NCBI RefSeq assembly: GCF_000001735.4
Contig: NC_003075.7
Location: 373,001 to 437,000, forward strand
From: Arabidopsis thaliana
Taxonomy: Eukaryota > Streptophyta > Magnoliopsida > Brassicales > Brassicaceae
Reading direction: 5' to 3'
Length of the DNA stretch: 64,000 bases
Positions 1 to 64,000 of the stretch are shown one piece after another; within the stretch, counting starts at the first letter, position 1; each line of letters begins with the position of its first letter. Under the pieces are notes generated by a model. It searched no databases and was not told where the DNA came from. It saw nothing but the letters and a program-made list of their open reading frames with translations. The position numbers were made by a program, and so were the translations under genes.

Positions 1-1054
1 GTTATTTAGGCTGAAAATTTACATGTTGTAGGTTTAAGTTTTGATTGTCTTACGTCAATTTAAAATGTTACTACGTTTGACCCAAAACAACATCATGGAA
101 TATGTTATTACTACTATTTTTAGTTTTGAAAAGTGAAATATGTACACATCCTGGGAATTTGTAGTTTGATTTGACTTTTCGTTAAACATTTTTACTGTAT
201 CAGTTTGACCAACAGCTGTATATATATATACACAATAACAAAATAAAATTATTTCTTTTCATAACTGTATATTAGAATCAGAAGTGTATTTTTAAATAAT
301 ACAAATTTGTTAGCAAAAAGAAAGTTAAAAAAATTAATACATATACCACCAGTGCATTAACAGAAGTATAATTGTGTTTGCTTGGTTAGTAATTTTATTT
401 TTTTTTGTCAAAAATATCTACATGCAAATAAAATTCATAGTGTATAATGTTTTGGAGTATGATATATGTTGAGCTGGCCAGGTATGAGTTATAAATGCGC
501 TCTTTAAGTCTCGTGGGTCAATAAGGACAAGGCAATAGCTCCTTTTCTAATCCCCGCGAATCGCGAACAGGAACGATTATATTTACACGAATGGTCCTTT
601 GACAAAAACAACATAACATTATAACTTAAAAGTAAACTCAAAATACATTACGGTAATTAAGTTCTAGTTATGCATGTTGCGTTAAAATATGCAAAGGACT
701 CTAGTCTATATAGTTAGGGGACAAGGAAACCGTGGTCCAAGATGTCGTGGCCAGATCAATTAGTAGTCTACAGTGAGTTAGCTCTTCTCTCACTTTTCAC
801 TTGTTTAGTTTTAAATTGCTTCTTACCATGAAAAAACACATCCCAAAATCATGGTTTAATGGGCCGGCCCAAAGCTTGTAATCTTTATATCTAAATTTAA
901 ATTTAAGGCCCATTTTGTGCTTTATTTTCCAGCGCCAACTTAAGTAGTTTAAATCCGGGAACAGAATTGAAGAAAAATCACAACGTTGATCATATATAAT
1001 AGTGATACGAAGAGACGATTGTATTACAATATGTGCAATTATTTAAAACAGTGG
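1..1054. other. Intergenic, no gene seen
   Basis: AT-rich sequence without a convincing reading frame on either strand. It holds short runs such as TATATATA near 220 and GGCC-containing patches near 860. I see no RNA gene or repeat structure in it. Confidence 0.5.
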
Positions 1055-2350
1055 TTAAGAAAAATCACAACTTTGATCATAATCGATCGTCAAGTGGACG
1101 CCTGGTTTATGATCGATGGAAGATGAATCAAGCGAAAGAGAAGTGTTGAATCCTTGGACGTTACTGTTTATGAACATCATAATCATTGGCTCTGTTTTTT
1201 TCTCTAATGTTCCCCTGTTTTTCGGAACTTCGTTTTTAGCCGGAATCTTGTTCATGAGGTTGGCGTCAGGTTTCACTAGATTCTGCTCTGGTGAAGCGTG
1301 AGATTCGGTGTTTGTGAGTTTTGGAGAAGGAGATTTGATTTGGTTAGGTTCAATTTGGGGTAACGATGGTTTAGGTGACGGTGTAGTTTGGGAGAGTGGT
1401 GAAGAAAACGGCGGCGGTGGTGCGGTGATCGTAGCTGGAGAAGGAATTGGTGATTTCAGAGACGATAGTGATATCTGTGCCGTCGGAGATGGTGGTGGCA
1501 TAGGTGATTTAGATTGGTGGTTTTCACTAGCTTTCGGCGACAACAGTGGCGGTGGTGATGGTGATGAGTGTGTCTGAGATCTTGCTTGTTTATCAGATTT
1601 TGGTGGCGAAATCGGCGGTGATTGGGACCTTGTTTCATTTTCATCAATGGATTTAGACGGCAAAGGAGGTGGAGACGATGCTTGCGACATAAGCGGTGAT
1701 CGGAGCCGAGTTTCGTCTATGGATTTAGACGGCAAAAGCGGTGGTTTCGGTTGGGACTCGAATTCTTCAGTAGCGTTTAACATCATTGACGGCGAAGACG
1801 GTGGAGTTTTGGCTTCTTGTGGTGGTGGTATAGGTAGTTGAGTTTCATCACCAGTTTCTGTTGATGTTGGAGGCGATGGTCGGAACCAAGTTTCAACGAT
1901 AGATTCAAGCGGTGGAGACGGTTGGGACTGAGATTCTTCGGTAGCCTTTAGGGTTGACGAGGGGGACAATGGTGTTTTTGGTTCTGTTGTTAGCGGTCGA
2001 AGAGGCACTGATGCTAGAAATTGCTGCTGAGATTCAGTGGATTCTGGCGGCGACTTAGGTGGTGATTGGATAAGAAGGTTTCGATGTGTTTTGACATGTT
2101 TTGACATCAGTGGTGTCATTGTCTGTGATTCAGGCTCTTCCTTTGATTTTGGTGATAACGGCGACAAGGGTAAAGACTTTGGTTCCGGTGGTGATTGTGG
2201 ATGAAATAGCGGTGACTGTGGTGGTGATTGAGACAAAGTTTCTTGAACAGTCCTTCGTGGGGGTTGGCTGCTGACGCTTTGCCGCAGTTGGACAAGTCTA
2301 GCTAAGTTTCCTAACCGGAATCTCCGGCGAGATTGTCGATTATTAAACAT
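1055..2350 (-). CDS. Proline/serine-rich protein (At4g00890-like)
   Basis: An uninterrupted 431-residue frame with a true ATG at 2350-2348. It is dominated by SPP, PPSP and SPSPPPL blocks from about residue 30 to 345, with a short basic N-terminus (RQSRRRFRLGNL). The C-terminal 60 residues are not proline-rich and end with a hydrophobic/acidic tail. No signal peptide or membrane segment is visible, so this is not a typical secreted extensin: SP4 repeats with tyrosine motifs are absent. Plants have many low-complexity proline-rich proteins of this kind, some acting as scaffolds or disordered regulators. No reaction can be assigned. GC and codon use are higher than in the flanks, which supports real coding. 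The neighbourhood gives no functional clue. Confidence 0.8.
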   Translation of the reverse strand: MFNNRQSRRRFRLGNLARLVQLRQSVSSQPPRRTVQETLSQSPPQSPLFHPQSPPEPKSLPLSPLSPKSKEEPESQTMTPLMSKHVKTHRNLLIQSPPKSPPESTESQQQFLASVPLRPLTTEPKTPLSPSSTLKATEESQSQPSPPLESIVETWFRPSPPTSTETGDETQLPIPPPQEAKTPPSSPSMMLNATEEFESQPKPPLLPSKSIDETRLRSPLMSQASSPPPLPSKSIDENETRSQSPPISPPKSDKQARSQTHSSPSPPPLLSPKASENHQSKSPMPPPSPTAQISLSSLKSPIPSPATITAPPPPFSSPLSQTTPSPKPSLPQIEPNQIKSPSPKLTNTESHASPEQNLVKPDANLMNKIPAKNEVPKNRGTLEKKTEPMIMMFINSNVQGFNTSLSLDSSSIDHKPGVHLTIDYDQSCDFS

Positions 2351-3070
2351 TAGTGTTATATTCTCATAAACTATTTAGAAATGTATGCATATGTTTGGCT
2401 AAAATAGATATGAACGAGAGGAGACAACTTTAACATACACGAAACATACCTTCTTGAGACTAAGTATATTGGTAACAAAAAGAAAAGTATCGGATTCACC
2501 TTTTATGTCATTTCACAAATCACGTGTTCGTATACCTTTCATTTCAGGGGAAAACAAACTAACAAACTTGCAATACGTTCAAGTTCAACAATGTAAGAGT
2601 TGACTAGGACGTCTTGAATTAATTATTAACAAGGCCTAGGGAGACATTAATAGGCTTTGGGCCATTACTTTAAAAGCCCAACTTAAAACGTCAACTTGGG
2701 AGACAATTTTTTGAGTAAGCGTTCTCATGTCTCCTTTTGAACACAACAAACCTCTAAAATCTCTTTTTACTCTACATATCCTTTTTTTTTAATGAATTAT
2801 ATTTAGACGATTTTGCCCTTATCAATATTAAAAAATAAATTAAACATAAATTAAAATTAAAAACAGAAAAACAAAAAATAGAAACAAAAAAATTCGTTAA
2901 CTACATACTTCTCCGGCGAGTCCGAGGAGCTCTACATTGTTGTCGTTTATTACAAGCTGCGTTGAGCTACGAAGTCCAGCTATGTATCTAGTAGAACAAT
3001 CCAAAAGCTTTCAAATAGGATTTACATATTTTGAAATTCAATCCAATTAGATTTAGATTATTGTATTTTA
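2351..3070. other. Intergenic, no gene seen
   Basis: Upstream region of the proline-rich gene. It has GGCC/GCCCA-type plant promoter words near 2630-2690 (GGGCCATTA, AGCCCAACTT) and A-rich DNA after 2800. No supported gene. Confidence 0.4.
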
Positions 3071-3227
3071 GGTAATTGATATATTTATGCAATTATTAAT
3101 TTATGGTATTGATGAGACCATATATTTATATTTCAAAAAAATTAATATCTTATTAATTTATCGGTATCTTTTATTTTTTAATTTATAAAAGTTATTAATT
3201 TATCGAGTATTAATTTATAGAGGTTTA
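3071..3227 (-). mobile_element. Truncated Emigrant-type MITE copy
   Basis: The right end carries ATTAATTTATAGAGGTTTA at 3209-3227, the inverted form of the Emigrant terminal repeat. The body from about 3071 (ATTTATGCAATTATTAATTTATGGT..GAGACCATA) matches, in inverted orientation, the left internal part of the complete copy at 3704-4217. The other terminus is missing, so it is a one-ended relic. Emigrant is a MITE family related to pogo-like Tc1/mariner transposons. Confidence 0.6.
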
Positions 3228-3383
3228 TACTTTTAAAACAAAACTTCATAGTAAGTCAACTATTTTTGGAAGTTTATGTAGTTTGTACTATTATTGTTCA
3301 TAAAACTTGTTTTAGTGCTATTTTTAGGAATTTCTCTAATTGAAATGGAATTGTGGCAACTAGCGTTAGAACCCTAGATTGAA

Positions 3384-3387
<4 letters not shown>

Positions 3388-3418
<31 letters not shown>
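3388..3418. repeat. (TA)n microsatellite
   Basis: About 15 TA units in a row, visible directly. Likely length-polymorphic between accessions. Confidence 0.9.
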
Positions 3419-3703
3419 CAATATAGCGGCAAAGAAACCAAGAAATCTAAAGAATGTACTCTCAATAATATAAATAGAAACAAAGAAAGAGAGAAGAAGC
3501 TAAATAAAGAACCTGTATGATCCGAATTACGAAGATTCAAAGCCATTGCACAAAACATATAAACAGAATTAGTCCCAATTGATCAGATGATGAGACGAAT
3601 TAGAGAAGAATCCATTAAAATTATAAGTTCTCGATGCGAATTAGACAAGTAACCATGAAAACTATAAATTCTAAGTACCAATTCCTGAACGTGGCAGTGA
3701 CTA

Positions 3704-4217
3704 CAGTTAAACCTCTATAAATTAATATTCGATAAATTAATAAATTCTTTCAGTCCCGAGTTGGGACCAATGTAAAAATTGATACAAATCGATAAATTAA
3801 TAAGATAATAACTTTTTTGAAAATTTTATATAAACGTATGGTCTCTTTAATATCATAAATTAATAATTGTATAAATACATCAACTATATATATAAATATA
3901 TATTATATGTAATAAACTTCAATGATATAGAATTCATTGGTTTTTTTTTCTTCTTAAATTTGTATTAGTTCTTGTTTGAATTTAGCTCTATTATTCTTAC
4001 TATATCAAAAAAATTTGGTATTGTTTTTAGACATAATTATTATTTTTACTTATAATTTGTTCTAAAAGTATATTTTATATAATGAAAGAAATATAATATT
4101 TTCATATAAAAATAAAAAATTAGAAAATTAAGAAAATCTCTCTATCGATAAATTGAAACCTCTATAAATTAATAAAATTTTGCGGTCCCAAAGTTATTAA
4201 TTTATAGAGGTTTACTA
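3704..4217. mobile_element. Emigrant-type MITE, both ends present
   Basis: The left end CAGTTAAACCTCTATAAATT and the right end AATTTATAGAGGTTTACTA are inverted copies of each other, and the element is flanked by TA on both sides (3702-3703 and 4218-4219). At 514 bp, with no coding capacity and TA target duplication, it fits the Emigrant MITE family mobilised by pogo-like transposases. Sub-terminal GATAAATTAATAA words repeat inside both ends. The family assignment rests on remembered terminal sequence. Confidence 0.75.
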
Positions 4218-4480
4218 TATTTGTTTTATTTGTTAATTTAAAAAATTTTTGGAAAAAAATTCAATTATGAGAATCAGTAAATAACATCAACTAAAGTGAA
4301 ATATATGCAAAAAAGATTGAGTTTCGTACAGCGGTTTTTAGTGCTGCATGAAAACAAACCAAACAAATCATCTCTAGTCTGTACAAAAAACATAGTTTCA
4401 CATTAACCCTACATCATCATTCGGGGATTTTTCGTTTATGGGATTTTAGAGCACCTTCGTTCACCACACCCACTTGAAGC

Positions 4481-5037
4481 TCATCCTTCCATCTCACGCA
4501 CTTGAAGATTTTCAGTATCTTTGAACTGCAGAAAAAAAAAGAGGAGGTTCAACATTATATCAGAAACAACCAAGAAACTTAGAAACGAGTCACCACATCA
4601 CACACACCTCAGCAAGGCCACTGCGGACTAGCAACTCCTGCCTTCTCAAAAGGGGGTCTTTTTTACTGCCTGCAACTGTGACATTTTCTTGTACATCTTT
4701 CACCTCCTCACCATTGTCTTTGCCATCTGAGTCCGTTGTTTGAGAGGTTGTCTCTGACTTATCCTGAAAGAGGATATATATAGCACGTCAAAGGGCTTAC
4801 AAACAACCGAGAAAAGCATAGTAATATCTAAGTATTTAATTATACAAGTAGGGTAATGGCATCTTCATTTTCGACTAAAGACTCGATGGGAACTGCTGCC
4901 TTCTTCATAATGGAAGATCTGTCATGTTCCTGCCACAAGTGAAATGAGAACTAAATAATAGAATTGGTCGACAAACCAAAACGATATCGGCTTTCAGTGT
5001 ACAAGGCTTGACAACTTACAATAATTTCAAAGGATAC
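4481..5037 (-). pseudogene. 3' part of an unrecognised spliced gene (four exons)
   Basis: Four exon-like blocks on the minus strand join in phase 0 through canonical splice sites: 5037-5020 (18 nt), 4929-4846, 4763-4608 and 4525-4481 (stop TGA at 4483-4481). The joined frame has 98 codons plus stop. It begins VSFEIIEHDRSSIMKK, contains an acidic stretch (TTDSDGKDNGEEVKD) and ends with RRQELLVRSGLAEF..REMEG. I do not recognise the product. No start codon or upstream exon is evident, and the DNA just upstream is a decayed kinase relic. It may therefore be the 3' remnant of a gene or a captured fragment; a small expressed gene with unseen 5' exons is the alternative. Confidence 0.45.
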
Positions 5038-5199
5038 CTAAAAGATGGATATCATGAAATCAGTGTTAATCACATTTCACAACCATTTACTGACTAGATA
5101 AACATGATCATTTACTGACTGAGCATATAGAGAACTCTGATGGTTACAAATCCACATATGGATACATGGCAGAGATGTTCACAGCCTGGATTATGTTCA

Positions 5200-5480
5200 G
5201 GTTAATACCCATAAGAACATATGAAGCTACATCAGATTTTCCTTGTTGAGTGTGGCAATTGAAGTGACGAGAGATTTCACATTTGGTCTTTCTCGAGCTT
5301 CATACTGCAGACAACATGTGGCTGAGCTTCCATTTTGTTTGAGAATTGACCCTCAAGAGCAGAATTCATAACATTGCATAGTCACTGAGAAAGAATGAAG
5401 CAGGAGATCCAGCAAAACGGTTCCAAAACTGAATACTACACTCTCTCTGGTGTAACTCTACCTGGCATAAGATGAACTAA
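5200..5480 (-). pseudogene. BSK-type (brassinosteroid signalling kinase) gene relic
   Basis: Reading the minus strand from about 5450, pieces in shifting frames match the C-lobe end of BSK pseudokinases: TPE-like, (Y)[39 protein letters not shown], then [11 protein letters not shown] in another frame. BSK proteins carry this order at the kinase/TPR junction ([22 protein letters not shown]). Several frame changes and missing pieces show it is dead. The kinase N-lobe and TPR domain are absent. BSK3 (At4g00710, from memory) lies in the same chromosome region and could be the donor. Confidence 0.6.
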
Positions 5481-5815
5481 GTGGATTTAGCTTTGAGAAC
5501 TTTATGCCCTGAAACATTTTGGAAGCTAAGGTACATATATAAAAATGAAGCAGAGAGAGTTTTACACCTTGTCAAAGAAAACCCTGTAAGCATTGATACA
5601 AAGCTCTCCCTTTATTACTATAATATTCCAATGCTTTCTTTTCAGAAAAAATAATCTGATGCTGTTTTCAAGATCCACACTTATAACAAGAATAAACAAA
5701 ACACTTGCATAGTTTCCGTTGATATGTGATTTATTCAAACTTGTCCGCTTATTGAAATAGCAAAAGATCTTTCGCCTCGGGTGACATGTGTACAGTTGAA
5801 AACTTTGGTGACTAA

Positions 5816-6633
5816 GAGCATGTCCATTGCAGGGACCTTACAAGTTTCTTAAGAGAATCCTAATGAAAAGAAGCAAAAAATTAAATCAAAATTGTCTAAT
5901 TAACCAAGGTGCGAACCTTGAATAAGGTATTTTTGGGTGAGTAAGGTTCGCTGACGTGGCACTATATCATTGGAGGACCAATAAAACAAAACAAGTTTTT
6001 TTCCTTTCTTCTTTCTCTCCTCTCTCTTGGTTTCGTATAGAGTTTCTGGGCTTTGGTTTATGTTCAAATTTGTGTTTGATCTGTTGGTTTTTAAGATAAA
6101 AATGTGACCCTTTTGCTACTTATTCACTTCTCATTAGCATTACAACGGATTGGTGACACAAAATAATTGGTTCTAGGTTTATGTTTATGCTCTTTTGTTT
6201 GCTCATTTAGTTGATGTTATCAAATAATTGGTTCTAGGTACGTGCTTTCATTTAAGTTCATGACAGTGTCTTGAGCTGGAGATAGATTATTTTATGTTCT
6301 TCCTTTGGTGACAATTTCATTAATAGACCTCTCATCTTGGACTTTAGTTTCCTCTTGTAAGCCTTTTGATTTGTATTCTTTTTCTCTTTTTTTTTGCTTT
6401 TATGTCATCATATATGTTTACAATTTGTAATATTTTCTAATAACTTTTAAGTTTTATCAAATAAATTATTTTAAAAATATTTTTGCTTTTTAAAGAAATT
6501 TTCATAAGGACTCCACCATTGGATAACAAAAAATTTAGAGACTAAACAAAAACTCTAAACTTTAAAATTACCAAAATATATTATTAAAAAATGTTAAGGA
6601 TTTTTTATAAGGATTCAATCAATGGGCATGCTC
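5816..6633. mobile_element. PIF/Harbinger-type MITE
   Basis: The left end GAGCATGTCCATTG and the right end CAATGGGCATGCTC are imperfect inverted repeats. They are flanked by the trinucleotide TAA on both sides (5813-5815 and 6634-6636), the 3-bp target duplication typical of PIF/Harbinger. The 818-bp interior has no coding frame. It contains a CT-rich part (about 6000-6030) and T-rich stretches. Confidence 0.7.
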
Positions 6634-6636
6634 TAA

Positions 6637-6970
6637 GAGATCATGCATGGATTAGTTAGGGAAGCTAATGACCTATGTACAACTAAACAGCTAATGAGTG
6701 TTAACCTGCAAAGCCGAATTAAGTCAATGCTCTACAATGTTTGAAGGTCTTGCAGAGAATGTAAACATTTGTCTCTAAACAATTGCAAAGGAGAATCAGA
6801 AAGAGTCCAATGTCAACTTTAGAAGAAGAAGAAGACTTTTACAATAACAGCAACCAGTTCTGGTAAACAAAAACACAAGAGTGATGATGACTCCCAAGTT
6901 CCCAATTAAACCTGACTTCTAATCATATCTAACCCAATAAAAAAAACATTTCTCAATTGTTATGAAAATC
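6637..6970. other. 3' flank of the F-box gene
   Basis: Likely 3' untranslated and intergenic DNA of the minus-strand F-box gene. An AGAAGAAGAAGAAG run lies near 6822. No other feature seen. Confidence 0.35.
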
Positions 6971-8017
6971 TTACAAGAAGTAGTCTAACACATTCTTCGG
7001 CGTATCAATCCAAAGGCTTTGAGGAGGACAAAGTTCTACCCATTGCTCCCATTCTTTAGGCGTATTGTACCTGCTTTCATCAAATGAAAAAGAAACACAA
7101 TGTTTGCGATTGTAACCAAACCTTGAGAAATAGACATTGTTCCTCATCCATGGGAGATTATTCCTCAACTCAGAGTTATAAAAACTGACAAAAAATGTCA
7201 TCCCATCAAGTGTTGTCCTACTCAACTCCTTCCACTTCATAGAGAATAGTTTATACACCATTGGCTTCTCGTTGCTACATGTAAACATTACAAAGAGCTC
7301 TCCTTTCTTCTCTACCAAGAAAACTGCTTTCCCACACCACATATATTGGTTCTCATGGACATACGGGCATCTGAGTTTATCCGCACAAATGTAACTCCAT
7401 TCACGATAAGATGGTTCAAAGCTATACAAAGTTCCTTCAGCGTTAAAGCAATAGAATCGATCTCTCCGATAGACAAGGTTGCTTTGCATGTAAAACAATC
7501 TCAGAAAAGTAGGGAAGTCGTTAGTAATCCATTTAGTTGCTCCAGGATTGCAAGTACTGACAGTGACACGATTAACCTCACCCGGAACAAACTTTATCGC
7601 TAGTAACACACAATCATCTGATGTAGGAGGACAAGAGAACGCAATCTGCTGAAAATCAAGCTCACACATTGGCAAACTTATGATATCCCTAGAAAACGGA
7701 TTGAAGAAGAACACGTCGTTTGATGAAGCTTTACGCATAAGTAACCAACCGAATCTTGAGTAACAAACAGTTGATTCAGCTAACTCTGGGAGATCCAACG
7801 TGTGTAACTTCCAGTGTAAAGGGTCGCGGAACTCGAACAAGTTGCCACGTTTAGGAAAACACATAAGCCAAGGATGCTTATCGACTACACGAACAGAGAC
7901 ACCAGCTTCATACCATGACTTACAAGCTGCTGATGCTCGTATGTTATCTTTTAAGACAAGAAGTAACATTATCTCCTCTATGAGGCTTGATGGTAGGTCA
8001 GCGAAACTCGGGTTCAT
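6971..8017 (-). CDS. F-box protein with DUF295 domain (At4g00893-like)
   Basis: The frame encodes 348 residues from the ATG at 8017-8015. The F-box is at the extreme N-terminus (FADLPSSLIEEIMLLL..NIRASAACKSWYEAG, residues about 4-45). The rest is a DUF295/KIB-type beta-propeller-like region: LHTLDLPEL, FFFNPFSRDIISLP, and the C-terminal VYFSRFGYNRKHCVSFSFDE. Such proteins are substrate adaptors of SCF ubiquitin ligases, and the target is unknown. The frame stays open upstream of this ATG only through a TTTTGCAG acceptor-like site near 8041, so a 5' UTR intron with a leader exon around 8310-8480 is likely. I therefore chose the ATG next to the F-box. The length is normal for the family. Confidence 0.85.
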   Translation of the reverse strand: MNPSFADLPSSLIEEIMLLLVLKDNIRASAACKSWYEAGVSVRVVDKHPWLMCFPKRGNLFEFRDPLHWKLHTLDLPELAESTVCYSRFGWLLMRKASSNDVFFFNPFSRDIISLPMCELDFQQIAFSCPPTSDDCVLLAIKFVPGEVNRVTVSTCNPGATKWITNDFPTFLRLFYMQSNLVYRRDRFYCFNAEGTLYSFEPSYREWSYICADKLRCPYVHENQYMWCGKAVFLVEKKGELFVMFTCSNEKPMVYKLFSMKWKELSRTTLDGMTFFVSFYNSELRNNLPWMRNNVYFSRFGYNRKHCVSFSFDESRYNTPKEWEQWVELCPPQSLWIDTPKNVLDYFL

Positions 8018-8323
8018 GATCTTTTTACTGGAATCTTGAAATCTGCAAAACAATCAACTTTAAATTCTTCTCAAAGTGAAAGTTCTAATATTTCAACAAC
8101 TGATCCAACCAAAAAAAAAAAAAAAAAGAGAAACGTTATAAGAACAAAGTTTGTTTTCAATTATATAAGATCTATTGATTTTCATGGAAATGTTAAACTA
8201 GATTCATTTCTGATTCAAACCAATTTTCCCCACTATCAAACTTCTCAAATTCGATACAATTGAATATCACAATTTGAAGAAAATGGTTGAGAGTAACCAA
8301 CCGTTTACGTGAGGCTGTGGCTG

Positions 8324-8386
8324 GAGACGGCGGATGTGACGCCATATTCAGAGACGGCGGAGGTGACGCCATATGCACAGACGGCG
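8324..8386 (-). repeat. 27-bp minisatellite inside a short upstream ORF
   Basis: Units of 27 bp start at 8324, 8351 and 8378 (GAGACGGCGG..GTGACGCCATAT). On the minus strand they encode repeated MASPPPSL / MASHPPSP within a 67-codon ORF starting at 8396. It lies in the probable leader of the F-box gene. It does not splice in frame to the F-box coding region with the sites I can see, so I treat it as an upstream ORF, not as an N-terminal extension. Confidence 0.55.
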
Positions 8387-8822
8387 AGGGTAGCATATTT
8401 TAAGACCTTAGTAGGGTTTTTGTCGTTGACGAAAAAAACAAAAGTAGGGTTTGTCGTTTTAGATACTTTCCAGTTTTCACTTTTCACTGATCATATTCAG
8501 AATCAGACACCTTTAATTTCTGAAATACAAAAATAGCCCATTTGTTATAAAGATTAGGCCCATTTAATATTTGCGCTTATACAATGCATGATTAATGACT
8601 AAAACCCTTAAAAGTGGTTAAGTGCAAAATCAACTTTAGATTTTTTTATACAAAATCAACTTAGATTTTTTAATAACTCTAATCCCGTATTTTTTTTTTT
8701 GGCAGTTATTCAATTTTGTACGTTACGTATACGTATACGTATGAGATCTAAAGATATATATTAGTTATTTCGAGATGGATAAAATGTGAAAGGCCTGCAA
8801 TTGTTTCATTTTATCGTCAGCC

Positions 8823-9398
8823 ATGGATACTCTCTCAGCATCCGTTTCATCCTTGAACCTCCCTTCTCTTCCTCCACCACCGCAGCCACCGTTGAGATCC
8901 ATCTCCAGCCGCTTTAAATCCACCGTAAACGCCACCACTTCTGCTTCATCTACCAATCTTTCAAAACCAACATCGTCTTCACCTTCTTCAGCATCATACT
9001 CACAGAACAGAAACCCTAATTTCCTCAAAGCAATCTCGTTTCATCTTCCGCAAACGAAACCCTCGAGAGTTGTTACTCCTCCTCCTCCTCCGGTGCATGA
9101 TAAAGCGGCCTCAGGGTTTGCTGCGGCGCTCGTTAGCGTTTGTCAATCGAAGAATTGTCTTGGTCGGACTCAAGAAGATGTCAGAAGATTGATGGAGTTT
9201 CTTGTGGGAGAAGAAAAGAAGAGGAACAAGGTCTTAGTCAATGATGTTGTTGAGAGAGGTAAATTTGGTAAACACTTCAAGGGCTTGGTCAAGATGTTGA
9301 TTGCAAGAGGTAAATCTGGGATTCTGGTGGATGTTTTAATGGAATTTGAGAGAATCTGTAATGAATTGGTCTCAAAAAAACTTGTCTGGGTTTCTTGA
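8823..9398 (+). CDS. ATP synthase delta/OSCP-like plastid-targeted protein (At4g00895-like)
   Basis: A single-exon frame of 191 residues with an ATG in context CCATGG. The first 60-90 residues are Ser/Thr/Pro-rich with few acids, typical of a chloroplast transit peptide. Residues about 95-185 (GFAAALVSVCQSKNCLGRTQEDVRRLMEFL..LVKMLIARGKSGILVDVLMEFERIC) resemble the helical N-terminal domain of the F1 delta/OSCP subunit. The C-terminal half of a full delta subunit is absent, so this is a short paralogue and probably not the stalk subunit itself. The 3' end of the frame is the first unit of a tandem repeat that continues into the 3' flank. Confidence 0.75.
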   Translation: MDTLSASVSSLNLPSLPPPPQPPLRSISSRFKSTVNATTSASSTNLSKPTSSSPSSASYSQNRNPNFLKAISFHLPQTKPSRVVTPPPPPVHDKAASGFAAALVSVCQSKNCLGRTQEDVRRLMEFLVGEEKKRNKVLVNDVVERGKFGKHFKGLVKMLIARGKSGILVDVLMEFERICNELVSKKLVWVS

Positions 9399-9660
9399 TG
9401 ATACAAAAGATTATATCTAATCCAAAGTTTGCTTCTTTAAGAAATGTTACACTACTTGTCTTTGGTTGATGTTTTAATGGAATCTGAGAGAATCTGTAAT
9501 AAATTATTTGTTCTTGATGAAACAAAAGATTGTAAAAGAGATTATATCAAATCCAAAGTTTGATTTAGCTTCCACAAAGAATTTAAAAACAATAACAGGT
9601 TAACTGTGTCTTTGGTTGAGGTTTCTTAATGAAACAAAAGATTGTAAGAAAAAAGTTACT
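9330..9660. repeat. Degenerate tandem repeat spanning the gene's 3' end
   Basis: The block GATGTTTTAATGGAAT(T/C)TGAGAGAATCTGTAAT occurs at 9330 (coding) and again at 9468 (non-coding). TCTTGATGAAACAAAAGATT-type words follow at about 9392, 9512 and 9624. AAATCCAAAGTTTG and TTTGGTTGA are also repeated. The period is near 140 bp, with the third unit partly deleted. Confidence 0.7.
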
Positions 9661-9689
9661 GTCTTTTGTCTTTTGTGTTGATCAGACTT

Positions 9690-13226
<3,537 letters not shown>

Positions 13227-13498
13227 TGGTTCAAAAGCTTTACTTTAACTCAAAACGGTTATTTTCTTCTTGTGTATGTGAGAAACCGTTTATCAAATTC
13301 CTGTAGAAAAATTTCAATCAAACAATGAAATATCAATTTTTAAACAACAAATAAAGTTACAGTTTTTATTGACGGTTTGATATCTTTTACAACATAGAAC
13401 ATAATAAATAATCAAAGATCTAAAAAAAATACAAACCCAGAAACCCAAAACAAGAACTGAGTTAAACAGAGAGAGAAACAGAGTATAAATTCTTACCT

Positions 13499-14864
13499 AA
13501 ATTCCAAGAAAAACCAGTTAGAGCTTTCGTCATTGAAATATCAAACATGAAAGAAAGTCCATCAAGAAAGAAAAAAATGATTTGACTAAAAGTTTGCTTG
13601 GAGACAAAGCTGAAGAAGACCCAAGAATTTTTGAAAAAGTAAGAAGTAAAATTTTATTCCCAAATTTGATTCGCGTTCTACCACTAAAAAGGAAAAAGGA
13701 CAAATCTTGATTTGGACAAGTCGTGGTTTCGTGTTTGAAACTCGTTGTCTTTTAATTTTTGCCTTTATTGCTTAAATTTTGAATATATTTTGCTTTGTTC
13801 TTCTTCTCTTCTCTCTGTGGTTTTGCTTTCCACTTTCCAGAAAAGCGAAGGTTTGGTAATAGTGATATACGTGGTCCCATCTGATTGGCTGTCCATAAAG
13901 AAAACGGAACGTTATTAACCCCTTGAAAAGACTGTAGTACCCTTCATTTAAAACTGTTATTACATGTTTGACTTTCCCTTTCCCGTACGGCTCGCTTGAT
14001 ATCGGGGGATATTCCATTTTACTTTCAAATTATTATTATTAAAATCACTTAAAATACGAGTTTACAGATAATAATGAAATTAAAAAGTCAACGATTAAAG
14101 ACTTTAATAAACCAATGAAATAACCCAAAAGTTCCTTACTACAGTGTTGTTATAATAATCGCAATAAATATTTTAATTTTCAAACATCTGTCAGTAGGAG
14201 TGCTGTCTGAAAATCTGCAAGCCTACTCAAACCGTATTAATTGTTATATTCGCTTTTGTGGTTACAACAAAAAGCGAAGTTCCTCGAAGTTTCTTCCATT
14301 ATTGCCTGATCTACCTCCACTACGCTCGGCTCTATATATATTTTTCTTATTATATACTCACTCCAAAGAAACTCATTAACCAATATAGCTTATAATAATA
14401 ATTAAGTATACAATTATCGATTGTATAAAACTCCTACTTATATCTTCCTTCGTTCAGATTAGAAAATTTGATTAATTCTAAGCATTGTTCATTAGTTGGC
14501 AATGAGCAAAATAACAATTGGTTGATAGATAAATAATACGCTTTTCGATATTTAGGCCGTAGAGCGTTTTCTTTAAGCCCAATATGAGTCCAATACACCA
14601 AGAAAGGAAGAATAAGATTCCAGGGACACTTTAAAAACGGCGTCGTGTTCACAAAAGCCTTTTCGTATATTGACCATATTACCCTCCACAGCGATTGTCG
14701 TCATCTAACAGTTAACGCCGTCAAAAGATTCTGTAACGGCATTGGTTCAACAGTCTCCGGTTTGATCGCCCAATCATATCTCTGCCGCTGACGTAAGAAT
14801 CTACTTGTACACTGCAATTTCCACAAGCCAAAGGGAAAGCTTTTATTTTGAGGAAGACGAAGCA
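13499..14864. other. Intergenic between two divergent genes
   Basis: Shared upstream region of ECA2 (minus) and the NC-domain gene (plus). It is AT-rich with no supported gene. TATATATATTT near 14332 and a GGCC/AGCCCA patch near 14575 are the only promoter-like words I would note. Confidence 0.35.
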
Positions 14865-16060
14865 ATGGGTGTACTCACGAACAAAGTCGAGAGAGACGAG
14901 CTTAAACCTGGTGATCACATCTACACTTATCGAGCCGTCTTCGCTTATTCTCACCACGGTACCTTCGATTTCTTCCTTTTGATTTCATCATCAATGAGCT
15001 TTTGGCATGAATCATCCATAGTTTTTCCTCAATTTGGATCTTCTTTGTGTAAATTTTAGGGTTTATGTTACCTCTTTCCGTTGCAGAGATGAAGAAACAA
15101 ACCGTCATTTGGTTTCTTATTGGGTTATTGTGTCAAAAACTCTGTTTTGTTATTAGGTCTTTTTCCCTCATGCCAAAGTTTTTGACTTTATTGAAACGGA
15201 TCTTCAAAAAGTCTCATCTTTTGTTTTCTCTGGATTCAATCGTACTGATGATGACTTGTCCTTCTATAGTCAATGGTGGTAGCAAATAGATTTTGATTGC
15301 TTTTGTTGACATTTCAACTGAAGAAAGCATTTTGTTTTCTTCTAAATTTTCCACATTTGTAGGCGTATTTGTTGGTGGTTGCAAAGTGGTTCATTTCAAA
15401 CCTGAGCACAGCTTGATATCTCCTACACTCGCTTCTTCTTCTTCTTCTTCGTCTTCTTCAGTTTCAGAGGTTAATGATTCTTCAGAAGCTCCTTGTCCTA
15501 CATATCCTGACTGTGGATATAAACGACCAAAGAGTGGAGTAGTACTTTCTTGCCTAGACTGCTTTCTCAAGAAAGGTTCTCTCTACCGTTTTGATTATGG
15601 AGTCAGCTCATCGATTTTCCTCACCAGATTCCGCGGTGGCACGTGCACAACTGCTCCATCTGACCCGCTTCAAACAGTCATCCATAGAGCAATGCACCTT
15701 CTCCAAAACGGATTTGGTAACTACAATGTCTTCCAGAATAACTGCGAAGATTTTGCTCTCTACTGCAAGACAGGATTGCTCATTCTGGATAAGAACGGGG
15801 TTGGGAGAAGTGGTCAAGCCAGTTCTATCATAGGTGCTCCTCTAGCTGCACTACTCTCGTCACCTCTCACATTGTTGATTCCAAATCCTGTTGGTGTAGC
15901 AACTGTCACTGCTGGGATGTATTGTATGAGTAGGTATGCTACTGATATCGGTGTTAGAAACGATGTGATCAAGGTTCCTGTTGAGGATTTAGCTCTGAAC
16001 CTTGGCCTTAAACCTCTCAAGAGAAAAAGGAAAGCTTGTGACACCAGCATTTCCAGGTGA
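14865..16060 (+). CDS. LRAT/NC-domain protein (At4g00905-like)
   Basis: Two exons: 14865-14958 and 15363-16060, with the first ending after one base of a Gly codon; 263 residues. The LRAT/NC domain starts close to the N-terminus: residues 15-40 read [19 protein letters not shown], with the catalytic-type His, then [11 protein letters not shown]. The conserved Cys motif [15 protein letters not shown] lies near residue 160. NlpC/P60-like LRAT proteins act as thiol acyltransferases or phospholipases; the plant members have no settled substrate. A hydrophobic stretch ([20 protein letters not shown]) after the domain could anchor the protein to a membrane. The basic tail (KRKRKA) is unusual for an enzyme. 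A serine run ([11 protein letters not shown]) lies between the two halves. Confidence 0.9.
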
Positions 16061-16369
16061 ACACATATTCTATAATATTCACCAAAAAGTACAGAACATT
16101 GGCCAATGTTTAGTCACGATCTTATTTTTCCTTGATCTCTTTCTTGCTTGCCATGGCGACATAAGGATTCTCTAGATACATTGTAGATTCCAATCAAGAT
16201 TTGGTTCTATCACTTGCTTTTAGCCTTAAAAGTTGAAACCATGCCGAAGAAAATTTCGGATACAGAACTAAGCAAAATCATACACTAAAGGCTTATATAT
16301 ACACATGAAAACTTCTTCGGTTTAAAATCTTCATGTATGATGAGTTTTCGATGTGTAATTGAAAGTGAT
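16061..16369. other. Short convergent intergenic spacer
   Basis: 3' flanks of the NC-domain gene and of ALMT10. Nothing else seen. Confidence 0.4.
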
Positions 16370-18287
16370 TTAGGAACTTAGTGGTGGTTGTTTAGTGTTG
16401 TTGTCTCCGGTTTTCTTTTTCGAATCTTGTTCGAAATCTGCAAGATTTGCCAGTTCATCGACTGCTTCAACGGCTGTTTGAATTCTAGCTGCGTTTTCGA
16501 TTAACAACGAAACCAAAGTGGCAACTGGAAGGACTTCATGTAGGCTCATGGACGTGGTTCTCTCTTCGCTGTCTACTTTGTTCTCCTCTTCAGATGGAAC
16601 TTCTTCAGGCTTATTGGTTTCAATTGGAACATTTTTTAAAGTTTCTTGAAGCTCTTGTACTGCAGAGTTCATATCAAACACCAGGAAATCCATCTTCGAT
16701 GATTTTCTCGTGTTCTTCATCATATCCGCTAATTCTCTTAGGATTTTTGAAGAAGCTGAGCTCAGTTTCATACATGCCTCCCCGAAATGGTTCTTGACCT
16801 GGTCTGGTGCCTGTAGAAGCAGAAGACACCACTTTTAGTTTCACAGTCTCTGAAAGTTAGTCTTCTTCAAAACTATGATAAAATCTAAAAGGTTACCTCT
16901 GTTTCATAGTTGATGCAGATACTGAGATTCTCAAGGCAATAAGCACATCTGCGCATAGCAGCCCCTATCTTTACGTATAGCTTCCATGGATGCCGAAAGT
17001 TAAAGCTTCCATGTGCAGGTTCCCATCTCGCTAGATTCGCCTGAGAGAAAGAAAAACCCGAAAACCGAATAAGCGGCTGCAAATCAAAAAGATAAATGAA
17101 CTTTTCTTTATCCCCATAGATAATCTGTTTAAGTTACCATGGCTTCCTCTGTTCCCTTAGAGTTGAGTACACATTTGAATCCTTGCAATTTCATGTTAGT
17201 GTTTTCATCTTCATTTCGATTCGTTGAGACTTCGTTCTCCTTAAAGTACTCTGCTACACAGCCTGCAGTTTTAGTAACAGTCAGCACTCTAGCTATAATG
17301 CTGAATCTGTCATAACAATTTTGGTTTCCTTATTCCCTTACCGTCTAACGAATCAGCAAGTTTTTCGAGGTTACGTTCAATAAGACGGTGAAGCTGAGAT
17401 CCTGCCCAAATCGGACAGAAGAAGACAGTAATGATAATGCAAATAGATGTTCCTATTGCAATAGTTGATACTCTTTGCTGAGCCAATTCAACAAGCTTAT
17501 CTACTCGGTAACCGCCTACTGAGACAAGGCTAAATGTGAGGATAAAGATCATTGCTCCATAGTCGAATCTGGCTTTGAATGACGGCACAAACCGCGAGTA
17601 AGTAGCTGCGAAGGCTGCAAGAATCAAACCCACAAGAGAAATTTAATAAAGATGGATCCTTCTTTTTTGTTATTTGCAATAAAGACTGATTCTTGTTAGG
17701 GTTTTGGCCATTATTACCAAAGAGAAAAACAGAGCATCCAATCACAAAAACCTCAGCTTTTCCTGATTGTGTGGCGACCCAATGAACAGCAATGCCTAGT
17801 GATCCAGCTAATATAGTTGCCACAACTCTGTTTACACATTTGCAGAATGTTGCTCCTGTTGTACATGGAGATACATATACATACATGTCAATTTCGCTAA
17901 CTAAGAAGAAGAAAGTTGCAAAATTCTGAAAATGGGTTTTGTTTACGTACCAACATTGGACTCGAAGACGACCACAACAGTCATGATAGCCCACATAGCA
18001 TTTCCTCCAACACCATCATACAAAGGTCTCATGTAATAAAAGATTGAGACTAATGAAAGTGCAAGTCCTACTTTAAGACAATGTACCACTTTGGCCGGAT
18101 CATCTGCCCCAATCCTCCAAGCTTTCCTCATAAACTTAGCTACCCGCTCCATGATCACCTTCATTACCAAATCCTTTAGCCAAAGAAAGATCCTTTTACT
18201 TAGTCCCGATCTAGGAACCAATCTCTCTGTTGTCCCATTGTCTACACTTATCCTCCACTCTAGCTTCCCTGCTTCTTGTGTTGCCAT
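16370..18287 (-). CDS. ALMT10: Aluminium-activated malate transporter family anion channel
   Basis: Six exons: 18287-17951, 17855-17718, 17614-17342, 17262-17138, 17040-16897 and 16810-16370. They join in phase to 485 residues. The frame stays open a little 5' but with no ATG, so the start is the [11 protein letters not shown] methionine. About six hydrophobic helices lie between residues 75 and 235 ([78 protein letters not shown]). The motif [22 protein letters not shown], characteristic of plant ALMTs, follows. The cytosolic half carries [21 protein letters not shown], also diagnostic. ALMTs are voltage-dependent anion channels for malate or chloride in the plasma membrane or tonoplast. The exact substrate of this member is not deducible. 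The symbol is from memory of the chromosomal position. Confidence 0.92.
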
Positions 18288-18399
18288 ATTATTATACCCG
18301 AGAACTTGAATTTTTAACCCTAAACCAGAACTTCCGAACAAAATGAGTCTTTTGGTTAAGAATGTTTTGGGTTTGTTTTGATGAGCAATGCAATTTGGA

Positions 18400-20660
18400 G
18401 TGTTACATATATAGAAATTATAAGACTTTACTACTTTTGAAAATTCTTGAACTGATTTTAAGTGGTGAACTAATATTATTTGTTATCTACTACTATATAT
18501 TATTGATAACTCTCTCCCACTTTGATATGCAAAAAAGATGAAGTGGCCTAATTGAAATTTTATATGATTTGTTAAATTTTGTGCTACAAAGTCGTCATCG
18601 CATAAGTACTGATGTTGAAACCTTCGTACATCCATCCATTTCATTGCAACGTCATAAATTTTATATCATCGAAAAAAAGTCACAAAAATTAGATAATAAA
18701 TTTAATGTCACAAGAGATAAGAAGTTTTGATTCATATACATTAATTGCACATCTAAAAACGATCCAAGATTTGGTATATAATCAACCCTAACTTGTACTA
18801 TAGTCTATCATATAAATATATTGTAAGTTCGTTTCATACAATTATATACTCGTAAGAAATTTGAAAGGATTGATATCATTTATGATTGAGTAGCTCATTA
18901 CTCAAATTCCATCAACCAAAAGGTTAACTATTACATGCACTAGACACTAGCCACTAAAGTGATATCAATATATATATATATATATATATATATTTGAGTG
19001 TTTATTGCATATTTGCATGCGTACATACATACATGATTTCACGTTAATTAAGTAAAACACATGAAAAGTGGATTGTCGTAAGCAAATAAAGCCCTTCGCA
19101 TACTCCTTTTTTGGATTAGAGAATTCACTGCATGACGAAATAACTTTATTAGTCTTATTTGATGTATTATTTATTTTTTCATTCGTTTAAAAAAAATATA
19201 CCTACATGCACCAAGTGATATCAAAATATATATGAAAGTGGCACGTTTGACTTGCACTACCTTTTAATAATGTACATATCAAAAGTTACAATTCTTGAGA
19301 GGTAACATATATATACAGACAAACCAATTAGAAGAAAATTTGACATCTATAACCTAACTTTAATTTAGGTCACTAAGTGTGCCCCAAATCATAAGAGACC
19401 TAATTTAATTGGGCTCCCTATCAAAATATTATCTTGCCCTAAGTGGACGCACTTATATATATTATCACTAAACAAGATTTTTATTTATGTTTTTTTAATT
19501 CATATGTGTGGTCCAAAATTAATTGAAGAAATTTTTTGTACTACTTTAGCTACTTCGGGTTTCCCTATTGGGTCTTGTGAATATTTATGAAGTTCCCTTC
19601 AGCTTATCACTTTTGGTTAATGATGTGATAAGAAGAGCGGTTTAACTTTATTTTGTCTTATCGAATTAGTTTTTAAATATATCGTGTTGGAATTAGGTCA
19701 TGATTGAAATAGATTTTTTTATAAAGATTTTTATTGTATTTCGCAAAATAAAATCTAATATCATCGGCATGCAAATGTTGATTGAACAATAGGCAGAATT
19801 TATTTTTGTTCTATATCGCAATATCAAATGAACATATCATGACATAAAATAAATATATGATGTTTTCTTTTCGATAAAATAAGTTATTTTTTTTTTGTTC
19901 CTAAGGAACAACAAAAAAAAGTTTTTTGTTTATTTTATTTTATTTTTTTGCAAATAAAATTATTAATGTTTCAAGTTTAACAAATAAAAATATATTTCAA
20001 TGTGATTTATGGATACTAAATAAGCTCTTGACTTCTGTTCTCAACTTCTCATGGATTATTTCGGATTTTGCTGACACAACATTTTTAGTGGATCAAAGTG
20101 GCTAACAAAGTCATACGTCCTATATATCACGTTACTTCTTTTGTCTCCTATTTTTTTTTTCATTTTTCATTTGGAAGTTTGATGATTTTTATTTTCTTGA
20201 TAAAAAAATATCAATACTGTTTTCAAATACAAGTTAAAAGATATAATAATTCTACAAATTTGATAGTTTAAAACTACATTTACCTGAATTATTTTTAAAC
20301 GTGGTCCAACACTCTCATAGACAAATCGATAGTTTCCTTTTATGAATGCCGAGTCGTTCGCTAATCTGACTTACATGCAATACAACTCGTACGAGCTAAG
20401 TAATAACTACGTGACACCGATGCATATCTCTTTGGGCCAGTCGGATATTCTTAAAAGGGCGATTAGGCCTACCTTAATAGGCCAAACAAGTCCAACAGTG
20501 CAGGTTTAATTACGTTACGTTTTGGTCTATTATATTTATCCAAATCTCTAATCTATATGACACTATAATTTGGGCTTTATTAGGCCTATTTAAGTGTTAC
20601 TAATAGTCCACTATGCTGTTCGTGAACGACGTCAATTTGCATTAATAGTCCACTAGCTAG
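18400..20660. other. Long AT-rich intergenic region
   Basis: No coding frame of weight on either strand. It contains a (TA)n run at 18968-18993, several A/T runs, and a region of AGGCC/GGGCC words at 20430-20600 that looks like the proximal promoter of the downstream plus-strand gene. I found no terminal repeats of a transposon here. Confidence 0.4.
18968..18993. repeat. (TA)n microsatellite
   Basis: About 13 TA units in a row, seen directly. Confidence 0.9.
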
Positions 20661-20766
20661 ACAAAGGTTTCACTAAAGAAGCCCTAAACCGTTTCGTTTT
20701 CCCAAGAACTTCTTGTTCATCTTCTTCGCGCTCGTCTCTTTCCAATTCCAGTCTTGTTTCGAAGTA

Positions 20767-22382
20767 ATGGCTACTCGCGAAACAAATTCCTCACCGGAGA
20801 TTCGCTGCGTCTTTGTAGAAACCAACCTCGACACTCGTCTGGGCGTTCTCATGGAGAGAGATGATATTGTTTCTACTTTCAAAGGTGACTCTTCATAATC
20901 TCTGTTTTTTTTTTTTTTCAGTTTCATTTCTTTTCTAAGTTTCTTTTTGGTTGTTTATTTACAGAGAAAATCTGTAAAGAGCATGAAACGTGTTTCCCAA
21001 GTTTTGGAAACATCACTATCTCCGCTTTGAAGGTAACAATGTTTTCTTCTTCATACCCACTGACATTTTTCTTGCTTAAGAAACAACAACTTTGTTTTTT
21101 TTTGTTTTATAGGTTAAATGTGGTGGTCAATTTTATCATTTAGTTGACTCTCTCATTTTGAACACGGCTTTCCCAAGCAAAGAAACGTTTCTAGTTGTCG
21201 ATGTGCTGAGGGTTGAGGAGAAGGGTAAGATGCTGACCGGAGAAACTCCGTTGTCAAACCCTAATTTACTTGAGAGAGAGACCAAGACTATTAAGGATGT
21301 TGATAAAACTAAAAAGAGGAAACTGAAAAGTTTGGATAGTGCCAAAAGAAGTCGTAAGAAACTATCTCTTGTGGATCAGTCAAGTGGTAAAGGAGTGGTT
21401 GAACCTTTTGCAATAGGAAAAGGTAACCTCTGTTTTTCTCTTTATTATGGTCTATGAACTCTTTAGTTGTTGTTATTGGAGAGTATTAGACAGTAGTTGA
21501 GTTACCTTTTATTGTATGATCTGATTTTATTAAGACATTGAAAGAGGCTAGGTGGTCTTACTCTTGAACTAGTGATAGAAACTGAATTAGCTATGTTGCG
21601 TGGGAATCACAAATTAATCATAAGCAAAACTACTAAAAACGAAATTTTTAGCTTATAACAATAGTTGAATTCTGTTTTTAGAGTGGCCCTTAATTAATAT
21701 ATGTATATTTATATGATCAATAGACCTTGAAAAGGGAGAAAAAAGTGTTGCTACGGATATTGCACTTGTGGATGATGAGAACGAGAGTCACAAAGATGAT
21801 GATGTTCGTGTAGTAGAAGGTAAACGTTTATGTTTACAGCTAACCTTACGGATTTTCATTTCTAGATGATGTTACATAAGCCTTGATTAGTTCCAACTGC
21901 TGCAATTAATCATTTAACTGCTTAATTGTTAGACATCAATCAATCTGCTGATGTTGAGAACGAAGGGATCAACAAAGATGATGGTGTTGATGCAACTTCT
22001 GAATCTTTTCCAAACTCGACAGGAGAAAAGAAGCCAGTTACCAATATTCTTGTATTAATGGCGCCTGTGCCAAACAGTAATTTCAGTTCCTTGTTGAATA
22101 TTCATTTTATTTTCTCTAATCATATATAACGTGGGACGTTTCTATTAACTCGTAAATTGCTGAATCTGTGTAGAGAAAAAGGTTGGTACAAAGAACAATG
22201 GTGGAAAAGATGCTGATGACAAGGCCTCGACTAAAGAAGTTACTGAAGTGGCTTCTAGCTCAAGGAACGTTGACCACGATGTTGTTATGGGAGACTTGCA
22301 AGAGAATGTGGAGAAAGTTGTTAAGAAATCAACAAAGAAGTCGAAGAAGAAACAGTCTTCGGACGTTGTGGAGGAGGCTTAA
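20767..22382 (+). CDS. COP1-interacting protein-related (At4g00920-like)
   Basis: Six exons: 20767-20884, 20965-21032, 21113-21422, 21724-21819, 21933-22076 and 22174-22382; 314 residues. The N-terminal 100 residues (SPEIRCVFVETNLDTRL..) match the neighbouring CIP4.1 gene almost exactly, with identical exon 1 and 2 lengths (118 and 68 nt), so the two are tandem duplicates. The rest is acidic/basic low complexity with nuclear-localisation-like clusters (KKRKL, KRSRKK, KKSKKK). CIP4-type proteins bind the ubiquitin ligase COP1 and act as nuclear positive factors in photomorphogenesis. This shorter copy lacks the expanded exon block of its neighbour. No catalytic domain is visible. Confidence 0.85.
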
Positions 22383-22711
22383 GTATTTGTCATCTGAGAT
22401 AAACAATGCTCGATTATGAGCATCATTGATCTCATTTCTATCTTCTTTTGAGTTGCTGAACTTTAATGCTAGCTTGTTCTAGTTTAAGAAACTTGTTTCC
22501 TGTTTTTTCTAATCGTGAGGTTTTTTGGTTTTCTAATGCATGATGTCATTAAGGCTTTAACATTTCACAATCTATGTTGAGATGAATGTTTATTATGAAT
22601 TAATATCGCTTGTACTTGGTTTTTCTTATGAGGATTTTCTTAACGTCAATGTATCTAATGCTAATTGGGATATTGTAACGATGAACAACTTAATAATTGG
22701 TCTATTACAAG

Positions 22712-23215
22712 GTAGAGTCTTCCATTGAAAGCAGCTATTGTTGGTGAAAGATTTGATGAAAAGGATTCAAAGGTAAGCTCATCCTAGTTTCAGCTTGTTG
22801 CCATTCTTCAAGGTTGGGTTGAATAAGAGGAGATTCAGAGGTAATATACTCTGTAGCCCTCTAGAAAGCAGAACCGATATGTTTAAGATTGCTTGTTGGC
22901 AGAGTATAAACTATCCTTTTGTTTCCCTTTTCAGTATGAGACAGTCTCAGGTTTTGTCTGTGAGGCCTTAAGAGAATGATGAACAAGACGAAGGTAAACA
23001 CGAGCGTCAAGATCAGAAGGAGAAGCACCAAGTTTATAGACTAGAGGTACATAGATTCATAGTACTACTTCTCTTTGCACTACCACATTCTGCAAAATGC
23101 ATATTTTATTCTCTTAACTGTTCAGACAGATACTAGCAGGGAATGCCAGAGAAGTGAGTGCAGTCCGGTTCGAACGAGTTAATGATATGGATCAAGTGTG
23201 ATTTGTGAAAGGCCC
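22712..23215 (+). pseudogene. Relic of a CBS/CorC-type transporter (DUF21 family)
   Basis: Plus-strand pieces resemble the transporter-associated domain of plastid DUF21/CBS proteins: AAIVGERFDEKDSK near 22727-22772, YETVSGFVCEAL at about 22936, then EGKHERQDQKEKHQVYRLE at about 22990-23045, and after an intron-like gap NAREVSAVRFERVNDMDQV at about 23145-23200. The frame shifts between pieces and the whole N-terminal membrane part is missing. Exon-like boundaries (GAGGTACATAG, CTGTTCAG) survive, so it arose by DNA duplication and not by retroposition. Confidence 0.6.
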
Positions 23216-23526
23216 GAGATGGTTCCCAAGTTCGTAAGAAAATGGAGAAGTGAGGAAGATTCCGATGGTAATCTCCAAGCCAAGAGAATCATGCATCGAA
23301 ACAAAAGTTTAGTTCCATATATTGTAAAGAGAATTAAGTATTGACTCTAATAATAAATTTGATTAAATTAAATGACTCATTTGCAATAATTACGTAGCTA
23401 AATGGGCTTCACTTACCATTATACGGTCCAATGAACACTGGCTCCGAGTTTTGCCAAGATATAAACGATTCATCTTCTTCGTTTCATGAACAGAAGAAAC
23501 AGAGCAAGTTTACACACAGAGAGTTA

Positions 23527-23535
23527 AAACCCTAA
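23527..23535 (+). promoter_or_regulatory. Telo-box in CIP4.1 leader
   Basis: A perfect AAACCCTAA lies 23 bases before the ATG of CIP4.1. The paralogue has GCCCTAAACC at 20681-20690 in the equivalent place, followed in both by TTTCG. Telo-boxes are frequent in leaders of genes active in dividing plant cells. The conservation between duplicates is seen; the function is inferred. Confidence 0.45.
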
Positions 23536-23557
23536 ACCTTTTCGTTTCCCAGGAACA

Positions 23558-26500
23558 ATGGCTAATCGCGAAACAGATTCCTCACCGGAGATTCGCTGCG
23601 TCTTTGTAGAAACCAACCTCGACACTCGTCTCGCGTTACCTGTGCATAAAGATGAAATCATCTCCGATTTCAAAGGTCTCTCTTCTCAAATTCATCACTG
23701 AATCGGCTTACTAAAACTTATAGTTACTGCGTTTCTCTGATTATTGTGGTTTTTGGTTTATAGACAAAGTACTCAAGGAGCATAAACAAGTTTTCCCAGA
23801 AATTGGAGAAATCAATATCTCTGCGATGAAGGTAATTGGAATTTGCTACTTTGTTTCATACATTAGGAACAATTAATTGATGAGTTGCTTTTTATTTTAT
23901 TTTTCAGGTTAAAAGACGAAGAGAGTTTTATCATTTCTCAGAATCTTTGAATGTGTGTAAGGCTTTTGATGGCATTAGTACAGACTGGTTTATGTATATT
24001 GATGCCGTTAGAGTTGACAAGGGTAAGACGTTGGCTATAATGGATGTTGATCAAAACCTTGAGTTGGTTGAGAAGAAGGAAGAGATTCCAAATGGTAAGA
24101 ATACTAAGGATTTGACTATTGGAGAAGGTTTGGAAACTCAACTTGTTGAGAAAAAGACGAGGAAGAGGAGAATTGTAAGTTCCGGTGGGAAAACAAGTCG
24201 AAAGAAATCTAAGGATCAATCTGTTGTTGCTGCTACAACTCAAAAAGTACAGGGTGAAGTTGCCTCTCAATCTTGTGCAGTTTCACCAAGAGAAAAGCTA
24301 GATGTTGTTGTCACTGGAGCAGGTAACCTCTATTTTGGTTATTATGGAATGTAGTGGATAGTGTTTCTTTAGATGCTATTTGGAGAGTGTTAGTTCATTT
24401 ACCTTTGGTTGTTTGTAATATCTTATGTTCTGTAGACATTGAAAGCGGCGAGATGAACAACATTAGTATGGGAGAGAATCGGCAAACTTCTGTTGCGGAC
24501 AGGCTATTGGAAGAGAAAAATCTCACAGTTAATTCAGAGCTTGTAGATGGGCAAACCAGTGGTGTGGTGAAGGAAGTACTAGACAATCAAACTGTTAAAG
24601 GAGCTCTAGAAAAGCTAGATGATCTTACGGGAGCAATAGAACAAGGTGATTTTTTTTTTTTTTGAACTATTAGCTGTTCGTTATGGTATGCTTACCCTTG
24701 ATAAATTTTTTGAATTTCAATAGATCTTGAAACGGGAGAAATCACTGCTGATATAGTCATGATTGACCAAGAGAAGGGTAGTACACCTGTTTCAGAACTT
24801 GTAGATGGGCAGATTACATCACAAGATGATGAGAGAGGTGAGGGAAGAAGATTGGCTCCAAGTGCTCTCGATAATCTTCAAACTGCTGAAGTGGTGACTA
24901 ACGCGGATAACCAGTTGGAAGCTAGCAGTGGTATGACAACTGGTCCAGCTACAGAGAAGAAGAGAAAGCGAACGAAGGGCTCAAAAGATCACATCAAACA
25001 ATCTACTGCTGCTGCTACTACAAATTCAAGAAAAATTGTGAATGAGATAAATGAATTACCTGGAAATGGAGATTGTGGTGATGCTACTTCTAAATCTCTT
25101 CCAATCCCAGAAAGAGAAACTCTTCAAAATCCTCTTGTAGAAGCAATACAAAAAGGTAATCTCAATTCTTTATTGAATTTAGTTATTCTCTACAATTATG
25201 TTTCAGGGAATTTTGTTAACTCTATGTAGAAACTGAGTTGGGTGTGAAAACTGTCGAAGATGTGGGAACAAATAATATGGAAACTGATACTCTAGTGAGC
25301 CACCCGGAAAATCATTTGGTGGCCAACAGTGAGTTGACATCTACTCCAGTTACTGAGAAGAAGAAAAGGCAAAAGAAGAGCTCAAAAGATCAAATCAATC
25401 TATCTGCTACTGCCGCTACTGCTACCACAGCTTCAAGAGAAATTGTGAACGAGATAAACGGAGCACCTGGAAATGTAGATCGTGTTGATGCTACTTCTGA
25501 ATCTTGTCTAATATCACAAAGAGAAAATCTTGGCAAAGGTAATTTCAGTTCCTTACTGAATTTAGTTATCCTCTACCTTTACAGTGAGACTTCAGGGTTT
25601 TTTTCGTTCGTGTAGAAAATGAGATTGGTGAGAAGATTAAGGAAGATGTGGGAAGCGGAAAAGCTATACCAAGTTCTGCAGATAATATCCAGACCGATAA
25701 ACGGGTGAGCTACCCAGATAATCAGTTGGAGGTTAGCAGTGGTTTGACAACCGGGCCAACTACAGAGAAGAAGAAAAGGCAAAAGAAGTCCTCAAAGAAT
25801 GACATCAATAAATCTACTGCTGCTACTACAACATCAAAGATAATTGTGAATGAGAGGGAGAAGGTATCTGGAAGTATAGATTGTGTTGATGCTACTTCTG
25901 AATCTATTCCTAACTCGAAAGGAGAGAAGCTTTCCGATACTGTTGTAGATGCAAGACAAAATGGTAAATTGGATTCTTGGTCGAATAGAGTTCTTCTTTT
26001 CAGTCATATGTTAATGTCACAGGGAGTTATTATCAACTCATAACTTGTGATTTTTTTTTTGGAAGGAAATGAGATGGGTGACATATTGGTTGACAAGGTG
26101 GGAAGTGGAGAGGCGACTCTTATCGGTGCAGACAAAATACAAGCTGCGAGTGATCTACATGTTGCTGGTATGGCGAGCACCCCACATGCCTTTGTCCAGG
26201 AATCCAAAACGCTGGACCACATAGGTAAAGTTACGGATAGTGAACATGAAGTTCCTAAGGAAAGAGTTGCGATAGATGCTGATCAGGCTAAATCTGTGAA
26301 GTCTACTAAGAAGAAAAGTTCAAGAAAAGCCAAGACCCCAGCTAAAGAAGATACTCTGGTAGATTCTGGTGCACAGAATGTTGAACCTATCAAAGTTGTA
26401 GATGGAGAAGGACATGATAATGTTATCAGAAATGTATTAGATTCTTTGCAGCAAAGGAACGAAGCTGAGGAGAATATGGAGAAAAGTGGGAAGAAATCAA

Positions 26501-27734
26501 GCAAGAGATCGAAGAAGAAAGACTCTTTGAACATTGTGGAGGAGGCCCAAGTAGTAGATTCTTTGCAGCAAAAGAAAGAAGCTGAGGAAAATCTGGAAAA
26601 AAGTGGGAAGAAGTCAAGCAAGAGATCAAAGAAGAAAGACTCTTTGAACATTGTGGAGGAGGCCCAAGTATTGTCAGTTGAGGTAAACAATGTTGCTCAG
26701 GAGGAAGCTTCTCCCATCAACAACCCAAAAGACACAGATGCATTATTCACGCCAGCTAAAAAAAATACCGAGAGCAATGCTTCACCTTTGAAAAAGATTA
26801 TTGAGGTCACCGATAATACTGAGGATATTAACCGTTCCATGCAAGTTCAGAAAGAGAACGCTGGTATGGGAGACAATATTGGTTCTAGCCAAAAGGACGA
26901 TATTGTTGGTGGTGCTAACAAGCAAGACCAAGTGACTGGTGGAACTAAGTCTAAAAAGGAGAAGAAAAGCCTTGATTTGCATCCTGGTGGTTCCATTGAT
27001 GGCTCAATGAAAATGAAAGAGACAAAAGGTAGAGTTCAACCATCTAGTTCAGGTACTAGTCAATTGCAGTCAATGGCTAAGAATGATCGCAGTGGATCAA
27101 AGGTTGATCTTTCTGATGCACCCATGAAAGGCACAGTAAACAACAAGAAGGAAGCTGTGAAGAAAAGCTCTAAGTCGGTTACAGTGAACAAGAGTAAGAT
27201 GAATGTCAACAACAAGGAGAAAGCTGTGAAGAAAATCTCTAACTCAGTCACAGCGAACAAAAGTACAACGAATTTCTTCAAGGATGCTGAGGAGGATGAA
27301 TCTAAGACGACTACGAGTGACTCCACTAAAGCACCATCAGATAGTTCATCAGACAATGATAGTGATGTGACTTCTTCTATGCATATGAAGCAAGGTATTT
27401 TATCGACCCAAATATAACTTTGATCACATGTTCTCTCAACCAGATATGCTAATTTCGAGTCTTGGTTTCAACAGGAAACAATCTGTCTGGAGGAACAAAT
27501 AGGTAAGTAAACGTTTAAGGGTATTATTATTGTCAATCTTAGCTGCACAGACTACTGTCATAAACTCTTTTTACTCATCTTGTGAACAGGTTATCGGGGA
27601 GCCTGCAAGATATCGTAAGAAGCTCAAAAAGTTACAAGGCGGCAAAACTGACAGCTTCTCAATCACAATCCGATGCATTCGATGATGAGAGCCTTGCGAA
27701 AGATGTTGTCCCAGATAGCCAAGCCGTCATCTAA
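23558..27734 (+). CDS. CIP4.1: COP1-interacting protein 4.1
   Basis: Ten exons: 23558-23675, 23764-23831, 23908-24322, 24436-24645, 24724-25155, 25230-25538, 25616-25963, 26066-27394, 27475-27502 and 27590-27734; 1133 residues in my model. Exons 1-3 encode the conserved CIP head. Exons 4-7 are all bounded by phase-1 introns, and 5-7 repeat the same module: (E/T)EKKKRQKKSSKDQI, an Ala/Thr run, then a DATSES(C/I)P-type end. Exon 8 has a 117-bp internal duplication (KKSSKRSKKKDSLNIVEEAQ twice). The protein is highly charged with many NLS-like KKKR/KRSKKK clusters and no enzyme domain, consistent with a nuclear adaptor or coactivator that binds COP1 and promotes light-induced development. The last exons (LSGSLQDIVRSSKSYKAAKL) are not repetitive and probably form a conserved tail. 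Exon 9 is only 28 nt. Confidence 0.92.
26440..26673 (+). repeat. 117-bp in-frame tandem duplication within CIP4.1 exon 8
   Basis: GATTCTTTGCAGCAAA starts at 26440 and again at 26557. The 39-codon unit ends in NIVEEAQV both times, with only a few base differences, so the duplication is recent. Confidence 0.85.
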
Positions 27735-28218
27735 GTTTTATTGATTATCCTTTTTGATTCAATTTTGACCAAAACCTGAAAAAGATGCTCAAATCTTCAC
27801 ATCACGGTTTTGTACTTTTGTTGCTTGTTCTAACTAATTCTGGTATGGTGCTTCTTCTTTGACATTTTATGTTAATCGGAAGTGCTTTATAAGAGGTACT
27901 ATTGCAACAGCTAAATGTTAAATCTCGTCTCGGTTAATCCTCTGTGTTTGGTTCCATAATACTTGAATCCGAGCTTTCTTGAGCTTCAAGATAACAAATC
28001 CTTCAACTTCAACATGTTAAAATCAGTAATCACACAAAACCTACACTAAGAATCAATGGTAAAAATCAAATACATTGTGTTTCTTTTTCCCTTTCTTATA
28101 CTTGCAATCACACAACTTGAATAAACTTACACATGAAACTATAATACGTATAAATATAACTGAAGCATCAACATGGTTCAGATTTTCCTGATATTAGCTC
28201 ACTTGTTCAAAAGAGAGC
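27735..28218. other. Intergenic, no gene seen
   Basis: 3' flank of CIP4.1 followed by AT-rich spacer. No supported feature. Confidence 0.4.
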
Positions 28219-29150
28219 TTAAGCACCAAACAACCTGAAACTCAATAGCGACTGTGTTCGCTTCGAGCTGTAAAAATATGAAGAAAATAACAAAATTGTA
28301 ACATGAATATATACTCTTATATAATCTGTAGTGATTCTAAATAAATTAACTTACCCTTTTGATGCTGATGGTTTCACCAAAGGCTTTGGAGGAGGAGGAG
28401 GAGGAGGCCGAGGAATATCACTCAATATGGGTATAGTTTTCACCTGTTTCATACAAAAAAAATCACCCGAGTAATTACAAGCTTATTAGGCATGAGTGAT
28501 GCCACCAAGTTTCCATCCGTATAGTTCCCGATTATGTCAGTTTTCCTTCCAAAATATCCAATATTTTTGTTGTTGCATCCTACTCATAATATAGTTTCAA
28601 AATGAATTTTCTTGAGAATAAAACAGAGAAAATATAATTGTTGAAAAAAACGAAATCTACCATTCATATATATGATTTTACCTTAGTGAATCTTTTTAGG
28701 TAGGGGTAGATATCAAAGCGGGAAACCCAACGACGTACAATCTCATTTTCTGTTTCAAATGGAATTCGAAGAATATTTGAATATTTTGGTTCCGAAAATA
28801 GATTCCAATTCTTGGTTGCATTTAGTGTTTTTAACGTATGTGATTAATCGTGTTACCTAAATAAAATTTTCAACATCAATATCGTATTAGCCAAGGAAAC
28901 AAAGATGATACCATAAAATACCACGTAACAAGTTCTAGCTTAAGAAGTAATACAAAATTTGAAAAATATTCATGATCAAGAATTCAAGACTCAGTTCAAA
29001 TAGAAAGAGAAGTATTTCAAAGATAACTTACAACAAGAATCTGAGGTTTGAAATTAACCCCTTGAGAGTTAATTCTGTACTCTGTATGAGAGTTGATTTT
29101 GTATTGCATCGCTTCGTCAACTTGCTGCTCCGGTCTTATCCGAACTATGC
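28219..29150 (-). pseudogene. Sucrose synthase (SUS5/SUS6-type) relic
   Basis: Minus-strand blocks match separate parts of plant sucrose synthase. Near 29130-29013 is an exon end reading KINSHTEYRINSQGVNFKPQILV, followed by GTAAG. At about 28856-28682 is TKNWNLFSEPKYSNILRIPF then RRWVSRFDIYPYLKRFT, the start of the GT-B region. This is joined directly, across a good splice pair, to 28443-28355 (VKTIPILSDIPR, seven prolines, KPLVKPSASKG) and 28267-28219 (SKRTQSLLSFRLFGA, stop). The last two form the proline-rich C-terminal tail special to SUS5/SUS6. The whole catalytic middle is missing, so it cannot make or cleave sucrose. A transcribed remnant is possible because splice sites survive. Confidence 0.75.
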
Positions 29151-29219
29151 TGTCTCAATATGCCTTAAGCTTTCACGTCCTGTCGTCATCTGTTACTAAG
29201 CAAATTTTGTAAAAATAAG

Positions 29220-30300
29220 TGGTGTTTGATATATTTTCACTCTTCTTTTTTTTACATGGATCGGAACAAAGTTTTGTAAAAATTATTGCATAAGCTAATA
29301 ACAGTTACTTTTTAATAAATATATGAATATATCCATGCGTGTGTCTATTTGGTAAAAAATGCAAAGAGACATGGGTCATCTTTGGTCTTCTCATGCGAAT
29401 AAAAACAAACTAAATCAAATAGAAATAGAATCTCAGTGGGAATTTGAGAAAACGATTTGTGATTAATTTGGAATAGTCTTTACTTAGTTGGAGCAGGTAT
29501 ATTGTCGTGTCTTTTTATTACGCCAAAATAATAACAATATATAATAAGAATACTATGTTACTTTTTAATGATGATTTTATATTACAGGTCGTGTTGTATT
29601 CAATACGCAATTGTTCATGACTTCATGGACAGTTGGTCTCCTTAATTAGTTTCCTAATTAGACTTTGCTTTCGAGATAAGTCTCACACAAAATTGAATTG
29701 ATTCAAACATTTACATAACAACTAATTGGAGCCATGCATGATCTAGAAACTACTCATCCGTCCTAAATCCTAGATCATTAAGTCACGATCCACGGATATT
29801 AGTTTACGAAACTTTAAATTTCCTATACGTATATAACATTATGTTATTATCGTTTGCATGTTGCCAAATTTGTTTCGGACTATATGCATGTTTACGAAAA
29901 GAAGAAGAAAATCATTAACATATGTCTCACGTACACTCATTAAATTTAGATGCCTATACTTATTAACGTGAAACACCGCAAAAGTACTTTATTTGTAAAC
30001 CTAATTAATTCATCTCTATCAACCAAAACTATGATATGATATAAGACTATATATACATAGAATAATAGGGGCTAGACATTTATGTGTTAAAACTTAAAAA
30101 GGTCCTAAAGAAGCAAACTAAAAGCCAAATAAGTGGCTCCATTAGACAAAAGACAAAGAAAAGTGAACAGAGGAATTTATAGAAAGTGGAAAGAAGAATC
30201 ATCATGCTCCTCCCAAGGCGACTCTTCCGGGTCTGAAAATTCCAAATATAATCACATATTTTTGCTCGTAACTATTTGTTTTTGTCTTTATCATCTTGTC
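29220..30300. other. AT-rich intergenic region
   Basis: No supported gene. Probably the 3' flank of the Dof gene plus spacer. Short AT-rich words and GCATGC-type motifs only. Confidence 0.35.
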
Positions 30301-30319
30301 CTTTTTGACAATATTCATA

Positions 30320-31204
30320 TCACCATGTTGGTCCACCACTATCACCACCTAGGATGATTCCGCTCCATAGCTCATTGCTTGAACCACCTTCTCTCTTCTT
30401 ATTACCATCATCGTGTCTCACATGGTGATGTTGTTGACGGTCTTCATGATCTCCATAAGGATACATCATCTTACTTCCTTCCTCATTAACAACGAAGTTA
30501 TCATGATTACCAATCTCTTCCTCGTTCCTGTCTAATGAAAACCCAAGATTCTTTTTGGGGTGCTCATGATCATACTCTTGACGAAACTGAATCATTCCCA
30601 TAGGAGCTTGGAAAAGACAGTTCTGCCCTCCTGTCACAACTTGCTCACTGAAATGACCGTAATGCCCTTGAGCTCGCTTGTCTTGCATAGGGGAGGAGAA
30701 GGATAGGCTGAGGTCATTATTGTTTTGATGCGTCTTGCTAGGGTTTGATGATGAAGCTGATGATGTGAAGACGAAAGGAGGGTTGAGATCCGGGAGGTTC
30801 TTGGTGGAAGAAGAAGTAGAGGAATTAGGAAATGGAAGCTTCTTGTTCTTTCTAGAACCTCCGCCTACGGGGACGTTACGGAGAGAGCCACCTTCAGTCC
30901 AATATCTCCGACAAGACTTACACAAGTACCTAGGCTGTGCTAAGCTGTAGTTGTTGTAATAACAAAACTTGGTGTTGCTTGAGTTGCATCTTGGACAGTT
31001 TCTTGGTTCTTGCGGCCTAGTGCTCATTGTCGTCATCAACTTCTTCTCGTCATCCATTATCATAGTTGTTGCTGTTGTTGAATCCATTGTTGTTGTTGTT
31101 GGTGGTGGTTGTGTTGTGACGATGGTGTTATAGGAATTATTGTTAGTACTAGTCATCATCTGATGTTGGTATTGATCATGATGATGATACTGATGATGGT
31201 CCAT
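30320..31204 (-). CDS. DOF4.1: Dof-type zinc finger transcription factor
   Basis: A single coding exon of 294 residues, ATG at 31204-31202. The Dof domain is complete: zinc ligands C70, C73, C95 and C98 in a C-x2-C-x21-C-x2-C finger ([34 protein letters not shown]), followed by the basic SRKNKK. It binds AAAG core sites in DNA. The N-terminus is His/Gln/Thr-rich and the C-terminus ends in [16 protein letters not shown] 521-bp leader intron is predicted (31755-31235: donor GTCAGT, acceptor TTATTACAG). The symbol comes from the remembered locus (At4g00940). The Dof call is certain and the family member is likely. Confidence 0.93.
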
Positions 31205-31916
31205 GATGTGAGCTTCAATTACAGTAATTAATCCCTGTAATAAGTATACGTATGATCAAACCATTGAATTAAGCATATAAAGGCATGCTAGCAAAAGTGG
31301 ATCTAATAAAAAGTAGCACATACAAATAAATAAGTAAATTAATAAAACTTATTGAGAGAACATAAAAAGTTGAAGTCCATGAAACAAAAACTATAGAGAA
31401 TATCTATACATGGAACTATATATGTATAAGATAAGAAGAATCTAGATTAATCAAGAAAAGATCTGAGAGAGTGGGAACAAATAATCACTTTCTAACGTAT
31501 GGATCGAGCAAGAGAGTAATAAAAAGGTATTAGGAGTTGATCTCTAAAAAGCCAGACATCTTTTAAAGAAAGGGAACAAAATTTCAAAGAAATTAAAGAC
31601 CATTGAAAAGTAAAAACAAAAGAAAAGAAAAGAAAAGAAAACCCTAATAAACACAAAAACCAAAAAGCAAAAGAAATTTATAAGAAAAAGAAAAGAGAAA
31701 GTAATTTGCAGAAGAAACAAGGAGATAAGAGAAAAAGGGAAGAAGATGAACTGACCTGATGTTCAAAGAGATGACTTAGAGAGAGACAGAGAGAAGAATA
31801 TTTTGAGGCTAAAGTTTAGAAGTGTGTTGGGTTTCACTTTTATGGGCATTTTTAGTGGTGTGTTTGTTTTGACTATCTTTTAATTCTCTCTTTTCTTAAT
31901 AGTGTAGGTGGTTTTA

Positions 31917-31936
31917 TCATCATCATCATCATCACC
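31917..31936. repeat. (ATC)n microsatellite
   Basis: Six or seven ATC units in the Dof promoter region, seen directly. Confidence 0.7.
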
Positions 31937-31939
31937 ATA

Positions 31940-32983
31940 ACTATAGTAGTTGATATTTAGCATACTATATTCATATTTTCATTCGAGGCAAATAAAAATT
32001 ACAGTATACAATACAACTATAACCTAACTAGAAACACGATAAAAAAAAATTAAAATATCTAATATTGTCAAATGAATCAAACGACCTTTAATTTCAAATT
32101 TAGTATTAAAAGTGTTTAAAGTTAAAACCTTGATTGAAAGAAAATATAGTTAATCTTGTAATGTTTCTCGACAGTAAATAAGTCTATATTAAAGGAAAAT
32201 TACATTATTCTTTTTTTACGAGATTAGATCATATCAACGAGCTTAAAATGGGCCGGATGTTTAACTTAGCCCAAACTTTGAAATTGTGATAACGTTAACT
32301 TGCTTGTTTGGGGCCTTCTCAATTTCGAAGGGACGACTGTGTCCACCACACATAAGTTTCCAACGATACGTGTAAGCAAAAAGTCGCAAACTCGTCAGTA
32401 CGCTGTCGTTTTAGTGATAACGCAGAAGCTTCAATTTTCTTGATTGATTCTTGAAAATCTTTGAACTAAAGTCCACAATTTCAATTTTCTTGATCGAATT
32501 TTTTATTTTTTTTTGGTAAAAAATCTTGATCGGTACTTGAAATCTCTGAACTAGTGAACTTTTTTGGTTCGATATGTTTTTTGTTTCAATCATTAACGGG
32601 AATCAATTCTGTTTGGTTTTGGTTCAATTTAGAGAGCTTTTAAGGAAGCAAATATGATCAAGACGGTTACATATATAAGAGCCTTGAAAGGTTCTTGCTT
32701 TTTTTTTTTGTTACAAACATGATAAATATCCCTTGTACCATAATCATGAAGCCATGATACATCGTAAGATTCTCTGTTTCTCTTTACAAAAGTCTCAAAA
32801 ACATTCAAACACAACAACAAGCGTGAAAAAAAACTGGGTTTCACAATGGTTTTACTAGTCGTGTCATTTTCTTGGAAATATTGAAAAAAATCATAAACAA
32901 AAGCTTAAAAATACTTGTAGAAACCATAGAAGCTTTCTTGTTACTTGGTGTTTTATCTTTCGAATCTTTGATATGGCAGAATC
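31940..32983. other. Intergenic, no gene seen
   Basis: AT-rich region between the Dof promoter and the 3' end of MEE47. GGGCC and AGCCCA words at about 32250-32310 are the only promoter-like signals. No coding frame supported. Confidence 0.35.
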
Positions 32984-34087
32984 TCAAACTGTAGTCTTCT
33001 TGCTCTTCCATGGAACCACTTGCTTTAGTCCTGCATACACATTCGTCTGATCCAACCACAAAACAATGTTAAGTTCTGACATATTATTCTACATCCACTT
33101 TTAGGACATAATCGATATATGTATATAAATATACACACATACACACACAAAAAGCTCTCATTCATGATCTTTCAAAAATATTTTCATAGGGTTTAGTAAC
33201 ACTAATTTTTCAAACATTTCTGCGACTTTAAAAAAACATATGTAGAAACAGAACATAAAAAACAGAGGACTTACCCAAAAGTGAGACTTTGAAGAAGAAG
33301 AAGGTGGTGCAGGCAGAGTAGAGAAGCTGCCTGTTCTACTAATGCTTGAGATCTTCACATCACAAAACCTGCTGCTTTGGCTGCAACTAATACCATCAGT
33401 ATCATCATAACCAAACCTTTTGTCTTCTTTTTCTTCTTCCTCTTCCTTTCTACTGTATTCACTCTCTCTGTCTACAGAAGATGGGAACACATAACTACCT
33501 CTACCAAACTCTGTTTTCCCTTTCAATGCTCTCCTCCTCCTAAACCCAAAAAACCCTAATCTCCCTCTCTTCTTCACAACAGCCAAAGAGCCACTACTCA
33601 AGTTCTCCTGCTGCTTAGAGCCCACTTCCAAATCCTCTAAATCACCATCGATATCACTCCTGAAAGACCCATAACAATCAGCACTACCTTTCACCATCAT
33701 CCTAAAGGAAGGTGAATCCATCCTTTTTGATGTCGTCATGCTATAAGGTCCATCAAAGACTGTTATAGGCGAGTGAAGTTTGGTTACTGATCCTCCATCT
33801 TTTTCAAGTAAGTGAAGCCTTGGTGGTAGCTCTAAGGACTTGTGAGTTTCAAAAGGAGATGAAGAATAAGAAGTTAATGGTGAGGAAGAGGAAGAGGAGG
33901 AAGAAGAAGTAGAGTGTTGCTTGGGCTTGCCAGGCTCTTCTTCCCAGCTAAAGGGAACTGAAGCTGATATGGAACTGTGAATTGGTGATGACATAGAGTG
34001 GCTGTGAGTGTTGGGTTTAGTTGGTAACACCGGAAGTTTCATTACTGTCAAGTTTCCTTCTTGTTCTGTTTCTTTCTCAGCTTCCAT
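32984..34087 (-). CDS. MEE47: MEE47, DUF688 family protein
   Basis: Two exons: 34087-33275 and 33046-32984, 271 and 20 codons, joined in phase 0 to 291 residues. The short second exon (TNVYAGLKQVVPWKSKK) supplies the usual C-terminal motif of the family and replaces the read-through tail seen in the genomic frame. The N-terminus has the DUF688 signature VPFSWEEEPGKPK (about 43-55), followed by a serine run. A basic cluster (LGFFGFRRRRALKGK) could direct nuclear entry. The biochemical function of DUF688 is unknown. The name reports a maternal-effect embryo-arrest phenotype of an insertion line, as I recall for At4g00950. Confidence 0.9.
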
Positions 34088-34111
34088 GGTTCTTTGTGGA
34101 AGTTGGATCTT

Positions 34112-34114
<3 letters not shown>

Positions 34115-34142
<28 letters not shown>
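34115..34142. repeat. (CT)n microsatellite in MEE47 leader/promoter
   Basis: About 14 CT units, 28 bases upstream of the ATG on the minus strand, where they read GA. GA/CT tracts in leaders are common plant BPC/GAGA-factor targets; that role is inferred. Confidence 0.8.
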
Positions 34143-34797
34143 GCTCTTCTCTTCTCTGAGGTGTGTCTTTTATATCTACACTACAAGTGTTTTATGCTCT
34201 GTCTTTACCCGAGGGTTGTTTTTTCTCTATTCCTAGTGTTTCGTGTAGATTTGGGAGTCAGGGAGAACATTAAAGGGGCAATTAAAAGAAGTTTTAATTC
34301 AAAATTTAATTGTGGCATTTTTCAAAATTAAAGACAATAAAGATTAGGAACAATATATGTGTCTTTTATCAAAAAGAAGCAAAGTTGAAAGCCAAAAAGA
34401 ATTAAAAATAAGTTGAAAAGAGAACATAAAAAACAGTTATTACTGACTATATTTTCATATAAACAAAACAAATGTCTCATCTTATCTTATTACTAATGGT
34501 GTTACAAGTCCAGTAATTTTCTTAAAAAGTATAAATTTCTACATTAGCTAGAAATTTGTTTTGGTTCAAAAAAGAGCAAAAAAGAAAAGTCGCCGGAAAC
34601 TGACATAGGTATATGCTTATATGCTTTAGCAAAAGTTGGGCTTGGATGTTTTGGTCAGTGAGCCTTTAATTCAAATCAGGCGTGGCTAAGAAACAACGTA
34701 ATATGTAACTTTCCGATAAAGAAGAAAAAAATAAGGAACCAACCAAAGAGATTATTTATGTTAATAGAACATGAAAGCAAAGTAACCTGAAGAAACA

Positions 34798-37163
34798 TGA
34801 GCCACTTGGATCTTCTCTTGGAGCTCCATCAACTTTTCAAATCCTCCAAACACGCCATACCTAAACTGTCAACAAATTGTTTGGTACTTAACATGCATGA
34901 ATATATGTCTATCAAAATGGTAGTAATAAAACTACTAAATATACGTAATTAAATGTGACAGAACAAGATCACAATGGGGTCGGGATAAATTAAAAACACT
35001 TAATTCACCAAAAAAGCACTAATAAACAAAGGTGAGATATTTAGTTAGGGAATTAGTTAATTGTCAAGGTATTTGACTTATCCCCAAAGCAAATGAATGT
35101 TGAAAGCAGTGGAAACATTTGAGAAAATATATCCAAACTAAGACTTTGTGTAATACTAATCAATATCCAAATGAGTAAAGCTTTTTTTGACCTTTTTCAT
35201 GCAAAATAAAAACGACCAAATAAAGCAGAGTACTGACAAAGATAGTTGTCAAGAGTTCGCTCGTCATAATGAATTGATTTGATATCACATACATATAGTT
35301 ATGGAAGTGGGGAAACTTTGCAGTCAAATTGCAATCTGCAAGCTGGATTAACAAATTAAGCCATTATTGCACAAAAAAAAGAACATGAACCTAGCAAAAG
35401 CAATGGATAACGTATACATATATATATACATGCAAATGCATGTGATGAATAAAGATTTTAGTTTACTTATTCCAATTAAAAGTAAGATGAAAGCCGACAT
35501 GCATTTCTTTTTTTTCTAAGAAAGGAACCTTGATTCAATCAAGACAACATTTCTGTCTAAACATATAGAAATAATGAAACTATGATAACGATTATAGAAT
35601 TTAAAAACCTCTTTTATTTGCCTAGATATTGTTGTTGTTCTGACAAAGAAAAGAGTAAATAACAAAAGAAAATTAAGGCAGAGCACAAAGGCCCGAAAGA
35701 GAGTTTTGTAATGCAATGGACTCGATTTGAAACGAGCACAGACAAGAAACAAAAGTAATAAAGAAATGAAAATGAAGGTTCCAAAGAAACATTTAAAGAT
35801 TATTATCCTCAGACTATGAGCTACTTTATTTTGGAACTTTCTTCCATGTCCAGTCTCGTTGTTATCCCTCCACTTATCAATTTCAAAAAACAAAGAACTA
35901 GATGTAATATCATAAAAGAAGAATCTGATTTGAATTATAGGGGAAAAAGAGGGACATAAAAGGTGAAAAAGAACTTGATCAATCAAGAATATGTCTCAGA
36001 GAATAATTTCAAATCATAGAACCAAAAAGGTCAGCAAATTAAACTATTTATCTACATATTCTGAGTGACATATTTATCTGCATTAATAGGCTTTCTAGCT
36101 TCTCTTGTAGTTTTATTCCCAGATCAGCAAATGTCTCGGCTGATTCTTTAGCGAAGCACTCACAATCTATGTATATGCGCAAAACATACTCTGACTTTAA
36201 GGTATCTATTTGGTGTACAAAAAAAAGAAGATCTACATATTCTGAGTTTCTACCGTTTTTAGAATAAATTAAAATCTGGAAAGGAGAATGATATAGTTCA
36301 AAATGACTCACGATTTTAATCAGAGAGTACACTGAATTGGGAGAAAAAGCTATTCAGTGGAAGTAGAAAAGATAAAGATTCATCCAGTAACTGTTGATAC
36401 GGAAATTACCTTCTCATTTTGTGAATGATTGTTCCTAATATCTCTGTTGAACAATGTTTCTGTTGAATACCAAAAACATGGGAATTAATTAGCAACTCTT
36501 CCTAGATATTCTGCAAATTAAGAATAGACTAAAGGAACTAGAACTCCATAGCCGAGAAAAAAAAAATCATATGGTGGACTCATGTAGTACGGTTCAAGGA
36601 CAAGACTACTGCAAAATGAACACTACGCTATGATCTAATAGCTTATGCATACTTTTTTTTTGGTAAAAGGTTAAATTAGCTTATGCATACTGGTAGATAG
36701 ATGGTTAAAGATTTCCATAGCCGTTATATGAAACTAATCTAGAGTATGTGAAATGTAAAACCGGATTATAGATCTCCATAGCCGTTACATATTCAACTAA
36801 ATAAACAACGTTTTAAGGACAATGGATCCTAGCTGCTCAATTATCACCCCCGATTAGTTCTTAAAGTTCAAGCGATCTTCTTATTTCATTCTGGCTATTT
36901 ATAAACGTCAAGTTGTGATAATATGTCTACATCAACGACATTTGAGTGATCCAGATTAAAGCATCCGATTTTCAAATCTAGGTTTACTTGAAATTTTAGA
37001 TCGATACCGGCTCAAATTTAAGTAGGAACGATCAAAATCCCGATGGCACAAGATCACTCACTCACGAAACTCCACTAATAGAGAAAACGATGAACGAAGA
37101 AACTTACCAACGTGCTGTTGGCCGAGTGGTAAATTTTCCAGGTGTAGGTGTTGAGCTCGAGGC
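34798..37163 (-). other. Possible unannotated spliced transcript (exon-like blocks)
   Basis: Three minus-strand blocks have good splice borders. One ends at 37106 with an ACGTTG/GTAAG donor (KCLELNTYTWKIYHSANSTL). One is about 36460-36410, between TTCAACAG and AG/GTAAT (KHCSTEILGTIIHKMR). One is about 34865-34798, between TTTAG and a GTTACT donor (YGVFGGFEKLMELQEKIQVAHV). The last two join in phase. I do not recognise the product and see no secure start or stop, so this is only a hint. Confidence 0.25.
35620..36620. repeat. Dispersed non-coding repeat, copy A
   Basis: Large parts match 43380-43880 in the same orientation: AAGAAAATTAAGGCAG..CACAAAGGCCC, CTACTTTATTTTGGAA, TTCTTCCATGTCCAG, CCCTCCACTTATCAATTTC, AAGGTCAGCAA, and at the end GTAGTACGGTT(C/T)AAGGACAAG. 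Copy A carries an extra 400 bp or so between the last two blocks. Confidence 0.75.
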
Positions 37164-37169
37164 ACTTGA

Positions 37170-39217
37170 ACTTTCAGATATTCAAAAAAATAAAATAAAA
37201 ATTCTTTTTTTTTTTTTTGAATTTAAATTAGAGAAAACCGATCCGGAGATTTTCTCCGGGATCCGAATACACATTCTTTACAGAATCGCCAAGAGAAGAA
37301 TGATCACATAAATTTTGGCGGCAATTTCGACGGCGAAAAATGTCGTGGATCCATCTCAAACTTTCTTCCACGAGAAGAAACTTGGACGCCGGTTGGTGAA
37401 GCGATTTCTTCTCGTGGCTCAGCGGTCGTGTCGGCCTCTGCAACTACGGCGGAAGTCGATCGAGAGAAGGTGGGTAGTGCCAATTCGCCATGGAGGTTAA
37501 CGGTGGATCCTCCTGGTTTTGTTGGTTGTCGCGGATTCAGTGTGTTTGGGTGTTTCGTTTGAGCCATCGGCCTCAAACACCACCGTGACTTGCTTCCTCT
37601 TGGCCGGTTGAAGTTTTTTTGTTCGGTAAATCGGAGATTCGTTGGATTGGGAAAGAGGGGTTATGTTTGAGTTTGTCGGCTTGCTAGGTACGGGAGCTGA
37701 CAACGGCGTGCCGTGATGTCGGAGGGTTGACCATGCCGAGAGATTTGTGGTGGAAACGGTTGGTCGCGGGAAAAGGAATAGTAGCGGGAGTCAGATGCTT
37801 CCTCTCTGTTTACTAGATACTTCGATCTGCTGCAAAGCTGTGGTTTTCGCATTCGTCGGTGCTAATGGTCGGCTTCTCTGCGTCACGGTGTCACTAGGGC
37901 AAGATCCTCTTTTCCGGTCCCGACAATTTTTTTCGTTTTTCCTTTGTTTTTGGTTTTCTTTGTAAACAAAACCCCAGTCCAATTGTGTAGGTTATATTAA
38001 AAAAAAAAAAAAAAAAAACTCATAACGGGAATTGAATTTTTTAAGGGTTTCGGGAGGGAACGTAAGTTTACGTAACCACGTCACCAGAATTGAAAAGAGA
38101 ATATATTAAGGCCTGTATTAGAGCCCAATACTATATTTCCAAGGCTAAATATCTAAGCCCAATTATTAGGTCAATTAAAGAAAGAACACAACATCCTTTT
38201 GAGAAAAAGGTGTAATCCATATTTCTCTTTCCATTTTTATTTGCTAGGTTCTCAAACTAAATTTAAAACTGATCAGCAGAATATGTGTTTCAAATTTCAA
38301 ATATGTTAGTTTACATTTTCTAATTAGTAAGTTAAATTCTTGGTTATATCAAAAAGGTAGATCATGATAATTCATGAGCATTAGAAATTTAGATATGAAA
38401 ACTGGTAGAATAACAAACAATTGATATATGTAACCAAGATTTAATCTAACGTCTGCACTACGTTCACTGTCTAGTCATGAAAGTACTTTTGTATTTTTGC
38501 AACGACTTCATAGTAGCCATATATTTGGTCTAGTTAGTGGACAAGTTTTATATAGACTTTACAATTATTGAATTCATTACCCAAATTTCCCCCTCTGTAT
38601 CTTCTTCTTTAGGGTTGCGACTTTTATTTTCTACCAAGGGTTTGATTGGTTTAAAATACAGCTGTTACGGATGTGGATGTGAGAGTTTTGGGCCGTTTGA
38701 AGTGATATTAAGCAATTTATATGATTAAATTAGCAATTGGAGACATGTGCATTTGCGAAAAAATTATAAATGGTGACAAGTTGTCAACATTTGTGGTTGT
38801 AGTTTAGCATTAAAATTACCAAAAATTCATATAATAATATAGTTTATACTAAAAACAAAATTTCTATCATTAATTATAAGAAAACTGTACAAATTTTTTT
38901 AAAATAAATGATAAAATAGATAATTTTAGTTACGAAATTGAAACATAACAAGAAATAGTTAGTTTTATTGTAAAATACGATGAAGAGAGAGAAAAAAAAA
39001 ACAAAAAATAGTTTTAAGAGGTTGAAAACATATTTTAAATATAAGGAAAAAAAATTATAATTATAAATATATTTTATTTCGTTAGTACAAATATATAGAA
39101 AGAAGTCAACGTTCAACGAAGGTGATGAATTACATGAAGGTGAGTAGTTTTCTGAGTTTCTTATGTTTACAGGAAGGTGATGAATGTTGAGATCGATTCA
39201 ATCAACGTTCAACGAAG
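37170..39217. other. Intergenic, partly GC-richer, no recognised gene
   Basis: 37260-37950 is less AT-rich than its surroundings and has short open frames on both strands, but none shows a recognisable domain. A 19-base A run lies near 38000. The rest is AT-rich spacer leading to the receptor gene. Confidence 0.3.
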
Positions 39218-42200
39218 ATGGTGATGATTTCTTATAAGTTAAATTTGGTTTTGATCATAATCTTGATCGGAGGATCTTTTAACGACCTACGAGTTTCTTC
39301 TGCCGCGGCTAATTTGACCGAAACTTGTAACGGAATATGTGGTGGATTGACTCTGTCTTATCCCTTTGGGTTTTCTCTTGGTTGTCCGATCCAATTCAAT
39401 TGCTCTGCTGCGGGCCAAGGGGCGAAGATCGGAGAGTTTCCCGTCCAAAACGTGACGGAAAACAGTATATTGGTCGGCGTTCCAACCAATTGTACTCGGA
39501 AGATTGAAGACATGACTCCGCTTTTCGGCAAGCAGTTCACACCATCGTCGGAGAACAGTTTCTTAATGGAGAATTGTGTGAATCCAACCAATGGCTGCTC
39601 CATAAACCAAAGATTCCTTGATAAACAGCTGAAAAGTTGTGAATCCACGGGAAATATAAGCTGTTTTCCGTCAGATACGAGTTCAAAAAGTTCAGAATTT
39701 CTCAGTATGAAGGAATTGACGAATAGCTCGTGCCGTTTGTTGTACACGTCGATAGCTCTCGAGTCTGTAGGTGTGAATGTGGGGATAGCGGTAGAGTTTG
39801 AACGAGTTCGGTTAGGTTGGTGGCTAATGGGAGGTTGCGAAAACGGAACTTGCGTAGTAAACGCAAATTGTACAGATGTTTACACTCCCGATGGATATGC
39901 AGGACACCGGTGCTCATGTCTTGAGGGTTACCACGGAGACGGATACATCAATCCTTGCTTGAAACTGAGAGGTTAGTCAATCTAAAGTCTTTGTACCCTT
40001 TTAACATTTGTATTAATCAAATGAGGAATCAAATTTCAACCATCATAGCTAGTGGAGACCACCGCTACGACAAGGCTCTCCAACCATGGTTTCAATCAAG
40101 AACTTAAGCATTTTCCAGTCTCCATAGTTATAATTTTTACCTGTATTTTTTAGAGAAGTTAGGAAAACAATATGTTTTTCAAACATAATTGTGAAACTAA
40201 TACATATACTATTTATAATTGGCAAACTCCCCATGTATGTTTTACTGTGCTCCACTGTTTTAAATACATTGTAACCCTTATATATTTTTTATATTTAGGA
40301 CAATGCTATAGGTATATTTTATACATTAAAAAAAAAGAAAAAAAAAGAAAAATAAGATATGCATTTTGTTTAATAATTTTTAAATTTTAAATTAGAGAGT
40401 ACTAAACAAATAATATCTACACAGAGCCTTTTGTTAAACTTAAACGAAGGTTCTCTCAAGTATGCTTTGTGGCAGGGCAGCCATTGGGATATCACGGTTC
40501 TTGGCCTACTTTCGCGCTATCACACTGCTTACCATTCCTTTATTCACACAAACCCTTCGATGACTTATCGGCTGCCTTGCTTGAGGAATAGTTGATCTGA
40601 TTCCATTCAATTGGCTTAGATTCAATAGCAGTTGATTTTGGGCAGTAATCTGCAGGTACTTTTTCTAAGTAAGAGATTTTGCATTTTTTGAGTCAGGATC
40701 AACCATCACTCTCTTCACAGCCACCCTATTCATCTCTGCTTCAACATACAACGAACGCCCCCGATCAGTGCAATGGGACGTGTCTATTTATCTATCTCTT
40801 GACTCGAAATGGGAGCAGGTTTGAAAAAGGATCTTAGAGTGTCTTTCTTCTATGTAGAAGGATATTCATTATATTAGGTTGGATTTTACTTAAAGGCTGT
40901 TCCTGAAGGCCGAAAAAAAGAGAGACTTCTGGGCTCGCAATAAAGCTAAGGTCCTGATCGAGCAACTAGTCGTCCTATCTATCCACCTCTCCAAACACAA
41001 ATATAATTCACTGTACAGATATAGACCACAGTACATATATAAATTATTGTACAGATATAGACCACTGTACAGACCCCGGTAATTTGTTTGACCAAAACAA
41101 AAAAAAAACAGAATACTCTTCATTAACTACTTCTGTGTGTATGAGCTGAGATTATCAAATTTTGTAACCTAAAATATAATATAATATTTATAATGTACAA
41201 CTACTTTATTGTTTCTAACAATTTATTTCTTAATAAATTTTAGTTTTGGCAAGAAATGTCAGAGTAAAAATCATTATTGCTGTGGGTTGCTCTGTTATTG
41301 GTTTAGCCGTAACCGCAGTCTGCTTTTACTTGAGGAATAAAAGAAAGGAAAAAAAGAGACATGAAGGTGGATTTTTTAGTCATAAAGGTTGAAAAACTAT
41401 CTTCTTTGAGAGTTTTTTATTTTTTTTTATTTTTTTTTGAGAGTTTTAATTTTAAAAGACACTTTTTGTTTTATTGCTTTGGGATCAGGCAAATATGTCG
41501 AAGATCAGAAGATTAAAGATGCAAAATTATTGCAACTTGACTTTGATACCATAAGATTAGCAACTAATGACTTCTCTCCTTACAACCATCTTGGTGAAGG
41601 TGGTTTCGGTGCAGTTTATAAGGTGAATGATTGATTAACTGATTTTTACTTATACCATAAGATTAGCAACTAAAGACTTCTCTCTAACATGTGTTTCAAT
41701 AAACACCAGGGCGTCCTTGATTCCGGGGAAGAGATAGCTGTGAAAAGATTGTCAATGAAATCAGGACAAGGAGACAATGAGTTCGTAAACGAAGTCTCAT
41801 TGGTTGCGAAACTTCAACATCGTAATCTTGTTAGGCTTTTAGGTTTCTGTTTTAAAGGAGAAGAACGACTTCTCATCTATGAGTTCTTTAAGAACACAAG
41901 CCTCGAAAAGTTCATATTTGGTACCTTAAAACACTAAACGCAAGCATATCTATCTCTAGTAACTAATAAAAATGAATTTCTCATACTTATATCGTTTTCT
42001 TTTTTCAGATTCTGATAGAAGAATGATCTTAGATTGGGAAAAACGTTATAGGATAATCTCAGGTGTTGCTCGAGGTCTTCTCTATCTCCATGAAGATTCT
42101 CATTTCAAAATTATTCATAGAGATATGAAAGCTAGCAATGTTCTATTGGACGATGCAATGAATCCGAAAATCGCAGATTTTGGGATGGTAAAATTGTTTA

Positions 42201-43180
42201 ATACTGACCAAACAAGTCAGACCATGTTTACAAGCAAAGTTGCAGGAACTTAGTAAGCTGCCCAAAAAGTACCCTTTTAGTACTACCAATTCTATGAAAA
42301 AAGATTTTTAAAAACCATTTTTTTGGGTCGTTGCAGCGGTTACATGGCTCCTGAGTATGCAATGAGTGGGCAATTCTCGGTGAAAACCGACGTATTTAGT
42401 TTCGGTGTACTAGTCCTTGAGATCATTAAAGGTAAGAAAAACAATTGGTCTCCGGAAGAACAAAGCTCATTATTCCTCCTTAGCTATGTAAGTGAAAAAT
42501 ATTATTGTTTAATTTTGATTTTTATGCAAATAAACTCTCAAAGTCTTCTATTTTTACAATTTTACTCTCTACGTCCAAAATAAAAAAATATACAAAATAA
42601 TCATATGAAGTCAAAACTAATACGCAATATAGCCGATTTTTGCAACTTTACATATATTGTAAACGTTTTCAGATATAGTTGAAATCTTCATCTCAAGGGC
42701 TTCAATTTGATATATTATTTATCGAAATTTTAAAATTTGGTAATAGCGAAAAAAGCTATATTGTGTATTATTTTTATTTCATATGATTATTCTGCATTTT
42801 TGGACGTGAATGATAAAGTTGCAAAAATGGACGACTTTGACATATATTCAACTCATGTATAGGTGTGGAAATGCTGGAGAGAAGGAGAAGTGTTGAACAT
42901 TGTGGATCCAAGTTTGATTGAAACAAGAGGTCTAAGTGATGAGATCAGGAAATGCATTCACATTGGTTTGTTGTGTGTTCAGGAGAATCCAGGGAGTAGA
43001 CCAACAATGGCTTCTATTGTTAGAATGCTCAATGCAAATTCTTTCACTTTACCGAGACCCTTGCAACCCGCTTTTTACTCAGGAGTTGTAGACTCATCGT
43101 CAAGAGACAACAATCATACAAGAAACCCGCGTATTGCGTCTTTGAATGATGTTACAATTACGGAGTTAGATCCTCGTTGA
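39218..43180 (+). CDS. Chimeric receptor kinase: WAK-like ectodomain joined to CRK kinase (At4g00955 + At4g00960)
   Basis: Seven exons keep one open frame of 644 residues: 39218-39971, 41244-41366, 41489-41622, 41710-41920, 42009-42252, 42337-42487 and 42863-43180. Exon 1 gives a signal peptide ([13 protein letters not shown]), a cysteine-rich GUB_WAK pectin-binding-type domain ([20 protein letters not shown]) and an EGF-like end ([16 protein letters not shown]). Exon 2 is the transmembrane helix ([21 protein letters not shown]), the same length (123 nt) as exon 2 of CRK41. The kinase has [10 protein letters not shown], the lysine in [18 protein letters not shown] and APEYA, so it should be active. 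The kinase exons match the neighbour CRK41 in number, length and phase. Public annotation, as I remember it, splits this into two genes; the alternative is that exon 1 ends as a soluble 252-residue protein (stop just after the donor) and that the kinase part starts separately, but no ATG precedes it. Confidence 0.7.
40425..40990. other. Organelle-like (probably mitochondrial) insert in intron 1
   Basis: Within the 1272-bp first intron, this stretch is clearly less AT-rich than both sides and has no plant-intron look (GGCAGGGCAGCCATTGGGAT, ACTTTCGCGCTATCACACTG, CTGGGCTCGCAATAAAGC). Its composition resembles non-coding plant mitochondrial DNA. This is a style judgement: I cannot align it to the organelle genome here. 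Confidence 0.4.
41006..41076. repeat. Short imperfect repeat around TGTACAGATATAGACCAC
   Basis: The 18-base word TGTACAGATATAGACCAC occurs twice, about 41 bases apart, and CTGTACAGACC follows. It lies in intron 1 of the chimeric receptor gene. Confidence 0.6.
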
Positions 43181-43379
43181 TTAACTTTGTAAGAGACAAA
43201 AATGATTTTTTCTATTGCTTTAAAGTTTACTTCAGAATGTATCAGTATGATTTTTGGTTATGTTGTAAAAGACTTGTTAAGCATGAGATCTCAATTGGTG
43301 TTGTTTTCTTGAGTAATCAAGAACTGAATTTGTGATGATAAACAGATTTTGAAGAGTTCTTTTAGGTTTCTGTTTTTGA

Positions 43380-43880
43380 ATAATTTAACAAAAGAAAATT
43401 AAGGCAGCACAAAGGCCCAAACGACAGTTGTGCAATGTGATGGAGTCGATTTGAACGAGCACATAGACAAGAAACAAAAGATGAAAGAAGTGAAAATGAA
43501 GGTTCCAAATAAACTTAATTAAAGAGTTTATCCTCAGAGTCAGAGTGTAAGCTACTTTATTTTGGAAACTTTCTTCCATGTCCAGAGTCTCGTTATCATC
43601 CCTCCACTTATCAATTTCAGAAAACCAAAGAACCATGGAGGGAATCAAGAGAGATCATAAAAGAGAAATCAAATGTGAATTATAGGGAAAAAGAATGATG
43701 GACGACATAAAAGGGGAAAAAAGAACTTGAGCAATCAAGAATATGGCTCAAAGAGAATCATTTCAAATCAGAGAACAAAAAAAGGTCAGCAATAAAACCA
43801 TTAATTGATCAAATCTACAGATTCTAAGTTTCCATGGTAGACTATGTAGTACGGTTTAAGGACAAGGATACTGCAAAATG
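43380..43880. repeat. Dispersed non-coding repeat, copy B
   Basis: Second copy of the 35620-36620 sequence, same orientation, just behind the 3' end of the chimeric receptor gene. It is more compact, lacking an internal stretch of about 400 bp present in copy A. Confidence 0.75.
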
Positions 43881-43889
43881 GTTTACACT

Positions 43890-45060
43890 TCCATGTGTTT
43901 TTTCAAGAAAATAACTTTGATGCACATATAGCAAGAATACACATTCACTTTCGAGATATAATGATCCGCAAGTACTAAAAGAAAGATAAGAAACAACATA
44001 CATTAAGTTGTATACAATTTTACGAGATCAAAGGAAATAAAGGATATTTAAGCAAGACATATGGATGAAAATAATATGTTTAGCAAATGAGTAAAGCAAT
44101 TAACAAATTCAAATCAAATAAATCTATCCCAAATCGTAAATCTAAGTTAAGCCTATAAAAAACTAAAAGCTAGATGGAATATTTAGAAGTGAGAAGATGA
44201 AACACAATGAGAAAAATAAGGAGGCAAAGTCAAAGACTAAACGCAATGAGAAAAAAAGGAACGTTGGTATTATGTTGGGCCTTAAACGTACATTAGCCCA
44301 TAGCTCTTTATTGTATAATGTTTTATTATTATTATACTGTTGGGCCTTAAACGAACAATTTGGTTTATACAATTCGGAGAAACGTTTGGATAACGTTCAA
44401 CGTCTAGAATCAATATCATGATACTTTTATATTTAATGCAGGGAATTATAACTATACTAGATAGACGGCTGTAAGATGTAAATATAATTTTTTATCGATA
44501 ATATTTAAATTTTAAATAGTAAAATAATAATATATACATTATTCTTATATATAATTTTGAATAGTAAAATAGTAGTTTTATGCATTTTATTTTATTATAC
44601 ACATTCAATTTTATTGATGATATTTGAAGTCTAAATAGTAATCTACACACTTTTTCTTTATTATAATTTAGTATTTAGAAGAAAAAAAACAAAATTTTAT
44701 CTTACACATTCAATTTTGTAATACAATTTAACTATCTATTTCATAAAAAACTCGATTTTAATTCTACACACTTCATCTTACTTGATAATGATTTCATGTC
44801 AAAATAATATTTATATGAGATCAAATCTATATTTTAGTTAATATTAAAAATTATTAACAATTAACAAAACATAATTAATAATAATAAATTTTTTGTTAAT
44901 ACCATATATATTAAAAATTTGACCAATAACATATATAAAATTGTTTTGTTAATTTGCTTTTGGTTAAGAAAAATAAAATGTAATATTTTTTAGATATAGA
45001 CATATGAATTAGTATATGTTAATAATGATTTATTTTTTAGTTTTCTATTTCTTTAAGAAA
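43890..45060. other. Very AT-rich intergenic region
   Basis: No coding frame. Repeated TTTTATAATA/AAATAGTAAAATA words and long A/T stretches between 44450 and 45060 suggest old transposon debris, but no terminal repeats could be defined. Confidence 0.35.
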
Positions 45061-45080
45061 AAAAAGTTAATTATTTTCTT

Positions 45081-45118
45081 ACACGTGTCAACATCTGATC
45101 GATAGACTTGACACGTGG
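45081..45118. promoter_or_regulatory. Inverted ACGT/W-box pair upstream of CRK41
   Basis: ACACGTGTCAA and TTGACACGTGG face each other across 16 bases, about 320 bp before the CRK41 ATG. Each arm holds a G-box/ABRE core (ACGTG) overlapping a W-box core (TTGAC). Binding by bZIP and WRKY factors is inferred from motif knowledge. Confidence 0.45.
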
Positions 45119-45260
45119 CATAATCCTATGAATTAGTAATTCTAATAAGATATTATTCTGGTCTTACGATTGGTAGACGAGTTATATTTAATACGCTTTA
45201 CATCAACACTCAAATCTACTTTGAATGAAAGGTTCTAATGCTGCTACACAGCTAACCTAC

Positions 45261-45290
45261 TTTGACGTAGTCAAAAACACGTCACGTCTA
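45261..45290. promoter_or_regulatory. W-box palindrome and TGACG/ACGTCA motifs, CRK41 promoter
   Basis: TTTGACGTAGTCAAA is a near-perfect palindrome with a TTGAC core on each strand, followed by CACGTCACGTC. It lies about 160 bp before the ATG. Such W-box/as-1-like clusters are typical of salicylate-responsive CRK promoters; the response here is inferred. Confidence 0.45.
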
Positions 45291-45436
45291 ATTTTCAAAG
45301 AACAGAAAATTTCAAAGTGACGAAGACTTATTAAATTTGGTTTCGTTGATAAAATACATATAAATTATGTAAAAGTTTAAAACCATGAACAAACTACAAC
45401 ATTCATAATCATAATCAGCAAGTCCACTTTAGAGTC

Positions 45437-48694
<3,258 letters not shown>

Positions 48695-48917
48695 ATTTGT
48701 GTGTAAAAGACAAAAATGAAGATTTCTGTTTGCTTTAAAGTTACACTTCAAAATGTCAAATGACGTTTGAACTTAAAATTCTTTGTCCTAATGAAACCAT
48801 AATCTCTAATTATTGGGCTTGAACATATATGGGCTTTGTTAACAATGTAGGCCCATTAGTGTTTTTTTCCTCGTGTAGGCCCATTAGCTTATGATTGCTT
48901 TTTCTTAGGAATTTTGC

Positions 48918-48960
48918 GTCCCACATCGATAAGCTAGTGGAGAAACGTTTTCTTTATATA
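48918..48960 (+). promoter_or_regulatory. USE plus TATA of a Pol III-type snRNA promoter
   Basis: GTCCCACATCG (48918-48928) is an exact upstream sequence element of plant snRNA genes. It is followed after 24 bases by TTTATATA (48953-48960). In plants this close spacing marks RNA polymerase III snRNA genes, whereas Pol II genes have about 10 bases more. Confidence 0.88.
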
Positions 48961-48982
48961 TGGATACAAAGCATCAATGGTC

Positions 48983-49190
48983 ACGACCTTACTTGAACTA
49001 TAGGCTCGTACATCTGTTTTCTTGAGAAAATTTCTCAAGAGACAGGCCCTAAACCCTTGTTGATGAACCGTGACCGTGCGGCTTGAGCGTGATTGACGGC
49101 TACGATTGTCCTTGGATGCATCCGGTGCTGTAGAGGATGGTTACTCGGCTCGGTTCTCCCTTGCCGGGGTGGTCGCACGGCGGTCTGACA
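48983..49190 (+). ncRNA. U3 small nucleolar RNA gene
   Basis: The RNA starts ACGACCTTACTTGAAC and ends CGGCGGTCTGACA, the U3 termini, with the box D-like end and the conserved inner parts GAGCGTGATTGACGG, GTCCTTGGATG and CGGTTCTCCCTTGCCGGGG. U3 guides early cleavage of pre-rRNA in the nucleolus. It lies 22 bases after a TATA box with an upstream USE, and the 3' side has GGTTTCATTTTTTTT, a Pol III T-run stop. The 5' domain appears about 11 bases shorter than the Arabidopsis U3 I remember, because CAGGATCTGTT between TTGAA and CTATAGG is missing. This removes much of box A', so this copy may be a variant or non-functional. Confidence 0.88.
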
Positions 49191-49731
49191 GGTTTCATTT
49201 TTTTTCCTTTTCACCCTGAAACTTTTAATTTCTTCTATTTTTCACCCGCTAATTTTATATTACTCTCCATCTGGTCCTTTTTAAAATTTCGACGTTCAAG
49301 TTTAATTTTAGAGGCTGAGAATATCTTCCATAACGCTTGGGACAAAGAAACTCTTAATTTTTGGTTGTGTGTTAAGTATTGTCACCTCAATTGATGTCAG
49401 TTTATTTGTTTGTATATCAGTTTTGAGGTTTCTGTTTTTATTTTGGTTCCTCAAAATAGGATTTAAAAAGCAATTTTGACAAAAAAATTATCATTCATAA
49501 AAGTATACTTTTACATTAAATCAGGCCAAAACTGATCTATTGGTCATCTCTCTGTTCTTCTTTTATACATTTCAGTGTCATAAATCTAATAGGCCAGACA
49601 TATGGACAAGCTGAAAAAAGGTCATAAAAGGACTGCTTCTGAATCCTGAATCAACGGTATTCAAAAGACTTACCTCTTTAAGTATATCTGTGAAGAGATA
49701 TAAACATTTTGGCTTCAGCAATCATCAACTA
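49191..49731. other. 3' flank of U3 gene, no other feature
   Basis: T-rich directly after U3 (Pol III stop), then ordinary spacer up to the stop codon of the minus-strand zinc-knuckle gene. Confidence 0.4.
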
Positions 49732-51580
49732 CTACCCCCTATCATTGTTTGTTGTTGCTTGAGTCTCTGATTCCACAGGTGCAGCGACTGAGGAGTTGAT
49801 CCGGTTTGATTTTCCGGAAGCTCTCTCATCAGATTTACTACCCCAGCAATGCTTTGCGAGATGTCCTTTCCTCCCACAGTTGTCACAGACGATGATGACT
49901 CTCTCGTCTCTCTCAGGTTCTTTCCTCTTCCAACCTACGCTCTGAGATCCTCTATGTGTTGTTCCTAGACTCGGTGTCCTTTCCATCTGAGAGGAGCCTG
50001 TGGCTGGTCTATATGTAACCCCTTTTGCTCCATTTCTGAGAAGCTCTTCCTCAGCTTTTACTCGTTCCATCAACATCCAGACTGGTAAATACTCCTCTTC
50101 CATTAACCTGGTGCAGAAGCCTCTCCAAGACGGGGGAAACTTGGAGATGATGGTACTCACATGAAATGCCTCATCAAGAAACATACCAGCACTCACTATG
50201 GAATCCGCAATCTTGTTAAAGACTTGGACTTGCTCGAGTATCGGTCTCTCTTCCACCATTCTGAATTCAATGTACTTTCTGACTTGTGACCTCTTCGATT
50301 TGGATTCATCACACTGGTAGACCCATTTTAACTCGTCCCACAATTCTTTGGCATGCTTAAATTTCTGAGAGTATCGACGGTATAGATGATCTGACAAGGA
50401 GTTCATCAAGTGAGTATAGCACAGGTAATCATCTCTCAACCATTTTTTCCCCGTAGCATCAGCTCGAGTTATTTCCCTGGGGTTGGTTTCAGGGCCTTGA
50501 GAGCTACCAATACTGGGACAAGGTTCAGAGAGTACATAAGTCAGCTTCAATTGCTTCAGAAAGAGTTCCATCTGTGAAGCCCAGTAAAGATAACTCTTTC
50601 CATCAAATCGTGAAATCTTGATAACAGAAAAACCGTGAGAGCTGTCCTTATCCACAGCCTCAGAAGTATCTCCATTTCGTGCTGCTTCAGATCTGCATAA
50701 CGTTTAATAGCAAGATAAGCAGCCTACATTGCTAGCCAGACAGTAATGCCCTATGCCACGATGATTATATGACCATAAAACACTAAAAGCAATGCCAGGG
50801 AACATGAATCTTTATAGACTTAAAATAAGGTACACATTCTTACTTTAGTTTTGATTGGCACTGCTTAATACCGTCCTCTATCGCTGCAAAATTCTTCTTG
50901 ATTACAGACCATTGGTTAGTTGACAAATGTGCTCCTGACAGAGAAGAAACATCTAACAATTGAAATCAACAGGAGCATATCTAAAACAAAAATGGCTACT
51001 TATAGCTTCATAGTCAAGACCAAGACACCAAGTTGTGTTTCAAATTACCTCTAAAAGCCTTTCCATGTTCCTGAGAACCAATCGATAGAAAAGGTTGGCC
51101 TCTGTATCTTTGAACCGTCGCATTTTGCTTCTCCGATAACTACAGTTAAAGACCAACAATTTCTACAGTGACCACTGAAAAACTCAAAATCGAGATGATC
51201 ACAATCTCTACTCTATACAGTGAATCAAACATAGAACAAATAGGCAAAGTCGCAACCTTACAAATAAAGCGCTCATCTTCACCACCAACGGAAGCGGCAG
51301 CAACAGAAACTGTCTCATTTTTCGCCGGAGCCACCGTCTCCGGTACGAGTGCTTCACCGGGAGTCGATAGCAAAAAGACCTCAAGAACATCTCTGACTAG
51401 CTTCTTGTGATTGGTTCCCGATAAGTCGATACCGAGTTTAGCCGAAGCGTCAAGTCGGAGTTTGAACTCCGTCATTTGGTCCATATCAGATTCACTGAGT
51501 ATGCTCTTCACTGTTTCCTCGATTTTTTGTGTAGCGACAATCTCCATAGTTTCACCAGAATCAAGCAACGAATTCTCCAT
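49732..51580 (-). CDS. KELP/PC4 coactivator fused to gag-like UBN2 and CCHC zinc knuckle (At4g00980-like)
   Basis: Four exons: 51580-51257, 51139-51049, 50934-50844 and 50692-49732; 488 residues, all junctions in phase. Residues 15-75 (ETVKSILSESDMDQMTEFKLRLDASAKLGIDLS..KLVRDVLEVFLL) match the DEK-C-like head of the plant coactivator KELP. Residues about 109-168 (RYRGQPFLSIG..LSTNQWSVIKKNFAAIEDGI) are a PC4/p15 single-strand DNA-binding domain. From about 190 to 390 follows a copia-type gag-like (UBN2) domain (FDGKSYLYWASQMELFLKQL..AKELWDELK), and CDNCGRKGHLAKHC at about 438-451 is a CCHC knuckle. The gag-like part lies in one large last exon, as expected for a host gene that took up retroelement coding sequence. 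It is open throughout and looks domesticated. The function is unknown; nucleic-acid binding is the safe inference. Confidence 0.88.
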
Positions 51581-51717
51581 TTCGCCCGAAAAAGAAGAAA
51601 AAAAAGGATAAAGAAAAAGATTTCGCAGTAGCGTCGAGTTTTGGTTGTTGGCCGGCGTTATATTTAGGGTTCATAAATCGCCGGGGGAAAAAATTTGGCC
51701 GGAGTGTGAAAAAAAGA

Positions 51718-51788
51718 GGTTCTACCGAGAATTGAACTCGGGTTACTGGATTCAGAGTCCAATGTCCTAACCGCTAGACCATAGAACC
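51718..51788 (-). tRNA. tRNA-Gln (CUG)
   Basis: On the minus strand the 71-base gene starts GGTTCTATGG and ends GGTAGAACC, giving a paired 7-bp acceptor stem. The A box is TGGTCTAGCGG. The anticodon loop GACTCTGAATC carries CTG. The T arm is CCGAGTTCAATTCTCGG. A TTTTTTT run follows on the 3' side (plus strand A run at 51708-51715), a Pol III stop. There is no intron. Confidence 0.93.
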
Positions 51789-52129
51789 TTTTTGCTATAG
51801 CTGTTGCATTTAATACTTTATATATGCAAATATATATATATGAGTTTTTTTTCCTTATCTATATATCTTTTCTGTTTTATAATACGATATATGAATACAT
51901 GGGTGAGATACGAATACGATTGAGAAATATATGGGTGAAATACAGTTTTTCTTCACGAAGCCGATAAGATACTAAGAGTCGAATCCTTCTAGAAACTAAA
52001 CCGACAGAAAGCAAATTATTTTTGAAAATTAAGCTCAAACAAAAGAGGCTAAATATAAAGATAGCAAGGTAATAGTCATTAACATTTGTTGTGAATAATC
52101 TAGTTTGGGCTAATGTTAATCTTGTTTTA

Positions 52130-52530
52130 CTTGTCTTCTCACTGCATTGCAGCTTAAGAAATTAGTATTGCATGCTGCGAGCTCAGACTCAGCCAGAGGG
52201 CTAACCCAACAGATTTTGATGCCTAAAACATCTTTAAGCTCATTTAAAATTCTTAAGCATTTTAAATCTATTTATAATTAAAGTCTCAAAAAAACGAAGG
52301 TAAGGTTCGAACTGTCCACGAAAGAGTCACTAATCTATGAAACAATCACTAGACTACGAAACATTTTTAAAATTTGATGCCCTTTAATATTATCTATAAT
52401 TTTAGGCGCGTAAAGCATGAGTTTCACCAACTTTAGCCCAGGGCCGGCCCTGCTCAGCCATAAGAGAAGCAAAAGATGTAATGCAAAACTCCAATACGCA
52501 GTAATGATAACAAAAAAAAGTTTGTTCGTT
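52130..52530 (+). pseudogene. Duplicated last exon of JMJ27, split by an insertion
   Basis: 52142-52186 (CTGCATTGCAGCTTAAGAAA..CATGCTGCGAGCTCAG) and 52454-52530 (CTCAGCCATAAGAGAAGCAAAAG..ATGCAAAACTCC..CGCAGT) match the last intron end and last exon of the JMJ27 gene at 58440-58535, in the same order and orientation. The two halves are separated by a foreign piece of about 257 bp. Only the final exon was copied, so it makes no protein. Confidence 0.8.
52195..52451. mobile_element. Small hAT-like DNA element inside the exon copy
   Basis: It interrupts the JMJ27 exon copy. The flanks carry an 8-bp near-duplication, ACTCAGCC at 52187-52194 and GCTCAGCC at 52452-52459. Its right end is the palindrome CAGGGCCGGCCCTG with GGGCTAAA inside, and the left end has AGAGGGCTAACC, an imperfect inverted match. 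An 8-bp target duplication and CAGGG-type ends suit hAT. It has no coding capacity. Confidence 0.55.
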
Positions 52531-52539
52531 AAAGCTTAT

Positions 52540-54034
52540 CAATGCTTACAAAACATCAAAACCAACTTGACATGTGATGGCAGTAACAAAATCGAGAAGG
52601 CGATGCTAAAAGTAACTTCATAAACTAGATTGATCAAAAGTACTCATAGCTTCGGAATCAACATAAGACACCAAATATGTTCAAGTCACCTTTAAAAGCA
52701 AGTTAATAGCCAACAAACAATGTGCATTTCACATTTCGCTTCTCCAATAACTAATGCCTAACAATTTACAGAAAACATCACTTCTTTCCTCGACAATCCA
52801 TTGTATTATTTTCGTGAAATGTCATCATAGAAGAAGCACTTAAAATGAAAATTGGGTTGGCCCATGAATTTGAATTCTCTAACCCAAGACCAAAACCCAT
52901 AAAAGTTATTTACGACCATCGAACCACTTTTTTTTTTTTTTTTTTAACGGCAAACATTTTTCTATTAATTAGCCCAAATGGGCTTCATAAACAGGTACAA
53001 CTTGAGGCCAAAAGCCCACTAATTGCAAACATTAAATAGACAATATGATGACACATGTATGCAATGTGGAGATTGCAGCGTAGATCAACGTTTCAGCACA
53101 TGCCCCGTCACTGCTTCGCCGGAGAAATCTTCCGCCGGTCAGCAAATGATTCAGCTCCTCCATGAAACTTTCTACCCACATTTAGTTGTACCGAATGCCT
53201 TTTGCCAAGGATCACCGGAAATAGTCTATTGGAGTTAGTTTGGTCACCGGAAATTTAAACTTCAGCTGATTAGGATTAGAATATTCCTTGGAGGACCATT
53301 AAAACATGACGTGAACCCCAACTCGTCATACTCTTCTCCAATCAACCACAACACCTTGATCTATCATCCATGAAGAACCGATGCCCTTACGCTTTTATTA
53401 GCATAGCGAGGAATTTTCCTTCACATGGAAGAGTAATCAAGCATCCAATGAACACATTTCCATCTAAAAACCTCCAAGAATTAAACATCTTCTAAAATTG
53501 AAAGTGTTGATTTACAACCTGCAAAAGGCCTTATAAAAAACCGGCAAAGAAAACCGAAAGAAACTCCGAACAATTCGGAAATTAAAACCGGCAAGATACC
53601 GGAAACAAAAGAAAAGAAAAAAAACTTAAATGAAATCCGATTTCAATCGGAGAAAATATTAAACAGAGTTTTCCTCTCTCTCAAAGATACCAGAGAGAAC
53701 CACTTGGTTAATTAAAGAAAATCTATTTTAACCGGTTGTTTAAAAAATAGTTAAATTTGGAAAGAAAACAGAAGTTGAAACGGTAGAATAGTAAAAAGTA
53801 ATGAAACGTCTTGTTCCCTAATTAATAATTACTTACGATTCACGAAGTAGACTTTAAAGCCCATACTACCCTCTGGACTGTGGCCACGTCACTCTCCTTT
53901 AACTACTTTGATAGTCCCAAAGCTGCGACGGCGATAAATCGATGAATTAACGACGTTCGAAGAAACTCCAGAGGTCTCTTCATTTTCCTTTTGTATACTG
54001 GTAAAAATTGGTGGTCTCTTCTTTGTCTCCGAGT
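52540..54034. other. Intergenic region with a possible minus-strand LINE end
   Basis: A T17 run at 52928-52944, followed by AACGGCAAACATTTTTCTATTAATT and CCCAAATGGGCTTCATAAAC, looks like the reverse complement of a LINE 3' end with its poly(A). The stretch 53050-53700 contains CCGGCAAAGAAAACCG-type decayed sequence with one short open frame. No target duplication was found, so the LINE call is weak. The last 200 bp are the JMJ27 promoter. Confidence 0.3.
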
Positions 54035-57000
54035 ATGGAGAAAATGAGAGGGAAGCGAATCAGACCAAGAGATTCCGGCGAGTTAGTCGAAGATGGGAGA
54101 TCTGAAAGCGAGCGTAAGACGAGGAAGAAAGAGAATGATGTTGTGAGCAAAGGAAGAATCGGAAGAGGAAGAGGAAGAGGAGAGGTTTCGAAGCGATCTA
54201 TTGAAATAGACATTTCTAATCCCGAGAAGGTTAATTCCTTTCTATAATTGCTTCATTCAAATAGATAGATGAATCTCTTTCATGATTCTGTGGAGTTGTT
54301 AAAATTTGCTTTCTCATGCAATTATTTAGCTGCAAAATTTGTGTGAATGTTGTTTATTTCGATTTGGTGAATTTTATTTGTTCGGATGTGATGAGAATAT
54401 GTTTTTGGAACCCTAATTCTCCCAGGATATTAAGCCTGACGGAAGCAGAAAGTGTTTGGGTTCGACGTGTCATCATTGTAAGATCTTGACGAGTGAGAGT
54501 GATCTTATCTTCTGTTCAAAGTGTAACAAGAAGTGTTATTGCTTTGACTGCATCAAGAGATCGTATGTATCTGCACTGTTCAGTATTACGTTATACTAGT
54601 TTATGATTTGCGGTTTCCAGGAGAGTTTTAACTATTTTGAATCTTGATAGGTATTCAGAAAGAACACATGAGGAAGTTAGAGCTGCTTGTCCATTCTGTA
54701 TGATGACTTGCATTTGCAGAGCTTGTTTGCGGTTGCCTTTGGTTATCAAGGTAAGTGGGCTTGAGATCACTTATTTCTTGTGGATCTACTGAGATGAAAT
54801 GTCTCCTTCAATATGATTTTTTTTTTTTTTTTGTGAATCTCAGCCTCCAAGTGAAAAAGATACAGATGTCAAGCTTAAGCAGCTGCAGTATCTGTTAGTC
54901 AAAGTTCTCCCAGTTCTTAAGGATATTTATACGGAGCAGAACCGTGAACTAGAGATTGAATCAACAATTAGAGGTAAGGCTCTTTGTCTTCACTTGTGCT
55001 ATCCTCTTATTTCTTCCTCTTTCTATTCTCCACTCACGAACCTTTTTTATTCTAGGACACCCTGTGACAGAAGCTAATATCAAGAGGTGCAAACTTGACC
55101 CAAGCGAACGCATATACTGGTAAGATTCCAAATCTCTGGGAGCATCTTTTTGGCTGATCTTTTATCTTGGGGGAAAACCAATGTTATTGAATTTTCATAC
55201 TGTTTTTTGTATCCTTTGCAAATAGGCAGAGAGCAAATTAAAATGTACCGATTGTCACCAGTTTCGTGAGGAGATTTGGTAGCAAACTAATTGTTAAATG
55301 AATGGAATATAAAAGGAATGATTTGGGGGGAGTAATCAGGGTGGTTTGATGGGTAGATGACTGAAGAGATTATGATCTTATTAAGTATCTTCATTTTTAT
55401 TGTATTGTCATTTGATTTAAAGGACATTGTCATTGTTATTTTCATAACTGTCTTTTAACGTTATTCCTTTTTCATGTATTTTCATTTGAACGAAAATAAG
55501 CTTCATATCATGTTAAGCAATGGGCAGAGAGTTGTTTTCATCATTATGAGTGTCATATGCCCAAGGAAGACAAGGGTTCTATACCTTGTTGGGCTACTTT
55601 TGGTTATCTTTGGGATTTGGTATATGGGGTCTACTGTTCATTAGTTCTCTTTATATCCAAAACAAGTGAAGACGTTGCATATTGGATAAAACAGGACATA
55701 GTTTCGTTATCCATCTATAGAAACACATTTGTCAATCTGTTTCTTTGAATTGTATCTCGTATTTGATTTAACGTATTTTTCTAAATGTTTCCTTGTTTGT
55801 TGACAATCTCTTCATCCCTATACGACAGTGATCTCTGCCGCACATCCATTGCCAATTTTCACAGAAGCTGTCCGAACAAAAATTGTTCAGTCGATATATG
55901 TCTTTCTTGCTGCAAGGAACTAAGTGAGGGCTTCCATCAAGAGAGAGATGGGAAGAAAAATGCAGAAGGGAAAGGATATGAATGTCGAATCCCAGCAGGT
56001 CAAGGAAAAGACTCGGACGCATATGTTCCACTGCATTTCTCGACTTGGAAGCTTAACTCAGACAGTAGCATTCCATGCCCTCCAAAAGAGTGTGGTGGTT
56101 GTGGTACTTCAACACTGGAGTTGAGACGCTTATGGAAAAGAGATTGGGTTGAAAAATTAATAACGAATGCCGAGAAATGTACTCTGAATTTTAGGCCAAC
56201 AGATGTGGATATTGTTCATGAATGTTCCTCATGCTCTACCAATTCTGATTCCATTAGAAGGCAGGCAGCTTTTAGGAAGAATGCTCATGATAATTTCTTA
56301 TACTCCCCAAATGCTGTTGATCTGGCTGAAGACGATATTGCTCATTTTCAGTTTCATTGGATGAAGGCAGAACCTGTGATAGTCAGAAATGTTCTCGAGA
56401 AGACATCTGGACTAAGTTGGGAACCAATGGTTATGTGGAGGGCTTGTAGGGAAATGGATCCAAAGCGTAAAGGTACAGAAGAAGAGACAACAAAAGTGAA
56501 AGCTTTGGATTGCTTGGACTGGTGTGAGGTCAGTCAACCCGATTCTGTATTTTAATACTTGATACACTGTAAATGTTTTCTAAGAAGTATATACATGACC
56601 ATCCTTTCGCGTGTAGGTTGAAATAAATCTGCATCAGTTTTTTGAGGGCTACTTAGAAGGCCGCATGCATAAAAACGGTTGGCCAGAAATGTTGAAATTG
56701 AAGGACTGGCCTCCCTCAGATTTATTTGAAAAGCGCCTTCCAAGGCATAATGCTGAGTTTATTGCCGCATTGCCTTTCTTTGATTACACTGACCCAAAGT
56801 CTGGTATCCTAAATCTCGCAACAAGATTTCCGGAAGGATCCTTGAAGCCAGATCTTGGACCCAAGACATACATTGCGTACGGTTTCCATGAAGAGCTTAA
56901 TAGAGGAGATTCGGTGACAAAACTTCATTGTGACATTTCTGACGCGGTACGTGCACCAATTATTTTCGTACTTTTTTTAATTATTCAGAGACATAAACCA

Positions 57001-58535
57001 TGGATTTTTACTTTCTGAGGTGTTTTAAAGCTGAAACTAGGCTGTCCAATCTATCCCTTATACTTCGGAGATTAATTGTTCTATATAATTGTGGGTTAGG
57101 TCAATGTGTTGACACACACAGCTAAAGTGGAAATCCCTCCCGTCAAATACCAAAACATAAAAGTACATCAGAAAAAATATGCAGAAGCCATGTTGCAGAA
57201 ACAACAATACAGTGGTCAAGTGAAAGAAGCCAGCGAACTTGAAAACAAGTCAATGAAAGAAGTGGATGAAAGTAAAAAGGATTTAAAAGACAAGGCAGCT
57301 AACGAAGAACAATCAAATAACAGTTCAAGACCGTCGGGCTCAGGAGAAGCTGAGAAAGTAATTATTTCAAAAGGTATTGCGAGAATAAGAGAGCTTTCCC
57401 ATTCTTATGTATACAAACATATGTTACTGAATATGGAGAATGGACTAATGATGCCAACACTTCTTGCAACTCCCCCATGCGATACAGAGGATAATCCCAC
57501 ACAACCTGCTGTGAGTACAAGTGTGGAATCCATACAAGAACAGAAGCTGGATGCTCCAAAAGAAACTGATGGCAATACCAATGAGAGGTCAAAGGCTGTG
57601 CATGGTGGTGCTGTCTGGGATATCTTTCGAAGAGAGGATGTTCCAAAACTTATTCAGTTTTTGAAAAGGCACGAGCATGAGTTTCGTCACTTCAATAACG
57701 AACCCCTGGAATCCGTAAGTGTCGTCTCATACATCTCTTGTAAATGATTAATATTGAATTAGTCACTAATGTGTGAAAAATCAAAAATTTGGTGCACTGT
57801 TTAATTTCAGGTTATTCACCCAATTCATGACCAGACTATGTTCTTGAGTGATAGCCAGAAGAAACAGCTGAAAGAAGAATTTGGTAAGATTCTGGTTTAT
57901 GCTTAAAACATGTGCCGCTTAACCAGACTATGTTCTTGATTCATCTTTGCTACGAAAACGGTGAATATATGTATTTCTTCAAATGCAGATATAGAACCAT
58001 GGACCTTTGAGCAACACCTCGGCGAAGCAGTCTTCATACCTGCAGGTTGTCCTCACCAAGTGAGGAATAGACAGGTAAGCAATTAGTTAAAATTCCCTAT
58101 TTTCGACATCTTTTTTCATTCATCTACATTTTGCTCATTCATTGTTATTCTTTCCTCAAAAAAGCAAAAAACTCAACATTTTATGTTAGTGTTCCCTAAA
58201 ATTCAGACTGTTTCCAGTCTTGCATAAAGGTGGCACTAGACTTTGTGGCTCCTGAAAGCGTCGAAGAATGCCTTAGGCTAACACAGGAGTTCCGGAGATT
58301 GCCTAAAGACCACAGTTCTAGCGAGGATAAATTGGAGGTACACTATCAATCATAATATTCTGAATCATATTGGAACTTACTCGTTTTGAATCATAATATT
58401 CTAGTTTCAGCTTGAGCTCTTATCACTTCTCTTCTCCCTGCATTGCAGCTTAAGAAAATTGCACTGTATGCTGCGAGTTCAGCCATAAGAGAGGTAAAAG
58501 GGCTAATGCAAAGCTCCCGACGCAGTGATACCTAA
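54035..58535 (+). CDS. JMJ27: JmjC histone demethylase with RING-like finger
   Basis: Twelve exons: 54035-54229, 54426-54562, 54651-54750, 54844-54973, 55056-55119, 55829-56528, 56617-56946, 57100-57714, 57811-57883, 57989-58074, 58218-58337 and 58449-58535; 878 residues in my model, all phases consistent. The N-terminus is basic ([11 protein letters not shown]). A RING-like cysteine cluster follows ([37 protein letters not shown], about 75-145), then a second Cys-rich block ([20 protein letters not shown]). The JmjC domain keeps the Fe(II) ligands: HCD in [16 protein letters not shown] and the distal His in [12 protein letters not shown]. This architecture is the plant KDM3/JHDM2 group, which removes H3K9 mono/dimethyl marks with 2-oxoglutarate in the nucleus. 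A charged Lys/Glu/Ser linker (about 590-670) splits the JmjC domain, as in relatives. Intron 5 (709 bp) is long for this gene. The start is the first ATG in frame. Confidence 0.95.
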
Positions 58536-59185
58536 CAAATGACAAGGTTTGTTCTTCAAATTGACATCTATCTCCACATTGTATGACTTGTTATGTACTC
58601 AAAGAATAAATCTAATTAACCCTCTTTTCTGATTCATTACAGGAAAAGTTCCCAAGTTTATTTTATCCCTAAACTATTCCTACGCAGTTGACTTGTTGTA
58701 ACTTCCTCTACTTTAAAATAGTAGAGTTGGATAGAGTGTAATGTATAATTACCATGATTACCGAGTAGTAGAATTATGTAAAAGAATCTGTTAACTTCAA
58801 GTTTTAATCAACATGTTGCTTAACAATGACTCTGGTTCCGAAAATTTCAAGCTTTTGACAACAATAAGCAAGAGACCTACCTGTGCCCTCTTGGGAGTTG
58901 GGAAGATGATTGTTGTTGTCTTCAATCAGAGAATCTCTGTCAGTCGTAGACTCACTCTGTTTAGTCTAAAGTAAACTCATCTCTAATCAAAGGATTTTGT
59001 TCATGAACGTGGACAGAATTGTGCACTATATACAATGGGAAAGAAAAAAGAGAAGAATCATTGCGAAAGCGATAATGTTGGTGGATTAGTGAAAAATACA
59101 GCTGATATTACACATTGTGCGTTGTATTATCGTACTACAAGCAAAAAACTTCAAAAGGGATATTTTTGGAGTTGGATGTTGTCTG
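58536..59185. other. Convergent intergenic spacer
   Basis: 3' flanks of JMJ27 and of the SDE2-like gene. The plus-strand open frames at about 59035-59300 overlap the last exon of the minus-strand gene and are not supported. Confidence 0.4.
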
Positions 59186-60727
59186 TCATTTCTTGGCCAG
59201 TAATTTCTTTGGGAGCTTATCGAGTGGCGTTGATTTAAGTAAAAATAGCCTCGCAGCTCGCTCTCGCAATGTCCCTCCGCACTTCAGACCACGTGACTGA
59301 AGCTCAGTCTTCAATCTCTCCATCCCCAAAACCTGAAACCAAACAACCGATGGGTTCAATATATGTTAAGTACTGTGATTGATGTAATACATGAACTATA
59401 TGACACACCGTTGTACAAAGCAATTAAAGTTTCTGATATTTTCTGTTCAAAGACACCAATTTGGTTTTTAACTTGCGTATAAAAAATTCCATACGTACCT
59501 CCATGTCTGCTGGTGAATTGAAGTCATCAAAGTTAAGTGGTTCAACAGGTTTGCAACATACTGCATCAACAGACACTGTTTCTTTCGCAGTTCCTTCTCT
59601 CTTAACAGCTGCAGACGTAATTAACGTTTCACAAGCTACATCAACCAGATTCTTCCCTGCGTCTCCACTTGATTTCTCCACCTTTTCAAGTTGATCCATT
59701 TCATCAGCAACAGTATTAGCATCATCAACAGCAACAGAAACAGGTAAATCATTCATCTCCTCTTCAATAATCCCTTGAACACCGGTGATCTCTTCCTTAA
59801 CCACATCGAAACTGCGGTGCATTACAGCGTCGTTCTCTTCCTCTGAACCACTATTGCATGAAGATTTACCAGATGAATCACCATCATGACCACCATTGTT
59901 TAGAACAACAGATTTCTCATCTTCCTCGTCGTCGCTATCATCACTGTCACTATCTTCAACAGCTCTCTTCCCCTTCCTATAAAAACCAACACATCATCAA
60001 CGACAAGAAACATACATATGAAGAACTCAAGTAACAAAATTAGCATCACAATTTCAGAAAAAAATAACAACTTTAACAATCAATCAAGTAAAGAGAATTC
60101 ATACCATATTTTGAGACGCTTCTTCTTCTCAGATTCAGCACCAATCTTCGCTTTTCTCTTCCCATTCTTGAAAGATTCATTCAAAGCCAAATCAACAGCC
60201 AAAATACACTTATCAGATTCTTCCTTATACTTATTAACATACTTCTGCGTAGCTCCATTTCCAACACCTTGTTTCACTTTATTGGATTGCTTCTTCAGAT
60301 ACTCAAGAGCCTTTTTCTCAAGGTTCCTCCCTTCTTCACCATCCTTCCACTCCTGAAGCCTATTCTCTGCGTTTACATGCCTCAATCTCCGTCCACTCAT
60401 ATCCCTACAAGCATCGAAGTTGTTCGTCTTCTTCTGCCCAGCTTTCATACCCCCACCACGAAGTAACGATCCGAATCCTCCTTTACCTCCACGGAGTGAA
60501 AGGACAAGATTCACGGTGGCGTCAGGCTGAGAAATCGCGGATCCATCGGAGATTTGGTATCCTCCGCTTATCAATCTCTGTAGATGCGTCGGGATCTTCG
60601 TTTGCTCGAAGATCCGCTGCTTGATCTGCTCGCCATAAGCTAACGGAGAGGAGAAACTTAGGGTTAATGATTTTCCGTCGAGTAGTCTCACGAAAAACTG
60701 CAACGGCTTAGAACTCTGATCCGCCAT
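59186..60727 (-). CDS. SDE2-type ubiquitin-fold protein (At4g01000-like)
   Basis: Three exons: 60727-60105, 59976-59499 and 59332-59186; 415 residues. The N-terminal ubiquitin-like fold (LQFFVRLLDGKSLTLSFSSP..HLQRLISGG..VNLVLSLRGG) ends in GGKGGFGSLLRGGG, which is the invariant processing site of Sde2: a ubiquitin protease cuts after GG and releases a C-terminal part starting KGG. The next block (GQKKTNNFDACRDMSGRRLRH) is the Sde2 core. An acidic middle (DSDSDDSDDEEDE) and a C-terminal SAP-like segment (MERLKTELQSRGLKCGGTL) follow. In yeast, processed Sde2 joins the spliceosome; in animals it acts in replication and splicing. The plant role is inferred to be pre-mRNA splicing. The true start is MADQSS, since the frame upstream has no ATG. 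Confidence 0.92.
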
Positions 60728-60829
60728 CGATTTTCGATTCAAAAGCTTGGACGAAGAAGAAGAAGTTCGATTTCTAGAGAGGAATCAGAGAGAAATTGGG
60801 GAAATTTGACGGAGCCCTAATAATAAGTC

Positions 60830-61568
60830 TCTCTCTCTCTCGCTGCTTGTTGGGCTAAGATTATTATCTTATCCACACTTTTGGGTTTATGACTGGGCTT
60901 TATATTGTCTGAATCTATGTCGGTCAGGAGAAATCGATTTTTTTTGTACAATTTGACCAAACTAATATCTATATATGATATGGTAAATGATGTATTATTA
61001 AGTAAAAATTATCTACAATTGAATCTTATAATAAATATATATATATGGAAAAATTACTCTTAGATAAAATAACATGATAAATTGTATGTTATTGGTTAAA
61101 CATGTTATTTGTTTTTTTTTGGTCAAAACACACACATGAAAAAACAATTTTTAAATAAATTTGTTATATTTACTCCAAAGCTTTTAAAACTAAAAAAAAA
61201 ATTAAGGTTACCTAAAGTTATCAAATTCATATATATAACCATGTTTTATTTTTATAAAGGTATCTTCAATAGTGATCTCTATATTTTCCTTTATTTATAG
61301 ATATGACTCTATTTTAGAGGCTGCTCCAATGGTCACATGTAAAATAGAATTTTCTTTAAAATAGAGGAGATATCATCTCTATAAATAAAGATCTCTACAT
61401 TTAGTCTCTATTTTTTTCCTATTTTTGAGGAAACTCTATTTTAAAAGTGACCATTGGAGCATCGTGCCTATAAAATAGGGTCACTAAATTTTTGTAATTA
61501 GTTTAAGCTTTAATGTCGTTGACACAATATTATATACAAGTGGTAAGTGGACATGTGTAAGAGATATT
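60830..61568. other. Intergenic with a MITE
   Basis: Between the divergent SDE2-like leader and the 3' end of CNGC13. A CT run lies at about 60829-60842, AT-rich DNA to 61300, then the MITE described separately. No gene seen. Confidence 0.4.
61308..61482. mobile_element. Small TIR element (MITE)
   Basis: GCTCCAATGGTCAC at 61323-61336 is perfectly inverted at 61449-61462 (GTGACCATTGGAGC). The match continues outward as CTATTTTA(G/T)AGGC on both sides. The interior is itself palindrome-rich (AATAGAGG, CTCTATT). The outer GCTCCAATGG resembles Harbinger MITE ends, but I could not define the target duplication. Confidence 0.55.
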
Positions 61569-64000
61569 TTAAGGGTTTCGGAGACTGAAATCAGGCTCGG
61601 AGGGTTTAGGAGGTAGCAAAGGTAGGTTGTTTGTACGCAGATTGCGAAGCGCGTTTGAAGCAAACCGCGACGCGTATAACGTTGCAACCAGGCTAGACGA
61701 AGACGCCGCATTGCGTTCGCGTTTTGTGATCGCGTTTCGGAATCGATCTTCTTCTTCGGTTAATGATCTAGCTAGTTTCCTCCGGCAATGTCTCCGCCAC
61801 GCCGCTTGTATGAAAGACGCACCCCAAGTTCTCCATTGAACCGAATAAAACCTGACAGTTAAACCGAATTAAACCAAACAGAACCGGAGATTGGAGAAGC
61901 AGAGAGATCAGTCAAAAGAGACCAAACAAACCTGAAAGTATGTTGAAGCTGTTTGCTATGTAGTCGTCTGAACTGTGAAGCAACAAGCTTGAGATCATCT
62001 GCTGCAAGAGCAAAGGCTTCTACTTCGGTTAAAGCTTGAACTGTTCTAGTCGATATCGGAAAATGAGACGAAGATTGAGGATCTAATGCCCATGTGAGAA
62101 GATCTTCGCCGCAAAAGTCACTAGGTTTTAGGTATACGGCGTTAAAGAAGCCGGTCCGGCCACCGTTTGTGGTGGCGCTCATCAGTTTTCCTCTCATGAC
62201 AAACAACATCTCTTCCACTGGATCTCCTTCTCGAATTGCATAGCTGTTCTCGGTGTAGAGCACTGGTTTTAGCTTGTCACACACGGCATCTAGCAATTGC
62301 TCATCCATTATCTCGAACAGAGGTACCTATATATATTTGATTCGATCAATGATTATTTGAATGAAATGTCAAATTTGAGGATCAAAGAGATAAGGTGGAA
62401 CTAGAAGCACTTACTTTCTTGAGAAGATCGAGGCAGAAATGGCGTTTGATGTCTCTCCTGAGGTCTTTAGGGAGATTACGCAGAAGGTTTTCTTCTTCTA
62501 CTCCTCTAGTTTCCTGCCATTTGTACTGCTCATACCTTCTGATACGTTTCCTCAAGTCATCGGGTAACATTCGATGAGACATCCATTGCTCTGCATCTCT
62601 TTTTCTCACTCTCATCTCCTCTTCCCTCACTGTAGTTGATTCCAAGTATTTCTGTTATGGAAAGTGGAAACATCAGTAGTGTTTTATCTTCCTTGGGGAT
62701 CAAGTAAGTGATGGAAAAAAGGCAGTGAAATGAATATATACCTGCATATTGCCGATAAGTAGTGCGAATAAGACTAGTCCAGATATACAAATTGATACAG
62801 CAAATATGATTTCCCCAACGAATTTGCTTGTATTGAGATTTTGTCCCAATGCACTGCAGCGAGTGAGAAACAGCAAGTGATCAGATTAGTGTTTCATGCT
62901 CAACATATCTTAGCCAGCCATCAAGTGTGTCACATGAATCCTAAATTACTAATAACTAGATAGAGAGAGTGTTACAAACCTTAAATTACGCAAACCCCAC
63001 CAGAAGCAGTAGAAGAACTTCTTCCAGAAATCATCTGATTCAACAATCCCACTCTTTAAAGCATCAGTAAAGATACCAAAGTTGAAGACAGTTGAATTTG
63101 TTATATCATCAGGGTTGATAAACGGGCACGAGGTAGTCAGGAAATCGTTTCTAACACTACTGTTTCCATCGCAGTAGAGAAATCTAAAGTTACACACTTC
63201 TGGTATCTTCTCACAAGCTTCACGCCAGCATCTGTCTTCTCGTTCTACTGATATTAAGTACCATAAGGCTCCAAACACATGACTGGCTAACATATAGAGA
63301 GATAGGTTCCAAGCAGCTCCAGCCCAAGCGGTTTCAGTAACTATGCCAGATGTTCTTGTAACTTCAGTGTAAAGTGGATAGATACGAAGAATCCTTGGAA
63401 TGTATTGAGTAAATATGACAGTTATCAAATAGTCCTTAGTGATCAAAGAGACCGGCTTGTTGACATTGGGGATGACAGCTAAGACTACAAGCTGCAGCAG
63501 ATACAACAGAATATTAAAGAACCATCAAGAAGGAACTATAAAACCATTAGGAACTAAAGGTTACCTGTGGGAGTGGAAGGATAGAAAGAAGATCGATGAT
63601 GAAGTAGGAGGAGAGGTACTTGATGGCTATAGCTTTAGGATCATCAACCAACTCGCCTCTTCCGAAAACACGAGAAGAAGGAGAGATATAAGCAGTTCTA
63701 AACTGAAACACAATGTGAATGATGTAGAAAGCATCTATAAACGTGCGAAGCACACTAGCTGCTATCTCCAAGTTACGATGCAAATTAAGACAGTGTCTTT
63801 CTCCATCAACAATAGGAATATAGAAAAACAATGGATCAATAGCCAAAGCAATCACTGAAGCAAAAAGAAAGATTTTGTTCCAGTTCTGTAAAAAAGATCC
63901 TTGTGGGTTTATAATATTCTTCTGTGTAGTGGTACTAGAATTAGAATCTCTCTTCTTATTATGTGAACCAAAACTTAAAGGTTTCTTAAGTCCTCTACGA
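61569..64000 (-). CDS. CNGC13: Cyclic nucleotide-gated channel, 5' end beyond window
   Basis: Exons seen: 61569-61851, 61932-62326, 62415-62651, 62742-62853, 62980-63491 and 63565 to the window edge, all in phase. The first exon(s) lie outside. The visible part starts in the cytosolic N-terminus (GLKKPLSFGSHNKK) and contains S1 (IFLFASVIALAIDPLFFYIP), S2-S3 (FIDAFYIIHIVFQF, YFIIDLLSILPLPQ), S4-S5 and the pore helix segment. The C-linker and cyclic-nucleotide-binding domain follow (VMRGKLMSATTNGG, FCGEDLLTWALDP). The last exon encodes the calmodulin IQ-type site (WRTWGASFIQAAWRRHCRRK). Plant CNGCs are plasma-membrane Ca2+-permeable cation channels controlled by cAMP/cGMP and calmodulin. No break is seen. 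The symbol is from the remembered locus (At4g01010). Confidence 0.93.

Follow-up and report, generated by a model that had tools for sequence, protein, structure and literature searches.

Gene structure at the locus

The window, that is, the whole stretch of 64,000 nucleotides of Arabidopsis thaliana DNA that we analyzed (C4:373001-437000, on Chr4), contains seven exons at positions 39218 to 43180 that join into a single reading frame of 644 amino acids plus a stop codon (Table 1). The introns have phases 1, 1, 0, 1, 2, and 0, and all six begin with GT and end with AG, which bears out the single reading frame described in an earlier note on this DNA. Exon 1 ends at a phase 1 donor (AGAG/GTTAGT). 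By their coordinates, we take the kinase half of this fusion locus to be CRK44 (At4g00960), the next gene downstream to be CRK41 (At4g00970), and exon 1 to be AT4G00955. The two CRK names go with these identifiers in passages of PMC3095361.

Table 1. Features of the fusion locus and its neighbor (positions in the window)
Feature	Positions	Strand	Remarks
5' leader	39157..39217	+	blastn block 39157-39994: homology to the WAKL14 5' leader
Exon 1	39218..39971	+	copied from WAKL14 exon 1; N-terminus resembles a signal peptide, ectodomain resembles GUB_WAK and EGF
WAKL14-type start of intron 1	39972..39994	+	by alignment; came along with exon 1
Dispersed repeats, left part	40015..40425	.	blocks 40015-40114, 40148-40349, and 40356-40425
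Inserted 100 bp	40426..40525	.	source not found; a 37-bp part is 97% identical to Chr5 (C5)
Organelle-like DNA mosaic, 475 bp	40526..41000	.	abutting pieces of 68, 98, and 311 bp
Dispersed repeat, right part	41001..41073	.	directly next to 40357-40425 of the left part in a copy on Chr1
Retained CRK-type intron 1 and final bases of old CRK exon 1	41075..41243	+	old donor after 41078
Exon 2, CRK-type TM exon	41244..41366	+	acceptor TTTTAG, 9 nt upstream of the lost ancestral one
Exon 3	41489..41622	+	juxtamembrane region and glycine loop
Exon 4	41710..41920	+	kinase; Met353 is the earliest methionine in the kinase half
Exon 5	42009..42252	+	kinase; HRD and DFG motifs
Exon 6	42337..42487	+	kinase; APE motif
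Exon 7	42863..43180	+	end of kinase, C-terminal tail, stop
CRK41, tandem neighbor	45437..48694	+	7 exons, 665 aa; DUF26-type exon 1 intact

The fused protein matches the Pfam kinase domain at residues 325 to 595 (160 bits), and its translation contains all four of the catalytic kinase motifs (the AVK lysine, HRD, DFG, and APE). It has a hydrophobic, transmembrane (TM)-like segment at about residues 259 to 281 and a second one at the N-terminus. The former is encoded in frame by exon 2, which bears on whether the gene belongs with the CRCKs (cytoplasmic CRKs), which have no signal peptide, ectodomain, or TM segment: the locus contains a TM exon that the mRNA may include, whereas the published CRK44 has no TM segment. 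From the junction, there is no methionine until residue 353, which falls inside the kinase domain and past both the glycine loop and the AVK lysine, and the fusion frame has a stop at 41234, directly 5' of the TM exon. This agrees with the claim that no ATG precedes the kinase part.

When the coding exons are aligned to WAKL14 or CRK41, every gap is a multiple of 3. Together with 644 codons that are free of stops, this is beyond chance. A pseudogene that had decayed while remaining in frame was rejected, with zero stops and zero frame-breaking gaps.

The ectodomain exon is a copy of WAKL14 exon 1

Our genome-wide searches covered 119.7 Mb in seven contigs. Elsewhere in the genome, the protein encoded by exon 1 matches C2:9990456-9991202 (71%) and C5:26665247-26665876 (40%). 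The first match continues into a WAK-type kinase, and from its coordinates (9.99 Mb on C2), this locus is presumably AT2G23450. In passages of PMC4053735, AT2G23450 is WAKL14 and AT5G66790 is WAKL21.

The DNA homology to WAKL14 runs from 39157 to 39994 (80% identical) and takes in 61 nt of leader, exon 1, and 23 nt of intron; the donor GTTAGTC is common to both genes. All eight gaps in the coding alignment are multiples of 3, and the noncoding gaps are of 8 nt in the leader and of 1 and 2 nt at the start of the intron. In the protein alignment, 169 of 244 residues are identical, and all 16 of WAKL14's cysteines are retained. Over these 244 codons, dN is 0.173 and dS is 0.475, for an omega of 0.365 (bootstrap interval, 0.26 to 0.53); this is a pairwise value, not a branch-specific one, and the top of the interval is close to the value that is possible with one unconstrained branch. 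With WAKL21 as the third sequence (about 41% identical to exon 1), 17 residues changed in the exon 1 copy only and 14 changed in WAKL14 only. No match to WAKL14 was found upstream of 39157 (in 37950 to 39156). Because the homology stops there, the WAKL14 promoter either was not copied or was not retained, and we rejected a copied promoter as a feature of this locus.

The earlier note had placed GUB_WAK and EGF domains in exon 1. Homology to WAKL14 upholds this assignment, but the Pfam scores fall below the cut-offs (13.8 versus 29.4 bits for GUB_WAK and 17.3 versus 28.5 bits for EGF), and exon 1 is absent from the 58 GUB_WAK matches in the genome (E of 0.01). WAKL14's own GUB_WAK score (25.7 bits) is also under the cut-off. 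We label the exon as WAKL-type because it is homologous to WAKL14 and not because of its Pfam score. No solved structure related to exon 1 was found at E values of up to 1.

The leader has two small features of its own. A 14-codon upstream open reading frame (39180 to 39224) runs past the main ATG (39218) to end, within TGATG, at the second in-frame methionine (39224); the corresponding frame in WAKL14 has an earlier stop, which lies within the 8-nt stretch that is missing from the fusion leader. Also, CAACGTTCAACGAAG occurs twice directly 5' of the start codon (39100 to 39220), so that a small piece of the WAKL14-type leader has been duplicated locally.

The kinase half is a tandem duplicate of CRK41

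The kinase half and CRK41, which sits 2.3 kb downstream, are identical at 326 of 388 aligned residues (84%) and share the seven-exon plan and the intron phases. The kinase and the exon plan are thus those of a CRK, and the two DUF26 domains are missing: Pfam found no DUF26 in the fused protein, and when the CRK41 ectodomain was compared to the window with tblastn, it matched CRK41 itself only. This agrees with the claim that the DUF26 ectodomain is gone. Nor is the kinase of the WAK type, as the WAKL14 kinase aligns to it in two stretches, at 32% and 28%. No remnant of DUF26 or of the WAKL14 kinase was found in the locus; the WAKL14 kinase query matched CRK kinases only (28 to 50%). The earlier note also pointed out that the TM exon has the same length, 123 nt, as in CRK41. 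The length is correct, but it is a coincidence, because a start that is 9 nt further upstream offsets a 9-nt in-frame internal gap.

Between the kinase half and CRK41, dS is 0.219 and omega is 0.354 (bootstrap interval, 0.24 to 0.53). Given the dS of 0.475 between exon 1 and WAKL14, the two duplications need not be a single event. For exons 2 to 7, omega is 0.94, 0.52, 0.21, 0.18, 0.09, and 0.55. The value for the TM exon, which has 38 codons, does not demonstrate constraint on that exon. Between the junction and Met353, omega is 0.565 with an interval that reaches 1.12. Selection is thus not demonstrated either for the residues that depend on exon 1, which counts against a single gene.

Using two CRK genes from another locus (L021) as outgroups, and leaving out 46 differences that could not be polarized, we assigned 22 nonsynonymous and 14 synonymous changes to the CRK44 branch and 18 and 13 to the CRK41 branch (Fisher P = 0.81). 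Neutrality of the CRK44 branch was rejected by a simple binomial test (P = 0.011). In simulations that assigned half of each dS to the fusion lineage, the chance of observing zero stops was 0.0065 for exon 1 and 0.0125 for the kinase half; between the junction and Met353 it was 0.375, which is uninformative.

Within intron 3, 33 bp (41652 to 41684) are 97% identical to part of CRK41 exon 3, so a little exon 3 sequence has been duplicated there.

The junction intron

The DUF26 exon of CRK41 has its last base at 46259, and intron 1 comes next. The part of the fusion locus that can be aligned to this border begins at 41075 and includes the old donor; the score of this alignment was matched in none of 1,000 shuffles of two-base blocks. 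With WAKL14 found as the source gene, both breakpoints placed, and phase 1 introns at the border between ectodomain and TM segment in both parents, so that the WAKL donor can join the CRK TM exon in frame, the exon shuffling that had been suggested for this locus holds up. We regard it as well supported by these sequence comparisons that the gene structure arose by exon shuffling between the two parents named above.

The joining intron is 1,272 nt long, having been lengthened by an insert. The parts of a dispersed repeat that end at 40425 and start at 41001 are neighbors in a copy on Chr1 and lie 575 bp apart in the fusion locus. The block at 40015 to 40114 matches different copies and may be a separate repeat. 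Of the three pieces of the mosaic, the 68-bp piece is 100% identical and the 98-bp piece 99% identical to contig C6 (367,808 bp), which we take to be the mitochondrial genome. The 311-bp piece is 100% identical to C2:3394509-3394819, which is 3.2 kb from C6-identical sequence; Chr2 presumably contains a large insertion of mitochondrial DNA. We rejected the mitochondrion as the origin of the 311-bp piece: its sole full-length match is on Chr2, and C6 gives a partial match at 90% (N stretches are possible). Overall, the mosaic has 1 mismatch in 477 aligned bp, so at the usual nuclear rates the insert would be young, and its presence probably differs between accessions.

Splice sites at the junction

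The TM exon acceptor reads CAG/GAAA in CRK41 and in both of the L021 genes. Because the fusion has CAA in place of CAG, the ancestral acceptor has been lost, and the TM exon starts 9 nt further upstream. Five AG acceptors would place the first exon base between 41082 and 41261, and only the one at 41244 keeps the frame and leaves it open.

We scored these sites with a matrix built from 20 introns of the parent genes and related genes. The donor at 39971 and the old CRK donor (41078) both score 8.3, and the former ranks third among 92 GTs. The acceptor at 41244 scores 2.0 bits, which is rank 24 of the 81 AGs in 40000 to 41400 and is under all 20 of the training acceptors (4.2 to 16.1). Also, stronger decoy AGs lie inside the insert (10.9 at 40481 and 10.3 at 40697). 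Both results count against a single gene. However, two other acceptors of the fusion score low as well (0.2 and 0.9), which shows how poorly such a small matrix discriminates.

The stronger decoys, the near identity of the insert to organelle-type DNA, and the omega of the TM exon would all fit with an ancestral fusion that was functional and is now decaying in the reference accession, where mis-splicing or early polyadenylation would leave little or no fused receptor. We consider this unlikely, as the seven exons have neither stops nor frame-breaking gaps and the ratio of nonsynonymous to synonymous changes on the CRK44 branch resembles that of CRK41.

Two other features of the intron concern possible exons. 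A 60-nt open, in-frame segment (41019 to 41078), which is mostly repeat-derived, ends at the retained CRK donor and might serve as a cryptic exon. Of 1,154 acceptor-donor pairs in this intron, 25 keep the frame and leave it open, so the segment is not evidence for such an exon. An exon within intron 1 was rejected as a start for the kinase: there are 10 candidates that run from an ATG to a GT in phase 1, and only one of these reaches 6 of 9 donor matches; it would contribute three residues.

One gene or two

Unspliced, exon 1 reaches an in-frame stop (39974 to 39976) directly past its donor and has no TM-like segment past the N-terminus. The locus could therefore be two genes, one for a secreted WAKL-type protein of 252 residues and one for a separate cytoplasmic CRK44 kinase. 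In passages of PMC4511522, CRK43, CRK44, and CRK45 are described as having no signal peptide, ectodomain, or TM segment. For the kinase half, this confirms the earlier note's statement that the halves are annotated as separate genes; for the other half, we did not find the name AT4G00955 in the literature that we searched. Passages of PMC6368629 count a single loss of ectodomain and TM segment that is specific to A. thaliana, and the gene, which these passages do not name, may well be CRK44. However, the first methionine of the kinase half comes too late to include the glycine loop and the AVK lysine, a CRK TM exon lies in frame directly upstream of the kinase, and the donor of exon 1 is identical to WAKL14's. 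We think that two separate genes are improbable. As a matching in-frame receptor exon lies just upstream of the kinase, the two have probably been joined into one hybrid receptor, and on balance we favor a single WAKL14-CRK44 receptor gene.

A proposed origin and role for the fused receptor

As the homologies show, the 5' end of WAKL14 (its leader and exon 1, with the beginning of intron 1) was copied and ended up 5' of a tandemly duplicated CRK41. That duplicate has lost its DUF26 exon and kept its old intron 1 from the donor onward. The predicted product is a single-pass receptor kinase whose outer domain is of the WAKL14 type and whose TM segment and kinase are those of a CRK. The outer domain perhaps reads cell-wall polysaccharide, and the kinase, with all of its catalytic motifs, would signal into CRK pathways; we infer that the shifted acceptor is used and that the fused receptor is expressed and functional. 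The description of the ectodomain as "cell-wall-sensing" would be carried over, by analogy, from the WAKL family. According to passages of PMC11684076, oligogalacturonide responses do not require WAKs, and evidence for binding by WAKLs comes from WAKL22 and WAKL14, not from the exon 1 copy, so wall sensing by this copy is a guess.

The organelle-like insert, which is probably recent, has brought the joining intron to 1.27 kb and may lower correct splicing in the reference genome. It is conceivable, but doubtful, that the insert sets the output of the locus, with insert-free accessions making the fused receptor and the reference making a mixture of the receptor and a secreted ectodomain decoy. 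If so, then the reference genome would hide the receptor from annotation.

Relation to known receptors

The fusion shares the ectodomain exon, its donor, and the phase 1 intron with WAKL14, which has its own TM exon and a WAK-type kinase instead of the CRK-type TM segment and kinase. With CRK41, it shares the TM and kinase exons, the seven-exon plan, and the phases, but CRK41 has a DUF26 exon in place of the WAKL exon, and the acceptor of its TM exon is not shifted. In grass CRKs, as described in passages of PMC6368629, a concanavalin-lectin-type kinase was swapped in and DUF26 was retained, whereas the fusion has kept its kinase and has an ectodomain from another receptor family. A parallel in design is the engineered chimera WAK1-EFR (passages of PMC11684076), which likewise couples the outer domain of a WAK to the kinase of another RLK, but it was made in the laboratory, from WAK1 and EFR rather than from WAKL14 and a CRK.

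If the locus makes one transcript, then CRK44 would be no cytoplasmic kinase but a receptor headed by a WAKL14-type ectodomain, and its place in phenotyping and evolutionary studies of CRKs would change. It would also be a natural counterpart to WAK1-EFR and would demonstrate that the outer domain of one receptor family can cooperate with the kinase of another. The locus also offers a readable case of exon shuffling via phase 1 introns, in which a repeat marks the junction. Passages of PMC7333395, PMC6368629, PMC11684076, PMC4053735, and PMC4511522 contain no description of a WAKL14-CRK44 fusion. A homozygous crk44 insertion line was not obtained under the conditions of PMC4511522, according to its passages, and in those of PMC6563486, At4g00960 is named only in the title of a supplement, in connection with water use and flowering.

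Search for other WAKL-CRK fusions

No second WAKL-CRK fusion was found among 20 of the 58 GUB_WAK places in the genome, some of which overlap, and WAKL14. At an E of 1e-25, there are at least 22 CRK-type matches to exon 5, including CRK44 itself (150 of 756 candidates were scored), and among these, only CRK44 and CRK41 lie within 50 kb of exon 1 or of a GUB_WAK match on Chr4. Conversely, when the 20 GUB_WAK places were tested with CRK44 exon 5, 13 of them matched, with a best score of 70.5 bits. The same exon scores 56.2 bits against WAKL14, 53.1 bits against WAKL21, and 124 bits against L021, which is a true CRK locus.
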